64,000 nucleotides of DNA from Leptolyngbya sp. NIES-2104 (lineage in GTDB: Bacteria; Cyanobacteriota; Cyanobacteriia; Leptolyngbyales; Leptolyngbyaceae), in contig NZ_BBWW01000001.1 of assembly GCF_001485215.1 (NCBI RefSeq), positions 2,666,001 to 2,730,000 of the forward strand, written 5' to 3'. Under the pieces are notes generated by a model. It saw only the letters and a program-made list of their open reading frames with translations. It did no database searches and was not told the DNA's origin. The position numbers and the translations under genes are program-made. Shown here in pieces: positions 1 through 64,000 of the stretch (the first letter of the stretch is position 1; each line of letters begins with the position of its first letter).

Positions 1-298
1 CTTACATCCTGTGGTTTTCTGCACAATTTAAATGTTTGCGTATTTTTTTGTAGGCTGATTTCTTGATTTAGATTTGAGTCATTGCTTGATCGAATCTGAG
101 TTGTACACATTCCTTTTTCTTATGTAAGACAAGGCTTCCTAAATAACAAGAATTCAGCGAAAAAATAGGACTTTTTCCACTTAATTAAGTATTAATTCAT
201 ACTGATGACAACAGAAATTGCAGGGCAAGCACGATCGCTCAATTTCAACGCCACAAAAATGAGCTAAGCTAAATTCCGATTCTTCGTTCAAATGTTCT
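1..298. other. AT-rich non-coding leader region
   Basis: No convincing gene lies in this stretch. It is visibly richer in A and T than the neighbouring genes and carries runs such as ttaattaagtattaatt around position 181. It probably contains the promoter of the carboxypeptidase gene that starts at 299, but I cannot fix a -10 or -35 box with confidence. What lies to the left of position 1 is unknown. Confidence 0.5.
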
Positions 299-1627
299 AT
301 GCGCTACTCTGCTTCTGCCCTGTTGGTTAGCTTGCTGCTGATAGCGGGATGTTCTAATCCTGAAACGGCTCAATCTCCGGTTTCTGAAAGCCCCAAACCA
401 GAAGCAGCCCGCAATCTCGTTATTCCTTCTGCACCGCCGTCTGCCCCGCTCGCGATCGCGCCCACGACTCCAGATCCAAACACCACGAAGCTTGTTCAAC
501 CGTATCTCGCTAAACTCGCCGCTCAAGGTTATCCGTCATCGGCTCAAGGTCTCTGGATTCAAACCGGAAATCAGCTTCTCGCAAACCATCAGGGAACGAC
601 ACCCCTTTCTGCTGCATCGCTTACGAAAGTTGCAACTTCTCTAGCGGCACTACAGACTTACGGAGTTGATCATCGATTTCAAACGATCGTGGGAACGAAT
701 GGAACGATTGAAAACGGAGTCGTCAAAGGGGATTTGATTGTTCAAGGGGGCGATGATCCGCTTTTCGTCTGGGAAGAAGCGATCGCACTTGGAAATGCAC
801 TTTCTCAACAAGGAATCAAACAAGTCACAGGCGATTTGATTGTCACAGGTCGCTTCTTCATGAATTTTGAGACCGATTTAGGCAAGACTGGAACACTACT
901 AAAACAAGGCTTGAATGCGAAAACTTGGTCGAGTGAAGTGATCGCACAATATGAAACGCTTCCGGCTGGCACTCCCAAACCACAAATCGCGATCGCAGGT
1001 TCGGTAAAAGTTGCCGCGAATCCTCCAAGCTTTAAGACGATCGCGCGACATCAATCGTTACCGCTGCCTGAACTGCTAAAGAGAATGAACCGTTTTAGTA
1101 ATAATGCAATGGCAGAGATTGTGGCAAGCTCGATCGGGGGCGCGAAAGTCGTTTCTTTCAAAGCTGCACAAGCCGCAGGAGTACCCCAGACCGAAGTAAT
1201 TTTAGTCAATGGTTCGGGGTTAGCAGTGGAAAATCGAATTTCGCCGCGGGCTGTATGCTCGATGTTTTTAGCGATCGATCAATTGCTCAAACCCTCAAAA
1301 ATGACGATCGGGGATATTTTCGCGATCGTCGGCACTGATGAAGGGATTCTCGACGGTCGCAAGCTTCCGACTGGACTCGTGACAAAATCCGGCAGTCTCA
1401 ATGAAGTGAGTGCGTTAGCGGGAGTATTACCCACTAGCAAGAATGGCTTAGTTTGGTTTGTGATTATGAATGGTGGGGGCGCAAATCTAGAAGGATTCCG
1501 CTCAGGACAAGAAGCATTGTTAAATTCGTTTGCGAATCAATGGGGGAGAGTGCCAACGGCTCCGGCAGAACTAGCGGCAAATCGCGATCGAGCGAATCTC
1601 AAATCTGTGATTGAAAAAGCAAATTAA
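299..1627 (+). CDS. D-alanyl-D-alanine carboxypeptidase, PBP4 (S13) type lipoprotein
   Basis: Serine peptidase of the S13 (PBP4/DacB) family, expected to trim or cleave peptidoglycan stem peptides in the periplasm. The N terminus is a lipoprotein signal with a lipobox LIAGC, so Cys18 should be lipidated. The three penicillin-binding motifs are visible: SLTK at residues 107-110 (nucleophile Ser107), SNN at 267-269 and KSG at 363-365 (the KTG-box variant). A Pro-rich linker (about 20-60) separates the lipid anchor from the catalytic domain. At 442 residues it is near the usual family length. Family and motifs are seen directly; the exact reaction (carboxypeptidase or endopeptidase) is inferred. 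Confidence 0.9.
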   Translation: MRYSASALLVSLLLIAGCSNPETAQSPVSESPKPEAARNLVIPSAPPSAPLAIAPTTPDPNTTKLVQPYLAKLAAQGYPSSAQGLWIQTGNQLLANHQGTTPLSAASLTKVATSLAALQTYGVDHRFQTIVGTNGTIENGVVKGDLIVQGGDDPLFVWEEAIALGNALSQQGIKQVTGDLIVTGRFFMNFETDLGKTGTLLKQGLNAKTWSSEVIAQYETLPAGTPKPQIAIAGSVKVAANPPSFKTIARHQSLPLPELLKRMNRFSNNAMAEIVASSIGGAKVVSFKAAQAAGVPQTEVILVNGSGLAVENRISPRAVCSMFLAIDQLLKPSKMTIGDIFAIVGTDEGILDGRKLPTGLVTKSGSLNEVSALAGVLPTSKNGLVWFVIMNGGGANLEGFRSGQEALLNSFANQWGRVPTAPAELAANRDRANLKSVIEKAN

Positions 1628-1695
1628 AATTATCGCTGTGTACGAGCCTGATTCTGATTGATGGAATGATGACTTTACTCAAAGGAACCCGCGCG

Positions 1696-1917
1696 ATGAC
1701 TAATCCACAAGAGATCCTAGTCGAGAAACAGGTGACTTATACGCTTCAAGTGAATGGGCAAGTTTTTGTGATTCAGAATGTTCCCGCTCGTGTCAATGAA
1801 GAAACCGGAGAACAATTCTTTTCGCCCTCAACTGTAGAGCGATTGCAGCAAACTATTCTAACCAAACACGAACCAGATCACTTTACGAAAGTTCCTGTCT
1901 ACAACTATGCAGCCTGA
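1696..1917 (+). CDS. YgiT/MqsA-like small protein without zinc finger
   Basis: A 73-residue protein. Its core, with VNGQVFVIQNVPARV then EETGEQFFSP, resembles the segment of YgiT-type (MqsA-like) antitoxins that follows the zinc finger, but there are no CxxC pairs at all. I chose the ATG at 1696 because the protein-like sequence begins there; an in-frame upstream ATG at 1666 would add ten non-conserved residues. In related operons such a protein is normally encoded beside a short toxin, yet only a short spacer separates it from the carboxypeptidase gene and the next gene is a ferredoxin. An orphan antitoxin or a repurposed domain is the likeliest reading. Confidence 0.6.
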   Translation: MTNPQEILVEKQVTYTLQVNGQVFVIQNVPARVNEETGEQFFSPSTVERLQQTILTKHEPDHFTKVPVYNYAA

Positions 1918-1969
1918 ACTATGACTGCAAAAAGTTCTACAGTGAGTAAAGAAGATTCAAAAAAGTATC

Positions 1970-2338
1970 ATGACTGAGTTTCACACGATTCGTGTCTATC
2001 ATCGTCAAAAAGACAAGTTCTATACGTTCAAAGTACCGAGCGATCGCTATATTCTTCAATGCGGCGAAACTCAAGGGGTTGAACTACCGTTTTCCTGCCG
2101 CAACGGAGCCTGTACGACTTGTGCAGTGCGAGTATTATCTGGAGATTTAGAACAGCCGGAAGCAGTAGGATTGTCGCCGGAATTGAAGCAACAGGGCTAT
2201 GCACTTTTATGTGTGAGCTATGCGCGATCGGATATCGAAGTCGAAACACAAGATGAAGATGAAGTGTACGAACTGCAATTCGGGCGCTTTTTTGGCAAAG
2301 GTCGGGTGAAGCGGGGATTGCCATTAGATGAGGAATAA
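1970..2338 (+). CDS. [2Fe-2S] plant-type ferredoxin
   Basis: A 122-residue soluble electron carrier. The cluster ligands are Cys43, Cys48, Cys51 and Cys81, giving the plant-type pattern C-x4-C-x2-C-x29-C (CRNGACTTC, then LLCVSY). The N terminus is the usual beta-grasp strand pair. It is longer than photosynthetic PetF (about 97 residues) because of an acidic then basic C-terminal tail (EDEVYELQFGRFFGKGRVKR), so it is more likely an alternative ferredoxin than the main photosystem I acceptor. It sits 3 bp before a Uma2-type gene, but a functional link between the two is not evident. Confidence 0.92.
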   Translation: MTEFHTIRVYHRQKDKFYTFKVPSDRYILQCGETQGVELPFSCRNGACTTCAVRVLSGDLEQPEAVGLSPELKQQGYALLCVSYARSDIEVETQDEDEVYELQFGRFFGKGRVKRGLPLDEE

Positions 2339-2341
2339 GCC

Positions 2342-2893
2342 ATGAGTGTGTCGATCGCGAAATGGACACTAGATGAATATCATCAAATGATCGAGGCGGG
2401 CATTTTGGACGATCGCCGCGTGGAACTATTGCGAGGAGAAATTATCGAAATGCCGCCAGAAGGAGAACCTCATGCGTTTGACTCGAACGAAGCGTTCAAA
2501 TATCTGCTGAAAGTTTTGGATGGTTTAGCAGATGTTCGCGCTGATAAACCGATTACGTTACCAAACCAGTCAGAACCGGAACCGGATTTGGCAATTGTTC
2601 AAGATCTCGGACGTGAATATCGGAGCCATCATCCATATCCTGAAAACATTTTTTGGGTGATCGAGTATTCTAATTCCAGCTTGAGCAAAGATCTTGAGAG
2701 TAAGCGCAAAATCTACGCTGAAGTTGGAATTCGTGAATATTGGGTGGTAAACCTCAAAAAGTCAGAATTGATCGTGTTTCGTGATCCGCAGAATGGGGAT
2801 TACAGTTCGGAGACGAAGTTCACGACGGGAACGATCGCGCCTTTTGCATTTCCTGAAACAGAAATTTCAATCGATCGCGTTCTCAACAGTTAG
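2342..2893 (+). CDS. Uma2 family (DUF820) PD-(D/E)XK nuclease-like protein
   Basis: A 183-residue member of the Uma2 (formerly DUF820) family, which is greatly expanded in cyanobacteria and has a restriction-endonuclease fold. Expected landmarks are present: the N-terminal W(T)xDEYHQMIEAGIL helix with RVELLRGEI, then EPEPDLAIV with the central acidic residue, then FWVIEYSNSS and a following Lys, and the terminal EYWVVNL strand. The biological role of the family is unknown; mobility-related nuclease activity is only a suggestion. It begins 3 bp after the ferredoxin stop. A second member of the family lies at 36730. Confidence 0.88.
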   Translation: MSVSIAKWTLDEYHQMIEAGILDDRRVELLRGEIIEMPPEGEPHAFDSNEAFKYLLKVLDGLADVRADKPITLPNQSEPEPDLAIVQDLGREYRSHHPYPENIFWVIEYSNSSLSKDLESKRKIYAEVGIREYWVVNLKKSELIVFRDPQNGDYSSETKFTTGTIAPFAFPETEISIDRVLNS

Positions 2894-2937
2894 AGGATGG
2901 TCTTACAATAGGGCGAACGCTGTGGATTTCAGAACGT

Positions 2938-4719
2938 ATGAAGACATTCCAGGCGATTCGCGGTCTTTTGCCGCTGATCAAGCTATATCCTTGGGCGATT
3001 CCAGCGATCGTGGTTTTAGGCATTTTGTCTTCTCTGTCTGAAGGCTTCGGTATTAGTCTATTCATTCCGCTCCTTCAAAGCGTTCAACAGACCGACGCTT
3101 CGAGTGGAAACTTTTTCCTTGGCTCGATTCATCAGCTTTTCTCTGGAATTCCAGACGAGTCTCGATTTGTATTTATCGCTGGATTTATTTTTGTCTGTAT
3201 TCTACTGAAATCTATATTGACCTACAGTAATACGGTGCTGTTTGCTTGGTTGAATTCTCAGATTAGTCACAGACTACGATCGAACATTTTCAACCAGCTT
3301 CTGAGTGTGAGCTACAGCTATCTAGAGCGCAATGATACCGGAAAGTTTATCAATACACTCGCAACCGAAACTTGGCAAACTAGCCGAGCGCTGAGTATCT
3401 TTGTCAATTTGATTATCGATAGCTGTACGGTTTTAGTGTTTGCTGTGTTTTTGCTGCTGATTTCGTGGCAGTTAACAATTTGGGTGAGTATTGCGATCGT
3501 GCTGATTTCGATCACGATTCAGATTGTGACGCGGCAGGTGAAATCGATCGGTCAAGCGGCAGTGCAGGCGAATCAATCGCTTGCCGATCGTATGTGGGAA
3601 GGATTGGGCGGAATGCGCGTGATTCGGGCATTTGGACGGGAGCGCTATGAGCAACAGCGGTTCGATCGAGCATCAGAACGAGTGCGGCGATCGTTCTTTA
3701 AGCTAGAAATGCTTTCCGGAATTGTCAGTCCTTTATCAGAAACATTGTCCGCAGCATTGCTTTTATTGATTCTGGTCATTGCACTGAGAGCAAATCAAAC
3801 AGCGTTACCAACCTTACTTACGTTTGTGTTTATTCTGTATCGATTGCAGCCGAAGGTGAAGCAAATAGACGCGGCGCGTGTGGCGTTGGCGAGTTTGATG
3901 AGTTCGGTTGCGGAAGTGATGGCACTGCTCGATCGCGCTGATAAACCTTATTTGATCTCCGGGCACATTCCGTTTCAGGGATTAGAGCGGGAGATTTGGT
4001 TTAGAGGAGTTAGCTTTCACTACAATGCTCATGAGCCGTCTGCTGTTCAAAATATTTCGCTGTGCATTCCACAAGGAAAAACGACGGCATTTGTGGGACC
4101 GTCTGGCGCAGGAAAATCGACGCTGATTAGTTTGCTGTGTCGGTTTTTTGATCCCACGATCGGAGAAATCTATATCGATGGTTGTCCGTTGAAACAGCTT
4201 CGGTTGGAGGCGTGGCGCGATCGACTTGCGATCGTTAGCCAAGATATTTATATGTTCAGCACGACGATTCGAGAGAACATCGCTTATGGTCGGCTTGATG
4301 CAACCGATGATGAAATCATCACAGCGGCTCAACTTGCGAATGCAGATGAATTTATTCGACAGTTGCCGTCTGGATATGACACACATATTGGCGATCGAGG
4401 GGTGAGATTGTCGGGGGGTCAACGACAGCGAATCGCCCTGGCACGAGCGATTATTCGCGATCCCGAAATTCTGATTCTCGATGAAGCCACGAATGCACTG
4501 GATAGTATTGCTGAGGATTTGATTCAGGAAGCATTGAAAACGCTGAGTCGAAATCGTACTGTGATTGTGATTGCTCATCGACTTTCGACGATCGAGCAAG
4601 CGGATCAAATTATTGTGCTGAATCAGGGTCAAGTCGTTGAGCAAGGAAATCTACAGCAACTACTAGAACATCGAGGCTTATTTACTCAACTGTATCAACT
4701 GCAAAACCGTCAGAAATGA
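2938..4719 (+). CDS. ABC transporter, fused permease and ATPase (MsbA/HlyB type exporter)
   Basis: A half-transporter of 593 residues with an N-terminal six-helix exporter domain (about residues 20-330) and a C-terminal ATPase. Walker A GPSGAGKST is at 387-395, the Q-loop at SQD about 435, the signature LSGGQ at 491-495 and Walker B ILILDE at 511-516, followed by the switch histidine in IAHRLST. It should act as a homodimer in the cytoplasmic membrane. It starts an apparent operon, with only 3 bp before a glycosyltransferase gene, then a second glycosyltransferase and a methyltransferase. A lipid-linked or glycolipid substrate is the natural inference, not something the sequence proves. Confidence 0.92.
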   Translation: MKTFQAIRGLLPLIKLYPWAIPAIVVLGILSSLSEGFGISLFIPLLQSVQQTDASSGNFFLGSIHQLFSGIPDESRFVFIAGFIFVCILLKSILTYSNTVLFAWLNSQISHRLRSNIFNQLLSVSYSYLERNDTGKFINTLATETWQTSRALSIFVNLIIDSCTVLVFAVFLLLISWQLTIWVSIAIVLISITIQIVTRQVKSIGQAAVQANQSLADRMWEGLGGMRVIRAFGRERYEQQRFDRASERVRRSFFKLEMLSGIVSPLSETLSAALLLLILVIALRANQTALPTLLTFVFILYRLQPKVKQIDAARVALASLMSSVAEVMALLDRADKPYLISGHIPFQGLEREIWFRGVSFHYNAHEPSAVQNISLCIPQGKTTAFVGPSGAGKSTLISLLCRFFDPTIGEIYIDGCPLKQLRLEAWRDRLAIVSQDIYMFSTTIRENIAYGRLDATDDEIITAAQLANADEFIRQLPSGYDTHIGDRGVRLSGGQRQRIALARAIIRDPEILILDEATNALDSIAEDLIQEALKTLSRNRTVIVIAHRLSTIEQADQIIVLNQGQVVEQGNLQQLLEHRGLFTQLYQLQNRQK

Positions 4720-4722
4720 ACA

Positions 4723-5922
4723 ATGCCTTATTCAATTCACGAGATTGAAGTCACTCAACCTTTACCGACCTTAACGCTGTCTGAACGCGATACAGGGGTC
4801 GGCTTGATTGTGCGACGATACGATCGAGCAATCGGTTTTTTGATGCAGCCCTGGGATCAGCCTCAGATTGATGCAGATACGATCGCGTCCTGGATTGCCC
4901 AAAAGCTGAGTGCAAAAATACTTCAAGAAGCAATTCGCGATGAAGGGGAAAGCCTAGAAATTTCTCATCGTCCATCTTTAACCGTAGCAATCTGTACTAA
5001 AGATCGACCGGAGCAATTAGCTCGTTGTTTGAATTCGCTTTTGAAGGTGCAGTCTGATCAGGTTGAGATTGTTGTGATTGATAATGCACCGAGTGACGAT
5101 CGCACTCAGAAGCTAGTTGCAACTCTGCCCACGGTTCGATATGTCCAAGAACCGAAAGCAGGTCTAAACTTTGCTCGAAATCGTGCTTTAGAAGTTGCAA
5201 ACACAGAACTACTGGCGTTTTTGGATGATGATGTTGTGGTCGATCGATTGTGGTTAGACGGATTGATCACCGCTTGGGCAGAAAATCCAGATGCCGCAGC
5301 ATGGACGGGATTAGTTTTACCGTATGAACTGGAGACTGAATCTCAGATTTTATTTGAAAGTCGAGGCGGGTTTGGTCGCGGTTTTGAGAAGATTCGCTAT
5401 GGTCAAATTTTGCCCGGAAATTCGCTGTATCCCTGTGGGGCAGGTATTTTCGGGGCAGGGTGTAATATGGCATTTCGACGGGACATTCTCTTGAAACTGG
5501 ACGGATTCGATGAAGCGTTAGATACAGGTGCGCCGCTTCCGGGGGGTGGTGATTTGGATATTTTCTATCGGATTATTCGATCGAACAATGTTCTTGTTTA
5601 TGAGCCACAGTATTTGGTGTATCACCAACATCGTCGAGAATCTGAAAAATTGCGTCGCCAATATTGGTCTTGGGGGTTGGGATTGATGGCATTTGTCGCC
5701 AAGTCATATCAATCTGATCCTTCACAGCGCAGTCAATTTCAGGGATTGGTGAAATGGTGGTTCCAATATCAAAGTAAGCAATTGATCAAAAGCTGGTTTG
5801 GTCGGCATCCGTTACCCGCAACTATGATTTTGGCGGAAATGTGGGGCGGGATTCGGGGATTGTTGGGCGAATATCCGCGATCGCAGCAGCGCATTGAAGA
5901 GATCCGGAGGCAATCGGTATGA
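4723..5922 (+). CDS. family 2 glycosyltransferase (first of a tandem pair)
   Basis: A GT-A fold glycosyltransferase of 399 residues. The GT2 core begins at SLTVAICTKDRPEQL (about 85), with the nucleotide-sugar motif VVIDNAP near 118 and the metal-binding DDD at 168-170. A downstream GGGDLDIFYRI element supplies the acidic residues expected near the catalytic base. An N-terminal domain of roughly 80 residues precedes the core and is shared in outline with the next gene, so the two are paralogs. The stop overlaps the next start by 4 nt (ATGA), implying translational coupling. The donor sugar and acceptor are unknown. Confidence 0.88.
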   Translation: MPYSIHEIEVTQPLPTLTLSERDTGVGLIVRRYDRAIGFLMQPWDQPQIDADTIASWIAQKLSAKILQEAIRDEGESLEISHRPSLTVAICTKDRPEQLARCLNSLLKVQSDQVEIVVIDNAPSDDRTQKLVATLPTVRYVQEPKAGLNFARNRALEVANTELLAFLDDDVVVDRLWLDGLITAWAENPDAAAWTGLVLPYELETESQILFESRGGFGRGFEKIRYGQILPGNSLYPCGAGIFGAGCNMAFRRDILLKLDGFDEALDTGAPLPGGGDLDIFYRIIRSNNVLVYEPQYLVYHQHRRESEKLRRQYWSWGLGLMAFVAKSYQSDPSQRSQFQGLVKWWFQYQSKQLIKSWFGRHPLPATMILAEMWGGIRGLLGEYPRSQQRIEEIRRQSV

Positions 5923-7211
5923 ATTCGTTTAAGCCCTGGAAAGTTTTGCATCTAGATCTGAGTGATCCGATTCCTGACTTAAACGCGAACGATCACTATC
6001 AGGGGCTGTATCTTGTCATCTTTTGGGCAAACATTCCTTTAGGACATTTAGAGCTTCAAATGGCTCAGTTACCAATGGTTGCTTCTGAGTTGAGAAACTT
6101 AATTTTGCAAGCGATCGCGCCTTCTGTTGGTTCGCATCTACTCAAAACAGGCTTTCAAGGAGAGCTACCGATTGACTCACCTAAAACAATTCCACCAGAT
6201 CTAACGGAGGTCTTAGCGTTAGAGAAACCGTTGGAATTGATGCGATCGCAGACTGTAACGTTACCGACAGAATCTTCAGTTTCGGTGATTGTCTGTACCC
6301 GCGATCGTCCCCATGCTCTGAAAGATTGTTTGCGATCGCTTCAAGCCCTCGATCCGCCACCGTTCGAGGTTTTAGTCATTGATAATGCACCGAGTTCTGA
6401 TGCCACTTATCAGATTGTGGCTCAAATGCCGAACATTCGATATGTGAAAGAACCGCGATCGGGCTTGAGTGCGGCTCGAAATCGAGGGATTCAAGAAAGT
6501 CGCGGCAGCATTCTTGCTTTTACCGATGATGATGTTGCCGTTCATCCTCACTGGACAGCCCGACTGCAACAAGCCTTTTCTGAACCCCGCATCCTGGCAG
6601 TTACCGGATTAGTGTTGCCCACTCAGCTTGAAACCGAATCGCAATTTCTGTTTGAAAAAAGCTTTGGTGGATTCGGTCAGGGATATCGCTCAAAAGAGTT
6701 TGATTCAGCGTTTTTTCAAACGATGCAGGGGCGAGGAGTTCCTGTTTGGAGAATGGGCGCAGGGGCAAATATGGCATTTCGTCGCAGTATATTTGAGAAA
6801 GTCGGGGAATTTGATCAGCGATTGGGCGCAGGTCGATCGGGCTGTAGCGAAGATTCTGAACTGTGGTATCGCATTTTAGCCGAAGGAGGTCACTGTTACT
6901 ATGAACCGAAAGCGGTCGTCTTTCACACGCATCGAACCGATTTAGCGAGTCTCAAATCTCAGATGTATCAGTATATGCGGGGTCATGTGACGGCTTTATT
7001 GATTCAGTTTGAGCACTATCGACATTGGGGCAATCTGCGTCGATTGGGAATTGCATTGCCTCGATACTATTTGAGAAGAACGATCGCGCAACTATTAAAT
7101 CGAAGCCGAATTCCCGCTGAGATTTTAAGCGCCGAAATTCGAGGCTGTTTAGCTGGACTATTGTTTTATTGGCAAAATCGGCAATCTCGAAGCAATACCA
7201 ATCATGAGTAA
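5919..7211 (+). CDS. family 2 glycosyltransferase (second of a tandem pair)
   Basis: A 430-residue paralog of the preceding protein. It has an N-terminal domain of about 115 residues, then the GT2 core: VSVIVCTRDRP near 121, LVIDNAPSS near 152, DDD at 203-205 and GCSEDSELWYRI near 300. Many short strings are shared with the upstream enzyme (RYVxEPxxGLxxARNR; TGLVLPxxLETESQ), consistent with an old tandem duplication. It is probably the second sugar transferase of the same glycan pathway. A methyltransferase gene starts 3 bp downstream. Confidence 0.88.
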   Translation: MNSFKPWKVLHLDLSDPIPDLNANDHYQGLYLVIFWANIPLGHLELQMAQLPMVASELRNLILQAIAPSVGSHLLKTGFQGELPIDSPKTIPPDLTEVLALEKPLELMRSQTVTLPTESSVSVIVCTRDRPHALKDCLRSLQALDPPPFEVLVIDNAPSSDATYQIVAQMPNIRYVKEPRSGLSAARNRGIQESRGSILAFTDDDVAVHPHWTARLQQAFSEPRILAVTGLVLPTQLETESQFLFEKSFGGFGQGYRSKEFDSAFFQTMQGRGVPVWRMGAGANMAFRRSIFEKVGEFDQRLGAGRSGCSEDSELWYRILAEGGHCYYEPKAVVFHTHRTDLASLKSQMYQYMRGHVTALLIQFEHYRHWGNLRRLGIALPRYYLRRTIAQLLNRSRIPAEILSAEIRGCLAGLLFYWQNRQSRSNTNHE

Positions 7212-7214
7212 TCG

Positions 7215-8000
7215 ATGATGTATAAACAAGCGTTACCAGACTTTTTATCTCGAAATCCGTTTCCTCATCCCTTGACTCAAGGTTTCTTCTACCGTGAGAA
7301 AATGCGGGCAATTCATCGCATTGCACCCGATCGAGCTTTTGAAACGATTCTCGAAGTCGGGGGCGGTCAGGGTGGACTCACCGCATTGCTGTATCCGCGA
7401 TCGCAAATTACTAATCTCGATCTCGATCCCCGATACGCTGCTGCGCCTTGCAATCAGCAAGCTCAAGTTCGCTTTATTTGTGGCGATGCGACTGCGCTAC
7501 CGTTTGACGATGAAAGCTTTGATGCGGTCACAATGTTTGATGTGCTCGAACACATCCCGGATCATAAAAGCGCGATCGCTGAAGCGTTCCGAGTCTTGCG
7601 CCCCGATGGATTTCTGCTGGTTAGCACTCCGAATGAGCACTGGCAATTTCCTTACTATGCGCTGATGAAGCCAATTTGTCCGGCTGAATCTGAAGTGATG
7701 GCAGAATGGGGTCATGTTCGACGCGGATATACTTTAGCTGACCTCACCGCGTTAATTGATGTTCCTTGCCAAGGTTCTGCCACGTTTATCAATCCGGTGA
7801 CTGTGGTTGGACATGACATTGCGTTTTCTAAGTTACCAGGACGAGTTCAGCGATCGCTCTGTACGTTACTTAGTCCTATGATTTGGTTGAGCTATGCACT
7901 GCATCGTCCAGAATCAAAAGGCACAGAAACCGCGTCCGCATGGCAAAAATCGTCTGGGTTACTTTTCGGACATTTGCATGATTTGTCGCCATCGCCATAA
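7215..8000 (+). CDS. class I SAM-dependent methyltransferase
   Basis: A 261-residue methyltransferase of the UbiE/Methyltransf_11 type. The SAM-binding glycine-rich motif EVGGGQGG is at residues 47-54, an acidic NLDLD motif II follows, and the post-II motif GDATALPFDDESFDAV leads into FDVLEHI. It lies last in the exporter-glycosyltransferase operon, so methylation of a sugar or lipid carrier is plausible. Its 3' end overlaps the tail of a convergent glycosyltransferase gene by 42 nt. Confidence 0.85.
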   Translation: MMYKQALPDFLSRNPFPHPLTQGFFYREKMRAIHRIAPDRAFETILEVGGGQGGLTALLYPRSQITNLDLDPRYAAAPCNQQAQVRFICGDATALPFDDESFDAVTMFDVLEHIPDHKSAIAEAFRVLRPDGFLLVSTPNEHWQFPYYALMKPICPAESEVMAEWGHVRRGYTLADLTALIDVPCQGSATFINPVTVVGHDIAFSKLPGRVQRSLCTLLSPMIWLSYALHRPESKGTETASAWQKSSGLLFGHLHDLSPSP

Positions 8001-9083
8001 AAGAACGCGATCGTAAGGTCGCCAAATCGCTGGCTGTTGTTGAGTTGTCAGATGATTAATCTCATCGATCGTCATTGTTGATCTCGATCGCTTAAATTGC
8101 TGCACAAAGTTCAGCCAATCTCGTTGGTCTTTCCAAACGAGCAAAGTGAAGGGGCGAGTGATGAAACTCACGATCGCAAACAATACAACCTTGTAGAGTC
8201 CGGGACGCAGAAGCACGACGCGATCGACACTCAAACAGCGAGCAACCCAAACAAACATACTCCGATAATCGCCGCTCACATAGCTTTTCCCGATCAGATA
8301 GTTATAGAAGGTACTTTTTGACCAGCGACAAAGGCGATCGGGAATGTTCGGATTGCGCTGTTGCACCTCGCTCATCATCACTTCATAGGATTTCGCCATC
8401 ACGGGAGCATTCGTTGCCATGCTCCCGACATACTGCCGATATCCGATTAGATATTCAGGCACCACGCGCACAGAATACTGTTCAGCAATACGAATATAAA
8501 TATCCCAATCTTCGCAACCTTGAGCCTCTTGCGCTCTGAGATTGCAGTTATAGCCACCGACGCGATCGATACAACTTCGACGAAACAAGGCAGTGCTAGC
8601 ATTATCTAGAAAATTAAAATACAGCAATCCGTTAAAGACGTGACCTTCAGCAGCAGTGAAATCCTGATCAGCAATGTATCGACCCATAATTTCTCCAGCT
8701 TCGTTCAGATAAACCGACCACGAGTAGACTAATCCAACGGTTTCATCAGCGGCTTCAATGCAGCGAACTTGCTTTTCGAGCTTTTCGGGATACCAGATAT
8801 CATCCGCATCGATCGGGGAAATGTACTCACCGTTTGAGGCTTCAATGGCTAGATTTCGAGCGGCTGCGACTCCTGAATTTGCTTGTCGAATTAACCGAAT
8901 TCGGCGATCGCGCTGAGCATATGATTCTACGATTTCGGCAGTTCGATCACCCGAACCATCATCCACCACAATAATCTCAAAATCCTGATAAGTTTGCTCC
9001 AAAACCGAGTCTAATGTCTGCCCAATAAAGGCTTCTGCGTTGTAAGCCGGAATAATCACCGATACCAGCGAATTGCAAATCAT
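7959..9083 (-). CDS. family 2 glycosyltransferase
   Basis: A 374-residue GT-A fold enzyme with the classic N-terminal GT2 signature VSVIIPAYNAEAFIG, the nucleotide-binding FEIIVVDDGSGDRT and the metal-binding DADD at 92-95. The C-terminal part has a QEAQGCEDWDIYIRI stretch equivalent to the acidic acceptor-site motif. It is not closely related to the two glycosyltransferases on the other strand and lacks their N-terminal domain. Its 3' end overlaps the end of the methyltransferase gene tail to tail. It is probably part of the same surface-glycan locus; the specificity is unknown. Confidence 0.86.
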   Translation of the reverse strand: MICNSLVSVIIPAYNAEAFIGQTLDSVLEQTYQDFEIIVVDDGSGDRTAEIVESYAQRDRRIRLIRQANSGVAAARNLAIEASNGEYISPIDADDIWYPEKLEKQVRCIEAADETVGLVYSWSVYLNEAGEIMGRYIADQDFTAAEGHVFNGLLYFNFLDNASTALFRRSCIDRVGGYNCNLRAQEAQGCEDWDIYIRIAEQYSVRVVPEYLIGYRQYVGSMATNAPVMAKSYEVMMSEVQQRNPNIPDRLCRWSKSTFYNYLIGKSYVSGDYRSMFVWVARCLSVDRVVLLRPGLYKVVLFAIVSFITRPFTLLVWKDQRDWLNFVQQFKRSRSTMTIDEINHLTTQQQPAIWRPYDRVLLWRWRQIMQMSEK

Positions 9084-9165
9084 GAGTATGTTTCACACGA
9101 ATTCAGCTTGATCAAAACCTACTTTCGCGAGAGTCAAATCTATCTAAGGATGAAGCATTGATGAG

Positions 9166-11055
9166 TTAGGCGGATCGCTGTTGTTGCCGTTCTCGAATGC
9201 GATCGATTGATCCAATCGGAATCGCCGAAATCAATTGACGGGTGTACGGCGTTTGTGGTTTTCGATAGATTGTATCAGCGGTGCCGATTTCCTCGATCTT
9301 GCCGCGATTCATGACGATAATGCGATCGCTCATAAATTTCACGACGCTCAAATCGTGCGAGATGAAGATATAGGTTAAGCCGAATTCAGACTGTAATTCT
9401 TTCAGCAGGTTCAACACTTGCGCTTGAACTGAGACATCAAGGGCTGAAACTGATTCATCACAGATAATGAATTTGGGATTGAGGGCAAGCGATCGAGCAA
9501 TACAAATCCGCTGCCGCTGTCCTCCCGAAAATTCGTGCGGATAGCGATTGATCCATTTCGGATCGAGTCCAACGCGCTGTAATAGATACTCGACTCGTTC
9601 TTTGAATTCTTTGCGGTTGCCTCGTCCATAAATCAGCAATGGTTCCATCACCGCATCGCCAATGTTCATTCTTGGATCGAGTGAACTGTAAGGATTCTGG
9701 AAAATAATTTGGGCATCGCGCCGCAATTGACGCACCCGATTTTTTGAGAGCTTGAGAATGTCTTCTTTCTCAAAGAAAATCTTGCCTTGTTTCGGTTCGA
9801 TCAATCGAATTAAGGTTCGTGCCAAAGTCGATTTACCGCAGCCTGATTCGCCCACCAGTCCGAGTGTTTCACCCGGATACACATCGAACGAAACATCATT
9901 CACTGCCATCGTGTAGCGCTTCGTTTGACCAAACACACCACGAATCGGAAACGCCACTTGTAGATTTTGAACCGAAACCAAAGGCTCTTTTTGCTGAAGC
10001 GTTTTCAAGCGTTGAGCAAATTCCGCTTCGCTCACTTCTTCCGCTTCCGCTAGTGCCGTATCGACATCGCGCCGTTTTGCCTGAATGAGTTTCTCTCCAG
10101 TTGGCAGCATTGAGACATCCATGAAGTCCGAAACCGTCGGCAAGAATCGCAACCGTCGATCGGGCTGAGGTCGGCAAGTCAGTAAGCCTTTTGTATACGG
10201 GTGTTTCGGATTCGCAAAAATGTCTAGAACCGAGCCATACTCTACGATTTTGCCTTCGTACATCACCGCGACATCATCGGCGATTTCTGCAATCAAACCG
10301 AGATCGTGTGTGATAAACATCATGCCCATGCCGCGTCGATCGCGTAATTCTCGCAGCAGATCGAGAATCGTAGCTTGTACTGTGACATCAAGGGCTGTGG
10401 TCGGTTCGTCTGCGATTAAGAGCGTGGGATTACACGCGATCGCCATTGCAATCATGATCCGCTGCAATTGTCCGCCAGAAAGTTCGTGCGGATAGCGATC
10501 GAGCATTGCTGTTTTAGCGCGATTAATTTCTTGATCGAGTTCGGTTTGGCTCGGTCTGCGATCGCGCTCTTCGAGAATACGCCCCTTTAGTTCTTCATCC
10601 GAGGGCAGCACTCGAACTTCTTGAAGTAATGAAGCTGCTTGCCGTCGCGCTTCAGATTGCGAAATGTCTTGATGCTGTCGAATGGCTTCGACTAACTGAA
10701 ATCCGCAGGTGTACACCGGATTGAGCGAACTCATCGGCTCCTGGAAAATCATCGAAATCTGCTCGCCTCGGTATGCCTGCATTCGCTTTTCGGGCAGGGC
10801 GAGGAGATTGATCGGTTCTTGAGCCTCTTCGGGTTGAAACCAGATCTCGCCGCCTGTTACTCGTCCCGGTGGATTTGGAATCAATCGCATCACCGCCAGC
10901 GAGGTGACAGATTTTCCTGACCCTGATTCGCCTACGATTCCGAGTGTTCGTCCACTTTGCACTTGAAACGAGATGCCGTCAACCGCTTTTACCACTCGTT
11001 CATCGGTCTTAAATTGAACTTGAAGGTTACGGACGTTCAGGATGGTAGCGCTCAT
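9166..11055 (-). CDS. oligopeptide/dipeptide ABC transporter ATPase, DppD-DppF fusion
   Basis: Two complete ABC ATPase domains in a single 629-residue chain, equivalent to the separate DppD and DppF subunits of peptide importers. The first domain has GESGSGKS at 42-49 and LSGGQLQR; the second has GESGCGKST and FSGGQRQR, with both Walker B aspartates present. Each half ends with the oligopeptide-type C-terminal extension that follows HPYT or TPYT. The first domain carries an extra charged helical insert (about residues 155-185) before its signature. No permease or binding-protein gene lies nearby, so the partners must be encoded elsewhere. Confidence 0.9.
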
Positions 11056-11126
11056 AGGTTTGGCAAGTCAGGGAGGAGATGATTAATTCTAGCAACGCGA
11101 TCGCACGTCGTAAGGTTCCTGATGCA

Positions 11127-12083
11127 CTAAAGCATTGACAGATCGCCCGCAACTTCTAATCGTTTGTAGCGTCCGAGTGTGATGTAGGTTTCCGCGAGAT
11201 TTTCTGCGATCGAGGGGCTAATCCAACCCATTTGGCGCAGGACATGAATTGCGATCGCGTATTTCGCCCGTTTCGCGCCGTCCATCACCTTGATCGCTAG
11301 TCCCATTCCTTCGCCAACCCGACCAATACACTGAACACCTTCTGCGCCTGTTTTACTGACCAGTTCGCCTTCGGTGAGCCGCATCAGTTCGGTGTCAAAT
11401 TCTCCTTCACCTGCGACCATCGTCGGATGATGCGTCATGGCTCTAAGAATTCGCTCCATGTCTAAGTTTCCGCCTGATGCCAGTTGAGCATACAGCCAAG
11501 CGAGTTGACGAAGCTGCATAAAGTACGTCGGTGCGCCGCAGTCGTCACGAGCGGGAATGAACTCTTCAGCCGGATTTTTCAGCAGTTCTGCCAGTTTGCT
11601 CAGAATCAATTGCTGAACCGGGTGATTGTAGTGCAAATAGTTATTGAGCGGGTAGCCGAGCTGTTGAGAAACGGCTAACATTCCAGCATGTTTTCCAGAG
11701 CAGTTATATTGCAGACGACTTTGTTTGCCGTCGGGAATTGGGCATTGAAGGGCAGTGGGATCAACATCTGAGCGCCAAAGAATGTTGAACACTTGGCGGA
11801 CTTGTTCGATCGTGCCGCGATGCGAACTGCAAATGATCGCTAAATCTCGATCGCTTAAGTTAAATCGCTCTAGTGTCCCGGATGCGGTGACTGCGATCGC
11901 TTGAAATGGCTTTAAGACGGATCGAGCAAATGTTGCGGTTTCGGGGCTACCTGCACATAAAAGCAAGCGTCCACGATCGTCACAAATGACCGCCTGAGCG
12001 TGATGAACTGATTCTGTGATCCCTTCGCGCAGTAACCGGACTTCAAGTTCTGCGGTGGCTTGAATTTTTCTTCCCCTAGTCAT
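11127..12083 (-). CDS. asparaginase (asparaginase_II family)
   Basis: A protein of 318 residues from the ATG at 12083, of the family annotated as L-asparaginase II, which is distinct from the classic AnsA/AnsB fold. Recognisable elements are RSVLKPFQAIA with SxxK-like spacing near the N terminus, ICSSHRGT, LQYNCSGKHAGMLA, the CGAPTYFM stretch and the TGAEGVQCIG strand. The frame stays open 156 bp upstream, but that part runs through a palindromic repeat and is not protein-like, so I reject the longer form. The expected reaction is hydrolysis of asparagine to aspartate and ammonia in the cytoplasm; it has not been tested for this branch. Confidence 0.82.
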   Translation of the reverse strand: MTRGRKIQATAELEVRLLREGITESVHHAQAVICDDRGRLLLCAGSPETATFARSVLKPFQAIAVTASGTLERFNLSDRDLAIICSSHRGTIEQVRQVFNILWRSDVDPTALQCPIPDGKQSRLQYNCSGKHAGMLAVSQQLGYPLNNYLHYNHPVQQLILSKLAELLKNPAEEFIPARDDCGAPTYFMQLRQLAWLYAQLASGGNLDMERILRAMTHHPTMVAGEGEFDTELMRLTEGELVSKTGAEGVQCIGRVGEGMGLAIKVMDGAKRAKYAIAIHVLRQMGWISPSIAENLAETYITLGRYKRLEVAGDLSML

Positions 12084-12151
12084 GAGTAGCAATCTAACAC
12101 ACCCGCATGAAGGCGGCTCACTCGCGTTAAAAATCGCAATAACGACTGTGC

Positions 12152-12360
12152 CTAAGAGTAATGTTTGAAAAGTTATCGTTGGTTGCGCCTCCCGCCCTGA
12201 AATGGAATTTCGGGCTAATCGACGAAAGTCCATTTCCAATGGACTAAGAACCTGAAACTGCCTCTGAGTCTACTTCAGTAGACTTTCTACGGTTAGCCCG
12301 AAATTCATTTCAGGGCGGGAGGCGATAGAAGCGAAAAGACTGTTCAAACACCCTCTAAGA
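12152..12360. repeat. palindromic MITE-like element, copy 1 (long form)
   Basis: The two outer halves are inverted repeats. CGCCTCCCGCCCTGAAAT near 12186 followed by a ttcgggctaa block is mirrored by ttagcccgaaatt and ATTTCAGGGCGGGAGGCG ending near 12324. Imperfect outer arms (aatgtttgaaaagt left; its mirror around 12342-12356) extend the palindrome. The middle holds two smaller hairpins, agtccatttccaatggact and agtctacttcagtagact. No open reading frame or transposase is inside. It is closely similar to the element at 21455. Confidence 0.85.
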
Positions 12361-12391
12361 GCGTTCACGCAGAAGTCTATTCTTTCCAAAA

Positions 12392-12438
12392 CAAAACCCC
12401 TTGAGCGTCTGTCCGTGTTTCGACTTCAAGGGGTTTTG
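12392..12438. other. strong hairpin, 13-bp perfect stem
   Basis: Positions 12392-12404 (CAAAACCCCTTGA) pair perfectly with 12426-12438, leaving a 21-nt loop. It has A-tracts on one side, as terminators do, but no convincing T-run directly after it on the + strand. It lies between the asparaginase promoter side and the exported-protein gene. It may be part of an RNA gene or leader (see findings). Confidence 0.6.
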
Positions 12439-12661
12439 CAAAGTTGCTCCTCACACCCCTATAGAATCTCATGGGTTCCCCCTATCTCCTATCTGTCTTG
12501 TGACAGATTTCTGAGTGCACCATTTCAGCCAAAACACTGAAAATTCTTGATTTGCCTGATTTGGAGAGCAAATGGAAGAATTTTTCAAAACCTGCCGTCA
12601 TCGGTAAAATGAAATCGTTAGGGCAGAATAACGATTAGCAACACTTGGAGAAGTCACAGTC

Positions 12662-13015
12662 ATGTCTAAGAAAGCGTTTGCATTCGGAGCGATCGCAGGA
12701 TTGGGGATTGCATTTGCCGTTTCACAACCGTCTCAAGCCCAACAAGTCCCCAGTAGTGCAGATTTGCTGCGTGATCCTCAAGCTCAAGATTCGCTCAATA
12801 GCCTGTTTAACAATCGGGGCGACAATCCGACTGGCGGGTTGATGGATCTGATTCAGCGCGTGTCAAACCCGACGGTCGATTCTGAAACCTTCCGTCAACA
12901 GCAACGTGAAAGTCTGGATGCTGCAACCGCAGATTTTCTCAAGCGTCGTCAATTGTTGCTGCAAAATCAAGCGGTTCCAGTTGCACCTGCACCCGTCGTT
13001 CAGCCTGTGAGATAG
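12662..13015 (+). CDS. exported protein of unknown function
   Basis: A 117-residue protein with a clear Sec signal peptide: MSKK, a hydrophobic core to about residue 22 and a likely cleavage after SQAQA-like SQPSQAQ. The mature part is hydrophilic, Asn- and Gln-rich, and ends in a Pro/Val/Ala-rich tail. I do not recognise the family. A ribosome-binding site ggag lies about 12 nt before the ATG. It is tail to tail with the kinase-receptor gene, with stops 2 nt apart, which does not by itself imply a shared role. Confidence 0.75.
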   Translation: MSKKAFAFGAIAGLGIAFAVSQPSQAQQVPSSADLLRDPQAQDSLNSLFNNRGDNPTGGLMDLIQRVSNPTVDSETFRQQQRESLDAATADFLKRRQLLLQNQAVPVAPAPVVQPVR

Positions 13016-13016
13016 T

Positions 13017-15266
13017 TCACTTTGCGATCGCTCGAAATGTAAATTGCCCAGATTTTGCTGGAGTCACTTGCACCAGGGCAATTGCCATTTCTCGATCGCC
13101 GTTTGACGTAAATCGAACCGGATTCACAGCGCCAATTGCCGCAAAATTCGAGATTGAAAGCGTCGCTCGAATGCCGTTGCGGGTTGGTGCTTTTTGCAGT
13201 GCGGCAATCATCGCTTGGGTGGCATCATAACCGAGCGCTGATCGCCATTGAGCGGGTCTACCCCAAATCGATCGCGCTTGCTGCTCAAACGGTGAATTCT
13301 GTAACTGAGTTTGCGCCGATGGAATCGCAATGGTCATTCCGGTTGCAAGCGTTCCTAACTCGGTCAGAATTCGAGAGGAATAAAGCGCGTCGCCTGCCAG
13401 AATCGGTAAGCGTTTTTGATTGGCGTTGATGACTAATAAAGCACGATCGAGTAATTCAGTATTGGGAGCTAGGAGAATCGCTTCGGCTCCTTTTTTGATC
13501 GCTTGATTCACACTTTCGGCAATCTCGATCGCGGGATCGCTCAGATCGATTTCTGCAACGACTTGACCTTTATCGCCGTAGTAAAGTGCATCTTTGAACG
13601 AATCGGTCAGCGATCGACTGTAGCGATTTTTGGAATTGAAAAAGATCGCGACTTTACGCTTCTTCAATCTCTGCATCATGTGAGCCGCAAGCTGTTTCGC
13701 TGGTAATTCATCACTCGGCATCGTGCGAAACACGTATTGACTAAAACCCGATAAATCTTTGGCAGAACTCACTGGAGAAATCGCAACCAGTTCGCCTGCT
13801 TGATAGATTTTGCCCGCTGCATAGGTAGTGTCGCTGGTTCCATGTCCAATCACCCCTAGAATGCTTGAATCATTCACGAGTTGGGACGCGATCGCGGTTG
13901 CTAATTCCGGTTTTGCATCATCGGACGCGATCGCAATTCTCAATTTCATCGCTTTGGTGCGATTGATGCGATCCTGAGCTTGAGCAATTCCGCGAAGAAC
14001 TTCGATCGACGGTTGCGGTTGGGTGCGAATGGGAACGACAACTGCGATCGTAAAAGCTTGCTCTTTGCCAATTCGAGCATTGTTTAGATAAATCAACGTT
14101 TCTGGATCAGCTTTATCCGCTTGTCGTGCTTTCTCTAGCAGTTTCACCGCTGCGGGAAAATTTTCGCTTTTCATTTCGTCGATCGCGGCTTGCTTCAAAG
14201 GCGCATTTGACAGCGGATTTAGCGAGAGTTCTCCGAGACTCACAGGTTGTAGAGATTGCTCGATCGGTGCAGGTGGCGGATCGTTGCGAGTGAGTGACCA
14301 GAATGAGACTCCCACGATCGAAGCTACTCCTAGTCCAAGTGCCGCAAATTTGAGACGGTTTTGCGATCGACGCGGACGCGGGCGATCGATCTTTGACAGC
14401 GGAACTTGCGTAAAGATCGAAGACTTGACTTGATTGAGATCTGCTACTACTTCGGATGCGGATTGATAGCGATCGTTAAAATGGAACTGCGTCATCTTCT
14501 CCAGTACTGCCGCAAAATCATCGCTGACTTTTGCTCGTGAGCCTTGCTGCACTGCGTGTTCGCGCCAGACAATACTGTAAGTTTTGGGATCAAGTGCAAA
14601 TTGCGACGGGCGAACTCCAGTTAATGCCTGAATCGCAATCATTCCAAGCGAATACAAATCGCTATTAAATCTGGGTCGTCCTAAACATTGTTCGCTGGCA
14701 GCATAGCCGGAAGTATAGACCGGAACGCTCATCTGAGTTTGAGGAGCAGTATCCGCGAGAGAGGTATCAATGATCGTTTTCACGGCTCCGAAATCGATCA
14801 GAACGAGCTTTTGATCGCGATCGCGTCTCATCAGATTTTCAGGCTTCAGATCCCGATGGATCACTCCATGTTCGTGCACAAACTCTAAAACACGAGTCAC
14901 ATCTTCCACAAGCTCGATCACTTGCGATTCTGATAATTTCTGACCGCCGCTCAATTCATCACTTAAAGGATGTCCCTGAATGAATTCCTGAACTAAATAA
15001 AACTCGTTATCTTCCTCAAAATAAGCGAGCAATTGCGGAATCTGGTCATGCCGACCTAATTTTTCCAGGGTGTCCGCCTCTGCGTAAAACATCCGACGCA
15101 CTTGACGCAAAATCGCTTCATCCTGGCAAGCAAAGCTCAAATGCTTCAGCACACAGCGAGGATTTCCAGGGCGGCGGGTGTCTTCTGCAATATACGTTTG
15201 CCCGAAGCCACCAGAGCCTAGAGCCTGAATGATTTTGTATCTGGCATCAAGAAGTCGTCCTAGCAT
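13017..15266 (-). CDS. Ser/Thr protein kinase fused to a periplasmic binding-protein domain
   Basis: A 749-residue single-pass receptor. The Hanks-type kinase domain occupies about residues 10-275, with glycine loop GSGGFG, Lys41, the catalytic HRD at 137-139 and DFG at 158-160. A membrane helix follows at about 306-324. The outside portion begins with a short helical, TPR-like segment (about 355-400). It then has a type I periplasmic binding domain of the branched-chain amino acid/ANF-receptor fold (about 405-749, starting FTIAVVVPI). The layout suggests that ligand sensing outside controls phosphorylation inside. The ligand and targets are unknown. The gene starts back to back with endonuclease V. 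Confidence 0.9.
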   Translation of the reverse strand: MLGRLLDARYKIIQALGSGGFGQTYIAEDTRRPGNPRCVLKHLSFACQDEAILRQVRRMFYAEADTLEKLGRHDQIPQLLAYFEEDNEFYLVQEFIQGHPLSDELSGGQKLSESQVIELVEDVTRVLEFVHEHGVIHRDLKPENLMRRDRDQKLVLIDFGAVKTIIDTSLADTAPQTQMSVPVYTSGYAASEQCLGRPRFNSDLYSLGMIAIQALTGVRPSQFALDPKTYSIVWREHAVQQGSRAKVSDDFAAVLEKMTQFHFNDRYQSASEVVADLNQVKSSIFTQVPLSKIDRPRPRRSQNRLKFAALGLGVASIVGVSFWSLTRNDPPPAPIEQSLQPVSLGELSLNPLSNAPLKQAAIDEMKSENFPAAVKLLEKARQADKADPETLIYLNNARIGKEQAFTIAVVVPIRTQPQPSIEVLRGIAQAQDRINRTKAMKLRIAIASDDAKPELATAIASQLVNDSSILGVIGHGTSDTTYAAGKIYQAGELVAISPVSSAKDLSGFSQYVFRTMPSDELPAKQLAAHMMQRLKKRKVAIFFNSKNRYSRSLTDSFKDALYYGDKGQVVAEIDLSDPAIEIAESVNQAIKKGAEAILLAPNTELLDRALLVINANQKRLPILAGDALYSSRILTELGTLATGMTIAIPSAQTQLQNSPFEQQARSIWGRPAQWRSALGYDATQAMIAALQKAPTRNGIRATLSISNFAAIGAVNPVRFTSNGDREMAIALVQVTPAKSGQFTFRAIAK

Positions 15267-15331
15267 TGCAACCCTGGAAAGCGATAATGTGCATTGTAGG
15301 TCGATCGCTAAATTCGGGACACATGAGAGTC

Positions 15332-15991
15332 ATGAAAATTGAATCACGCCACGACTGGGCACTCACCGCAGAAGATGCGATCGTTATTCAGCAAGAACTT
15401 CGTCAAGAAGTCATCACTCAAGATCAGTTTGGTGCAGTGAATTACGTCGCGGGTGTCGATGTCGGATTTGAAGAAGAAGGCGCAATCACACGGGCAGCAG
15501 TGGCAATTCTGACGTATCCCGAATTAGAGTTTTGTGATCATGCGATCGCTCGTCGCCCGACAACTTTCCCTTACATTCCCGGCTTTCTCTCATTTCGCGA
15601 AGTGCCTGCGGTACTCGATGCCCTCGAACAAGTCAAAACTGTTCCTGATCTGCTGCTCTGTGATGGTCAAGGATTAGCGCATCCGAGACGATTCGGGATT
15701 GCTTGCCACCTGGGAATTTTGACAAACTTGCCCGCGATCGGCGTTGCAAAATCTCGACTCGTTGGAACGCATTCGGAAGTGCCAAACGAGCGGGGGGCTT
15801 GGGTTCCCTTGCTGCACAAAACAGAAACGATCGGAGCCGTTCTGAGAACGCGAATGAAAACGAATCCGCTGTATATTTCTTCGGGGCATCGGATTAGTTT
15901 AGAAAGTGCGATCGCATATGTGATGGGCTGCACCACAAAATACCGATTACCTGAAACGACCAGACATGCTCACAAACTTGCCAGCGGTTGA
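15332..15991 (+). CDS. nfi: endonuclease V
   Basis: DNA repair enzyme that nicks near deaminated adenine (inosine). The protein is 219 residues from the ATG at 15332, matching the family length. Motifs are clear: VNYVAGVDVGFEE with the catalytic Asp, FPYIPGFLSFREVPA, LLLCDGQGLAHPRRFGIACHLG with the second acidic residue, and IGVAKSRLVG. The frame is open upstream to 15266, but those residues are not conserved. The gag of an upstream gagagtc serves as a weak ribosome-binding site. The next gene begins immediately after the stop. Confidence 0.93.
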   Translation: MKIESRHDWALTAEDAIVIQQELRQEVITQDQFGAVNYVAGVDVGFEEEGAITRAAVAILTYPELEFCDHAIARRPTTFPYIPGFLSFREVPAVLDALEQVKTVPDLLLCDGQGLAHPRRFGIACHLGILTNLPAIGVAKSRLVGTHSEVPNERGAWVPLLHKTETIGAVLRTRMKTNPLYISSGHRISLESAIAYVMGCTTKYRLPETTRHAHKLASG

Positions 15992-15992
15992 C

Positions 15993-16358
15993 ATGAAACG
16001 ATTATTTTTATTGATGCTTTTATTGATTAGTATTGCCTTTCCGGTTCAAGCCGCAACTTGCCGGACAATGAACGATCGTGAAATTTGCATTCTCACAATT
16101 AAGCGCAGTGCCAAAAACTACTGGGAATACCGCGCCAAAGTTCAAGTTGATGGCGAAGTCAGACCGATGCAAGTCTACGATTGTCGCAAAAAGATTGCTG
16201 TGCAAGATAACAAAGTTCTAGAACTATTTGAACAAGATGGAACGGCTGAAGTGGTGTGTAGCTTCTTCAAGCCGCCGAGGGATGCGTTTGGGGTAGCGAG
16301 TGGAAAGCCGGGGTCATTTCGCGGAATCACTGATCCGATTCCAAATTTCAGACGTTAA
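15993..16358 (+). CDS. small exported protein of unknown function
   Basis: A 121-residue protein from the ATG at 15993, directly after the endonuclease V stop. The signal peptide is MKRLFLLMLLLISIAFPVQAA with probable cleavage after VQA. The mature domain has four cysteines (TCRTMND, REICIL, VYDCRKK, EVVCSFF), which suggests one or two disulfides in the periplasm, and an ENYWEYRAKVQVDGE-like strand region. I do not recognise the family. A good terminator follows about 80 bp downstream. Confidence 0.7.
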   Translation: MKRLFLLMLLLISIAFPVQAATCRTMNDREICILTIKRSAKNYWEYRAKVQVDGEVRPMQVYDCRKKIAVQDNKVLELFEQDGTAEVVCSFFKPPRDAFGVASGKPGSFRGITDPIPNFRR

Positions 16359-16435
16359 GAACGTCTTAAGAACTGGAAGTTCTAATATTTCTTTGGATAG
16401 TGTGATTATCAGATACCTCCTAACTGCGTCTTTTG

Positions 16436-16460
16436 CCCCGTCTCGACACGGGGTTTTGTT
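16436..16460 (+). terminator. Rho-independent terminator
   Basis: Stem CCCCGT (16436-16441) pairs with ACGGGG (16448-16453) around a 6-nt loop and is followed by ttttgttt. It should end transcription from endonuclease V and the small exported protein, and isolates the toxin-antitoxin pair downstream. Confidence 0.8.
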
Positions 16461-16506
16461 TGAGGCGAAATCTGTAAAATAGAAGAGATCTCTTGAGAAA
16501 CGAGCG

Positions 16507-16716
16507 ATGCAGCTAGAAGAAGCGATTTTAACGAATGTGCGTTCTCTGTCTCTTGAACAGCAGCAGGCGGTGTTAGAGTTCACACGGACGCTACGCGATC
16601 AGAAAAAACGTTCCCGTCGAAAACTCCGTGGATTGTGTGCTGATTTAGAAGTGACGGTGAGCGAAGCCGACATTGCTCAGGCTCGACAAGAAATGTGGGG
16701 CAATTTTGGCTCATGA
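16507..16716 (+). CDS. antitoxin of a VapBC-type pair
   Basis: A 69-residue protein with an amphipathic N-terminal helix region (EEAILTNVRSLSLEQQQAVLEF) typical of the DUF2281/VapB-like antitoxins of cyanobacteria, then a basic stretch (KKRSRRKLRGL) and a C-terminal segment DIAQARQEMWG that should wrap the toxin. Its TGA overlaps the toxin ATG by 4 nt (ATGA), the usual arrangement for coupled antitoxin and toxin. Function is assigned from this context plus the sequence style. Confidence 0.82.
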   Translation: MQLEEAILTNVRSLSLEQQQAVLEFTRTLRDQKKRSRRKLRGLCADLEVTVSEADIAQARQEMWGNFGS

Positions 16717-17114
16717 ACCTTGTTGCGGATACTCATACGATTATTTGGTATCTTACTCGACCACAAGAATTATCAGAAACTGCTTTATCCGTTCTAGATG
16801 GTGCGTCTGACTTAGGCGATCTCATTTACTTATCTGCCATTTCACTCGTCGAGATTTGCTACTTAGTAGAACGCGATCGTATTCCTGCATCAATCCTAGA
16901 GCGATTGCAAGTCGAACTCTCAGCAGAAGACGCAGGCATTAAAATCGCGGCACTGGATCAATTGATCGCATTTGCCATTCAACAAATTGATCGATCCACG
17001 GTTCCCGAAATGCCCGATCGCATTATTGCCGCAACCGCTTATCATCTAAGCTTGCCACTTGTGACCCGCGATCATAGAATTCGACAACTTCAAACCATTC
17101 AAACGATTTGGTGA
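16713..17114 (+). CDS. PIN-domain toxin, VapC type
   Basis: A 133-residue PIN-domain ribonuclease. The conserved acidic residues appear in order: Asp in VADTHTIIWYL, Glu in SLVEICYL, Asp in MPDRIIAATA and Asp in TRDHRI. The start at 16713 overlaps the antitoxin stop; an in-frame ATG at 16695 inside the antitoxin gene is less likely. It should cleave RNA when free of its antitoxin. The locus is flanked by a terminator on the left and unrelated signalling genes on the right. Confidence 0.88.
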   Translation: MNLVADTHTIIWYLTRPQELSETALSVLDGASDLGDLIYLSAISLVEICYLVERDRIPASILERLQVELSAEDAGIKIAALDQLIAFAIQQIDRSTVPEMPDRIIAATAYHLSLPLVTRDHRIRQLQTIQTIW

Positions 17115-17254
17115 CTCGATATTGCAGAAAAGTGCAAACTGCTTGACCGCTTTCTGTCAGATACTAGGCAAGAATTCACCAACCCTGAATCGTTCACGGC
17201 TTCTAGATTAGGAAGATAGAACACTCATTCAGGAACACACTCAGATGAGATACT

Positions 17255-17953
17255 GTGCTAGATGTCACCTGTGGGTTAATTGTAGTTGGAGTGATTATGT
17301 CCTATATGGGGGCACAGAGATCGCTGCGTTGGTGGTATCGGCAGCATTCGATTCGACTTCACCACGAAGCAGAAGCGATCCGCAATGACTTGTTACAAAG
17401 ACTGTTTGTGATGCGGCGATCGCTTGAAAGTGGTCAGCCTGAAGCTATCCAACAATCGATTTCTCAAGTTGATCATCTTTATGAATCGCTGCATGGATTA
17501 AGCGATCGACTCTCTGCGTTTGATCTCGAAGATGATCTAGGACTCGCGCTGCATCATCTTGTCGAAGCATGGCGCGATCGCTGGCATTCTCAAGCCAAAA
17601 CGCAGAACCTCGACTTCACCGCAGAATTACCGAAAACTGCAATCCATTTACCGATCGAACAACATAGACTCACTCTAGTTGCAACAGATGAATTTTTACG
17701 AATCACTGCCGCAAATTTATTGACACCGCAAGTGATCTTTGTCAGTCTATCTTTCAATAGTCACACTTACGAATTGAAAGTGAAAGTCGATGATCCTCAA
17801 GTCAACAAACTTCAGGGCAGCGACGATCTAAAACATCTTACACAGGCGCTTCGATTTCTTAGTGGTGGACAATGCTCCTGTCACAGCCATGATGAATCTC
17901 TGACTTGGCAGTTTCGTAGCACACTCACAAAGTCACAGCGTCAAGGACAATAG
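17255..17953 (+). CDS. membrane-anchored histidine-kinase-like protein lacking an ATPase domain
   Basis: A 232-residue protein starting at a GTG, with one N-terminal membrane helix (LIVVGVIMSYMG) and then a helical region (HEAEAIRNDLLQRLFVMRRSLE, DDLGLALHHLVEAWRDRW) that resembles the dimerisation part of NarX/DesK-type kinases. The C-terminal third has the outline of a GHKL ATPase fold but lacks an N box and glycine-rich G box. It is therefore probably a degenerate kinase that modulates the CHASE2 kinase encoded two genes downstream. It is 41 bp upstream of the response regulator, in a presumed operon. Confidence 0.65.
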   Translation: MLDVTCGLIVVGVIMSYMGAQRSLRWWYRQHSIRLHHEAEAIRNDLLQRLFVMRRSLESGQPEAIQQSISQVDHLYESLHGLSDRLSAFDLEDDLGLALHHLVEAWRDRWHSQAKTQNLDFTAELPKTAIHLPIEQHRLTLVATDEFLRITAANLLTPQVIFVSLSFNSHTYELKVKVDDPQVNKLQGSDDLKHLTQALRFLSGGQCSCHSHDESLTWQFRSTLTKSQRQGQ

Positions 17954-17994
17954 ACCGCTTTGTCCTTCGTTCTGCTTTTTATCAGGTAACGGCT

Positions 17995-18663
17995 ATGCCC
18001 CATTCTACACTTGCCTCCACCCTCAGCATTCTCGTGATTGATGATCACCCATTGGTGCTCGATGCAACTGTGATGATGCTTAAATCGAAGTATCCTCAAG
18101 CGGATTTGATCCCCGCTCAAACAGCGGCGGATGCTTTGATTAAGATCGAGAGCTTGAAGCCGAATGTGGCGATCGTGGATCTGTCAATTCCTGAAACAAT
18201 CGGTCAACCGAGCCGCGTTGAGACTGGAATTCAGTTATTGAAGCAACTAATGGAACGTTACCCGACTTTGAATATTGTGGTGCAGACGGCGGATGCTCGA
18301 CCATTAATTCGAGTGAAAGCGAAGATTAAAGAACATCAAGCCGGGTTTACTGTTGCAGATAAGAGTTTATCCAGTCAGGAAATGTTAAGCCGCGTTGAGT
18401 GGGCGATTCAAGGCGTGTTTGTCACTCCGAAAGAGATTCGCAGCGGATTAGAACTAAAATCTGATTGGTTAACACTCTTGAAGTTAGGCTTTGTTGACGG
18501 ACTGACTGACCATGAGATTGCAGCACGGATGAATGTTGCAGAACGAACGGTGCGGCACTACTGGACAAAGCTACAAGATGCACTAGAGATCTATCCAGAA
18601 GAAGGAAAGAATATTCGGACGCAAACCGGAATTCGAGCGCGGGAAGAAGGACTCTTAGATTAA
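17995..18663 (+). CDS. NarL/LuxR-type response regulator
   Basis: A 222-residue two-domain regulator. The receiver has the acidic pair in LVIDDHPLVLD (Asp16, Asp17), the phospho-acceptor Asp62 in AIVDLSIPE and a conserved Lys near 117-120. The output domain (about 155-205) is a LuxR-type helix-turn-helix: LLKLGFVDGLTDHEIAARM then AERTVRHYWTKLQDAL. It lies between the kinase-like gene and the CHASE2 kinase gene (13 bp gap to the latter) and should be the cognate regulator. Target promoters are unknown. Confidence 0.9.
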   Translation: MPHSTLASTLSILVIDDHPLVLDATVMMLKSKYPQADLIPAQTAADALIKIESLKPNVAIVDLSIPETIGQPSRVETGIQLLKQLMERYPTLNIVVQTADARPLIRVKAKIKEHQAGFTVADKSLSSQEMLSRVEWAIQGVFVTPKEIRSGLELKSDWLTLLKLGFVDGLTDHEIAARMNVAERTVRHYWTKLQDALEIYPEEGKNIRTQTGIRAREEGLLD

Positions 18664-18676
18664 TCCAGGGTGTGCA

Positions 18677-20575
18677 ATGGTAAAGCTCAGACAGCGCTGG
18701 AGAACGGTGCTTTCCAGTGAGATTCGGACTTGGCGCACGGCAGGATTGATCGGGCTGGTGGTGATTCTGCTCGTGGTCGTAGCTCGAATCAGTGGTGGGC
18801 TGCAACCGTTGGAATGGATGGCGTTTGATTCTTTGATGCGGTTGCGTCCGGTGGAAACGATCGACGATCGCATTCTAGTCATCGGTATCGACGATCAAGA
18901 CATTCAGCAACTCAGCACATACCCGGTTCCCGATCAGGTTCTTGCAGATTTAATTACAACGATTGCGCGATCGGAACCTGCCGCGATCGGCGTTGATATC
19001 TTTCGTGATTTGCCCGTTGGATCAGGTCGAAACGCATTAATTGATGTGTTTAAGCGCAATTCCAATACATTTGTGATCAATCGCGTTCCAACTGGAGAAG
19101 ATATTGGAATTCGTCACCCTGACGGAGTTGCGATCGAGCAAGTGGGCTTTTCTAATGTGCTGCCCGATGCGGATGGTCATCTTAGACGCAATCTGATTGT
19201 GCTACCCAATTCACAAGATCCGAACTCGTACTATTCTGCACTGTCTTTTCAACTCGCACAGCGTTACCTTGCGACACAAGGCTACAAACCGAAAGAAGAC
19301 AGTGATATTTTAGAGTTCGTTTCTGGATCGAAAAATGTAGTCATTCCGAACTTCGATCGAGCCACCGGATTTTATACAAATGACGATCGAGGCGGCTATC
19401 AAATCTTGCTGAATTTTCGCAATCGAGAGCAGCCTGTTCGCGTTGTTTCATTGCAAGAGTTCAATGCGGGAAAAGTTCAACCACAAGAGATTCGCGGCAA
19501 AGTTGTGCTGATTGGCATGACTGCGAAAAGCGTCAAAGATTTTGTCAGTGTGGGAGCCGTTCCGACGAAACTCCCCTCGACTTACTTAGGGGTGCTGGTT
19601 CAGGCTCATGGCGTGAGTCAAATGATTAGCACCGTTCTCAACGATCGACCTTTACTAAACACTTGGGCGATCGGTTGGGAGTATTTCTGGATCGTTGTTT
19701 GGGGCGTTTTGGGACTGAGCTTTGGACGCGGTTTACGATCGCCCTGGCAAATTCTTCTTAGTACAGGGATCATGAGCGCAGTTCTGATCGTCCTGTGCTA
19801 TGTGGCATTGCTTCAGGGCTGGTGGATTCCGTTAATTCCAGCCGCGATCGTACTGGTGTTAAATGGTGCAGGACTCGCAACCGCATTGTTTTATCGCGAT
19901 CGCCAAGAGATGGAAACTCAAGAAGCAATTCGGCAGCATACAGTTGGACAAGTTTTCAACATCATTCACAATGGTCCACTCCAGCAGCTTGCAAGACTCA
20001 TCCGAGAAGAGAAAGATCAAACACAGCCGGATACCACACTGATTGATGAGCTACTAACCTTAAACCAGTCGCTCCGAACCTTAGAAGCAAAGATTGATTT
20101 TGTCGCTCATCAGCGCACCGGAGAGATTGTTATCGGTTCAGAAATTATTGATCCCAGCTATCCACTCGATGAACTCTTAACTTTAGTCTGTGATGTCACA
20201 TTGAGACGACAGCAAGACTTTCCGCACTTTGCAACGATTCAACATCAAGTGATTGATATCTATTCGTTTGACGATCGCACTTTGTCGTCAGAGCAAAAAG
20301 GCAGCTTATGTTATTTTTTAGAAGAAGCGCTTTGCAATGTCGGCAAACACGCGATCGCAGCGACTCAACTTTGGGTGTTTTGTGGAAAAGAGCAAAACTA
20401 CTCTGTGATTCGGGTAACGGACAATGGTGAAACTCAGAGATTGACTCGTCGCAGAAAAGCAGGTGGCATTGGCGGCACTGAATTTGCAGAAAAACTCGAA
20501 AAGCAACTGGGTGGAAGATTTCGTCGATCGCTCAATCGCCCCCAAGGTGTGATTTGTGAATTGATTTGGAAATAG
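18677..20575 (+). CDS. CHASE2-domain sensor histidine kinase
   Basis: A 632-residue kinase. An N-terminal membrane helix (about 20-40) precedes an extracytoplasmic CHASE2 sensor domain (about 45-320; hallmarks DSLMRLRP, ILVIGIDDQDIQQL, IGVDIFRD, VVLIGMTAKSVKD). Three closely spaced helices (about 330-405) follow, typical for CHASE2 proteins. The cytoplasmic part begins HTVGQVFNIIHNGPLQQLARL, whose His in IHNGPLQ is the likely phosphorylation site. It then has a GHKL ATPase with N box EEALCNVGKHA and a GGIGGTEFAEKL G box. It is a NarX/DesK-class kinase matching the NarL-type regulator just upstream. Confidence 0.92.
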   Translation: MVKLRQRWRTVLSSEIRTWRTAGLIGLVVILLVVVARISGGLQPLEWMAFDSLMRLRPVETIDDRILVIGIDDQDIQQLSTYPVPDQVLADLITTIARSEPAAIGVDIFRDLPVGSGRNALIDVFKRNSNTFVINRVPTGEDIGIRHPDGVAIEQVGFSNVLPDADGHLRRNLIVLPNSQDPNSYYSALSFQLAQRYLATQGYKPKEDSDILEFVSGSKNVVIPNFDRATGFYTNDDRGGYQILLNFRNREQPVRVVSLQEFNAGKVQPQEIRGKVVLIGMTAKSVKDFVSVGAVPTKLPSTYLGVLVQAHGVSQMISTVLNDRPLLNTWAIGWEYFWIVVWGVLGLSFGRGLRSPWQILLSTGIMSAVLIVLCYVALLQGWWIPLIPAAIVLVLNGAGLATALFYRDRQEMETQEAIRQHTVGQVFNIIHNGPLQQLARLIREEKDQTQPDTTLIDELLTLNQSLRTLEAKIDFVAHQRTGEIVIGSEIIDPSYPLDELLTLVCDVTLRRQQDFPHFATIQHQVIDIYSFDDRTLSSEQKGSLCYFLEEALCNVGKHAIAATQLWVFCGKEQNYSVIRVTDNGETQRLTRRRKAGGIGGTEFAEKLEKQLGGRFRRSLNRPQGVICELIWK

Positions 20576-20684
20576 TCGATTGCTGGTTTCTGCCATTCAT
20601 TTGACCGAAAACTTCCTGCATCAGTCTACTCACAGCCGTACTATACAGATCAATAGAAAAGCAGCTTTAAGGGGAATCTACGCG

Positions 20685-21452
20685 ATGAGATGGCAGAACT
20701 ATTCAATGTTGCTGATTCGGATCATGCTAGTGAGTGGCTTTCTCATGGCAGGAGCGGCTAATGCGTTTAAGCCGAAAGTCGAGCCGTTACGCACAGGCAC
20801 TTCAACTAGTGGTGTGAGAGGCATTTGCCAAGATCGCACCGTTCAAGATATTGCTGCGATCGCACCGACAACTTACACCGCACAACTGACGAAAGATCAT
20901 CCGACGCTGGTTTGGTACATTCCAGAAGCATACGGCTCTTCGATGACACTGAAGCTTTATCGTGCAGATAATCCGAATGCTGACAATGTGACGTGGCAAC
21001 CCGTGGATGAATTTCCGATCGCAGATTACAAACCCGGAATTTATCCTTTTTCGCTACCTCCCAATCTATTAGTTGAAGGGCAAGTCTATGCTTGGCAGGT
21101 CGAATTGAACTGTAACCCGCTCAATGTTTCGATGAATCCACGATTTGTGGCTGAATTTAAAGTCGTTCCTTCTCCGGTCGTATCTGGCAAGACGGCGGCG
21201 GAAAAAGCAGAATTTTACGCAGATCAAGGACTTTGGTACAGTGCTTATGCCGAAGCGACGATCGCTGATCAACACGGTCAAAAACTACGATCGCAATTAT
21301 TGACGGCTCTGCGAGATGTAGAATCTAATCTGATTCAAAAGAATGCAGCAACCGATAGACGAAGTACTCCGGATGAGATTGCGCTACAGGTGCAAACCCG
21401 GCGAACACAATTGGATCGGTTGATTGACATGACGCGATCGTCGAATCCTTGA
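20685..21452 (+). CDS. DUF928 family exported protein
   Basis: A 255-residue secreted protein of the cyanobacterial DUF928 family. The start at 20685 is supported by an aagggg ribosome-binding site 8-13 nt upstream and by the signal-peptide-like run MLLIRIMLVSGFLMAGAANA that follows. The family core is seen as TLVWYIPEAYGSSMTLKLY, PGIYPFSLP and YAWQVELNCNP, a beta-sandwich-like domain, followed by an AEKAEFYADQGLWYSA helical tail. DUF928 genes are commonly found beside CHASE2 kinases in cyanobacteria, as here, so it may be a periplasmic partner of the sensor; that role is inferred. Confidence 0.85.
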   Translation: MRWQNYSMLLIRIMLVSGFLMAGAANAFKPKVEPLRTGTSTSGVRGICQDRTVQDIAAIAPTTYTAQLTKDHPTLVWYIPEAYGSSMTLKLYRADNPNADNVTWQPVDEFPIADYKPGIYPFSLPPNLLVEGQVYAWQVELNCNPLNVSMNPRFVAEFKVVPSPVVSGKTAAEKAEFYADQGLWYSAYAEATIADQHGQKLRSQLLTALRDVESNLIQKNAATDRRSTPDEIALQVQTRRTQLDRLIDMTRSSNP

Positions 21453-21454
21453 GC

Positions 21455-21655
21455 CGATGTTTGAGAAATTTTCGATCTATGCAACGTCCCGCCCTGAAAT
21501 GAATTTCGGGCTAATCGGCGCAAGTCCTTTGAAAAGGACTAAGAAACTAAAACTGTCTCCCAGTCTACTTCAGTAGACTTTCCACGATTAGCCCGAAATT
21601 CATTTCAGGGCGAGAGACAATCGAAGCGAAGAGACTTTTTACGTTTTCTAAGCGG
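21455..21655. repeat. palindromic MITE-like element, copy 2 (long form)
   Basis: Same design as the element at 12152. CCCGCCCTGAAATGAATTTC (from 21488) with cgggctaatcg is mirrored by cgattagcccgaaatt and ATTTCAGGGCG ending near 21612. Two internal hairpins, agtcctttgaaaaggact and agtctacttcagtagact, occupy the centre; the second is identical to that in copy 1. It begins right after the DUF928 stop codon and could serve as its terminator. No coding capacity. Confidence 0.85.
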
Positions 21656-21675
21656 ATTTGAAGTTCTCTGTGCTT

Positions 21676-22944
21676 TTATGATCCAAGCAAAAATTCATTC
21701 ACCACGCTCCAAGCACTATCTTGAGAGACTCTCTTTCTTGCAGCAATGTAATCTGCTAGATACTGTGCATCTCTCGCAATTCCAGAAAATCGCCCAGATC
21801 CCCAGGTGTACAGCCAGGGTAACCCAAGAAAGTAAAATCCCCAAATCGGAGTGACCCCGCGTTCGTGTCCGGGATAGCCTTTACCATCAAATACCGGAAC
21901 TTCAATCCAGCGAAAATCCGATCGATAACCCGTACACCAAATGATCGCTTCGATGTTCTGACAATCGAGCATTCCTGATTCTTCTACAGGCTCCCACACC
22001 GGATGATACGACGGCTCGATCGAGGCTTCGATTTGATTCTTTTCGATGAAGGTATCGATCGTTTTCTTAATGCTCTCAGAGACGGCATCAGCGCGATCGA
22101 GATTCTGTTTAAGATTGGTTTCAAACTCGATCGTGGTTCCGTTCACGGTCTTTAATCTGCCATACAAGTGCATTCCTTCGAGGGCAAAATGTCGCAGATC
22201 AATTTCTCGTCCGCCATCGCGACCTGTGACATAGTGATTTGCTTTGCTTCTGACCGTTTCTTTTTGGGGATGATCGTCGATCGACAAATCATAATAGCCC
22301 ATCTGATCCAACCAATCGACCACATCTTTACCGCGATACCGTCTCGGAGTCCGGGGCGCACTTCCCACAGATAAATGCACAGTTTTCCCAGCTAAGTGTA
22401 AGTCTTCTGCAATTTGACAGCCTGATTGCCCAGTTCCAATGACTAAGACATGGTTCGGCAAAGATTGAGGATTTCTGTATTCTGAAGCGTGTAATTGTTG
22501 AATCGTGTCAGGAAAGCGCTCTCGCAGGCTTGGAATTTTTGGTAGATGATAGCTTCCCGCAGCAATCACCACTTGATCGGCTGTAAACACTCCGATCGAG
22601 GTGGTCAGTTCAAAGCGATCGTCGTGCTGTCGGACTTTTAGAACTTCGACTCCTTCGCGAATCGGGGGATCAAAAGAAGCGGCATAGCTTTTGACATAGT
22701 CCACGATCGCGTCTTTTTGCATAAATCCGTGAGGATCAACACCGTTATACGGGTAGCCCGGAAGCTGACATTGCCAGTTTGGAGTGACCAAGCAGAAGGT
22801 ATCCCAGCGTTTTTCTTTCCAGGCATGAGCGATCGTATGCTTCTCGAAAATGAGATGCTCGATCGCTTTTTCTTTCAGGCAATAGCTCATCGATAAGCCC
22901 GATTGCCCACCGCCAACAATAATCACCGGATAATGAGTTTGCAT
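21676..22944 (-). CDS. FAD/NADPH flavoprotein monooxygenase-like oxidoreductase
   Basis: A 422-residue flavoprotein of the FMO/CzcO-like class. The FAD site is VIIVGGGQSGLSMSY at the N terminus and the NADPH site VLVIGTGQSGCQIAEDL near 165-185; the ATG-like WCTGYRSDF motif is near 345. Sequence style (WDTFCLVTPNWQCQLPGYPY, GFYFLGLPWLYTWGSGRF) resembles the flavoprotein family linked with Nit1-type nitrilase clusters, but I cannot confirm this and no such cluster adjoins it. It is a single-gene unit between a repeat and a divergent epimerase gene. Substrate unknown. Confidence 0.82.
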   Translation of the reverse strand: MQTHYPVIIVGGGQSGLSMSYCLKEKAIEHLIFEKHTIAHAWKEKRWDTFCLVTPNWQCQLPGYPYNGVDPHGFMQKDAIVDYVKSYAASFDPPIREGVEVLKVRQHDDRFELTTSIGVFTADQVVIAAGSYHLPKIPSLRERFPDTIQQLHASEYRNPQSLPNHVLVIGTGQSGCQIAEDLHLAGKTVHLSVGSAPRTPRRYRGKDVVDWLDQMGYYDLSIDDHPQKETVRSKANHYVTGRDGGREIDLRHFALEGMHLYGRLKTVNGTTIEFETNLKQNLDRADAVSESIKKTIDTFIEKNQIEASIEPSYHPVWEPVEESGMLDCQNIEAIIWCTGYRSDFRWIEVPVFDGKGYPGHERGVTPIWGFYFLGLPWLYTWGSGRFSGIARDAQYLADYIAARKRVSQDSAWSVVNEFLLGS

Positions 22945-23202
22945 AGGAAGATCCGTAATACCAATGACAGCGTAAAGGGTAAGGGTCGCCGTTTATTGTA
23001 GTGGTCAATACCAAGGCATTGCAATTAATCAGGTCACAGACTGACGGAAATTAGTGCCTTTTACCTCTATCGATTGATTGATGCGATCGAACAATCGTTG
23101 CGAATAAACTACGGATGCGTCAGATTCTACTGCTGTACTCTTGGACACTGTACAGAGTTCCTCGGACTGTCTTTCTCTGCAAAAGAATTTCTAGGTTTTT
23201 TT

Positions 23203-24132
23203 ATGTGTGCTCTACCTCGTTCTCTCTCAGGCACAAGGATTTTAGTGACTGGGGCAAGTGGTTTTATTGGTCGTCCTCTTTGTCAGCGACTTCGACAGCA
23301 TCAAGCAGAAGTGTTTGGAGTGTCGCGATTTCCACAAGAGTCGAATGGTTCAATCCGATGGATGCAGGCAGATGTCACTAGCTTCGATGACATGCGGCGA
23401 ATTGTGACAAGGGTGAAGCCTGATTTGCTTTTTCACTTGGCGGCGGATTCTTCGGCATCTCGAAGTTTAGAAGCGGTACGATCGACGTTACAAGGAAACT
23501 TAGTGAGTACGGTTAACTTGCTCACGCTGATGGCTGAAGTGGGCGGGCGGATTGTTTTGGCGGGATCACTCGAAGAACCGAATGAAGGTGAAATGCCGAT
23601 CGCGTCTTCCCCATATGCAGCGGCGAAATGGTCAAGTACGATCTACGCTCAGATGTTTCAGCAGCTATATCAGTTGCCGATCGTCAGAGCGCGAATTTAT
23701 ATGGTGTATGGTCCAGGACAAATGAACTTTAAGAAGCTGATTCCCCATGTGACGCAGGCGTTGCTCAATGGAGAAGCTCCCCAACTATCGAGCGGTCAGC
23801 GATTGATTGATTGGATTTATGTCGATGATGTGGTGGATGGATTGATTGCTGCGGCACGTTCGCCAGAAGATGGGGTGTTTGAACTTGGTTCTGGAACGTT
23901 AACTTCGATCGCTGAAATTGTGCAGCGTTTGAATCGGATGATTAATCCCAGGATTCAGCCTTTGTTTGGAGCATTGCCTGATCGACCGATGGAACAGGTC
24001 AGAGTCGCGAACATTGCCGATTCAATGTCTAAACTGAACTGGCAGCCCAAGGTTTCTCTAGAAGAAGGATTAGCGCGAACTGTGGATTGGTATGCTGCTT
24101 ATCAGCGATCGGACGTTCCTTTTTGTGCTTAG
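23203..24132 (+). CDS. NAD-dependent epimerase/dehydratase family protein
   Basis: A 309-residue extended short-chain dehydrogenase. The nucleotide-binding motif GASGFIG follows RILVT, the adenine-binding LFHLAAD motif is near 80, and the catalytic pair is in SPYAAAK (YxxxK). The later GQRLIDWIYVDDVV is the hallmark of sugar-nucleotide epimerases and dehydratases. The ATG at 23203 is chosen because the Rossmann fold begins 11 residues later; the longer open frame upstream is not protein-like. Its stop overlaps that of the convergent regulator. The sugar substrate is unknown. Confidence 0.88.
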   Translation: MCALPRSLSGTRILVTGASGFIGRPLCQRLRQHQAEVFGVSRFPQESNGSIRWMQADVTSFDDMRRIVTRVKPDLLFHLAADSSASRSLEAVRSTLQGNLVSTVNLLTLMAEVGGRIVLAGSLEEPNEGEMPIASSPYAAAKWSSTIYAQMFQQLYQLPIVRARIYMVYGPGQMNFKKLIPHVTQALLNGEAPQLSSGQRLIDWIYVDDVVDGLIAAARSPEDGVFELGSGTLTSIAEIVQRLNRMINPRIQPLFGALPDRPMEQVRVANIADSMSKLNWQPKVSLEEGLARTVDWYAAYQRSDVPFCA

Positions 24133-25196
24133 ATCCATCCTTGAACGATCGATTGATAAATTGCTTGATACCGTGTTCGAGACTTGAGTTTGCTCATGAC
24201 ATTGTTCAAGTGAAATTTAACCGTACTTTCGCTAATAATCAATTGATCCGCGATGTCTCGATCGCGAAATCCCTGAGTCAGCAGTCTCAAAATTTCAATC
24301 TCTCGTTCTGATAAGACTGACGATTCAACCGTCGGGATTTTAAGCAGAACTTGGATCATGTTGCGATCGGGACTCGGTTCAATTTGCAGCGCGTTGGGAA
24401 ACATGCGATCGCAAAGTCGTTTGAGTTCATCAATCTCGTTGGTTAACGGCACGATTCCATCAAGCGAAACAAAGTCATTTCCATACACTAATCGACCATA
24501 GGAACAATTCATCTTAGACAACACTTCCGCAACTTTCAGGAAGCCATAAACGATCGCAGGTTCAAACTGCTTCTCAGTTCCCACTAGCGTAAATCGTGCT
24601 TGACTTAGAATCGTCGCAAGCTGATCCGACAATACCAATTCATCAAATCGAGGGTGCGGCGATGAAGCGGATTGTTGGTGATACTTAATCGCGGTATCTA
24701 ATGAAATCGTGACAATCGTGCACAGCGTTTGTAACACTTCCAAAAAAGCGGGTTCTAGAGCATGACAGCTAAACATTGCCAATACGCCTAAAACGCGATT
24801 GCTGGCAATTAAGGGATAGCCTGCAAATCCGCAAATATTGTTCTCGATCGCCCATTCTCGATCGCCTACCCAAGATTCCGCAGGCAGATTATTGCTGAGA
24901 AACGACACGCGATTCAGCGCTATTTTTCCCACTTTGTAAGCCCCGATCGGGACTCGTCCAAACCTGCCATCGGTGCGCGTCGATAAGCCCGAAGATGCCA
25001 CCAGTTTTAATGCACTCTGATCCGGTTCTAAGATCCACAATCGCGCCATCGCACTTGAAAATTTTTCGACTAAACCGGATGTCACTGATCGCGCAATGTC
25101 TTCGGGCACAAGACAGCCGGAAAAGCTTTGAGCGATTTCATTGACCTGCTGAAGATCAACTAGAATTCGATTCGGATCGGCGTTAAATTCAGCCAT
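24129..25196 (-). CDS. GAF-domain LuxR-family transcriptional regulator
   Basis: A 355-residue regulator. The N-terminal two-thirds contains a GAF-type sensor domain (about 20-170, with SSAMARLWILEPDQSALKLV and FAGYPLIASNRVLGVLAMF), then a middle region of unclear fold. The C-terminal 65 residues are a LuxR helix-turn-helix: LSEREIEILRLLTQGFRDRDIA and ISESTVKFHLNNVMSKL. No receiver domain is present, so it probably senses a small ligand or redox state directly. Ligand and regulon are unknown. Confidence 0.88.
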   Translation of the reverse strand: MAEFNADPNRILVDLQQVNEIAQSFSGCLVPEDIARSVTSGLVEKFSSAMARLWILEPDQSALKLVASSGLSTRTDGRFGRVPIGAYKVGKIALNRVSFLSNNLPAESWVGDREWAIENNICGFAGYPLIASNRVLGVLAMFSCHALEPAFLEVLQTLCTIVTISLDTAIKYHQQSASSPHPRFDELVLSDQLATILSQARFTLVGTEKQFEPAIVYGFLKVAEVLSKMNCSYGRLVYGNDFVSLDGIVPLTNEIDELKRLCDRMFPNALQIEPSPDRNMIQVLLKIPTVESSVLSEREIEILRLLTQGFRDRDIADQLIISESTVKFHLNNVMSKLKSRTRYQAIYQSIVQGWI

Positions 25197-25367
25197 CAGA
25201 CCCTCGATCGCACTTCAATAGAACTCACCGTATCGTGATTGCCGAACCCAAACAGACATTTTGCAAACGATTTTAACTAGGTTTAACAATTCTCTATTTG
25301 CGCGATCGAGACGATTTTCTTCGGACGCGCTAGTGTTAGAGAATACGATATGGGAGACTCCGCTAAA

Positions 25368-25685
25368 ATGGCAACGAAACAGCAGTTTAACAGCTTTGAA
25401 GATCTCATTTCTGGCTCGACAACGCCAATTCTGGTAGACTTCTATGCGACTTGGTGCGGTCCTTGCCAAATGATGTCCGGCTTTCTCGATTTGGTCAAAG
25501 ATAGCCTTCAAGACCAAGTAAAAATCGTTAAGATCGATGTCGATAAGTATCCTGAAATTGCCAGTCAGTACAATATTTCAGCGCTACCGACCTTGGTTCT
25601 GTTCAAAGAAACGAAGCCCGTCGATCGCATCGAAGGCGTACTCCGACCACAGCAACTCATCGATCGAGTTCAGCCGTTTTTGTAG
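25368..25685 (+). CDS. trxA: thioredoxin
   Basis: A 105-residue thioredoxin with the active site WCGPC (Cys30 and Cys33 from the start at 25368) and the cis-proline in ALPTLVLF. The start MATKQQFNSFEDLI is the typical cyanobacterial N terminus; an in-frame ATG at 25350 would add six residues. It reduces protein disulfides in the cytoplasm. It is divergent from the GAF-LuxR regulator and followed by a palindromic repeat that probably terminates transcription. The gene symbol denotes the family; cyanobacteria carry several thioredoxin types. Confidence 0.93.
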   Translation: MATKQQFNSFEDLISGSTTPILVDFYATWCGPCQMMSGFLDLVKDSLQDQVKIVKIDVDKYPEIASQYNISALPTLVLFKETKPVDRIEGVLRPQQLIDRVQPFL

Positions 25686-25692
25686 AAATCTC

Positions 25693-25792
25693 TAGGGTGT
25701 GTTTTGAAACTTTTCGCTTCGTTCACTTCCGCCCCGGAATGGAATTCGGGGCGGGTGAGCAACGCAGTGAGAAGGCTCGAAAACACACCCTA
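25693..25792. repeat. palindromic MITE-like element, short form
   Basis: Perfect 13-bp terminal inverted repeats, TAGGGTGTGTTTT at 25693-25705 and its complement at 25780-25792. An inner hairpin (cgccccggaat against attcggggcg) lies near 25731-25753. The module order (terminal repeat, tttcgcttc, C-rich stem, gaatgga) matches the outer halves of the long elements at 12152 and 21455, as though the central hairpins were lost. Its right end supplies the stop codon of the TamB gene. Confidence 0.75.
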
Positions 25793-28700
25793 AAACCTGA
25801 ATTCGTACTCAAACACCCCTTGACTATCACCAGAAAAATTCGTCGAGCCACGGAACAGGAAATTATCGTTAAATCGGTAGCGAACACCAAACTGAGTCGG
25901 CTGATCCGCCGTCAACACTCGCAACACCGATGCAGACAAATTGCGAGTAATATCGATTCCGACTTCTGCCGCAAGTCCGAGGGTAGAGCCGCGCTGCCGA
26001 CCGCGATCGAGCAACGTCGGAAATAACCGAAAATCACTCAGCCCCAACGCATTACCAATAAAGCCCTGAATGTTGGTGAGCAATGCTGATCCAGCTAAGT
26101 TCGCAATGCCTAACGTACTATCGCCGCGTCCCAAGGTATTCACAAATCCACCCCCAATCAGAGAAACAATCTCATTGCGGCTCCGACTCGGACTGCTGGT
26201 AAGTTCTAGATTCTGAAATAACTGACTCGCGGGTCCAGTCGCGCTTGCCTGAATTCGCACCGTTCTCAGTGATCCGAGATTCGCAGCCGCAACCGTATCA
26301 TCGGCAAATTCTGCGGTTCCAGGAGCAGCAATTCGGCTTCGAGTCACTTCTGGCACCGACGCAATCAGACGAACATTTAGCAGCGGATCAAGTCCACGAT
26401 CGCGCTCAAATGTCGCCGTCTGCGGATAGCCTCTTTCTAACACGAACTGTGTCGTGAATAGATTCACCTGTCCGCTTCTAAGGCGAATCGTGCCTTCAGG
26501 TCTAGGAGCATCCAATGTGCCTGCAACACTCAGATTGCCAAACGCGACGAAGTTAATCAGCGGTGCACGAACAATCTGAACTCGATCTCCTAACACAAGT
26601 CTGAGATTGTTGAATCTTACGACAGGTTGTAGACCTGCTGGAGTACTCGCGGGCGCGGTAGGAGCGCCGCCTGCCGCTTGATCATCTGGGAGTTGAATCT
26701 GTCCGTTTGCTAGTTGCACTTGTCCGCCGATTTCAGGAGCGAGTGCAGTTCCGGTGATAGCGATATTCCCAGTGACACCGCCTTGGTAAAGACCTTTCCG
26801 ATTGATTGCTAAGCGATCGAGATTAATTTGCAGTGGATTATTCGGATCAGCATCCGCCGCGACAAAAATCGGTAACACTCCTTTAGCACTGACTTGTCCG
26901 TTGTTGAACTGTCCTTGTACGCCTTCAACGAGAATACGATCGCGATTAAACACAATCGATCCGGTGACATCAGTCAGGGGAGCTTGCAGCGCAGTCGCTT
27001 CGATCGTGGCACCGTTTAAGTTAATCGCGCCGACCACTTGCGGGCGAAGTAATGTTCCTGAAACATTGAGTTTCACTGATCCTTCACCCCCGCGCCAAGC
27101 GAGTTGTGGCACTAAAGCATTCAGGATCGAGAGTCCATCATTTCTCACATCAACATTCAGGCTAATCTCACTACTATCCGGTCGAACCGTGTCGGGTAGG
27201 ATCTGATAAGGAATGCTGCCATCAATGCGAACGGGTTCATTAGAAGAGAGCGCAATGTTACTACCGAAATTGAGTCGAGCATTGTTGTAAGTAAAGTTGC
27301 CCACCGCAGATTCAACTTCTGTGCCGTTGAGAAAACCATCAATGACTTGAATTTGTCCGACTGCTGAGGGATTGTCACGCGTACCGCTAATCGTCACTGT
27401 GGAATTGAGTTTGCCATCAATGCCAAGCGGTAGGGGATAAAAGCGCTCAATTTCTGCGATCGATAAGTTCCGCGCCGTTAGCTGTCCGAATTGCGTTTCA
27501 CCTCCAAACTGTCCAGCTAAGCTCAGCACAGATTCACCGGATTGAATTCGCAACGGTTCTAAGCTCACCACTCCATTGTTTACGCTACCCAGTGCGCGAA
27601 CTTGCTGAGCGGTCAAAATGCGATCGTCTACTCGCTGAAGCTGTCCATCGACCAAACGAGTCTGAGCTTGATAAGGACGATATTCAACATTCTGAGCTTG
27701 CAAATCAAAGTTTGCTTGAACGCCTTGTGAAAGTGAAGCGTTCACTGTAATTTCGCCCCCGAAGTTACCGCGAATATCTGCGGTTTGAGGAACTCGATTT
27801 TCTGCGATCGCTTGATTGTTCAATCGCAGAAGTGCGTTGATTTCCGCAAATCGTCGCAGTTGATCGAGTAAAGGAGCTTGCGGATCACCGACTGGAACCG
27901 GATTGAGTGCATTTGCTCGATCGTAGTTGGGGGGTCTAGCTCCACGGGCGAAGTCTTGCAGGTCAAAGTACTGTAAGCCCGTGAGAACATCTTCGATTCT
28001 GCCTTGAGCGATCGTCACTTTGCCATTGAATTTTGGCTCTGCTCTTAAATCAACATTGCCTGTCAGCACATATTTGCTTTGTCCTCTAGTCAAAGTGGTA
28101 TCACTAAACTCAAAGACATTGTTCCGATTCACAAAAGCGGTCGTGGCGACATCTGCCCGGAAAGAACCAATCCGTAGATTTTGAACAGTAGCATTGCCAT
28201 CAATCACGCGCAATTGATCGAGGTCAATATTAAGATTGCCTGCTAGTGTTCCACTCACACCGCCATACGGAGCCAAATTCACGCCCGGAAGCGCAAATCC
28301 ATTGATGGGAAACTGTTGCACTGCGACTTGGAAGATATTGCCTCTTGTCTGTCCGATGAGCGAAGATTCATCGCGTCGAACAAGGAGCGATCGAGGTCTA
28401 AAGTTCGGCTCAAGGTTTAGTGCAATCTGATCTTGAGCACCTCTGAGATTTAGATCAAACCCTTGTGGCAGTAAGTTCAAGTTTCCACTCAACACCGGAT
28501 CAAAGGTAATACCATTGAGTGAAAATCCACGCACTGTAACATTACTCACCACTCTAGGTGCTTCTGGTGTTCCGGTCACACGCCCAATCAAGTCTACTGC
28601 ACCCGATATCTGAGTCACTGGAGGACTGGGAATCGGTAGGTTTGCTAGAGCATAATTGTTCGCTTGAATGTTTAAGTCCAGTGCTGTCACTCTCGGTGTT

Positions 28701-30781
28701 CCGCTTACATCAGCGAGAATTGCACCATTCGCCCGAAATCCTTGTGCGGTCGCTTGTGGAATGTTGAGCCGTTGACCGTCCCAGTTAATTTGCGCGGTTA
28801 GGGGCTGATCAATCAGTGCAATGCCTTGAGAAAGTCGCACTTGTCCATCGGCTCGAATTGCACTGGGTGAGAGAGCATTCAAGGCACCTGCTAATCGCAC
28901 ATTGCCGCTGAGATCTCCGCGTAGCTGTGGTGAAAATTGATTGAGAGCAATTCCAGCGATCTGAGTGTCAGCTTGAAAGCGTCCTGCGATCGCATTAAAG
29001 TTCGCATTTACAAAACTATTTCCATTCGTAAGTCTTGCTTGTCCTCGCGCTTGAACATTCTCTAACTGTGGCGCATTCAGTGATCCTGCAAGTTCTGCAT
29101 TTCCATTGATCAAGCCTTGAACCTGTGGAGCAAATCGGCTCGCTTGCACATTAGAAGCTTGAACGGTTCCCTGCCATCGTTGTCCGATCGTGCGTCCTTG
29201 AGCGCTAACGGTTCCCTCTGCGACTTGAAACACTGCATTTCGCAGAATCGTATTACCCCCTGTAACTACGACTTCCCCGGTTCCGGGATACGTTGCTTCT
29301 GGCGCTTGGAACTGTGCGATCGTTTGCACTTGATTCAATCGTCCGATCACTTGTCCGCGTGCATTGACTCGCCCGACTGTAATCGGTAAGGTTCCGTTGT
29401 TGTAGAGTTGTGCGATCGCATCTCCGGGTAAGTTTTGTGCTTGATAGTTAATCGCGATCGATTGCGGTGCATTGAGATCTAAATTTCCACTTGCAACGAC
29501 TGTTCCACCCACTTCAGGAACAGCACGAATGTTCGAGAGGGCTAAGTTTAGCGTTTCTGTATCTAAGCGAAAATCAGTACTCGCTTGGGTGAGATTAATG
29601 CGATCGACTCTAGCAACTTTTGTGTTGCGAACTCGACCTGTTACGATCGGATTTTGCACTTCACCCGTAACGCGAATGTCTGCGGTGGCTTCTCCAGAAG
29701 TTGCAAAAGGAAGCTCAACGTTGAACGTATCAAAAAAGTTTTCAATACTAACTGATTTCACATTTGCAGAGACATTAAAGCCTTTTTCGGTATCAATCTT
29801 TCCTTGAGCAGTGAGTGGTATTTTTCCTAACTGCGATCGAACTTTGTCTAACGTAATTAAGGTGTCATCAATCTGTAAGTTTCCGAATGATTTCGAGAAG
29901 ACTTGAGGCACTTCTGGAATCTGTACCGTCACATCTCTAAATTCTGCGGTTCCTTTGACGACCGGACGTTGATCCGGTCTGAGTTGAACATTCACGGCAC
30001 CATTCGTACGACCTTGAGGAAGATTGATCGGAAACTTGACTAATCGATCGATCTCCACCACTAAGAAATCTCGTCCCCGAATGTTCAGATTCGAGTTTAA
30101 GCCGTTTTTAATCAACGTTTCACCGTTGAGATCGATGCTCCCTTGCTTCGTTGATTCCGCATTGAGTTCGTAAGTAATCCGCTGATTATTATCAAAGAAA
30201 TTTGCAGTTCCGGTACCTTGCCGCAGTGTGACCGGAATTCGTCGCTGTCTGGGTTTGGGAAAGGCATCGAGTTCAATATTGGCATCTCTAAACCGGATAC
30301 GATCGAGCTGTGTCTTGATCAATCCTTCTTGTTCTTGAGCTTTGATCTGTGTTTTAACCCAAACTCCATTTTTTTCCTGATCCAAATACACATCCGGCTG
30401 GAGTAAAGTCACATCCAGCTTTAATGTGCGAGTGAGCAACAATTGTAGCAAGTTGAAATTGACTTCCACACCTTCGACCGAAGCGCGATCGCGATCGTTC
30501 GGAGTGGCTGGAATCGAACTTTTGCCAAAACGCAACTGGTTGAGTGAAAAGCCTTCGACGCTGCCCAAATCCACGGGTCGATCGAGTAATTCGCTTAAAT
30601 TTTGTTCGATTAGGGGGGCGAGATCATTTTGTACGAATTTTGATCCGTACCAGATGCCCGCACCGATACCTAAGGCGCTGAGAATTGCGATCGGGACTCC
30701 GACGCGACCGAGCAGCACAAGCCACAAGCGACGACGTGCGGGAGTTTCAGGACGATTATTCGGATCGGGAGATTGAGTCAT
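25790..30781 (-). CDS. tamB: TamB/DUF490-type inner-membrane translocation and assembly protein
   Basis: A 1663-residue AsmA-like protein. A short cytoplasmic N terminus is followed by one membrane helix (GVPIAILSALGIGAGIWYG, about residues 28-46). A very long repetitive beta-rich region is then expected to form a hydrophobic groove spanning the periplasm. The C-terminal DUF490 domain is visible (VRIQASATGPASQLFQNLELTSSPSRS, then a TamB-type end), and the last residue is Phe after YEFR, like an outer-membrane beta-signal. The protein family is known for outer-membrane protein assembly or lipid transport between membranes. The length is typical for cyanobacterial homologs. Confidence 0.9.
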   Translation of the reverse strand: MTQSPDPNNRPETPARRRLWLVLLGRVGVPIAILSALGIGAGIWYGSKFVQNDLAPLIEQNLSELLDRPVDLGSVEGFSLNQLRFGKSSIPATPNDRDRASVEGVEVNFNLLQLLLTRTLKLDVTLLQPDVYLDQEKNGVWVKTQIKAQEQEGLIKTQLDRIRFRDANIELDAFPKPRQRRIPVTLRQGTGTANFFDNNQRITYELNAESTKQGSIDLNGETLIKNGLNSNLNIRGRDFLVVEIDRLVKFPINLPQGRTNGAVNVQLRPDQRPVVKGTAEFRDVTVQIPEVPQVFSKSFGNLQIDDTLITLDKVRSQLGKIPLTAQGKIDTEKGFNVSANVKSVSIENFFDTFNVELPFATSGEATADIRVTGEVQNPIVTGRVRNTKVARVDRINLTQASTDFRLDTETLNLALSNIRAVPEVGGTVVASGNLDLNAPQSIAINYQAQNLPGDAIAQLYNNGTLPITVGRVNARGQVIGRLNQVQTIAQFQAPEATYPGTGEVVVTGGNTILRNAVFQVAEGTVSAQGRTIGQRWQGTVQASNVQASRFAPQVQGLINGNAELAGSLNAPQLENVQARGQARLTNGNSFVNANFNAIAGRFQADTQIAGIALNQFSPQLRGDLSGNVRLAGALNALSPSAIRADGQVRLSQGIALIDQPLTAQINWDGQRLNIPQATAQGFRANGAILADVSGTPRVTALDLNIQANNYALANLPIPSPPVTQISGAVDLIGRVTGTPEAPRVVSNVTVRGFSLNGITFDPVLSGNLNLLPQGFDLNLRGAQDQIALNLEPNFRPRSLLVRRDESSLIGQTRGNIFQVAVQQFPINGFALPGVNLAPYGGVSGTLAGNLNIDLDQLRVIDGNATVQNLRIGSFRADVATTAFVNRNNVFEFSDTTLTRGQSKYVLTGNVDLRAEPKFNGKVTIAQGRIEDVLTGLQYFDLQDFARGARPPNYDRANALNPVPVGDPQAPLLDQLRRFAEINALLRLNNQAIAENRVPQTADIRGNFGGEITVNASLSQGVQANFDLQAQNVEYRPYQAQTRLVDGQLQRVDDRILTAQQVRALGSVNNGVVSLEPLRIQSGESVLSLAGQFGGETQFGQLTARNLSIAEIERFYPLPLGIDGKLNSTVTISGTRDNPSAVGQIQVIDGFLNGTEVESAVGNFTYNNARLNFGSNIALSSNEPVRIDGSIPYQILPDTVRPDSSEISLNVDVRNDGLSILNALVPQLAWRGGEGSVKLNVSGTLLRPQVVGAINLNGATIEATALQAPLTDVTGSIVFNRDRILVEGVQGQFNNGQVSAKGVLPIFVAADADPNNPLQINLDRLAINRKGLYQGGVTGNIAITGTALAPEIGGQVQLANGQIQLPDDQAAGGAPTAPASTPAGLQPVVRFNNLRLVLGDRVQIVRAPLINFVAFGNLSVAGTLDAPRPEGTIRLRSGQVNLFTTQFVLERGYPQTATFERDRGLDPLLNVRLIASVPEVTRSRIAAPGTAEFADDTVAAANLGSLRTVRIQASATGPASQLFQNLELTSSPSRSRNEIVSLIGGGFVNTLGRGDSTLGIANLAGSALLTNIQGFIGNALGLSDFRLFPTLLDRGRQRGSTLGLAAEVGIDITRNLSASVLRVLTADQPTQFGVRYRFNDNFLFRGSTNFSGDSQGVFEYEFRF

Positions 30782-30937
30782 CGGCTTGAATTCTGATAGA
30801 AAGCCAATCTACCATTACCACACCTACGAAACTCTAGTGCAAAGAATTTAACAGAAACTGCCAATAGAAATGATTTTCCTGCTCAATTGTGAAATTGATT
30901 ACAGCAAAATGAATGCGATCGCAGTTGATCGGTCGTG

Positions 30938-33349
30938 CTACATGAGATTCATCGGATCAACATCGATCGTTAAGCTCACGGTAGAAGGACAATGCGATCG
31001 CAGTTCGGTTAAATCAGGACTGCGATCTTCGTTTAACTTCAATAAAATCTGCCAGCGGTATCGTTGAGCAATTCTCAGGATCGTTGCGGGTGCGGGACCC
31101 AAAACCTGATAGTTTTCATCAGACTGAAGTAAATCCGCGATCGTTTCGGCTGTCGTTTGAACGGTTTGCGGGTTGAGTCCGCTAAATCGAAGCAAGACTA
31201 AACGACCGTATGGCGGATAAGTCAGAATCGATCGCTGTTCGAGTTCTTTTTCGACAAACGGTTCATACTGCTGCTGTTTCACCGCTTGAATCACCGGATT
31301 TTCAGGCGCATAAGTTTGGAGAATCACTCGTCCGGGTTCTGTTCCGCGTCCGGCTCGTCCAGCAACTTGTACTAAAGTTTGAAAGGCTCTTTCACTTGCT
31401 CGAAAGTCTGCTAGGTTTAACAGTCCATCGGCTGAAATGATGCCTACTAATGTGACTTGAGGTAGATCAATGCCTTTCGTTAACATCTGTGTTCCCACTA
31501 ATAAATCAGCATCACCCTGAGCGAACTGGCTTAACAATGCTCTGTGAGCACCTTTTGCACGAGTGGTATCACTGTCAAAGCGAATCGTTTTCAGCTCTGG
31601 AAACAGTTGCGATAGTTCTTGCACGACGCGCTGAGTTCCACTACCAAAGTTCTTAAAGTAGGTCGAACTACAGGATGGACATTGTTGAGGTTGAAGCTGT
31701 GTATGGTTGCAATAGTGGCATCTCAGTAATGGTTGAGCATTTTCGTGAATGTGGTGATAGGACAGTGAAACATCACAGTTTGGACAGTCCATCACATAGC
31801 CACAACTGCGACAAGACACGAAAGTGCTATGTCCACGACGATGAATAAATAACAGTCCTTTTTGATTGTTCCCTTTGAGTTTTTTAAGCTCAGCTTGCAG
31901 CGATCGACTAAAAATCGACCGATTGCGATCGTGCAATTCCTTCCGCATATCAATCACATCAATGCGCGGTAGGGGTCGATCTAAAATTCGCTTTGGCAAT
32001 GATAGATAGGTTGATCGCTCTAACCAACTTTCTAAAGATGGAGTGGCAGATCCAAGAATCAACGGACAATCTTCAAGTTCTGCCCGCCATTGAGCCACCG
32101 ATCGCGCATGATAACAAGGTGCAGGCTGATCTTGCTTAAAGCTCGAATCATGTTCCTCATCGAGCACAATCAAGCCAAGATTCGGTAACGGTGCGAAAAT
32201 TGCCGATCGCGTTCCAATCACAACTTGCGGCGATCCAGCTAACATCTGCCGCCAAGTATCGAAGCGTTCCCCATCGGATAAAGCACTGTGATAGACGCAA
32301 ACTCGATCGCCAAATCTAGCTCGAAATCGATCGGTTAACTGCGGCGTTAATCCAATTTCGGGAACTAACACTAATGCAGATTGACCTTGTTCGAGAATGG
32401 GCGCGATCGCTTGCAAATAAACCTCAGTCTTTCCCGATCCGGTCACACCATGCAGCAAAATTTTGTCAAATCCACTCACAGCATGAATTTGCTCCAGAAC
32501 TTGTGCTTGGTCTGGTGTGAGCGATTTTGCTGCATCAATCTCTACCTCTGGACCGTGTTCACTCCGCAACACTTCTCGACCTTGAAGAATCACACAGCCT
32601 TCTTCTTGCAATCGTTTTACCGTGGGTGAAGTCGTGCGGCACTGCTGCAATAAATCGGTGAGCCACATTTCGCCGCCGTTGCGCTTGAGAACTTCTAAAA
32701 TCTCGCGTTGTCTTCCTCGCAATTCTCCCTGCATCGAGACGAGAATCACAGCTTGGCGCAACTGGGGGCGAATGGTGGCGGGTGGCTCTAGATAGCTCTC
32801 AACCCAGTTGAATCTCAATAAATCTTGAAGTCCGCGATGTGCCCCTTTCACTTGCCGCTGAATGAACTGCCACGAGTAATCTTTCGTTTTGCTAGATTGA
32901 AGCAATTTCAAAATCTGCTGAGCAGCGGGATTGAGAAAGATTTCATTCGCTGCTGAATCGATCAATCGAATGCGTCTTTGCGATCGCGCTAACAGTCCCG
33001 GTGGCAACGCGACTCGAACCACTTGCATCAGTGAAGTTTGATAATATCTCGCAACCCGATCGAGCAGTGCCCAATAGGAAGCCGGAAAAAATCCAGCACT
33101 AACGATCGAATCAATCGATCGAATATGTTCTAAATCTGGGGGTTCAGTTAGCGATCGCACTGCAATTCCGCCCACCTGCTGTACCCCGAACGGCACACTC
33201 AGGATATCACCCGGCACCACCCGCGTCCCCGACGGCACCGCATAAGTAAAAACGCCTTGTGCCCCCGGACAATCCACTAGCACTTCAATCCACATCGGAT
33301 CAGTGCGATATTCCGTCCTCGATTCCGCTACAGACTGCAATTCAGACAT
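30938..33349 (-). CDS. priA: primosomal protein N' (replication restart helicase PriA)
   Basis: An 803-residue superfamily 2 DNA helicase. The N-terminal 3'-DNA-binding domain starts VLVDCPGAQGVFTYAVPSG. Walker A is GVTGSGKTEV, the DEAD-type box is VLDEEHDSSFK, and HARSVAQWRA and GSATPSLESW follow. Eight cysteines in four CxxC pairs (CRSC, CPNC, CHYC, CPSC) form the two zinc sites. The last motif, VAGRAGRG, completes helicase motif VI. It reloads the replisome at stalled forks. It is somewhat longer than E. coli PriA, as cyanobacterial forms are. Confidence 0.95.
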   Translation of the reverse strand: MSELQSVAESRTEYRTDPMWIEVLVDCPGAQGVFTYAVPSGTRVVPGDILSVPFGVQQVGGIAVRSLTEPPDLEHIRSIDSIVSAGFFPASYWALLDRVARYYQTSLMQVVRVALPPGLLARSQRRIRLIDSAANEIFLNPAAQQILKLLQSSKTKDYSWQFIQRQVKGAHRGLQDLLRFNWVESYLEPPATIRPQLRQAVILVSMQGELRGRQREILEVLKRNGGEMWLTDLLQQCRTTSPTVKRLQEEGCVILQGREVLRSEHGPEVEIDAAKSLTPDQAQVLEQIHAVSGFDKILLHGVTGSGKTEVYLQAIAPILEQGQSALVLVPEIGLTPQLTDRFRARFGDRVCVYHSALSDGERFDTWRQMLAGSPQVVIGTRSAIFAPLPNLGLIVLDEEHDSSFKQDQPAPCYHARSVAQWRAELEDCPLILGSATPSLESWLERSTYLSLPKRILDRPLPRIDVIDMRKELHDRNRSIFSRSLQAELKKLKGNNQKGLLFIHRRGHSTFVSCRSCGYVMDCPNCDVSLSYHHIHENAQPLLRCHYCNHTQLQPQQCPSCSSTYFKNFGSGTQRVVQELSQLFPELKTIRFDSDTTRAKGAHRALLSQFAQGDADLLVGTQMLTKGIDLPQVTLVGIISADGLLNLADFRASERAFQTLVQVAGRAGRGTEPGRVILQTYAPENPVIQAVKQQQYEPFVEKELEQRSILTYPPYGRLVLLRFSGLNPQTVQTTAETIADLLQSDENYQVLGPAPATILRIAQRYRWQILLKLNEDRSPDLTELRSHCPSTVSLTIDVDPMNLM

Positions 33350-33962
33350 ATCCGCAAATGAAGAGAAAAACTTAAGAAAATCGGTAAAAAAGGAAATTTA
33401 CGGTATTAAATTACCTAGGAATCGCGGGGGCATTCAGTTCAAATGAACCACTCCAATATTTTAACGTGTGACTGAGTTTACCGGATCGATCGCGTTCTAA
33501 CGCAAGGACTCACCCAAAGACAGATTGAAACCATTGACATTTGCTTTTCTCACCATTGGTAGAGATGTAAAACAGAGCAGGTATGAGAGTCTGTTATAGC
33601 AGTGACCGAAAGGTTTGGGATCTTGTCATTTTGGCAGAAGTTCCGGACTCAAACGGAAGCAGCAAGCGGGAACTCGCCGAAGCTGAAACGCATCTCCAGG
33701 AATTTTCCCGATTCAGAGCGGCGATTTTAGCAGGGTTGTATCTTCGACCCATTTCTAAAAGTTTCCGAAAAAAATTCCGAAAACGCGTCATTTCGTCATA
33801 GGTTCAGGAGGAGTTCTAAGGCTGGAAATTCACAATTTGAACAGAAAAGATTTAGATTAAAAATTCTCATTGCTGTCTTAAGTTTTCACTTGATTCTGAT
33901 GACTTAACGGAGCAACTCTCTCAACCCTCGATCGCGTAAAACTACCTCGATATAACATCACT
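33350..33962. other. long intergenic region upstream of the sigma factor
   Basis: About 600 bp between the divergent priA and sigma-factor genes. One weakly protein-like frame (33583-33801, + strand, 72 residues, basic C terminus) lacks a well-placed ribosome-binding site and resembles no family I know. A frame on the opposite strand covers nearly the same bases. The stretch probably contains the promoters of both flanking genes and possibly a long sigma-factor leader. I see no hairpin strong enough to call. Confidence 0.45.
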
Positions 33963-35162
33963 ATGAACGAACAAAGCAACAGTTCTCACACAGAAGCCCT
34001 CTCTAGTGATTTGGACTTTGCAATGGACGTTGCTGAGTTAGATTCAGTGGACTCTTTGCAATTAGAAGCCGATTTCGCAGACTCAACCCCGATCGAAATA
34101 GAACCCGATTTGCTCGAACTCACCTCGGCTGCCGCTGATCTGGCAGAAGCAACGGGTGAAGCCGAGATTGATCAAATGGCATCGGCTCGATCGTCAGGAT
34201 ATAACAAAACCGTAGCGGACGATGCTGTGGGCGCATTCTTCAAAGAAATGGCGCGTTATCCGCTGCTCAAAGCCGATGAAGAAGTAGAACTCGCTCGACG
34301 GGTACAGTATCTCGTCGAGGTCGATGAAACACAGCGGAAGCTTTATAGTGAACTCGGTCGGATGCCTTCTAGGGCAGAACTCGGTGAGCGGTTAGGCTTA
34401 ACCGAACGACAATTAGAGCATCGATTACACCGAAGCCGTGTAGCGAAACGCAAGATGATTCGATCGAACCTTCGTCTGGTGGTGTCGATCGCAAAACGCT
34501 ATTTAAATCGCGGCGTGCCATTCCTAGATTTAATTCAAGAAGGTGCACTCGGACTAAACCGCGCCACCGAAAAGTTTGATCCGGATAAGGGCTATAAGTT
34601 TTCAACCTACGCGTACTGGTGGATTCGGCAGGGGATCACGAGAACGATCGCGAATGATGCTCGAACGATCCGTTTACCGATTCATATTGTTGAGAAGCTC
34701 AATAAGTTGAAAAAAGCGCATCGCGAACTAAAGCGCGAACTGGGACGCAATCCCACCGAAGCAGAACTCGCCCAATCGCTGGAATTGACTGTAGAGCAGT
34801 TACAACATCTTCAGCAGGTTCGCCGCCAGTCATTATCGCTCAATCACCGAGTTGGGAAAGGCGAAGACACTGAATTAATGGATTTGCTCGAAGATGGGGA
34901 TACCCAATCACCGGAATCTCAGATGAGCGAAACGATGCTGCGTCAAGAGATTTGGGATGTGTTGGGCAATGTGTTGACCGAGCGCGAGAAGGATATTATC
35001 TCGTTGCGCTATGGTTTGACGACAAGTAAGCCCTGTACGCTCGAAGAAGTGGGCGGTATGTTCAATTTGTCGCGGGAACGGGTGCGGCAGATTCAAAGTA
35101 AGGCGATGCGGAAATTGAGAAGACCGCAGATTGCCGAACGGTTAAAGGGTTGGTTGGGATAA
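33963..35162 (+). CDS. sigC: group 2 RNA polymerase sigma factor, SigC-like
   Basis: A 399-residue sigma-70 protein. Region 1.2 begins DAVGAFFKEMARYPLL, region 2 contains NLRLVVSIAKRYLNRGVPFLDLIQEGALGLNRA and the -10 recognition helix YKFSTYAYWWIRQGITR. Region 4 carries LEEVGGMFNLSRERVRQIQSKAMRKL. The acidic N-terminal 80 residues are poorly conserved. The ARYPLL start, the VEVDETQRKLYSEL insert and the RRPQIAERLKGWL ending remind me of cyanobacterial SigC rather than the housekeeping SigA. Group 2 factors adjust transcription to stress or nutrient state. Confidence 0.8.
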   Translation: MNEQSNSSHTEALSSDLDFAMDVAELDSVDSLQLEADFADSTPIEIEPDLLELTSAAADLAEATGEAEIDQMASARSSGYNKTVADDAVGAFFKEMARYPLLKADEEVELARRVQYLVEVDETQRKLYSELGRMPSRAELGERLGLTERQLEHRLHRSRVAKRKMIRSNLRLVVSIAKRYLNRGVPFLDLIQEGALGLNRATEKFDPDKGYKFSTYAYWWIRQGITRTIANDARTIRLPIHIVEKLNKLKKAHRELKRELGRNPTEAELAQSLELTVEQLQHLQQVRRQSLSLNHRVGKGEDTELMDLLEDGDTQSPESQMSETMLRQEIWDVLGNVLTEREKDIISLRYGLTTSKPCTLEEVGGMFNLSRERVRQIQSKAMRKLRRPQIAERLKGWLG

Positions 35163-35248
35163 TCGATCGCACTTCTCTTTGATTGATTTCATATTCCTTT
35201 ATGCGCTATGAGTTTTGAGGCATTCCCTTGAAACTCATTTCACTTTTT

Positions 35249-35731
35249 ATGTTTGAAATTCGTCCAGCAATCCCCGCCGATGTTCCGGCAATTTTCTCTC
35301 TCATCCAAGCCTTAGCAGAATACGAAAAACTCGCTGATCAAGTCACAGGCTCGATCGACGATCTCCATTCCCATCTTTTCGGTTCCAAACCACTCGTTCA
35401 TTCGATCGTGGCGGTCATCGAAAATAAACCGATCGCTTTTGCACTATTTTTTTACAACTATTCAACATTCCTCACAAAGCCCGGAATCTATCTAGAAGAC
35501 CTCTTTGTTTTACCCCAATATCGAGGACAAGGAATCGGAAAAGCCCTCTTGACTCGATTAGCTGAAATCGCCGTAGAGCAAGACTGCGGGCGATTAGAAT
35601 GGAGCGTATTGGACTGGAACGACATGGCGATCGGCTTTTACAAACGAATGGGTGCAACGGTGCTTCCTGACTGGCGAATCTGTCGTGTGACCGGAGTTGC
35701 TCTGACTCAGATGGCAGCGCAGCAATCCTAA
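35249..35731 (+). CDS. GNAT family N-acetyltransferase
   Basis: A 160-residue acetyltransferase from the ATG at 35249. The acetyl-CoA pyrophosphate loop is LPQYRGQGIGKALLTRLAE and the preceding strand is IYLEDLFV. The N-terminal EIRPAIPADVPAIFSLIQALAEYEKLADQVTGS and the later EWSVLDWNDMAIGFYKRMGA match the diamine (spermidine/spermine-like) acetyltransferase branch. An amine acceptor is therefore likely, though unproven. It follows the sigma factor gene by about 90 bp on the same strand. Confidence 0.9.
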   Translation: MFEIRPAIPADVPAIFSLIQALAEYEKLADQVTGSIDDLHSHLFGSKPLVHSIVAVIENKPIAFALFFYNYSTFLTKPGIYLEDLFVLPQYRGQGIGKALLTRLAEIAVEQDCGRLEWSVLDWNDMAIGFYKRMGATVLPDWRICRVTGVALTQMAAQQS

Positions 35732-35770
35732 ATATGGCAAAATTTCAGTAAGGTTTTGGAGGACAGGATC

Positions 35771-35977
35771 ATGACAATCTGGGTGAACGAACAAGTCGAT
35801 CCATGTGGGCTGATGTATGCCTGTATCGCTTGCTGCGACGAAACTCAAGCGCAAGAGTGTCACGAATCCTTTGAAGCGGATCTGACCGAAACACAAAAAC
35901 AAGCAGGTTGGGTCGCCAGAATGCGGTTGGTGCAGTCGTGGGACGAAGTGCCAGTCAACTCGCTCAAACTCGACTAA
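35771..35977 (+). CDS. conserved small cyanobacterial protein
   Basis: A 68-residue acidic protein starting MTIWVNEQVDPCGLMYACIACCDE, with a Cys-rich N-terminal third (CGLMYACIACC) and a WVARMRLVQSWDEVPVNSL end. I believe close homologs occur widely in cyanobacteria but know no function. A gttttggaggacagg stretch provides a ribosome-binding site 8-12 nt before the ATG at 35771; an in-frame ATG at 35756 overlaps that site and is rejected. The Cys cluster could bind metal. Confidence 0.7.
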   Translation: MTIWVNEQVDPCGLMYACIACCDETQAQECHESFEADLTETQKQAGWVARMRLVQSWDEVPVNSLKLD

Positions 35978-36028
35978 CATTCTTTGAATCATGCTCTAGG
36001 CTAGAACAAAGCGTGATTCAAAGAATTT

Positions 36029-36706
36029 ATGTACGTTTTAATCGGGGGCGCGGGTCTGATTGGACTGAGCCTATCTCAGCGTTTAATCGAGTTGGGGCAT
36101 ACGGTCGCGGTGATTGATGTTGATCCTGCGGCTTGTCGGTATGCACGAGAACAGTTAGGCGTGATCGCATTCGAGGGCAGTGCGGTGAGTACCGAAGTGC
36201 TGATCGAAGCTGGAATTCGCAAAGCGGATGCGATCGCGGCTGTACTCCGAGATGATGCCCTAAATCTCGCAATGGTGACGCTGGCGAAACATTACGGTGT
36301 GCCAAACATTTTAGTCAGAATGCGGCACAAAGATTTTGCGGAACCCTATCGATTTGCGGGCGCGACTCATGTGATTAATGCGATCGAGCTTGCAGTTACC
36401 ACGATGGTGAATGTGATCGAATATCCGGAAGTCGAATCGATGATGCACTTTGAGCAAGGACAGATCGAAGTGTTCAAGCTCTCGATTCCGCCGAGTTGTA
36501 GCGTTGTGGGTCGCAGTGTGGCAGAAGTAGCTCAAGATCCTAGATTTCCACAGGGATCATTAATCATTGGTTATCAGCCTCATGCCCACATGGATTTAGA
36601 AATTCCCAACGGCAGTACGATCTTAGAACCAGAGTCCACGGTGCTAATCGTGACGAAACCAGGCTTTATGCACCAGGTGATTGATTTTATGCAAAAGTGT
36701 GTTTAG
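36029..36706 (+). CDS. TrkA-type NAD-binding potassium channel regulator
   Basis: A 225-residue RCK/KTN protein. The N-terminal Rossmann domain has YVLIGGAGLIGLSLSQRL (GxGxxG) and an acidic VIDVDP end of beta-2 that prefers NAD(H). The C-terminal TrkA_C domain (about 140-225) has IEVFKLSIPPSCSVVGRSVAEV and STVLIVTKPG. Such proteins gate K+ uptake systems or channels on the cytoplasmic side. The membrane partner is not in this window. Its end overlaps the open frame of the Uma2 gene, which starts 23 bp later. Confidence 0.88.
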   Translation: MYVLIGGAGLIGLSLSQRLIELGHTVAVIDVDPAACRYAREQLGVIAFEGSAVSTEVLIEAGIRKADAIAAVLRDDALNLAMVTLAKHYGVPNILVRMRHKDFAEPYRFAGATHVINAIELAVTTMVNVIEYPEVESMMHFEQGQIEVFKLSIPPSCSVVGRSVAEVAQDPRFPQGSLIIGYQPHAHMDLEIPNGSTILEPESTVLIVTKPGFMHQVIDFMQKCV

Positions 36707-36729
36707 TGTTGCTCGATCGAGGCGCAAAA

Positions 36730-37314
36730 ATGGAACTTACTCTTCCTCTCAAGCTGGATCTCGAACACGTCCATCTCACCGATGAGCAATTCTATCAACT
36801 CTGCCTGAGTAATCCTGAATGGAACATCGAGCGGAACGCAAAAGGAGCTTTGATTGTTATGCCGCCTGTGGGTGGAGAAAGTGGTAAACGAGAGGCGAAT
36901 TACATCATTGACTTAGGAATTTGGAATCGTCAAACTCAACTTGGCGAGGTGTTTAGTTCCTCAACTATCTTCAAACTTCCAGGTGGGGGCGATCGCTCTC
37001 CAGATGCGGCTTGGATTGGACGATCTCGCTGGGAAGCTCTCACCCCAGACCAGCGAAAAAAATTTCCACCGATCGCGCCTGATTTTGTGATTGAACTTCG
37101 CTCTGCAACTGATAATTTGTCAGTGCTGCAAGAAAAGATGCAGGAATACCTAGATAGCGGTGTGCGTCTCGGTTGGCTGTTCAATCCTCAAGATCAACAA
37201 GTGGAGATCTATCGGCAAGGACAAGATAAAGAAGTCAGAACGCTGCCAGCTTTGCTATCGGGTGAGAGTGTTTTACCTGGATTTGAATTGTTTGTCGATC
37301 GATTTGAAGAATAA
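36730..37314 (+). CDS. Uma2 family nuclease-like protein
   Basis: A 194-residue Uma2-type protein starting at the ATG at 36730. Landmarks are EQFYQLCLSNPEWNIERNAKGALIVMPPVGGESG, the acidic site in RSPDAAWIG, FVIELRSATDNL with Glu and the following LQEKMQEYLDSGVRLGWLFNP with Lys, ending in a VLPGFEL strand. These are the PD-(D/E)XK residues of the family. It is not closely similar to the copy at 2342 and belongs to a different Uma2 branch. Function unknown. A perfect palindrome lies just after its stop. Confidence 0.88.
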   Translation: MELTLPLKLDLEHVHLTDEQFYQLCLSNPEWNIERNAKGALIVMPPVGGESGKREANYIIDLGIWNRQTQLGEVFSSSTIFKLPGGGDRSPDAAWIGRSRWEALTPDQRKKFPPIAPDFVIELRSATDNLSVLQEKMQEYLDSGVRLGWLFNPQDQQVEIYRQGQDKEVRTLPALLSGESVLPGFELFVDRFEE

Positions 37315-37332
37315 ACCAATTTGAAATGAAAG

Positions 37333-37358
37333 AGCGATCGTGGAATTCCACGATCGCT
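37333..37358. terminator. perfect 26-bp palindrome between converging genes
   Basis: The 26 bp are exactly self-complementary, with AGCGATCGTGG as the left end and a central GAATTC. It sits between the stop codons of the Uma2 gene and the convergent ftsH gene. It has no long T-run, but the position suggests a bidirectional terminator. Each arm contains GCGATCG, the core of the HIP1 octamer. Confidence 0.6.
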
Positions 37359-37364
37359 GATTTC

Positions 37365-39089
37365 CTAAACAGTCTCAGGCATTTGCACCTGTGCCAAGAT
37401 CCGCTGCAACTGTTCGCCTTCCAGCACTTCAGTTTCTAACAGCGTTTGAGTCGTAGATTCCAGTAACGATCGATTGTGTCGCAAAATTGCCAAAGCGGTT
37501 GCATACGATCGATCAATACTTTGCTTGATTAAGCGATCGATTTCTGAAGCAACTTCTGCACTAATCGATCGACGAGTACTCCCCCCATCGAGAAACTGCG
37601 CTTGCTGTGTTTCAAACGCGATTGGTCCTAATGTCTCACCCATTCCATATTGTGTGACGGCTCGTTCTGCCAGCGCGGTTGCTTTTTGAATATCATCACT
37701 CGCGCCGCTCGACACCTTGCCAAACACAATTTCTTCTGCCGCTCGTCCACCCAGTAAAGTCGCAATCTGTCCGCGCAATTCATCTTCGATCAGCAAGAAG
37801 CGATCTTCTTCTGGAGTTTGTAGCGTATAGCCTAAAGCACCGATGCCACGAGGCACGATCGAGATTTTAGTCACTTTACTGCCTCCAGGCATCAATGCAC
37901 CCACAAACGCATGACCGACTTCATGATATGCCACGGTTTGACGTTCCAATGGCGATAAAACTCGCGATCGCTTCTCTAATCCAGCAATCACCCGCTCGAT
38001 CGCTTCGTGAAAATCTGCCATCAGCACCGCTTGCCGATTCTGACGGGCTGCCATTAATGCGGCTTCGTTCACTAAATTCGCTAAATCTGCGCCTGAAAAT
38101 CCAACGGTTTGAGTCGCGCTCGCATTTAAATCGACATCTTCGCCCATCTTCACGCCGCGAGAATGCACTTTCAAGATCGCTTCTCTGCCGCTTTTATCTG
38201 GGCGATCCACTAACACTTGGCGATCGAAGCGACCCGGACGACGAAGCGCAGGATCTAAAATTTCCGGGCGATTGGTCGCAGCGATCAGAATCACACCCGC
38301 ATTGCCATCGAACCCATCCATCTCAGTGAGTAACTGATTTAAGGTTTGTTCTCGCTCATCGTTGCCGTTGAAATTGGAATTCCCGCGAGATTTCCCGATC
38401 GCATCGAGTTCATCAATGAAAATAATGCAGGGAGCTTGCCGTTTGGCTTGCTGAAATAAGTCGCGCACGCGAGAAGCACCAACTCCGACATAGAGTTCAA
38501 CGAATTCTGAACCGGACATACTGAAGAATGGAACGCCCGCTTCTCCCGCGATCGCTTTTGCCAACAATGTTTTACCGGTTCCAGGAGGACCGACAAGCAG
38601 CACACCTTTGGGAATCTTCGCGCCAATCTTGCGGTACTTCTCGCCATTTTTCAGAAAATCGACGACTTCCTGTAGTTCCTGCTTTGCTTCGTCTACTCCA
38701 GCGACATCAGCAAACTGAATGCCCGTTTTACCTTGGTTATAAACTCTCGCCTTACTTTTACCAATCCCGGTCAGTCCACCAATTCCGCCACCTGCTTGAC
38801 TAAATTTCGCCAACCAAACTAGAGCGCCCGCCATCGCGCCCATCGAGAGCAACAATCCTAAAACCCCACTCGCAGAAGTCCGCTCATCCGTAAAAGGAAT
38901 GCTTTGATTGCGAAGCAGATTCGGAAGATTGGGCTGAAACTGATCACTGATCGTGTAGTGCCGCGCTCCCCCAAACTCTGATTTGAGCGTGTATTCAATA
39001 CGATCGACTTTAATCGTGACTTGTGCAACCTGTCGCGCTTGAACCTGTTGCAAAAATTCGCTGTAAGCGGTTTGAGAAATGGTGTTCAT
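37365..39089 (-). CDS. ftsH: FtsH4-class ATP-dependent zinc metalloprotease lacking the first membrane helix
   Basis: A 574-residue AAA protease. Walker A GPPGTGKT is at 167-174, Walker B FIDELDA near 224-230, the second-region-of-homology arginines are in RRPGRFDR and the zinc motif HEVGH at 389-393. The N-terminal 70 residues look like the small lumenal/periplasmic FtsH domain, and one membrane helix follows (about 74-94). The usual first helix is absent: the open frame upstream of the ATG at 39089 is hydrophilic. An aggcaac ribosome-binding site precedes the chosen ATG. The protease domain resembles Synechocystis FtsH4. Topology may differ from normal FtsH. Confidence 0.88.
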
Positions 39090-39316
39090 CTTGTTGCCTG
39101 CCGAAGGAATGGTTAGAAGTGACTTGCTTATGTGTTTATTCTCAAGGTTCAAATTCGCGGCTGGTAGATGAAGTTGCCGCACGATCGACGCGGGTTTTCC
39201 GCCCTCTGTTGCGGAGGTCACGACGGATTGAATCGGATAACCGATAGTTGAGCGCACGCTTTGTTCAGCGAACCCCTAGAATAGAATGTGGTTTTTTGAA
39301 ACGAAGGACACGATCG

Positions 39317-41119
39317 ATGCGGCTATCTCAGATGCTATTTGTCACGCTACGGGAAGATCCAGCCGAGGCAGAAATCCCTAGCCATAAGCTTTTGGTGAGA
39401 GCGGGATATATTCGGCGGATTGGTAGCGGGATTTATGCGTATCTGCCGCTGATGTGGCGCGTATTGCAAAAGATTTCTCGGATTGTGCGCGAAGAGATGA
39501 ATGCAGCGGGCGCACAAGAATGTTTACTGCCTCAGATGCAGCCGTCGGAATTGTGGAAAGAATCCGGGCGTTGGGATATTTACACCAAAGCAGAAGGCAG
39601 TATGTTTGCGTTGGTCGATCGACAAGATCGCGAACTCGGTCTAGGTCCAACGCATGAGGAAGTAATTACCACGATCGCTCGCGAGATGATTCGTTCTTAT
39701 CGCCAATTGCCGCAAAATCTGTATCAAATTCAAACGAAATTCCGCGATGAAATTCGTCCGCGATTCGGTTTAATGCGCGGTCGAGAATTTATTATGAAAG
39801 ATGCGTATTCTTTCGATGCGGATGAAGAAGCACTGAAGAAAACTTATCAAAAGATGCACGATGCCTACTGCAATATTCTTCGCAGAACAGGTTTAGAATT
39901 CCGTGCTGTTGATGCGGATTCTGGCGCGATCGGGGGATCAGGTTCGCAAGAATTTATGGTGCTGGCAGAAGCGGGAGAAGACGAAGTTCTCTACACCGAA
40001 GATGGCAAATATGCGGCAAATGTCGAGAAAGCGATCGCACTTCCTCCTGATGTTGTTCCTTCACCGTTTACCAGCTACGAGAAGCGCGAAACACCGGGAA
40101 CAGAAACGATCGAGAAAGTGAGCAAATTTCTCAAATGTTCTCCCACAAATATTGTCAAAAACGTTCTGTATCAAGCCGTTTTTGACAGCGGAATGACAGC
40201 ATTGATTCTAGTTCACATTCGAGGCGATCAAGACGTGAACGATGTGAAATTGCAGAATGAATTGACTAAAATTGCCGATCGCTTTAATGGAAAAACAGTG
40301 CTCTCTCTGACGGTTCCTGATGCCGAAGCTCAACAAAAATGGGCAGAGAAAGAGCTTCCATTAGGTTATATTTCTCCAGGAATTTCAGATAGCTATATTC
40401 GATCGAGCAAAGAGATCTCACCGAAATTTGTTCGCTTCATTGATCAAACCGTAGTGAACTTAGAAAACTTCGTCACAGGTTCTGATGAATCGGGCTATCA
40501 CGTTGTCGGCGCAAACTGGGGTAAAGAATTTCAGAAACCGGATCTAGTCGTCGATGTGCGAAAAGCGAGAGTTGGCGATCGCGCCATTCACGATTCAAAT
40601 CAAACTCTCAAAACTGCAAGAGGCATCGAAATCGGGCACATTTTCCAGCTTGGTACAGAATATTCCAAAGCAATGAATGCAACTTACACCAATGAACAAG
40701 GCGAAGAAGTACCTTTAGTCATGGGATGTTATGGAATTGGGGTTTCGAGATTGGCTCAAGCCGCGATCGAACAATCCTACGACAAAGATGGCATTGTGTT
40801 ACCTGTTGCGATCGCTCCTTATCACGCGATCGTGGTCATTCCAAACGTGAATGATCCGGATCAAGTCAGCACCGCAGAGAAACTTTATACCGAATTGAAT
40901 CAAGCAGGTGTGGAAACGCTGTTAGACGATCGCAATGAACGCGCAGGGGTGAAGTTCAAAGACGCAGAATTGATCGGCATTCCTTACCGAATTGTGACCG
41001 GAAAATCGCTCAAAGATGGCAAAGTTGAAATGGTTGAGCGATCGACAAAAGCAGTACAAGAAATTACGATCGGCGATGTTGTTTCAACGTTGAAAGATGT
41101 GATTTCAAAAGCGATTTAG
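39317..41119 (+). CDS. proS: prolyl-tRNA synthetase
   Basis: A 600-residue class II aminoacyl-tRNA synthetase of the bacterial type. Motif 1 is near [18 protein letters not shown], motif 2 is [25 protein letters not shown] and motif 3 is [14 protein letters not shown]; an editing-domain insertion (about 225-390) lies between motifs 2 and 3. The ATG at 39317, with aagga 10 nt upstream, starts the conserved [15 protein letters not shown]. It attaches proline to tRNA-Pro. It is divergent from ftsH and is followed 6 nt later by a truncated frame. Confidence 0.95.
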
Positions 41120-41124
41120 TAGTA

Positions 41125-41242
41125 GTGGAGCTTCAATACTATCAGCAGTATTGGCACTTTAAAGCGATCGGTCGTCGCGATGAAGCAAGGAAAAGCATTC
41201 AGCAATTTGTGGAATCGTTCGCGTCGATCGATCGCAAAATCA
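41125..41242 (+). pseudogene. 5' remnant of a small gene downstream of proS
   Basis: A GTG start 6 nt after the proS stop opens a protein-like stretch of about 38 residues (MELQYYQQYWHFKAIGRRDE, then an Arg- and Phe-containing amphipathic segment). It breaks exactly at position 41243, where the duplicated reductase tail begins. Beyond that point the frame runs through the antisense of hicA and is not meaningful. I read it as the start of a co-transcribed gene cut off by the islet insertion. The family is not certain. Confidence 0.45.
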
Positions 41243-41290
41243 CTAATCTTGCCACAATCGCCGTCCGGGTTCACTGTTTAATCGATCGTG
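41243..41290 (-). repeat. duplicated 3' tail of the aldo/keto reductase gene (distal copy)
   Basis: On the minus strand this 48-bp stretch encodes HDRLNSEPGRRLWQD and a TAG stop. It matches the true reductase end at 41842-41889 at 42 of 48 positions. Four of the six changes are synonymous and two change residues (G to S, K to E). Beyond HDR the similarity stops. It is a coding remnant, not chance identity. Confidence 0.8.
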
Positions 41291-41319
41291 CATTTCAGGC
41301 GAATCTGCATTTCACCCGA

Positions 41320-41574
41320 CTACAAATTCTGAATAAATTCTTCAACGGAAACGTCAGCCTGCCTAAGAATGTTGCTCAAGGTTCCCACGGCTATGTCTTT
41401 CTGGTGCAGCGGAACAACACATCCCAATTCAACTGTTTTTTGTGCTTCTCCTTCTCCAACAGTCATCTGCTTTTTCAAGATTACATGGCTCCCCTTTTGG
41501 CGAACCTGCTCAAATCCCAGCCGCTCTAATGCTCGAATGACCTCTGTTGCCTTAACCCTGGGTAGTTTGGGCAT
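41320..41574 (-). CDS. hicA: HicA-type mRNA interferase toxin
   Basis: An 84-residue protein with the dsRBD-like HicA fold: PKLPRVKATEVIRALERLGFEQVRQ, then the catalytic-His motif GSHVILKK, and the end IAVGTLSNILRQADVSVEEF. It cleaves RNA when not bound by HicB. The ATG at 41574 lies inside the end of hicB (23-nt overlap), and its gagg ribosome-binding site is in the hicB coding sequence, so the two are translationally coupled. The insert between the His motif and the C-terminal helix (VGEGEAQKTVELGCVVPLHQ) is a little longer than usual. Confidence 0.9.
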   Translation of the reverse strand: MPKLPRVKATEVIRALERLGFEQVRQKGSHVILKKQMTVGEGEAQKTVELGCVVPLHQKDIAVGTLSNILRQADVSVEEFIQNL

Positions 41575-41812
41575 GAGCAACCTCAAACGATGTAATCAAA
41601 CGACGAGCGATCGCAGGTAGCGGAAACTCCTCTAAATAAAGTTCCGTTGCTTCGCGTAAGTTAGAGAGCGCTTCCTCGATCGTTTCTCCCTGACTTGCGG
41701 TTCCGACTTCGGGGCACTCCGCTACGTACACATCTTCTTCCCAATGCAGAATTGCGGTAAAGGTTTGAGTGAGTTTGTTCGCTGTTGAGACTGGAACTTT
41801 TGAAGTCACCAT
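41552..41812 (-). CDS. hicB: HicB-type antitoxin
   Basis: An 86-residue protein with the degenerate RNase H fold of HicB: FTAILHWEEDVYVAECPEVGTASQG then TIEEALSNLREATELYLEEF. The ATG at 41812 follows an agagga ribosome-binding site; the longer open frame upstream is not conserved. The gene order is antitoxin first, then toxin, opposite to E. coli hicAB but common in cyanobacteria. The short C-terminal tail shows no obvious helix-turn-helix. Confidence 0.9.
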   Translation of the reverse strand: MVTSKVPVSTANKLTQTFTAILHWEEDVYVAECPEVGTASQGETIEEALSNLREATELYLEEFPLPAIARRLITSFEVAHAQTTQG

Positions 41813-41841
41813 TTTCCTCTCTGTTTCTGCTGTTTCTAACT

Positions 41842-41889
41842 CTAATCCTGCCACAAGCGTCGTCCAGGTTTACCGTTTAATCGATCGTG
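41842..41889 (-). repeat. duplicated 3' tail of the aldo/keto reductase gene (in-gene copy)
   Basis: The end of the intact reductase gene including its TAG stop. It pairs with the distal copy at 41243-41290 as a direct repeat, and the two flank the hicBA pair with about 29 bp on each side. This is the arrangement left by insertion of a small element at a gene end. Confidence 0.75.
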
Positions 41890-42936
41890 TGTCTCGCGCA
41901 ATAATTTCGGAATCTCCAACTGCTCAGGACATCTCGGCAAACACTCCCCACAATCCGTACACCGATTCGCTTTATTTCCTGGAAACCAGTGCCCCGCATT
42001 CTCAAACATTCGATAACGATATTCACCGAACTTGGTCATATCGTATGCTGTCGCTAAATTTCGCAATCGCAGCACTTCAGGAATGTGGATCGATTCGGGA
42101 CAAGGTAAGCAGGCGTAACATTGACTGCACTGATCAGGGTCGATCGCTTTTCTTTCGTTCAACCGATCGATCGCGGTTTCAATGCTCAAATCTTCTTCCA
42201 AATCCGGCAAATCCAATTCTCCAGGATTCGCCGCTCCAACACTCAAAGTCGTAATTCTCGGATCGCGCAGCAAAAATCGATAATTGAACTCTAGCGGCGA
42301 AAGTGGCGCACACAAATCGATCAAAGTCTGCGGCGGTGTGTGCAGCATTCCCGCTTTATCCGCAGGCGAAATGATAAAAACGCCCATATCTTTCTGGTGG
42401 GCAAGCTCGATCGCGGCTTCATTTCGCTGAAAAAAGAACGAATAATGCAAATTGACGAACTCAAATAAGTCCGTCTTGATCGCTGCCAAAATCAAGTCAA
42501 GCGATCCATGTGTGGAAAATCCAACGTGACGGACTCGCCTATCTGCGATCGCATTCCTGATCGCCCTAATACAGCCATTCTCAACCCAATCAAGATGTTC
42601 CCAAGTGTTTAACCCGTGAATGGCAAGACTGTCGATCGAATTCACTCCAAGCCGCTGTAAGGATTCGTCAATCCATTGATCGGTCTGTGCGGTATCTAAA
42701 CTCGGCGGTAGTTTTGTAGTTAAGAAAAATCGATCGCGATCGACTTCCTTGAACGCCAAACCCAGAAATTCCTCGCTTTTCCCGTAGCCTCGTGCCGTTT
42801 CAATATGATTAATCCCAAGCTCGATCGCTCGATTTACGGTTTGCTGCATCACTTGAGGAGAGGACAAACAGCGCATCGTACCGAGCGAAAAAATCGAGTA
42901 AGGAAGATTCGTCTGACCGAATCGGCGATATTGCAT
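41842..42936 (-). CDS. aldo/keto reductase with C-terminal 4Fe-4S ferredoxin domain
   Basis: A 364-residue two-domain protein. Residues 1 to about 260 form an aldo/keto reductase barrel (MQYRRFGQTNLPYSIFSLGTMR; catalytic Asp in the NHIETARGYGKSEEFLG stretch, Lys in TTKLPPS). The C-terminal part binds two iron-sulfur clusters through CSQCYACLPC and CTDCGECLPRC. Such fused reductases are widespread in cyanobacteria, with unknown substrates. The last 48 bp are the partner of the duplicated tail at 41243. It is 8 bp downstream of the bifunctional nuclease gene, on the same strand. Confidence 0.9.
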   Translation of the reverse strand: MQYRRFGQTNLPYSIFSLGTMRCLSSPQVMQQTVNRAIELGINHIETARGYGKSEEFLGLAFKEVDRDRFFLTTKLPPSLDTAQTDQWIDESLQRLGVNSIDSLAIHGLNTWEHLDWVENGCIRAIRNAIADRRVRHVGFSTHGSLDLILAAIKTDLFEFVNLHYSFFFQRNEAAIELAHQKDMGVFIISPADKAGMLHTPPQTLIDLCAPLSPLEFNYRFLLRDPRITTLSVGAANPGELDLPDLEEDLSIETAIDRLNERKAIDPDQCSQCYACLPCPESIHIPEVLRLRNLATAYDMTKFGEYRYRMFENAGHWFPGNKANRCTDCGECLPRCPEQLEIPKLLRETHDRLNGKPGRRLWQD

Positions 42937-42944
42937 CAGATGAA

Positions 42945-43451
42945 CTACTGCGCTTCCCCGCTGCTAAATCGTCCCCGCTGAATCAGTTCATCCGGGCTAA
43001 GATTCGATAAGAACTCTCGAAACGCTCGGCGTTCAGCCTCATCCGCATCGCGATCGACCGGAATCGACGCATCTGCGACCACTTCTTCCATCACCCAAAT
43101 CGGGCTATTCGTGCGGAGCGCGATCGCGATCGCATCACTCGGACGCGAATCAATCTCACGACGAGCCTCGCCGTGAGCGACGATTAACACCGCGTAGAAT
43201 GTATTATCTTGTAAAGAGTGAATAATCACTTTCTCGACAGTCATCTGCCAAGCTTCGAGAAAATTCACCATCAAATCGTGGGTGAGGGGGCGCGGCGGCA
43301 CTTGACCTTCCAGAACGCTGACAATGGCTTTCGCCTGATCTGGACCAATATAGATGGGAAGCGCTCGTCGATCGGTTGCATCTTTGAGCAATACGATCGG
43401 GCTTCGAGTCTGTGCGTCTAACGCTATGCCCGCAACCTTCATTTCAATCAT
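42945..43451 (-). CDS. bifunctional nuclease domain protein (DUF151)
   Basis: A 168-residue protein of the DUF151/BFN family, with MIEMKVAGIALDAQTRSPIVLLKD, the LPIYIGPDQAKAIVS strand-helix, RPLTHDLM, and the conserved RPSDAIAIALRTNSPIWV. Members have been reported to cleave both RNA and DNA, but the physiological role in cyanobacteria is unclear. The C terminus is acidic. It is probably co-transcribed with the aldo/keto reductase 8 bp downstream and is divergent from riboflavin synthase. Confidence 0.9.
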   Translation of the reverse strand: MIEMKVAGIALDAQTRSPIVLLKDATDRRALPIYIGPDQAKAIVSVLEGQVPPRPLTHDLMVNFLEAWQMTVEKVIIHSLQDNTFYAVLIVAHGEARREIDSRPSDAIAIALRTNSPIWVMEEVVADASIPVDRDADEAERRAFREFLSNLSPDELIQRGRFSSGEAQ

Positions 43452-43802
43452 GGTGTAGCCTCTAGAACTCCGGAAGCATATATAGGGTGGTGAGTTTATC
43501 GATCATCCGGTCAACGGAGCGATCAAATCCGGGAGCGGGATTGTGGTCGAGCGATGCCGTTACGGTCTGTGGTTTGACCTTGATCCTAAATGATCTCTTT
43601 CAGAATTTGACAAAATGAAGAAGAGTTCCCGATTTCATCAATTTTCTGAGAAGAAGATAAAACAATCACAAAGCCTTATTGTGATTTTAGACTGTAATCT
43701 GTCTAAGGTTGAATGTCTATCAGGATTCTCAAAAATTGATGAATCCAGGATGGGGACAGAGATTCCCAAATTCAGATTGATTCAAAAAAAGGATTAAGTC
43801 TC
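43452..43802. other. intergenic region between DUF151 and riboflavin synthase genes
   Basis: About 350 bp separating two divergent genes. The half next to DUF151 (43475-43590) is GC-rich. On the minus strand it is open for about 47 codons with no stop, ending in TAG just before the DUF151 start, but without a standard start codon. The half next to ribE is A/T-rich and carries a small open frame of doubtful value. I looked for the FMN riboswitch core expected of some rib genes and did not see it. Confidence 0.4.
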
Positions 43803-44465
43803 GTGTTTACAGGATTAGTTCAAACAGTCGGGCGCTTGGTGATTCTAAATCCTGAGCAGGTGAGAATCTCCGGATCGCGGATGGCAGGAGTTTTACAGGG
43901 TTTGGAGCTTGGCGATAGTGTCGCGGTCGATGGAGTCTGCCTCACCGTGACGGAAATTTCGGAAGATGGATTTGTGGCGGATGTGTCTCCGGAGACAGTG
44001 AACCGGACGACCTTGGGGCAATCGGCAGAGGGAGCAAAGTCGGTCAATCTAGAAACGTCGCTGCGGGTGGGAAGCAAGCTTGGCGGGCATTTCGTCACTG
44101 GGCATGTCGATGGGATTGGCACGTTTGAATCGGCGACTCAGACGGCAACTTCTTGGGAAATTCTATTTAAGACGGAAAGTGAGCAGGTGGCTCGATATAT
44201 TTTGCCGAAGGGAAGTATTTCGGTGAACGGGATTAGTTTAACGATCGCGAATTGTGCCGCAGATGGGTCATGGTTTACGGTTGCGGTGATTCCTCATACC
44301 TATGCTGAAACGAATTTATCGGAGTTGAAACCGGGAGATTGGGTGAATCTCGAAGGCGATATTCTCGGTAAGTATGTGGAGAAATTTTTGCGCGGAGGTC
44401 GATCGGGCGTGGAAGTCCCCGATCGTATTTCGACGGAATTTCTAGCGGAACATGGATATTTCTGA
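43803..44465 (+). CDS. ribE: riboflavin synthase, alpha chain
   Basis: A 220-residue enzyme that dismutates two 6,7-dimethyl-8-ribityllumazine molecules into riboflavin. The two internally repeated lumazine-binding barrels are evident, each with an MFTGLVQTVG- or HFVTGHVDGIG-type start and a SVAVDGVCLTVTE or SISVNGISLTIAN strand. The GTG at 43803 is preceded by an aaagga ribosome-binding site. The end is slightly extended by a hydrophilic tail. It is monocistronic here, and a large inverted repeat follows the stop. Confidence 0.95.
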   Translation: MFTGLVQTVGRLVILNPEQVRISGSRMAGVLQGLELGDSVAVDGVCLTVTEISEDGFVADVSPETVNRTTLGQSAEGAKSVNLETSLRVGSKLGGHFVTGHVDGIGTFESATQTATSWEILFKTESEQVARYILPKGSISVNGISLTIANCAADGSWFTVAVIPHTYAETNLSELKPGDWVNLEGDILGKYVEKFLRGGRSGVEVPDRISTEFLAEHGYF

Positions 44466-44471
44466 GAGTAA

Positions 44472-44533
44472 TCACTGTGGGGCAGGCATCTTGCCTGATT
44501 TCAGTGGCAGGCAGGATGCCCGCCCCACAGTGA
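44472..44533. repeat. long inverted repeat between ribE and phoU
   Basis: Arms 44472-44497 and 44508-44533, 26 bp each, are complementary at 24 positions around a 10-nt loop. Arms start TCACTGTGGGGCAGGCAT. It lies between convergent genes and could terminate both. The chance of such a structure in random DNA is tiny. It is unrelated in sequence to the MITE-like elements at 12, 21 and 25 kb. Confidence 0.85.
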
Positions 44534-44544
44534 CTAAACAACCT

Positions 44545-45228
44545 TTAACGCTTTCCAGTGACAATGTAAGCCACCCGCTTGCCAATATTCGCTGCGTGGT
44601 CTGCCATTCGTTCTAAATGACGAATCACCAAGACTTGCAGCACGATCGGCTCGATCATCCCTTTCACATCGCGCTGACGTGCTAACAAGTTATACAGTGT
44701 CTCGTAGTCTGAATCGACCATATCATCGCGAGATCGAACATCTAGCCCCGATTCCGCATTCAGATCGGACAGCGATTCGAGACTGAGCGCTAACATCGCT
44801 CGACAGCGATCGAACATTTGCCGAATCTGTCCCATATGGGGCGATTCAGGATAGGGAAATAGCTGAATTGCAACATCTCCTAGATTCTGGGCGTAGTCTC
44901 CGATGCGCTCCAAATCTCGGACAAGCTGCATCAACGCACTGAGTAATCTTAAATCTTGGGCAACTGGTGACTGAAGTGCGATCGTATTGACGCAATCGAG
45001 TTCGATCTGTTTATAGAGGCGATCGATCTTTTTATCCAGTTTGCGAATTTGGTCGGCGGCTTCAAGATTGCGTTCAAACAATGCTTCTCGTGCTAGACAG
45101 CAAGAGCGTTCGACTAAGGCACCCATTCGCAACACATCGCGCTGAATCCGTTTAATCTGTCGCTCGAATTGAACCCGTATCGGTTCTTGACCCTCTGGCA
45201 CGTTTTTATAAAACATTGATTTTTTCAA
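44545..45228 (-). CDS. phoU: phosphate signalling regulator PhoU
   Basis: A 227-residue all-helical protein with the two PhoU repeats: FERQIKRIQRDVLRMGALVERSC near the start and DVKGMIEPIVLQVLVIRHLERMADHAANIGKRVAYIVTG at the end. The latter contains the metal-binding ExxxDHAxNI motif, as does RIGDYAQNLGD in the first half. It restrains the PstSCAB-PhoR phosphate system. No pst genes are adjacent. Confidence 0.93.
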   Translation of the reverse strand: MKKSMFYKNVPEGQEPIRVQFERQIKRIQRDVLRMGALVERSCCLAREALFERNLEAADQIRKLDKKIDRLYKQIELDCVNTIALQSPVAQDLRLLSALMQLVRDLERIGDYAQNLGDVAIQLFPYPESPHMGQIRQMFDRCRAMLALSLESLSDLNAESGLDVRSRDDMVDSDYETLYNLLARQRDVKGMIEPIVLQVLVIRHLERMADHAANIGKRVAYIVTGKR

Positions 45229-45398
45229 TCGAGAGAAATCTGGGAACAGGCAACGAACGCTTCACTATAACAACAGAAGTCCAGGAAGTCAGGTGTTGTA
45301 AGAAACGTTTCTATGTTTTTCATTTTAGAGCGATCGATTTCGGACAGGATCTAGTAACCTAAGACTTTCAAGTCAAACTCCCTACCACTTCTACAATA

Positions 45399-46196
45399 AT
45401 GATTGCGAACCTTATCCCGACGAATTCCGCCATGTTTTCACCAGACGAGTCTTTCGCTGCTTATTCTCAAGGTCACAGTCTATTTGCCCAACTCCGAAGC
45501 CGTTTTCCGCAAGGGGCGCTGGTTTCAGAACTGGTTCAGGTGCACGATGGACTATTTGTGGTGAGAGCGATCGTGCAAGTCGGATCAACCACGATAGCGA
45601 CTGGAATGGCTGCCGCTGACAAAATCGAAGTCGCAGAAGATCGGGCGCGGGTGAGAGCAATGGAAGTGTTGGGAATTTCTCCGACGGGAGGCGCGGCGAC
45701 GTTTGATGTGGCGGCGCGATCGGAACCGGAACCCCGAAAAGAAGTCGAACCGAGTGTGACGGCTGAAATTCCTGAGATTTCTTTGCCTACGGTTGAAGCG
45801 CTCGTTCCCGAACTGCCGAAGAAGATGACGCGCAAGAAGAAGGAAGAGTCGATCGAGCCTGCTCCTGTTTCTGATTTGTTATCGTTTCCTGGTTTAGATA
45901 TGCCGGAAATTAAATCGGCTCCGGTCGAGTTCACTCGTGAGCCTGTACAGTTTACGCCTGATTTTGAAGACGATGAAGTAGAACCGCCTGCACCAGAACC
46001 GATCGATTTATCTGATGCGATCGCGCAAATTGGGACGGAAATCGAGCGAATTGGCTGGACAAAGAAACAAGGAAGCACGTATCTTCAAGACACCTACGGA
46101 AAGAAAACCCGTGCTGAATTGGACGAAGATGAACTGATCGAATTTCTGCACTATCTCAAAGCGTTACCGTCGAAAGGACAAGGGATTCCCTTCTAA
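45399..46196 (+). CDS. two-domain cyanobacterial protein, possibly DNA-annealing related
   Basis: A 265-residue protein (an internal ATG at 45432 is an alternative start) with two compact regions joined by an acidic, Pro-rich linker (about 105-205). The N-terminal region (about 20-90) ends IEVAEDRARVRAMEVLGI, which recalls the AE.RA..RAL..LG helix of single-strand annealing proteins of the RecT/Rad52/ERF group. The C-terminal region (about 215-265), with IERIGWTKKQGSTYLQDTYG and LIEFLHYLKALP, resembles small helical tails on such proteins. I cannot confirm this by alignment; treat the role as a hypothesis. It lies 6 bp before the cysteine hydrolase. Confidence 0.55.
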   Translation: MIANLIPTNSAMFSPDESFAAYSQGHSLFAQLRSRFPQGALVSELVQVHDGLFVVRAIVQVGSTTIATGMAAADKIEVAEDRARVRAMEVLGISPTGGAATFDVAARSEPEPRKEVEPSVTAEIPEISLPTVEALVPELPKKMTRKKKEESIEPAPVSDLLSFPGLDMPEIKSAPVEFTREPVQFTPDFEDDEVEPPAPEPIDLSDAIAQIGTEIERIGWTKKQGSTYLQDTYGKKTRAELDEDELIEFLHYLKALPSKGQGIPF

Positions 46197-46202
46197 ATAC
46201 TT

Positions 46203-46883
46203 ATGCCGTCAATTGCCGCACAACCTTACGAGTACGAGTTACCGATCGAGTCTGAGATCGCATTGATCGTGATTGATATGCAGCGCGATTTTCTTGAACC
46301 GGGCGGATTTGGTGAAGCTTTGGGAAACGATGTCGAACTGGCAACCGCGATCGTACCGACGGTGAAGCGACTACTCGAAGGTTGTCGAGCGATGAATCTC
46401 TCGATCTTTCATACTCAGGAAGGACATCGATCGGATTTATCGGATTGTCCCCAATCAAAACTAAAACGGGGTCGGGGAAATTTAGCGATCGGTGATCCGG
46501 GTAAGTTTGGGCGAATTCTCGTATTAGGAGAACCTGGAAACGAGATTATTCCAGAGCTTGCACCCATTCCCGGAGAGGTGTTGATTCCGAAACCGGGAAA
46601 AGGTGCGTTTTACAGTACTGATTTAGAAGTGCAGTTGATTGCTCGGAACGTTACGCATTTACTGATTGCGGGCGTAACAACTGAAGTCTGTGTGCAGACC
46701 ACGATGCGAGAGGCGAACGATCGCGGTTATGAGTGTTTGCTGGTTGAGGATGCAACCGCGAGTTACTTTCCTGAGTTTAAGCAAGCGACGTTAGAAATGG
46801 TACGGGCGCAGAGTGGAATTGTGGGTTGGACGGCGACGACCGATCAAGTGTTGGAAGGATTGCGATCGTGGAAAGAGAATTAA
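46203..46883 (+). CDS. isochorismatase-family cysteine hydrolase
   Basis: A 226-residue enzyme of the isochorismatase-like hydrolase superfamily. The catalytic triad is visible: Asp in [15 protein letters not shown], Lys in [12 protein letters not shown] and Cys in [12 protein letters not shown]. The long [19 protein letters not shown] section resembles the biuret/ureidoacrylate amidohydrolase branch rather than true isochorismatases. An amide or ureide substrate in nitrogen metabolism is thus plausible, but this is inferred. It starts 6 bp after the preceding gene and has no strong ribosome-binding site of its own, suggesting coupling. Confidence 0.85.
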
Positions 46884-46921
46884 TATAGTACAATTTAACT
46901 AGATTAATTCCAGTGCGTTTC

Positions 46922-47711
46922 ATGCGACGAGATTCAATTTTCTATGCTTTATTCCGTCAATCGCCCAACTTGCTGTTTGAATTACTAGAAGATCCACCTG
47001 GACAGTCACAGCAATATCGCTTTGAATCAGTTGCGGTAAAAGAGCCAAGATTTGAAATCGACGGAGTATTTTTACCCCCTGAAGCTGATCCGCCTGGAAC
47101 CGTCTTTTTTGCTGAAGTACAGATGCAGAAAGACGAAAGGCTGTACGAGCGGATGTTTGGAGAATCAATGCTCTATTTCTACCGTAATCGTGAGTACTAC
47201 TCGGATTGGCAAGCGGTTGTCATTTATCCATCTCGCTCAACCGAACAGAGTAACTCTCACCCTTATCGGTCATTAATTAACAGCGATCAGGTGCATCGAG
47301 TATACCTAGATGAACTTGGTTCAATGGAAGAATTGCCGTTAGGAATTGCAGCAATGGTGCTAACAATTACAGCAGAATCCCGAAACACCGGAAAAAGCAA
47401 GAATGCTAGTTGAGCGGGCGGATCAAGAGATTACAGCACTACCAATTCGACAAGGCATAATAGATATTATTGGTCGAATTCTGGTTTATAAGTTCACAAC
47501 TCTTTCACGGCAGGAGATAGATGCAATGATGGGATATCGAATCGAGGATACAAGAATGTATCGAGAAGCAAAACAGGAGCGATCGCAAGAAATCGCGATT
47601 AATTTACTTCGCCAAGGACTCTCGATCGAAGCGATCGCTCAAGCTACAGAACTATCCGTCACCGAAATTCAAACCCTACAATCTCAGCTAGAGCAAGACG
47701 AATACCAGTAA
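46922..47711 (+). pseudogene. Rpn-family (DUF2887) putative recombination-promoting nuclease, frameshifted
   Basis: The N-terminal portion, MRRDSIFYALFRQSPNLLFEL, with the PD-(D/E)XK-like FEIDGVFLPPE and VFFAEVQMQKD, stops at 47413. The C-terminal portion resumes in the next frame (ARMLVERADQEITALPIRQG, IIGRILVYKFTTLSRQEIDAMMG) and ends at 47711. In intact members the two parts form a single chain of about 270 residues. One extra base in the CCC run at 47379-47381 would explain the break. I call it a frameshifted pseudogene, with sequencing error or translation of two pieces as alternatives. Confidence 0.75.
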
Positions 47712-47724
47712 GCATTCGTCTTGC
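47693..47724. terminator. hairpin between converging gene ends
   Basis: Stem GCAAGACGAAT (47693-47703) pairs perfectly with 47714-47724 around a 10-nt loop that contains the Rpn-type stop codon. It lies between that gene and the convergent small exported protein. No T-run is attached, so termination is only suggested. Confidence 0.35.
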
Positions 47725-47732
47725 AAAAGAAG

Positions 47733-48047
47733 CTACTTGTCGCCGACAACTTTCTCAACGGCTGCTTCTGCTTTTTCAATCAAGTTTGCTTGATCCGGAT
47801 TCTCTTTCTTAAAGATTTTGATATCCTTTTCGTACTCTTTTTCTAAACCATTCGGATCTTTAGCAGCTTGGATTGCTTTTTCGTAAGCTTCTTGGCGGCT
47901 GTCGTATTGTTCTCCATCCGGGCTGATCACTGCTTCGCTTCCAGGAGGTTGCAAGGAAACTTCAGCATAGGCAGGCGTGAAGAAACCTGTCCAAGACATC
48001 AAACCTACAAATAAAACTGCCAATACTCGCACGACTAGACGTTTCAT
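47733..48047 (-). CDS. small exported protein of unknown function
   Basis: A 104-residue protein from the ATG at 48047, just after an aggactt ribosome-binding site. The signal peptide (MKRLVVRVLAVLFVGLMSW, with cleavage likely after PAYA) directs it to the periplasm or thylakoid lumen. The mature 75 residues are charged and largely helical: SRQEAYEKAIQAAKDPNG, EKEYEKDIKIFKKENPDQ and IEKAEAAVEKVVGDK. I do not recognise a family. The longer open frame upstream of 48047 is not protein-like. Confidence 0.72.
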   Translation of the reverse strand: MKRLVVRVLAVLFVGLMSWTGFFTPAYAEVSLQPPGSEAVISPDGEQYDSRQEAYEKAIQAAKDPNGLEKEYEKDIKIFKKENPDQANLIEKAEAAVEKVVGDK

Positions 48048-48168
48048 ATAAAGTCCTCCAACATAATAATGAATTTGCGTTCGTGGCAATCTTACGAGAT
48101 TTGTGATCGCATCTCCGTCTATCACAGGACAGAAGCACCAAGATAAATGATTGAGAAAAACTTATAGT

Positions 48169-50595
48169 CTAGCTGAGTGTTCCGCGTGTGACTCCGAGTT
48201 GGTTTTGTAGTTTCAAATCGCGCCAGAGTTGTGCGCCTGTAATCTCACTGTTTAGAAGTTGACGATATCGATCGATTGTTTGCACGATCTGATTGCTCGA
48301 TTCATTCAGAAATTCGACTCGAAAGCGTTGTACGCCGCACTGTAATAGAGAGTGAACAAATTCCGCTCCAGTTTGTGCCGTTCCGTTGAAGACCGTGTTT
48401 CGGCAACCTGCATCAGCGTGAAGAACATGTTCGATTCTGGTACGATCGCGTAATTTTACTTCGTGTTTTTCACAAGGTCGCCCACAATTGGTAAAGTCGG
48501 TTCCTTCTGAGAGAAATGCACAGAAAACACAGTGCTCCATGTGAAACATCGGAATGTGTTGGTGAATCGTGATTTCAAACCAATCAGAGGGACAGCTTTT
48601 GATCAGATGCGTGAGTTGTTCGACATTGAGATCATAAGAAGCAGTGAGACGCTCTAAACCAAACTGCTTGAAGTAATGTGCTGTGATGGCGTTGGCAACG
48701 TTGAGTGAGAAATCACCGAGCTTTCTATCTTGCTCAAAATACTTCAAGTGATCATAGTTTCGGACTAAGTAACCGTCGGCATTCGATCGACGAACTTGCT
48801 CTAAGATCCATTGTTCATTTGGCTTCGTAATTCTCGGAGGTGCTACCCAGATCGCTGCATCTGAAGAGCGCCGCGTAAGTTCAACAGCTTGGCGATAGGT
48901 GCGAGGATCTTCAAATTCACAGTAAACAGTTTGAACTCCGGTTTTCAATACTGTTTCTAATTGTTTGAGATTGCGAACAAGAATGATTAACTCTGGTGTT
49001 TGAACTTGCGATGTTCGCTCTGGTAGCAAGTCTGTAAATGTTTGATTCTCGTTGAGCGTCCATTGTTTTGGCTGAATACGTAACTGTTCTAGTTGATCGA
49101 CAATTTCCCGCCGCATTCGATTCATCTCACTCATCGGAATCATTGCTGCTCCGTTGAGATGATTCTCTAGCTTCCCAAGCTTAAACGGTGTATTTCCCAG
49201 CCGTCCAAATTGTTCTTGCAATCGCTCGGATGTTAAAGGTTTAGAATGCGCCTCAACAAGCGGCATTTCAGATTCAATGCAGGTAATATGTCCACTCGTA
49301 TCTCTAGCGATCGCAGTTAATTTCTCTCCAATCTCACCATAAATTTCGATCTCGATCGGTCTTTGAAATCTCGGTTGATCGCCTGCGTAGGTTTGGCGAA
49401 TTTGGCGATCGAGATCCGGATCGCTCGTTTTCCAGAGTAAATCTCCGATACTAATTCGCCGCAAATTTAGCTGATCGCGTCCGAAGGTGAGGATTGTTTT
49501 ACCGTTTTGTCGATCGACCGCATAAATTCGTCCGCCTTCTTCTTTGGCCTCTGGATGTCCCGCATCAAACACAACGCCATCACCGGGTTTTACAGGTGCT
49601 TTGGATGCGATCGTAATTTGCTCCCGACGAATATCGATCACTTCACCGAGATAAACACCGCGTTTTTTCCCAAATCGAGCGTGAACTAATTCTTGATTGT
49701 TAATCCCTTCAAACCATCCAGTGTGTAAACCGCGTGAGAACGCCATTTCTAAGTTGTATTGTTCAGCATTCACATCAGTAATTGCTCGATCGAGTGCAGT
49801 TCGATAAACTCTGGTGACATTCGCCACGTATTCAGGAGCTTTTAACCGTCCTTCGATTTTGAGACAAGTGACCCCCGATCGCACAAGTTCCGGTAAAACT
49901 TCCAAGCCTGCCAAATCTTGAGGACTGAGCAAATAACGTCGATCGCCTAGATTGACCGTTTCTCCATCAGAAATCAACTCATACGGCATCCGGCAAGCTT
50001 GAGCGCATTCTCCTCGATTTGCCGATCGCCCCCCTAAAGCCTCACTGGTCAAACACTGCCCCGAATACGCCACACACAACGCACCATGCACAAACACTTC
50101 GAGCGGCAGAGTCACATTACGATCGCTTAATTGCTGCTGAATCTTATTAATTTCTTTGATCGAACATTCCCGCGCTAACACAACCAATTGACAGCCCAGT
50201 GATTTTGCAAACTCAACGCCTGCTGCACTTGTGACCGTCATTTGAGTTGAACCATGAATCGGAAAATCTGGGGATAAATGCCGGATCAGACGACAAATTC
50301 CGATGTCTTGAACAATCACCGCATCGACACCAGAACTGATAATCGATCGTAAATATTGTTCTACTTCTGCTAATTCATTCTGAAAGATTAGCGTATTTAA
50401 CGTGACGTAACCTTTCACACCCCGCCAGTGTAGAAATTCCATCAACTCTGGCAGATCAGATTCTGTAAAGTTTTCTGCTCTCATGCGGGCATTAAACCGA
50501 TCTAACCCGAAGTAAATCGCGTCTGCGCCGTTCTCGATCGCGGCTTTTGCACATTCCCAATTTCCCGCAGGAGCAAGTAGTTCCGGAGTTGTCAT
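48169..50595 (-). CDS. U32 family peptidase, RlhA/YhbU-like
   Basis: An 808-residue protein of the U32 'peptidase' group. The N-terminal PELLAPAGNWECAKAAIENGADAIYFG and HGALCVAYSGQCLTSEALGGRSANRGECAQACR carry the family signature and cysteines that probably bind an iron-sulfur cluster. Further cysteines (HCVFCAFLSEGTDFTNCGRPCEKH) complete the site near residue 690. Between lie the DUF3656-type region and the second barrel. Related proteins in enterobacteria modify rRNA or tRNA (RlhA, TrhP) rather than cut proteins, so RNA hydroxylation is the better guess. Confidence 0.9.
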   Translation of the reverse strand: MTTPELLAPAGNWECAKAAIENGADAIYFGLDRFNARMRAENFTESDLPELMEFLHWRGVKGYVTLNTLIFQNELAEVEQYLRSIISSGVDAVIVQDIGICRLIRHLSPDFPIHGSTQMTVTSAAGVEFAKSLGCQLVVLARECSIKEINKIQQQLSDRNVTLPLEVFVHGALCVAYSGQCLTSEALGGRSANRGECAQACRMPYELISDGETVNLGDRRYLLSPQDLAGLEVLPELVRSGVTCLKIEGRLKAPEYVANVTRVYRTALDRAITDVNAEQYNLEMAFSRGLHTGWFEGINNQELVHARFGKKRGVYLGEVIDIRREQITIASKAPVKPGDGVVFDAGHPEAKEEGGRIYAVDRQNGKTILTFGRDQLNLRRISIGDLLWKTSDPDLDRQIRQTYAGDQPRFQRPIEIEIYGEIGEKLTAIARDTSGHITCIESEMPLVEAHSKPLTSERLQEQFGRLGNTPFKLGKLENHLNGAAMIPMSEMNRMRREIVDQLEQLRIQPKQWTLNENQTFTDLLPERTSQVQTPELIILVRNLKQLETVLKTGVQTVYCEFEDPRTYRQAVELTRRSSDAAIWVAPPRITKPNEQWILEQVRRSNADGYLVRNYDHLKYFEQDRKLGDFSLNVANAITAHYFKQFGLERLTASYDLNVEQLTHLIKSCPSDWFEITIHQHIPMFHMEHCVFCAFLSEGTDFTNCGRPCEKHEVKLRDRTRIEHVLHADAGCRNTVFNGTAQTGAEFVHSLLQCGVQRFRVEFLNESSNQIVQTIDRYRQLLNSEITGAQLWRDLKLQNQLGVTRGTLS

Positions 50596-50674
50596 CGCTT
50601 TTTCGCATCAGAGCAGATTTCAATCTAGCATTCTAGCGAATTACATCGGTTTGAGAATTGCAAATGCACGATCG

Positions 50675-51127
50675 CTAATCTGGCAGAATTGGATCATCTT
50701 GAGGTGGATGCCATCCTCCTCGTATCCACAAACGACGAGCGCCAATAATTGAACCCTCATCATGCTCATCATCGTTCATGTCGAGCCGATCACAAGTTGC
50801 TCTCCCAATAGCTGTAAGTCCTACAATTCTCAAACCGTCCGCAGACCAAGAAAAATGCTCAGACCACAACTGCAATCTAGGATTAAACAAAGGCACAGTG
50901 CAACCTGTCTCTCGATCAGTACCTGCCGTAAAATTGTAGCGCCGCATATTACATCGGTGACACGCCAAAACTAAATTATCAACATCATCCGAGCCTTCTA
51001 AAGATTTGGGCTGACGGTGATCAAGTGTGAATCGAGTTGTACTTGCCTCTTCCGAAGAATGGCAATATTCGCATAAGTGATTTGCCCGCTGACGAACAAT
51101 TCGACGAGTTGAAGCGTTAATGGTCAT
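50675..51127 (-). CDS. HNH endonuclease
   Basis: A 150-residue HNH nuclease. The fold is LCEYCHSSEEA (first CxxC), TLDHRQPKSLEG with the catalytic DH, DNLVLACHRCN with the Asn and second CxxC, and MRRYN. Similar stand-alone HNH proteins are numerous in cyanobacteria and are not tied to known mobile elements. Its start overlaps the stop of the upstream small gene by 4 nt, which suggests the two products work together. Confidence 0.9.
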   Translation of the reverse strand: MTINASTRRIVRQRANHLCEYCHSSEEASTTRFTLDHRQPKSLEGSDDVDNLVLACHRCNMRRYNFTAGTDRETGCTVPLFNPRLQLWSEHFSWSADGLRIVGLTAIGRATCDRLDMNDDEHDEGSIIGARRLWIRGGWHPPQDDPILPD

Positions 51128-51363
51128 GAACCTGCGATCGTGCGAGCATTAAGTAAGGTAAAAATTCGATCAAGCTCTGCTAGTCCTTTTAGTTCCGCTA
51201 GTTGTTCGTCTGTAAGTTGTTCTTGTTTGTATAAAGCAATCAGTTCTTCAAAACGATTCTGTAGTTCTTCGGTAAATTTAAATAGCTTCAAGCCTCTTAC
51301 AGTTTCTACAGTAATGCCTGTTTCCACCCATGAAGACGGCTGAACCATCAATTCTGTAACCAT
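51124..51363 (-). CDS. small helical protein paired with the HNH nuclease
   Basis: A 79-residue protein with a KLFKFTEELQNRFEELIALY stretch, followed by KQEQLTDEQLAELKGLAEL, that should form amphipathic helices. The family is unknown to me. The 4-nt overlap with the downstream HNH gene and the shared orientation point to a two-gene operon. I speculate about a regulator or immunity-like partner, without direct evidence. Similar pairs appear frequent in cyanobacterial genomes, from memory only. Confidence 0.6.
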   Translation of the reverse strand: MVTELMVQPSSWVETGITVETVRGLKLFKFTEELQNRFEELIALYKQEQLTDEQLAELKGLAELDRIFTLLNARTIAGS

Positions 51364-51433
51364 TGTTGGATATCAGTAATGTTGTGCTCTGATCGTAATC
51401 GATTCTGAAAGATTATAGTCCAAGAGTCCAATC

Positions 51434-52876
51434 TCACAAAATCGGAGCAAACAATCGCGCAATTCGGGCAATCAAGCGAAATAAAAGCGATCGCTTCTGA
51501 TAATCTCCAGGTTCAACGATTTTGCAGAGTTCTAGATCGTCTTCGAGCATTTTTTCAACCGATCGCACAAAGATTTGATCCAGCACAAACACCATCACTT
51601 CAAAGTTCAGTAGAAACGATCGATTATCAAAATTCACCGTTCCAACTCCCGCGATCGCATCATCGATCAAAATCACTTTCTGGTGCATAAATCCAGGCTG
51701 ATATCGATAGATTTTCACACCCGCTGTTTCCATCTCGTTGTAATACGAAAACGCACAGAAATAGACCATGAAATGGTCGGGACGATTCGGCAGTAAAATT
51801 CGCACATCGACCCCCCGGATTGCAGCGAGTTTGAGCGCTGTCGCGATCGAGTCATCGGGCACAAAATACGGACTAGCGATCCAGAGCCGCGATTTTGCTT
51901 GATTAATCGCATTCACAAAGAACATTGTGCAAGCCGGAACATGATCGGCAGGTCCGGTCGGAAATACTAACGCGGTTTGATTAAATTCCGGCTTTGGATC
52001 AATGTTCCAGTTGACTTCAGGAAGCTTACGAGTTGCCCAAAACCAGTCGCCTAAAAAGCTGCCCTGTAAACATTTGACAGCCGTTCCTTGCACTCTCATA
52101 TGAGTATCTCGCCACGGACTTAAGGGCGGTTTGTAGCCGAGGTACTCATCAGCAATATTTAATCCACCCACAAAGCCGATCGCACCATCGACAATCAGAA
52201 TTTTCCGGTGATTACGGAAGTTAATTTGCCAGCGATTTCCTCGTCCTTTGGTGCTTTTGAAAGGTTTGACTTTAATCCCAACTTGACGCATTGATCGTAA
52301 ATACGATCGAGCTAATCCCCGTGTTCCAATTCCGTCATATAGCAAATAAACTCGAACACCCTGTTTTGCTTTCTGGATGAGTACTTTGCAGAATTCATTG
52401 CCAATCTCATCATCATCTAAGGTATAAGTCTGAAGTAAAACATAATCGGTTGCTTCTCGGATTGCCGTTAGCATTGCCTTAAACGTTTCTTTTCCGTCTA
52501 GCAACAATTCAAAACGATTCCCTGTTGTGAATGGAATCGTCGCTAACGATTCTGCTAATTGTTGCAGTGAAATGAATGCTTTGGGTAAATCTGTTTTGTA
52601 CTCTAAAGCTTCCTGATAAACCTGTTGAGCTAAGGTATTATGTTCGACATAAGCGGCGTGAAGGGCTTCCGCATAGCCGTAAAATCGATTGCGTCCCAGA
52701 ACCCAGTACAGCGGAATCGCCAACCAAGGAAACGTCAGCAGCGAAATACTCCAAGCAACCGCACCCCGCGACGATCGCACATTCATGACGGCATGAGCCG
52801 CATTAATCACGCCTAAGAGATGAACAACAACTGTGACAATGCTAAAGATACGAACGGAACCACCGACGCTCAGCAT
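51434..52876 (-). CDS. cls: cardiolipin synthase (phospholipase D type)
   Basis: A 480-residue membrane enzyme that joins two phosphatidylglycerol molecules into cardiolipin. Two N-terminal membrane helices (VTVVVHLLGVINAAHAVM and WSISLLTFPWLAIPLYWVLG) precede two HKD-type catalytic motifs, HRKILIVDGAIGFVGGLN and HQKVILIDDAIAGVGTVN. Both contain HxK(x)4D, so it is catalytically complete. Length matches bacterial Cls. It is immediately upstream of nothing else on its strand except the EEP gene, which starts 833 bp further out. Confidence 0.92.
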   Translation of the reverse strand: MLSVGGSVRIFSIVTVVVHLLGVINAAHAVMNVRSSRGAVAWSISLLTFPWLAIPLYWVLGRNRFYGYAEALHAAYVEHNTLAQQVYQEALEYKTDLPKAFISLQQLAESLATIPFTTGNRFELLLDGKETFKAMLTAIREATDYVLLQTYTLDDDEIGNEFCKVLIQKAKQGVRVYLLYDGIGTRGLARSYLRSMRQVGIKVKPFKSTKGRGNRWQINFRNHRKILIVDGAIGFVGGLNIADEYLGYKPPLSPWRDTHMRVQGTAVKCLQGSFLGDWFWATRKLPEVNWNIDPKPEFNQTALVFPTGPADHVPACTMFFVNAINQAKSRLWIASPYFVPDDSIATALKLAAIRGVDVRILLPNRPDHFMVYFCAFSYYNEMETAGVKIYRYQPGFMHQKVILIDDAIAGVGTVNFDNRSFLLNFEVMVFVLDQIFVRSVEKMLEDDLELCKIVEPGDYQKRSLLFRLIARIARLFAPIL

Positions 52877-52884
52877 GGCTTAAC

Positions 52885-53709
52885 TCAAAGATGAAACTCA
52901 ACTAGCATCGGTTTATGATCAGACGATTGAATGTGATCGAGAACACACGCTTGAAGAGCGTTCTGCCGCAAGCCGCGATAGAAAATATGATCGAGCGGTG
53001 GAGACAACAAAAATCGCTTGATATTTTGAGCATCTGTTTCGGGAAACTCTGCTCTCGATAAACCGAGCCTGCGCGTCATCTTATCAAGCATCTGCCACCG
53101 AGATCGATTCCATGTGTTGAAATCTCCTGAAAAGATGATCGCTCCGGTATGTTGTGCGATCGCGTTTTCCAGTTCCCTTAGCTGTGCCTTAAACTTCTCT
53201 AAATCAACAAAGTTAATCAAATGAGAATTAATGGTCATCAAGCTTCCCAGTCCCAACGGGTGTTCTGTGACTAAGGAAACTTTGGGTGTGTTCGAGACAG
53301 GCTCAAAGTGTTCGGTGACTAGGGCGCGGTGATTAATCGAGGTCGATCGTGAAGCGCTCAGAACGCCTGCATAAACGTTGTGATATTGATCAATAAAATT
53401 AGGGGCAAAACTCCAGCTTAATTCTGCCAGTTTGAAATTCTTCGTGCGGGCACACAGGCTGAATTCTTGAAGAAAAATCAGATCCGGACAATAGCGATCG
53501 AGCATCCAATCAAAGTCGCGTTGCCAGGTGCTACTGTCATTGTTTTTGGCGATGTTCCAATTCAGTACCCGAATCGCTTTTTCATTCAGCGGAGCGGTTT
53601 GGGCGTGATGATGATGAAAAACGGTTTCATCGGTGCGAACGAATCGGTACAGCGGCAGTAAATTTCTTAGGGAAGAATTTCCTGCGAAGCCAGTTTCCAA
53701 CTTGGACAT
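52885..53709 (-). CDS. endonuclease/exonuclease/phosphatase (EEP) family hydrolase
   Basis: A 274-residue metal-dependent phosphodiesterase of the EEP (DNase I-like) superfamily. Motifs in order: LNWNIAKNN near 60, LIFLQEF with the metal Glu, NSHLIN, FSGDFNTWNRSR with Asp and Asn, and the C-terminal SSDHKPMLVEF with the catalytic His. The substrate may be a nucleic acid or a phospholipid; its position next to cardiolipin synthase (8 bp apart, same strand) makes the latter possible. The ATG at 53709 is preferred over 53727 because of a gaa-rich upstream spacer, though both are possible. Confidence 0.88.
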   Translation of the reverse strand: MSKLETGFAGNSSLRNLLPLYRFVRTDETVFHHHHAQTAPLNEKAIRVLNWNIAKNNDSSTWQRDFDWMLDRYCPDLIFLQEFSLCARTKNFKLAELSWSFAPNFIDQYHNVYAGVLSASRSTSINHRALVTEHFEPVSNTPKVSLVTEHPLGLGSLMTINSHLINFVDLEKFKAQLRELENAIAQHTGAIIFSGDFNTWNRSRWQMLDKMTRRLGLSRAEFPETDAQNIKRFLLSPPLDHIFYRGLRQNALQACVLDHIQSSDHKPMLVEFHL

Positions 53710-53807
53710 AGTTGATTCCAGATGCAACCGTGTGCAAACCTATCTTACTCCTTAATACAAGTTAACGAATCTTTAATCGAAATGAAGAGGAACGCTTGAT
53801 GCAGTCT

Positions 53808-55289
53808 CTAGTTCGTCTTGAAGCTGGATGAACGCTTCAAGTACTGTCCTTGTGGATTTCCTAGAACCTGACCCCGATCGTAAATCAAGTGTCCGCGTAA
53901 AAAGGTTTGCTTGACTCGTCCGGTTAGCTCCATTCCTTCAAACGGCGTGTAACCCTGTTTCGATTCTGATTCAGCCGCATGAACGACAAAAGTTTCATTG
54001 GGATCGACGAGAACGAGATCCGCATCATAACCGATCGCAATGTCTCCTTTTTGCAATAAGCCGAATCGTTGCGCTGGATTCCAAGCGAGCAGCTTTGCCA
54101 TGTGATTGTATGACAGACCTCGCTTGCTGCCTTCACTGATGATTCCAGATAAGAGATACTCTGTTCCGCCAAATCCTGACTTGGCAAGCCAGATATTCTC
54201 CGGATCTTGAGGGCTAACTTTCTGCTCAGCCGAACAGCAAGCATGATCACTCACAATCCAATCGATCTGATTCTGTAGCACTGCGTTCCACAAAAATTCA
54301 ACATCCGATCGCGGTCGAATCGGCGGATTCACTTTCGCCCATTTTCCAGTCGGAGCATCCACATCAAGCAGCAAGTGACCGACCGTGACTTCTCGCTTGA
54401 ACTGGATTTGCGGAAAGATCGTTTGCATCATCAGGGCAGCTTCGATCGCTTTTCGAGAACTAAGATGCAGTAGATTGATGTTGATACAGTTTGTTTCGTG
54501 AGCGAGATAAGATGCAATACAAACTGCAAGCCCTTCAGCATGGGGAGGACGAGCCGCACTATAAGCACTCAACCCCGTCAGCGTCGAGTCTTGTTGAACA
54601 ATCTTGGTGTAAGCATTGAGAATATCCGCGACTTCACAATGCAAACTGAGACTAATGGCATTATTCGGGTAGCGTTCTTGCAACTGAGACAGACTACGCA
54701 TGATGAATTCAAAGTGAGCAAAATCGTACCGTTCTTCTTTGTTGATCATCAGAAATAGATTTTGCTGCTCAGAAAGACCGTGTAGACCGTAACCGCCATA
54801 GAACATAAAAATCTTGAACGAAGCAACTCCATATTGCTCGAATAACCACTGCATTTCATCAATGTGCTGAGCGCTAATCGGTGCAATGTGATAGCTATAA
54901 TCTACAAAAAAGTGACCTGTCGATCGAGACAATACCTCTGGAAAAAAGTCTTTATAAGAGCCACCCTTGTTCAGATAGTATTGACCAGTGCGAATGTAGT
55001 TTAAGCTGGTCGTGACTCCTCCCATTGCAGCAGCTTTACTTTCTGCGATCGCATCTTGTTCGAGCGGTTGATAGATTCCAATGTGCATGTGAGCATCAAC
55101 CACACCCGGAAATCCCAGTAGATTTTGGGCATCGATTACTTCTTTAGCTCGATCAGCATCAATTTCGAGTGCGATTTCAGCGAATTTGCCATTCCTAATG
55201 CCCACATCGGAACGCACGATTTCAGACTGGTTTGGGCGAACAACTCGCACATTTTTGATCAGTCTATCTAGCGCTAGAGGTTCAGTCAC
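53808..55289 (-). CDS. cyclic amidohydrolase (hydantoinase/dihydroorotase/allantoinase superfamily)
   Basis: A 493-residue binuclear amidohydrolase with a complete predicted metal site: His67 and His69 (DAHMH), carboxylated Lys159 (SFKIFM), His217 (LHCE), His275 (LHLSS) and Asp348 (VSDHACC). It hydrolyses ring amides such as hydantoins, dihydropyrimidines, dihydroorotate or allantoin; which one is not visible. It is longer than typical dihydroorotase. It opens a packed group of alternating-strand genes ending near 61.3 kb and is divergent, 51 bp apart, from the hydroxylase-like gene. Confidence 0.88.
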   Translation of the reverse strand: MTEPLALDRLIKNVRVVRPNQSEIVRSDVGIRNGKFAEIALEIDADRAKEVIDAQNLLGFPGVVDAHMHIGIYQPLEQDAIAESKAAAMGGVTTSLNYIRTGQYYLNKGGSYKDFFPEVLSRSTGHFFVDYSYHIAPISAQHIDEMQWLFEQYGVASFKIFMFYGGYGLHGLSEQQNLFLMINKEERYDFAHFEFIMRSLSQLQERYPNNAISLSLHCEVADILNAYTKIVQQDSTLTGLSAYSAARPPHAEGLAVCIASYLAHETNCININLLHLSSRKAIEAALMMQTIFPQIQFKREVTVGHLLLDVDAPTGKWAKVNPPIRPRSDVEFLWNAVLQNQIDWIVSDHACCSAEQKVSPQDPENIWLAKSGFGGTEYLLSGIISEGSKRGLSYNHMAKLLAWNPAQRFGLLQKGDIAIGYDADLVLVDPNETFVVHAAESESKQGYTPFEGMELTGRVKQTFLRGHLIYDRGQVLGNPQGQYLKRSSSFKTN

Positions 55290-55340
55290 GATAGCTCCTA
55301 CAACATCAATTAGAATGAGGGGAATTTAGGAGAAAAAACA

Positions 55341-56141
55341 ATGAAACAGTTTAATGAGTATCACTTAGATCCCAAACAGTTTCCTTTCCTCAATCTTCTT
55401 CAGGAAAATTGGCAGCAGATTCGCGACGAATTTACTGCATTTAGACAGAACGCAACTCCGGAGGAAATCGAGTTTGCTCTGAGTGTGATGGGACCGAAAA
55501 GTAACACGATTAAAACCAAAGGTCAGTCGAAATATAGTGCGTTTGGTGTGTTATTTCAAGGAATGTTTATTGAACAATACATTGAAGCTCATCAGATTAA
55601 CTATCCGCACGGTGAGTTACAGGATGTTGCAAAGCAAGTCTTTGAGTTAAGGAAGCGGTACTTTTGGCGGTTGTCAGACGCGATCGACAAGGTAAACTCA
55701 TCCGATCATGGGATGCTCAGAAATGTCTATTTCGGCACTTTTCTACCCGGATTAGATGTCAAGCTGCACGTCAATTACAATCCGCACATGAATCGCGGCT
55801 ATCTCGGCTTGATTGTACCAGAAGGGGACATTGCGATGAAGATTTGCCATGACACCCTGTTTTGGCATGAAGGCGAATTTATGGTGCTCGATCATAGCTA
55901 TCCACACTGTCCGCATAACTATACAGACAAAGAAAGAACGGTGCTAGTTGTGGATTTCTTCAAGACTGATCAACCGAGAGAAACTTTAGTTCGATTTGAA
56001 CAAGAACAAGTCAAACAAAGGCTTGAAGAGAATCCGTATAGTTTGGGCGTGTTCGGTAAAAATGACAAAGCGAAGCCCGAAGACTTTATCAAGTATGGTT
56101 TAAGCCATCAATTGGAGTGGGACAAAGCTTTGGGCGTTTAG
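55341..56141 (+). CDS. aspartyl/asparaginyl beta-hydroxylase-like dioxygenase
   Basis: A 266-residue protein of the AspH (Asp/Arg hydroxylase) 2-oxoglutarate-dependent oxygenase fold. The core is HVNYNPHMNRGYLGLIVP (143-160), WHEGEFMVLDHSYPHCPH (175-192) and KERTVLVVD (197-205). His189 and Arg199 match the distal iron His and 2-oxoglutarate-binding Arg of AspH. However, the first iron His is replaced by Tyr154, with His149 and His143 nearby. An AGGAG site 8 nt before the ATG fixes the start. The 3' end overlaps the convergent SnoaL-like gene by 4 nt. Substrate unknown. Confidence 0.82.
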   Translation: MKQFNEYHLDPKQFPFLNLLQENWQQIRDEFTAFRQNATPEEIEFALSVMGPKSNTIKTKGQSKYSAFGVLFQGMFIEQYIEAHQINYPHGELQDVAKQVFELRKRYFWRLSDAIDKVNSSDHGMLRNVYFGTFLPGLDVKLHVNYNPHMNRGYLGLIVPEGDIAMKICHDTLFWHEGEFMVLDHSYPHCPHNYTDKERTVLVVDFFKTDQPRETLVRFEQEQVKQRLEENPYSLGVFGKNDKAKPEDFIKYGLSHQLEWDKALGV

Positions 56142-56536
56142 TTTGATTTGCCATCGCTGCCGAGATATTCTCGATAGCCACAAATTTTATCGCCTCGCAC
56201 ATCAAACGAGACGGCAACGCGATTTTTGTAAGGTTCTCCCCGCATCAGTCCTTCATCGCGAAATTCAAACACAACGGTAGTTTCGTTGCTCGTGACGCGA
56301 TCGACCGTTAACTTCAATCCTTGATCGTACACTTCAGAGACGTAGCTGAAAAACTCGATCGCTCGTGCTTTGCCGACATTCAAGCCGGAAAATTTGCCGA
56401 TCGGAAACCAGAACGAAAAATCATCGGTCAGCAGCTCGAAAAAAGCTTGCCAATCTCCGGTTGCAAGTCCCTGTTCAAAATGGGCGAAGGCTTGACGTGC
56501 AATGGCTAATGTATTACCAGAGTCTTGAGTCATCAT
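56138..56536 (-). CDS. SnoaL/NTF2-like fold protein
   Basis: A 132-residue protein with the cone-shaped NTF2/SnoaL-like fold pattern: an amphipathic helix (AFAHFEQGLATGDWQAFFELLTDDFSFWFP), then KARAIEFF and a set of strands ending in FDVRGDKICGYREYLG. Family members are diverse: small ketosteroid isomerases, polyketide cyclases or binding modules. It ends 4 nt inside the hydroxylase gene and lies 16 bp downstream of the dehydrogenase gene. A second Met three codons in (56533) is an alternative start. Confidence 0.8.
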   Translation of the reverse strand: MMTQDSGNTLAIARQAFAHFEQGLATGDWQAFFELLTDDFSFWFPIGKFSGLNVGKARAIEFFSYVSEVYDQGLKLTVDRVTSNETTVVFEFRDEGLMRGEPYKNRVAVSFDVRGDKICGYREYLGSDGKSN

Positions 56537-56552
56537 TTTAGTATTGTGAAGG

Positions 56553-57560
56553 CTAAAACTTTACAACAACTTTGCCACAGTTCTGACCGCTAAGAAGATA
56601 CTCGACCGCATCCGGAATCGACTCAACGCCTTGAAATACGGTAGGGTCAACAATTACTTTCAATCTGCCTGCGTAAAACAAATCGAGTAAGCGATCGCGT
56701 CCTGCTTCAGCATATTCTAAGAAATGCGGCATCAAAAACCCGCGCACCGAAGCAGATTTCCAAAACAATTTCTGATAGATTCGAGGCTGCATTACGGCTT
56801 CTAAATCATTCGCATATTCGGAAATAAACCCAACAACAACGAATCTTCCTCGGATTGCTAAATGATTCACGCAAGTATCAAACACTTGTTTACCAACACA
56901 GTCGAATACAAGATTGATGCCATTGGGATATTCTTGGGCGAGAACGGTATCGAGTGATTCAGTGCGATAGTTCACGATGCGATCGCAGTTCAATCGTTTC
57001 AGCAATTCCACTTTCGTCTCTGAACCACACACCCCAATCACATGATTTCCAGCAATTTTCGCAAGCTGCACCGCAATGTGACCAATTCCCCCAGCAGCAG
57101 CAGTAATGAGAATGACTTCCCCGCTCGTCATTTCTCCGACGTTTTCCAAGGCGACGATCGCGCTTGTTCCCGTCGGCATCAGCGTTAGAATTTCGGGAAT
57201 CGAAGCGCGAATTTTAACGGCTAGATTTGCTGCGATCGCTTGATACTCTCGATATCCACCACCGCGAATCGTCGTTGCAACCGCATCCCCAATTTGCAGC
57301 GTGTGAACATTTTTTCCGATCGCAACTACTACGCCGACCGCTTCGACTCCGAGATCAAACGGCGGCGTAAGCTGTGTGTAAGGAACTTGACCGCGACAGA
57401 GTAAGGTATCAAATCCAGCATTGATCCCAGCATAGTGATTTTTGATCACGACTTGATCTGGTTCCGGATCGGGAATGGATAGTTCAGTCAGCGCGATCGC
57501 TGAGCGAAAATCATCGCTTAATCGCTGAGCAATCAGCTTTTTGTAAGTTCGAGAGTGCAT
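56553..57560 (-). CDS. quinone-reductase-type medium-chain dehydrogenase
   Basis: A 335-residue zinc-free medium-chain dehydrogenase/reductase. The NADPH-binding fold has AAAGGIGHIAVQLAKIAG (GGxGxxA pattern) and the substrate-binding N-terminal GroES domain has IKNHYAGINAGFDTLLC, with no Cys/His zinc ligands. Closest in style to quinone oxidoreductase or enoyl reductases. The ATG at 57560 is supported by a gga 9-11 nt upstream; an ATG at 57593 is less likely. It is divergent from the cupin gene, 53 bp apart. Confidence 0.87.
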   Translation of the reverse strand: MHSRTYKKLIAQRLSDDFRSAIALTELSIPDPEPDQVVIKNHYAGINAGFDTLLCRGQVPYTQLTPPFDLGVEAVGVVVAIGKNVHTLQIGDAVATTIRGGGYREYQAIAANLAVKIRASIPEILTLMPTGTSAIVALENVGEMTSGEVILITAAAGGIGHIAVQLAKIAGNHVIGVCGSETKVELLKRLNCDRIVNYRTESLDTVLAQEYPNGINLVFDCVGKQVFDTCVNHLAIRGRFVVVGFISEYANDLEAVMQPRIYQKLFWKSASVRGFLMPHFLEYAEAGRDRLLDLFYAGRLKVIVDPTVFQGVESIPDAVEYLLSGQNCGKVVVKF

Positions 57561-57613
57561 AGTGATTCCACCATACAATGTGTTAATGATCATAACTGTT
57601 TAGAGGTCAAAGC

Positions 57614-58450
57614 TTGAACCAGAATGTTTTAGGGGCAGAAGATTGGGGTGGAACAGGTCAAAGCCGGATGAACTTATCGGGGCGGACGGTGGCTTTAGCA
57701 GAGCTTCCGCAGCAATATCAGTTTTTTGATACACAGCGGATTCCTCAACAACCCTGGCAGATTGATGGACTATCTAAATCGTCGATCGCGGCAACTCATC
57801 AATTGCTGAGTTGGCACGAGCATGGCGCATCAACGACCAAGGTTTTGCTTGCTGATCGATTTGAGCTTCCAGCAGGCAGATTCACAGCGGATTTAGAAAT
57901 TTTTGTGCTGAGCGGTACCGTTCAGGTCGGAGCGTGGAAGCTGAGCAAACACGGTTACTCGTTTATTCCAGCAGGGGTCAGAGTTGGTCCGTGGAAAGCG
58001 CTCAACGGTGAAGCAGTCGAACTACTGTGGATGGAAAACGATCGACTCCAGTATCAAGATTTGCCGCATGATTCAGCAGCAAGTCTCGATCAGTTTATTC
58101 CGGTTTTGGATAGTACACTGCTACCTTGGAGCAGAACAGATACAATGCAGTTTGCCGCAGCCAGCAAGAAATGGCTGAGAAAAGCAGCAAACGGTGGTGG
58201 GGTGTGGCTACTCGCACTTCTGCCTCACTATGACAGCCAGCAAGCGATGATTCAGTTGTATAACGAGGAGGTTTACGGCTTAGGCGGACATTGCGATATG
58301 GGAAAGTATCGATTCGCCAAACATCACTTTGGCTACTGTCCGAGTTTCAGTACGGTTCCCAGACACATTTCAGCAGAAGGGAGCTTGTTCTTTATTCGCG
58401 TCGATCGAGATTTATCGCGCAGCGGAGCCGTTTTACCTTATACCGATTAA
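57614..58450 (+). CDS. DUF4437-like bicupin protein
   Basis: A 278-residue protein with two cupin-like halves. The first half, LLADRFELPAGRFTADLEIFVLSGTVQVG, then GYSFIPAGVRVGPW, has the cupin strand pattern. The second half, YNEEVYGLGGHCDMGKYRFAKHHFGYCPSFSTVPRH, resembles an anti-sigma/ChrR-type cupin. The metal-binding Glu and His residues are scattered rather than canonical. The start is TTG, chosen because agaggt lies 7 nt upstream; a downstream ATG at 57668 would remove 18 residues. It ends 4 nt inside the next, convergent gene. Confidence 0.78.
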   Translation: MNQNVLGAEDWGGTGQSRMNLSGRTVALAELPQQYQFFDTQRIPQQPWQIDGLSKSSIAATHQLLSWHEHGASTTKVLLADRFELPAGRFTADLEIFVLSGTVQVGAWKLSKHGYSFIPAGVRVGPWKALNGEAVELLWMENDRLQYQDLPHDSAASLDQFIPVLDSTLLPWSRTDTMQFAAASKKWLRKAANGGGVWLLALLPHYDSQQAMIQLYNEEVYGLGGHCDMGKYRFAKHHFGYCPSFSTVPRHISAEGSLFFIRVDRDLSRSGAVLPYTD

Positions 58451-58893
58451 TGTTGTCGCTCTTCTTGAATCACTGTGCGCTGAAAGATTTGATTGTTTTT
58501 GAACCAGTGCCAGGTTCGCGCTCGATGATTGTTACACGGACTGATTTGAATCATTTCGTAGAGGTAGAAGTCTGGAACCGTTTTGTAAGCAAAATAAAGA
58601 ATCAGGGTGGCATCATCAATTTCCCAAGCGTGACCTTTGATTCGATCGGTGTCAAACCAAACCTTTTTATCGCAGTACAAGCCTGGAAATCGATGTTCTT
58701 CTTGTTTGCCATTGTCCCAGGTGTAGCGATTGGTTTGATGGTACGTGGAAGGGTTATCTGTCGGAAATTCACAGGTTAAATGCGATCGATGTCGATCGAG
58801 CACATTTCCATCGCAATCGATCAGCGTATAAGTTCCAATCCAATCACCTTCATGTCGAGCGAGTACGGGCATTGCCTGACGAATACTTTCCAT
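58447..58893 (-). CDS. small beta-barrel protein, DUF3598/lipocalin-like
   Basis: A 148-residue protein rich in aromatic residues and alternating strands: HEGDWIGTYTLIDCDGNVLD, TYHQTNRYTWDNGKQEEH, GLYCDKKVWFDTDRIKGHA and ARTWHWFKNNQIFQRTVI. The organisation recalls the lipocalin-like DUF3598 proteins of cyanobacteria, which bind small hydrophobic or pigment-like ligands. I have not verified the family. It is co-directional with the aldehyde dehydrogenase gene (9 bp upstream) and convergent with the cupin gene. Confidence 0.68.
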   Translation of the reverse strand: MESIRQAMPVLARHEGDWIGTYTLIDCDGNVLDRHRSHLTCEFPTDNPSTYHQTNRYTWDNGKQEEHRFPGLYCDKKVWFDTDRIKGHAWEIDDATLILYFAYKTVPDFYLYEMIQISPCNNHRARTWHWFKNNQIFQRTVIQEERQH

Positions 58894-58902
58894 AGTTACC
58901 TC

Positions 58903-60303
58903 TTATACATACCACCAAGGATCACGAATCGGTTTTGTTTTGATCAAATAAGCTTTCTTTCGCATAAATCGTTTCAGTGCTGCCGCTCCCATGCGCGATC
59001 CTCCCATTCCAGAAGCGTGAAAAGCATTCTTTTCTCCTTCGTGAATCAATGCGGTGAGCGCAGCATCGTTGATACTAATTGCACCCGCCTCAATGCGATC
59101 GCCCACTTCCAGCGCTTCGGTTGTTGATTCTGCAAACACTGCGGCACTCAATCCATAAATGCTATCGTTTGCAAGCGCGATCGCTTCCCCAACTGTATTA
59201 AATGGCATCATCGGCAAAATGGGTCCGAATGTTTCTTCGCTCATGATTTTCATGCTGTGATTCACCTTGGTTAAAACCGTCGGATCGCACCACCACCCGC
59301 CGTCTAAGTTCTCAAGGTTGCCGCCACACTGAACGATCGCGCCTTTGTCGATCGCATCTTGTAGCTGCTCTGAAATTATCGCCGCCTGTCGTTCTGCAAT
59401 GATCGGACCAATCTCGCCATCTTGAATCGTAGGATAAGCGAGTTTCAATTGTTTTGCTTTAGAAACAAGCTGCTCGGTAAACGGTTCGATGATCGCTTGA
59501 TCCACATAAATTCGCTCGATCGATAAACAAGACTGTCCCGTATTGACAACTGAACCCCATAAAATGGCAGAAGTTGCGAGATCGAGATCGGCAGATTGCA
59601 GCACGATCGCTGGATCTTTTCCGCCCAGTTCCAAAAAGGCTGGAATAAATCGCTTTGCCGCCATTTCTGCAACCTGTCGCCCGGTTTTCACACTGCCCGT
59701 AAAACAAATCAGATCAATCTGCTCGATCAAAGCGGCTCCAGTTTCTTTCGCCCCCTCAATGAAGGTGAAGATCGATCGTAATTCAGGCACTTGATCCAGT
59801 GTTTTTAACAACGGTTGAATAAATCGAGGTGCAATCTCACTCGGTTTCACAATCACAGCACATCCAGCTAATAGTGCCGGAATCGCATCAATCATCGCTA
59901 AAAGTAATGGGAAGTTCCACGGACTGATCACACCGACTAACGGATAAGGCACTGAATCTTGTTTTAGATCAATAAATGGAATTGCCGTTGTTTTTTCCGT
60001 TTCTTGTAAAAGTTCTGGAGCGAGTTGACACCAGCGATCGAGACTCGACAACACCGAATCGACTTCTAAAACCGAAACCCCGAACCGTCCGGTATCAGCC
60101 ACCAAAGCTTGAATCAATGCTTCTCGATCGTGCTGAATCGCTTGTTTCCACTGCTGTAATGCGGCAATTCGCTGATCTAAATCAACAGATTGCCAATCTC
60201 GTTGCGCGAAGCGGAGTCGATCGCAGACTTCAGCAACATTCGGAGGCGTGATCCAGTAATCGACTTCGCCGGTTCGAGGATTCCGAACAGGAATGCGGGT
60301 CAT
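58903..60303 (-). CDS. aldehyde dehydrogenase family protein
   Basis: A 466-residue NAD(P)-dependent aldehyde dehydrogenase. The active site is intact: Asn130 in SPWNFP, the cofactor-binding FTGSVKTGRQVAE, Glu225 in LELGGKDP and the nucleophile Cys259 in NTGQSCLSIERIYV. It oxidises an aldehyde to the acid. The gene sits 3 bp downstream of the nitrilase-like gene and 9 bp upstream of the small barrel gene, all on the minus strand, so the three form an operon. Substrate unknown; it is most like the broad-specificity succinate-semialdehyde-type enzymes. Confidence 0.88.
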   Translation of the reverse strand: MTRIPVRNPRTGEVDYWITPPNVAEVCDRLRFAQRDWQSVDLDQRIAALQQWKQAIQHDREALIQALVADTGRFGVSVLEVDSVLSSLDRWCQLAPELLQETEKTTAIPFIDLKQDSVPYPLVGVISPWNFPLLLAMIDAIPALLAGCAVIVKPSEIAPRFIQPLLKTLDQVPELRSIFTFIEGAKETGAALIEQIDLICFTGSVKTGRQVAEMAAKRFIPAFLELGGKDPAIVLQSADLDLATSAILWGSVVNTGQSCLSIERIYVDQAIIEPFTEQLVSKAKQLKLAYPTIQDGEIGPIIAERQAAIISEQLQDAIDKGAIVQCGGNLENLDGGWWCDPTVLTKVNHSMKIMSEETFGPILPMMPFNTVGEAIALANDSIYGLSAAVFAESTTEALEVGDRIEAGAISINDAALTALIHEGEKNAFHASGMGGSRMGAAALKRFMRKKAYLIKTKPIRDPWWYV

Positions 60304-60306
60304 CGT

Positions 60307-61341
60307 TCAAATCACTCCTTGTTCGGCTAAGCGGTGGATTGTTGCAACCTGAGTTTGAATAAAATGTTTTCGCTCAATTTCACCCTCGATCATTGTATTT
60401 CTGGGATAAAACACTGCTTGCTGATAGCTTTCTACATACGCATCAAATCGTTGACGTGCAAGCAAATTGCCCAGTCCAGGTTGCCGACGATACCGACGTA
60501 ATGCCGCTAAATCGACCTCCGCAAATGCCGCCATACTTTCCCCGGCTCCTGTTTCAGCTAACACCAATCCCCGATAGTCCACAACTTTCGAGCCACCATC
60601 CACTGAACCGCTCGGAATCGGACTCTCTGCAATGCCAGCGGTGTTCGCTGAAATCACATACATCATATTTTCCACAGCGCGGCTAATCTTTGCGGCTTCT
60701 TTAGGCGATCGTGCTTGTCCATAAATCTCTGAAGTCGGATGTAGCAGGACTTCCGCCCCCCGCATTGCTAAACATCGCGCCACTTCTGGAAATAAAATCT
60801 CATCCGATGCCACCGCTGCAAGATTACCGATCTCAGTTCTGGCAACCGGAAACACTCCATCAAGTCCGTACTGCTCTAGATAGCGATCCCAAACATCGTG
60901 CGGAGTGGGCGCAAATAATGAATTCAATCGACGGTAACGCAGAATCACCGTTCCACTCGGATCAAGGATAAAACAAGTCTGAAAATACAATCCTGGAAAA
61001 TGCGGATCAACTTCATAAGCATTTCCAGCTAAAAAGATTCGATGCTTCTGTGCAATGTTTCCGAGCGCTTCATACTCGCTGCCGGTCATTTCCAAGCAAG
61101 CCTTTTCCGCCCAATCCGAGAGCGATTCTCCCAGCGGAAACCCAGTGAGAAAATACTCTGGTAACACGACTAAACGACAATCAGGTCCAATAAATGCAAG
61201 ACTCGCCGCAATTTGCTGTCCTAATCGTTCGATCGCCTGCTGAATTCTCGATCGTGCTTCTAGTCGATCGCGGCTTTGGTTGATGGCATAACACGTTACC
61301 TGAAGTGCTAATGCTTTGTAAGCGAGTCCATTGTCACTCAT
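60307..61341 (-). CDS. nitrilase-fold hydrolase with altered catalytic triad
   Basis: A 344-residue member of the carbon-nitrogen hydrolase superfamily. Glu62 (VVLPEYFLTGFP) occupies the catalytic Glu position. The Lys of the triad corresponds to Arg138 (LRYRRLN) and the Cys to Ser179 (AVASDEILFPE, where CxxxxFPE is usual). Other fold elements are intact: GNAYE, GSVDGGSKVVDYRG and the C-terminal ARQRFDAYVESY. I think a branch of the superfamily with this ASxEIL motif exists, but its activity is unknown. The ATG at 61341 begins the conserved fold; the 39-residue upstream extension is not conserved. Confidence 0.85.
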   Translation of the reverse strand: MSDNGLAYKALALQVTCYAINQSRDRLEARSRIQQAIERLGQQIAASLAFIGPDCRLVVLPEYFLTGFPLGESLSDWAEKACLEMTGSEYEALGNIAQKHRIFLAGNAYEVDPHFPGLYFQTCFILDPSGTVILRYRRLNSLFAPTPHDVWDRYLEQYGLDGVFPVARTEIGNLAAVASDEILFPEVARCLAMRGAEVLLHPTSEIYGQARSPKEAAKISRAVENMMYVISANTAGIAESPIPSGSVDGGSKVVDYRGLVLAETGAGESMAAFAEVDLAALRRYRRQPGLGNLLARQRFDAYVESYQQAVFYPRNTMIEGEIERKHFIQTQVATIHRLAEQGVI

Positions 61342-61544
61342 TGAATCGTTCGATCTGAGGATTGCGGGTGATTCTAGCACTGATATCACAACCTGAAGTT
61401 CCCTCCGTTGTAAAACTTGAGAGAGGCAATTCAGAGACAGTGGGTCGAGTTTATTCAAGGATCGAAAACTGCTTAGGCTTGTTCGCCATGTTACATCGAA
61501 TATGTAGTAATCGAGAGTACCGTTGTCAAGATCATTGATTTCGC

Positions 61545-62909
61545 TTATGGATCTTTCCGTCCTTGTAGGCTACTTAAACTACGGCTGGCTACGTCTGCAC
61601 TCAAACCCCACAGAATTAAGCCTAAGTAGTCTGCAAACGGTCTGGCTCCAAATGTTGTTCCTCGCTCTATGTACAGTGACCCCATACCGACTGATGACAA
61701 CCCTACTAACAAGATCAACGCGAGGAGAGGACGAACCACCCAAAAAGTAGCTTCTGCCCGAACTTGATCAGTTACTCCAGAGAGCATGATGAAGAACTGC
61801 TGAAACTGATTTACTCGGCTCGGTTCTGCCTTGGATAGTTCAGTTGCTCGATCGATCTGATTGGCTACCGCAACGATTCCTTTGAGCTTACCTCTGACGA
61901 CTTCGATTGCTGGGTCTTCGTTGACTCCTCTGGTTGCAAAGTCCTTGAAATCTGCACCAAGCTCTGTCAGAATCTGCTTTGCTTTTGCATCTTGATCAGC
62001 TTGTCCTTGAGCAGTGAGCCAGCGGACTTCATGGATTTTGCTTGCAGTCTTATCTTGCACATCCTGACTGATGGATTGCTGCTGATTAAATTCATTCTCT
62101 AAGGCTTCAAGCCTAATCAGCATCTCCAGACGATCGCGGATTGCCTGCAACACGGGTGAAGCTGCTTCTAGCTGCTCACGATTTACTAGCGTTTGGACTC
62201 CATTGGTCATCCCCAACAATGAATCTTCTTCCTGTTTGTCCAATCTCGCTCGCCTAATGTCGTTCTGCAAGCGATAAACTTCCCCCTTTGCCTTCGCCTG
62301 AGGTTCCCCACGCTCTTCCATATATTTAAACAAGCGACCCAAAATGATACCAAAGAACAGAACGACCAAGGGCAAAAGAGGTCCAGTCCGAACACTAAGG
62401 TCAATCGGGAAACTGAGACGTCCTCTACTATTCAGCGTGAAATAAACTGCACCCACATACTGATCAGGCGGCATCGCTGCTCGATTCAGCGTCAGAGGAA
62501 GGCTACTGATTTGAGTCGCGGGGAAAGATTGGTTCCCCTGAGCAACTGCGATCGCTTTCTCGCTCAGTTGATAACCTGTAATATCCCCATCTAAAATCAC
62601 AGCAGTATTGAGGACATTAATGGTAGAAGTCGTCGGATTGTCAAACTGAAGTTGCCGTTGATCGATCGTCGCACTAGCAGGTAGCAAGAGCCGTGCTAAT
62701 TCGCAGTCTAACCACCCTGCACAATTTACCAGTTGCAGACGAATCTGCTCTGTTTTTCTCATCGGAACCAAGGCGTTTCTCGCGTCAGGTTGAATGGGCA
62801 GAACGGTTGCGGGCTGTCGATTGACTTCAGGCTGAGGCTCGGTTTGTGCTAACACAGGCATTTGCCATAGCACCAGCGGTAGAATGAGTGTAGGAATCCA
62901 TTTTTTCAT
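61545..62909 (-). CDS. membrane protein with extracytoplasmic domain and cytoplasmic helical domain
   Basis: A 454-residue protein of unknown family. A signal peptide (MKKWIPTLILPLVLWQMPVLA) precedes a beta-rich domain outside (about 40-175). A first membrane helix follows (PLLPLVVLFFGIILGRLF), then a long charged, coiled-coil-like cytoplasmic region (about 200-385) rich in Gln, Glu and Arg. A second helix (LLALILLVGLSSVGMGSLYI) and a hydrophobic end (ADYLGLILWGLSADVASRSL) close it. It lies 34 bp downstream of the caspase-family gene on the same strand, so the two are probably co-expressed. Confidence 0.7.
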   Translation of the reverse strand: MKKWIPTLILPLVLWQMPVLAQTEPQPEVNRQPATVLPIQPDARNALVPMRKTEQIRLQLVNCAGWLDCELARLLLPASATIDQRQLQFDNPTTSTINVLNTAVILDGDITGYQLSEKAIAVAQGNQSFPATQISSLPLTLNRAAMPPDQYVGAVYFTLNSRGRLSFPIDLSVRTGPLLPLVVLFFGIILGRLFKYMEERGEPQAKAKGEVYRLQNDIRRARLDKQEEDSLLGMTNGVQTLVNREQLEAASPVLQAIRDRLEMLIRLEALENEFNQQQSISQDVQDKTASKIHEVRWLTAQGQADQDAKAKQILTELGADFKDFATRGVNEDPAIEVVRGKLKGIVAVANQIDRATELSKAEPSRVNQFQQFFIMLSGVTDQVRAEATFWVVRPLLALILLVGLSSVGMGSLYIERGTTFGARPFADYLGLILWGLSADVASRSLSSLQGRKDP

Positions 62910-62942
62910 GCTGTTCGCCTTTGAGGTAGTTTGATGTGAGGA

Positions 62943-64000
62943 TTATACTTTTTCTGATAAAAGGGAATTCGTCAAACTGTAGCGAATCACTTTCATTTCA
63001 ATCTGCTGCAAGTCCTCAGCAGAAATAGTGTCGATCTGAGCGCCGTAGGCATCCGAGGAAGCAGGAAACAAAAAGAATCGGAGACGTTTAGGAGAGGAGA
63101 AAAGGCGAATTTCGCGTAAACCAGGCTTACCTTGGGGTGCAAACAGAAAGCTCCTTTTTGTTTCTCCTGGCATCAAGCCATTAAAGATAATCTCTTCATC
63201 TTCCCAAAGGGTTTCAAGCTGGAACCGACCTGTTTCGTCAAATCCCACCATATAGATGTGTAAGGGGGCTGAAGTCGGATTGTTCAGGCTCAATTGGCAA
63301 AAGCTTTTGGGTTCGATCAAATAGGCTTGACTCTCTCCAAAAGGTTGAGGTGCGATCACCAGAAGTTGTTCCTTCGTTGAACCTGTCATCACAGTAACTT
63401 CTGCTAAAAATTCTCCTTCTGGAATTGATAAGACAGGTGCCCAACAGGGAAGCCGAAGCTGAATTTTACTAAGATCATTGTTAGACAGTGGAATCAGTGA
63501 TTCTTGGAGATCAGCGCGAACCAGGATATCAATGATTTCAGTGACGCGCTGAAAATTACCTTCTCGAAATCTGAGCCGATATTCTAAGTAAAGCGTTTCC
63601 GCGCTGGTAAGTTTGAGCGCGATCGCTTGCTCTGTCAATTCCTTAAATAGGGTGAATTGTCCGGTCTGTAAAGCAGATAGGGCACGGGCTTTTAGCGTAT
63701 CAAAACTCTGATTTCGCAGAGAAATGACCATCTCTCCTTGCTCGTCTCGATGAAAAGCCCCAAACTCTGGGGTCTGAGTTGATCCAGAAGCTTGTCCTAC
63801 TTTCTGTTGTAGGTATAGTCCGAGTTCGGAGGAGGTGATAAAACCATTGCCATCGATATCGGATTCTCCCCAGTTGAACCCGTTAATCAGCGTTCCGGTG
63901 AAAAGAGAATGCCCTGGAACAGGTCCGCCGTCTAAAGCAAGCTGGTCTTGTTTTGCAGAGGTAATCACCTTTCGACTGCGATCGCGGCTAATATCAGCCC
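62943..64000 (-). CDS. caspase-family (orthocaspase) protein, C-terminal part, cut by the window edge
   Basis: The frame is open to the right edge, so the N-terminal caspase p20 core is missing here. The visible part begins RKVITSAKQDQLALDGGPVPG and GHSLFTGTLINGF, the end of a peptidase C14 domain as seen in cyanobacterial orthocaspases. Next comes DIDGNGFITSSE, a textbook EF-hand calcium loop, followed by LGLYLQQKV. The remaining 270 residues form an uncharacterised helical then beta-rich region. The chain ends at 62943. A calcium-responsive Arg/Lys-specific protease is the inferred role. Confidence 0.8.
   Translation of the reverse strand, partial: ADISRDRSRKVITSAKQDQLALDGGPVPGHSLFTGTLINGFNWGESDIDGNGFITSSELGLYLQQKVGQASGSTQTPEFGAFHRDEQGEMVISLRNQSFDTLKARALSALQTGQFTLFKELTEQAIALKLTSAETLYLEYRLRFREGNFQRVTEIIDILVRADLQESLIPLSNNDLSKIQLRLPCWAPVLSIPEGEFLAEVTVMTGSTKEQLLVIAPQPFGESQAYLIEPKSFCQLSLNNPTSAPLHIYMVGFDETGRFQLETLWEDEEIIFNGLMPGETKRSFLFAPQGKPGLREIRLFSSPKRLRFFLFPASSDAYGAQIDTISAEDLQQIEMKVIRYSLTNSLLSEKV

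Follow-up and report, generated by a model that had tools for sequence, protein, structure and literature searches.

A conserved eight-gene cluster of Leptolyngbya sp. NIES-2104 that very probably encodes one metabolic pathway, tentatively for a small nitrogen heterocycle

Gene content and layout of the cluster

In a stretch of 64,000 nt from Leptolyngbya sp. NIES-2104 (contig NZ_BBWW01000001.1, positions 2,666,001 to 2,730,000; hereafter the window) eight genes of different protein families lie tightly packed on both strands. This raises the question whether they serve one common function and, if so, which one. All eight open reading frames are intact and span 53808-61341 (7534 nt), with a coding sum of 7410 nt:

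53808..55289, minus strand: amidohydrolase of the hydantoinase/allantoinase/dihydroorotase superfamily (AmidH); GTG start, PF01979 and PF07969 above cut-off
55341..56141, plus strand: AspH-like 2-oxoglutarate oxygenase (AspH); PF05118, divergent from AmidH
56138..56536, minus strand: small enzyme of SnoaL/NTF2 fold (SnoaL_2); PF12680
56553..57560, minus strand: zinc-free MDR oxidoreductase of the quinone/enone reductase type; PF00107 and PF08240, ATG start, reading frame open to 57593
57614..58450, plus strand: DUF4437 cupin; PF14499 (178 bits), TTG start uncertain
58447..58893, minus strand: single-domain lipocalin-like beta-barrel, DUF3598 (DUF3598_N); PF12204
58903..60303, minus strand: aldehyde dehydrogenase (ALDH); PF00171 (355.9 bits)
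60307..61341, minus strand: nitrilase-fold protein (CN_hydrolase; Nit); PF00795 (106.9 bits), scanned as a longer reading frame to 61458

Recomputation confirmed the gene positions of a preliminary description of this locus, as well as its two exact 4 nt overlaps between convergent genes and its divergent gaps of 51 and 53 nt, the latter given the chosen starts. The overlaps (AspH/SnoaL and cupin/DUF3598) consist of facing stop codons, TTAG and TTAA. As the first recurred in 2/5 near loci examined and the second in 0/4 of those having both genes, the overlaps carry little meaning and are not a conserved trait. No importer or regulator was recognised within the cyanobacterial eight-gene block.

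Conservation across cyanobacterial genomes

Among 92 loci, some of them cut by contig ends and some possibly near-duplicates, five including the window showed the same order and strands of all eight families. All eight families were present in 8/92 loci and at least five in 27/92; the co-occurrence elsewhere of five or more families, proposed earlier as a check, was thus found in 26 loci besides the window. The compact block occurs in differing genomic contexts.

We further surveyed 291 cyanobacterial genomes for Nit (E<=1e-30), AmidH (E<=1e-120) and AspH (E<=1e-40). Each was found in 22 genomes; AmidH and AspH occupied one identical genome set, and all three genes were present in 21. In a panel of 23 carriers and 57 other genomes, DUF3598 was encoded by 22 carriers and no other genome, ALDH by 21 carriers and one other, and MDR by 20 carriers and no other, with no match at E<=1e-60 in the remaining three carriers (G057, G087, G191). 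SnoaL was found in 22 carriers and also in 8 of the 57 others, and the cupin in 11 carriers, with two additional weak matches in carriers, and in none of the others. The single-contig genome G128 retained all eight genes spread over six places.

Two further families, an alpha/beta hydrolase (ABH; 11 carriers, E<=1e-60) and a RidA protein (8 carriers, E<=1e-25), were likewise confined to carriers within the panel. Ten carriers had only the cupin, ten only ABH, one both and two neither (one-sided p 5e-4), and cupin and ABH largely replace each other. Neither ABH nor RidA of the cluster type was matched in the window genome.

Across cyanobacteria the eight genes tend to stay or go together, even when scattered on the chromosome. 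The set behaves as a single functional unit in which SnoaL and cupin are the looser members, and its arrangement is not due to chance. This joint retention or loss of even scattered genes makes a single metabolic pathway very probable. The earlier proposal of a single undescribed small-molecule pathway is therefore strongly supported by shared presence and absence, conserved order and retention when unlinked.

Sequence features of the individual proteins

For none of the eight proteins did any listed NCBIfam family score above its cut-off, and we therefore infer each reaction only from fold and motif.

Metal-dependent members of the hydantoinase/dihydroorotase amidohydrolase superfamily are recognised by the ligand motifs HxH, Lys, His, His and Asp. 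AmidH belongs to this superfamily by its metal ligands, with H67, H69, K159, H217, H275 and D348 all kept. The motifs were present in 27/28 homologues, the 28th being truncated, and also in the relatives from Rhodococcus, Streptomyces and Nonomuraea. The best NCBIfam match was allantoinase (TIGR03178), at 237.8 bits against a cut-off of 357.85, and dihydropyrimidinase/D-hydantoinase (TIGR02033) was reached with 187 bits against 393.25. The AlphaFold model was poor (mean pLDDT 51.7) and was not used. An amide-containing ring compound, as suggested previously, is a candidate substrate that fits the intact metal ligands of AmidH.

Nit is a member of the nitrilase superfamily (106.9 bits against a cut-off of 23.2 for PF00795), but lacks the Glu-Lys-Cys triad of catalytic nitrilases and amidases. 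In alignments to solved nitrilases and amidases, Ser replaced the catalytic Cys and Arg the catalytic Lys, and Glu was kept. Ser and Arg were invariant in alignments A1 (9 rows) and A5 (22 rows), and each was found by motif in 91/92 loci, one being unscored. Because of these replacements, ordinary nitrile or amide hydrolysis by Nit is unlikely, which leaves the amide or nitrile handling previously assigned to it unsupported.

The AspH-like protein belongs to fold family PF05118 (61.4 bits against a cut-off of 22.6) and aligns to the solved AspH structure 5apa. Both Fe-binding His positions were kept, with the His motifs found in 23/23 sequences. ALDH retained the catalytic Cys, Glu and Asn motifs, all three of which occurred in 81/84 homologues, and is related to the solved chain 4h7n_A (E 6e-214). 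Solved relatives were also identified for SnoaL (3dmc_A, E 1.4e-61) and the cupin (2qdr_A, E 4e-102), and MDR stayed under the cut-offs of all its listed NCBIfam families. For DUF3598, a profile search against PDB sequences gave no match, although a Foldseek search with its AlphaFold model (pLDDT 95.2) returned BFA1, the DUF3598 protein 2o62, Ycf58, the CpeS lyase, the OlmO spirocyclase and, more weakly, nitrobindin.

Neighbouring genes, actinobacterial relatives and regulation

BKACE and RidA genes adjoin some of the clusters, and an AMDase-like gene adjoins one. A HisRS-like neighbour was observed in 37/92 loci.

Plasmid records of Rhodococcus and Streptomyces contain relatives of AmidH at 58% and 57% identity; a search of the plasmid collection with AspH gave no hit at E<=1e-15. 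The Rhodococcus relative lies in an island with hydantoinase A/B, an amidase, a CoA transferase, a CoA ester lyase and an MFS transporter, and the Streptomyces relative immediately follows a same-strand importer of NMT1 type. Nonomuraea, likewise an actinobacterium, carries an ALDH-DUF3598-Nit trio that faces NMT1-type binding-protein and permease genes of the opposite strand. Each of these three neighbourhoods carries only part of the set.

NtcA-type sites (GTAN8TAC) were found upstream of Nit in 7/91 cases (first-order shuffles: mean 3.46, largest 9) and upstream of ABH in 3/19 (mean 0.6, largest 3). Upstream counts were two for AspH, one each for MDR and cupin, and zero for the remaining four of the nine gene families. 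Both Nit and ABH were above the shuffle mean yet inside the shuffle range, and NtcA control was not supported for want of clear enrichment. A Fur-like palindrome near AmidH/AspH, noticed among the frequent words of these regions, was rejected as an operator, because in the window it lies within the AspH coding start (55353-55365) and in other loci encodes part of a conserved AspH peptide.

Possible functions of the pathway

With a confidence slightly short of even, we favour catabolism: the pathway would scavenge a small nitrogen heterocycle that contains a cyclic amide, imide or ureide bond. AmidH would open this ring, which the AspH-like Fe/2-oxoglutarate enzyme would hydroxylate either intact or after opening. 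Isomerisation or dehydration, and reduction of a C=C bond, might then be due to SnoaL and MDR. Next, an intermediate of enol, enamine or 1,3-dicarbonyl type would probably be hydrolysed or cleaved, here by the DUF4437 cupin and in other genomes by ABH, often with a RidA protein. ALDH would convert the resulting semialdehyde to an acid; its partners may be the Ser-type Nit and the DUF3598 barrel, in an acyl-handling, scaffolding or isomerase role. Both the step order and the substrate of this route are hypothetical.

The fuller version of this proposal is more doubtful, but worth considering: a new O2-dependent route for assimilation or detoxification of a small cyclic amide, imide or ureide, with modules common to actinobacteria, the Ser/Arg Nit as obligate partner of ALDH, and cupin and ABH as interchangeable solutions for one step. 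The pathway seems undescribed so far, and judging by titles we found no description of the gene set in the open-licence PMC literature. It would provide a common setting for several orphan families (DUF3598, DUF4437, the Ser-type nitrilase fold and the AspH-like oxygenase) as well as for relatives of 4h7n, 3dmc and 2qdr, three solved structures that are not assigned to a pathway by their listed names. A conserved cysteine-less nitrilase fold tied to ALDH would be an enzymological surprise. As the members are mostly present or absent jointly, the whole set is testable by one knockout and one metabolite comparison.

Biosynthesis of a specialised metabolite is rather unlikely. The enzymes would tailor an amide-containing precursor, with ALDH, cupin and oxygenase acting late. 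AspH-like oxygenases and enzymes of SnoaL fold often serve in tailoring, and the patchy distribution (22/291 genomes) and the differing contexts of the compact block would also fit. However, the annotated recurrent neighbour families, which cover only some of the neighbours, included no NRPS, PKS or terpene synthase; the actinobacterial relatives adjoin importers or sit in a degradation-like island; and the genes are retained when scattered.

We consider it improbable that the cluster repairs or detoxifies an endogenous compound, be it a cofactor, a pigment or a product of photo-oxidation, such as a compound from tetrapyrrole breakdown. RidA-type proteins, which act in repair, occur beside some clusters; the modelled DUF3598 barrel resembles CpeS and nitrobindin; and an RCC-reductase-like family (two members Pfam-checked) lies near Nit in 37/92 loci, a PaO-like Rieske family (one member checked) in 5/92. 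Over the 291 genomes, however, RCC reductase was found in 3/23 carriers versus 10/268 others (p 0.07), and it had no match in the window genome. It therefore looks like a lineage-specific neighbour and not a general partner, and chlorophyll or bilin catabolism was not supported. The words amidohydrolase and nitrilase do not occur in PMC10151467.

A known reductive pyrimidine, hydantoin or allantoin degradation, consisting of a dihydropyrimidinase or allantoinase and a nitrilase-fold carbamoylase, is very improbable. AmidH matches the superfamily, and together with a nitrilase fold and ALDH resembles that set, but it scores far under the allantoinase and dihydropyrimidinase cut-offs, and Nit lacks two residues of a working carbamoylase, Cys and Lys. 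Finally, mixed strands, which exclude one operon, and the SnoaL genes in 8 of the 57 non-carriers would fit unrelated enzyme genes that are neighbours by accident, but this can practically be dismissed given the order conserved despite differing flanks and the co-occurrence when unlinked, which argues strongly against it in the case of Nit, ALDH, DUF3598, AmidH, AspH and MDR and less so in that of SnoaL.

Comparison with known systems

The solved structures 4h7n (ALDH), 3dmc (NTF2-like) and 2qdr (uncharacterised cupin) are close homologues of three cluster members, and their listed molecule names give no pathway. In the open-licence PMC literature we found no mention of 4H7N; among the matches listed for the other two, 3DMC was used in unrelated senses judging by title and 2QDR was absent. 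With the AspH, OlsC and LpxO hydroxylases (PF05118) the oxygenase shares the fold family and two Fe-binding His, but it scores below the OlsC and LpxO cut-offs and is set in an enzyme cluster.

The favoured heterocycle catabolism has three superfamilies in common with reductive pyrimidine and hydantoin degradation, namely a metal amidohydrolase with the Lys-type ligand set, a nitrilase fold and an ALDH (there a semialdehyde dehydrogenase). The cluster differs by its additional oxygenase, SnoaL, MDR, cupin and barrel, by the Ser/Arg of Nit and by an AmidH below the equivalog cut-offs listed. The variant-locus proteins scored 29.5 against 169.1 for RutC and 41.4 against 238.5 for RutD, and the annotated families included no RutA/RutB-type gene. 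Variant clusters pair ABH with RidA, as the Rut pyrimidine pathway pairs RutD with RutC, whereas here the ABH/RidA pair is largely exchanged for the cupin.

Gene content and conservation of the eight-gene cluster

In the 6.39 Mb genome of Leptolyngbya sp. NIES-2104, the eight genes at window 53808-61341 form one unit. The eight open reading frames with their strands, the two convergent overlaps of 4 nt and the divergent gaps of 51 and 53 nt named in the preliminary description were all borne out by a coordinate check. Pfam assignments were amidohydrolase (AmidH), AspH-type oxygenase (AspH), SnoaL_2 (SnoaL), MDR dehydrogenase (MDR), DUF4437 cupin, DUF3598_N barrel (DUF3598), aldehyde dehydrogenase (ALDH) and CN_hydrolase (Nit). 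G+C content of the block (0.465) was near the window value (0.47), and an Rfam scan of window 50-64 kb yielded no family reaching its gathering score. Just beyond the cluster edge, an ORF at 50675-51127 resembled an HNH endonuclease when judged by eye.

Nit (E<=1e-30) was found in 22 of 291 cyanobacterial genomes with 67-100% identity, among them four of the eight searched genomes of the window's genus. Separate searches of the same 291 genomes for AmidH (E<=1e-120) and AspH (E<=1e-40) each returned 22 genomes, and these 22 were identical; Nit and AmidH occurred together in 21. The Fisher test for this co-occurrence (p 9e-30, 291 genomes) ignores relatedness, and the split within one genus and the unlinked cases therefore outweigh it. 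Genome G129 encoded Nit together with an AmidH cut to about half its length and no AspH match, while Nit, ALDH, DUF3598, MDR, SnoaL, cupin and the alpha/beta hydrolase (ABH) of variant clusters were still there (locus L041), possibly a decaying cluster. The absence of Nit in G156 is probably due to assembly, since the contig with the cluster stops inside ALDH.

The cluster genes are retained together even when they are not neighbours. On the single contig of G128, the genes are spread over six positions from 0.06 to 5.14 Mb (AmidH-AspH, MDR, SnoaL, DUF3598, ALDH-Nit and cupin), and in nine genomes AmidH-AspH is on a different contig from Nit or a long distance away from it. AmidH-AspH loci were retrieved separately for these nine and for G156, where Nit was not found. 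We compared 92 loci, comprising the window, the best 80 of 279 relatives from a species-genome collection and 11 of 20 loci from another search. The co-occurrence of at least five families elsewhere, proposed as a check in the preliminary description, was seen in 26 loci besides the window, bringing the count to 27 of the 92; all eight families were present in eight loci, and Nit stood alone in eight, partly owing to contig ends. Order and strands of the window recurred in L025, L028, L044 and L045 (5/92 loci including the window); in L025, AspH and SnoaL are separated by an additional gene (GT87). L025 (G163) and L028 (G118) are from different cyanobacterial families (f1 and f24). Flanks vary around the intact block: among 21 loci, at the family-clustering threshold used, the window shared only the eight cluster families and, with one locus, a 79-aa ORF.

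The other members were searched in a panel of 80 genomes. It comprised all 23 genomes with Nit, AmidH or both (carriers) and 57 others; for the latter, 77 of the other 268 genomes were drawn at random and the 57 with the lowest numbers were used. These 57 include small genomes, which would be expected to encode few of the families. Among carriers and others respectively, we found DUF3598 (E<=1e-10) in 22 and 0, MDR (E<=1e-60) in 20 and 0, ALDH (E<=1e-120) in 21 and 1, SnoaL in 22 and 8 (identity >=53% in five of the latter and 35-40% in three) and cupin at >=56% identity in 11 and 0. Two further carriers, G191 and G225, showed weak cupin matches (33%), and the carriers lacking an MDR match at this threshold were G057, G087 and G191. 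The only ALDH-positive non-carrier, G116, retained SnoaL about 3.6 kb from ALDH with no other cluster member matched in this stretch (L144), which is likely a cluster remnant. DUF3598 and ALDH were unmatched in G061, an assembly of 350 contigs in which an ALDH fragment adjoins Nit at a contig end.

Variant clusters and neighbouring genes

Recurrent extra members in the 92 loci were ABH (17), RidA (8), VOC (8), DUF1838 (5) and BKACE (4), and an AMDase-like gene was found in L140. Ten of the 23 carriers had only cupin (>=56%), ten only ABH, one both (G129) and two neither (one-sided p 5e-4). The latter were the fragmented G061 and G191, where a divergent DUF4437 cupin adjoins AspH; the weakly cupin-matching G225 was scored as ABH only. 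RidA occurred in eight carriers, every one with ABH, and in 0/57 others. This largely mutual replacement, with RidA found only alongside ABH in the panel, suggests that cupin and ABH (with RidA) are two solutions for one step.

Several further genes were observed near the cluster. A HisRS-like protein lies near DUF3598 or cupin in many Nostocales clusters (37/92 loci, e.g. L032:4843-6228 and L141:12224-13609), with only 22-27% identity to the HisRS-like ORF of L139. An RCC-reductase-like gene (PF06405) is near Nit in 37/92 loci, often directly upstream (e.g. L087:8025-8792), and its family is present in 13/291 genomes. Six loci encoded a member of the PEP mutase/isocitrate-lyase family (e.g. 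L104:3983-4996), a type which also acts on dimethylmalate-like acids, and five a PaO-like Rieske oxygenase (e.g. L095:15396-16751).

Catalytic residues and structures

Judged by their residues, AmidH, AspH and ALDH have competent active-site motifs. HxH, Lys, His, His and Asp of AmidH were retained in 27 of 28 homologues, the 28th being truncated, both Fe-binding His of AspH in 23/23, and the Asn, Glu and Cys motifs of ALDH in 81/84. Aligned to solved formamidase and Nit2, Nit retains the catalytic Glu with Arg in place of Lys and Ser in place of Cys. Both replacements were invariant in alignments A1 (9 rows) and A5 (22 rows), and motif scoring found each in 91/92 loci, with one unscored. Remoter Nit relatives vary at the catalytic positions.

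Solved chains close to cluster members are 2qdr (cupin), 3dmc (SnoaL) and 4h7n (ALDH), which we take to be structural-genomics entries from Nostoc/Anabaena. The predicted DUF3598 model (pLDDT 95.2) resembled parts of BFA1 and of the DUF3598 protein 2o62, as well as CpeS, the spirocyclase OlmO and, more weakly, nitrobindin. These resemblances point to a ligand-holding barrel, which in some relatives is an enzyme.

Relatives outside cyanobacteria

The best 80 of the 279 relatives were all cyanobacterial by name. In a plasmid collection that includes some chromosome-sized records, AmidH (E<=1e-60) matched three actinobacteria and Nit (E<=1e-20) 17 records, all but one of which (52%) were at <=33% identity; AspH had no match at E<=1e-15. 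Nonomuraea encodes an ALDH-DUF3598-Nit trio (52, 46 and 52% identical), whose Nit likewise retains Glu and has the Arg and Ser replacements. The trio is oriented towards genes for an NMT1-type binding protein and permeases that lie on the other strand, a link by proximity only. In Streptomyces NBC_01483, an NMT1-type binding protein, ATPase and permease precede AmidH on the same strand. These importers are similar to systems for sulfonate, taurine and nitrate, with scores under the cut-offs. AmidH of Rhodococcus gordoniae is part of an island that also encodes hydantoinase A/B, amidase, CoA transferase, CoA ester lyase and an MFS transporter. The actinobacterial neighbourhoods, each with only part of the set, point to uptake and breakdown.

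Proposed function and comparison with known systems

The proposed route would open the ring of a cyclic amide, imide or ureide, and might include oxygenation, isomerisation or dehydration, and C=C reduction. Cupin or ABH/RidA could cleave an enol- or enamine-type intermediate, and an aldehyde would be oxidized, with Nit and DUF3598 presumably serving the ALDH end. Counting against such breakdown, neither importer nor regulator was recognised in the cyanobacterial block, there was no clear NtcA signal upstream of cluster genes, and three carriers were without an MDR match.

AmidH scored under the cut-offs for both allantoinase and dihydropyrimidinase, as did AspH for OlsC and LpxO. Among the titles listed in searches of an open-licence literature collection, none described the eight-gene set. 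The enzyme kinds are already known; within the literature covered, their combination in one cluster and the nitrilase fold with Ser and Arg seem to be undescribed. Although ABH and RidA both fall below the RutD and RutC cut-offs, their pairing in the variant clusters recalls RutD with RutC of the Rut pathway.
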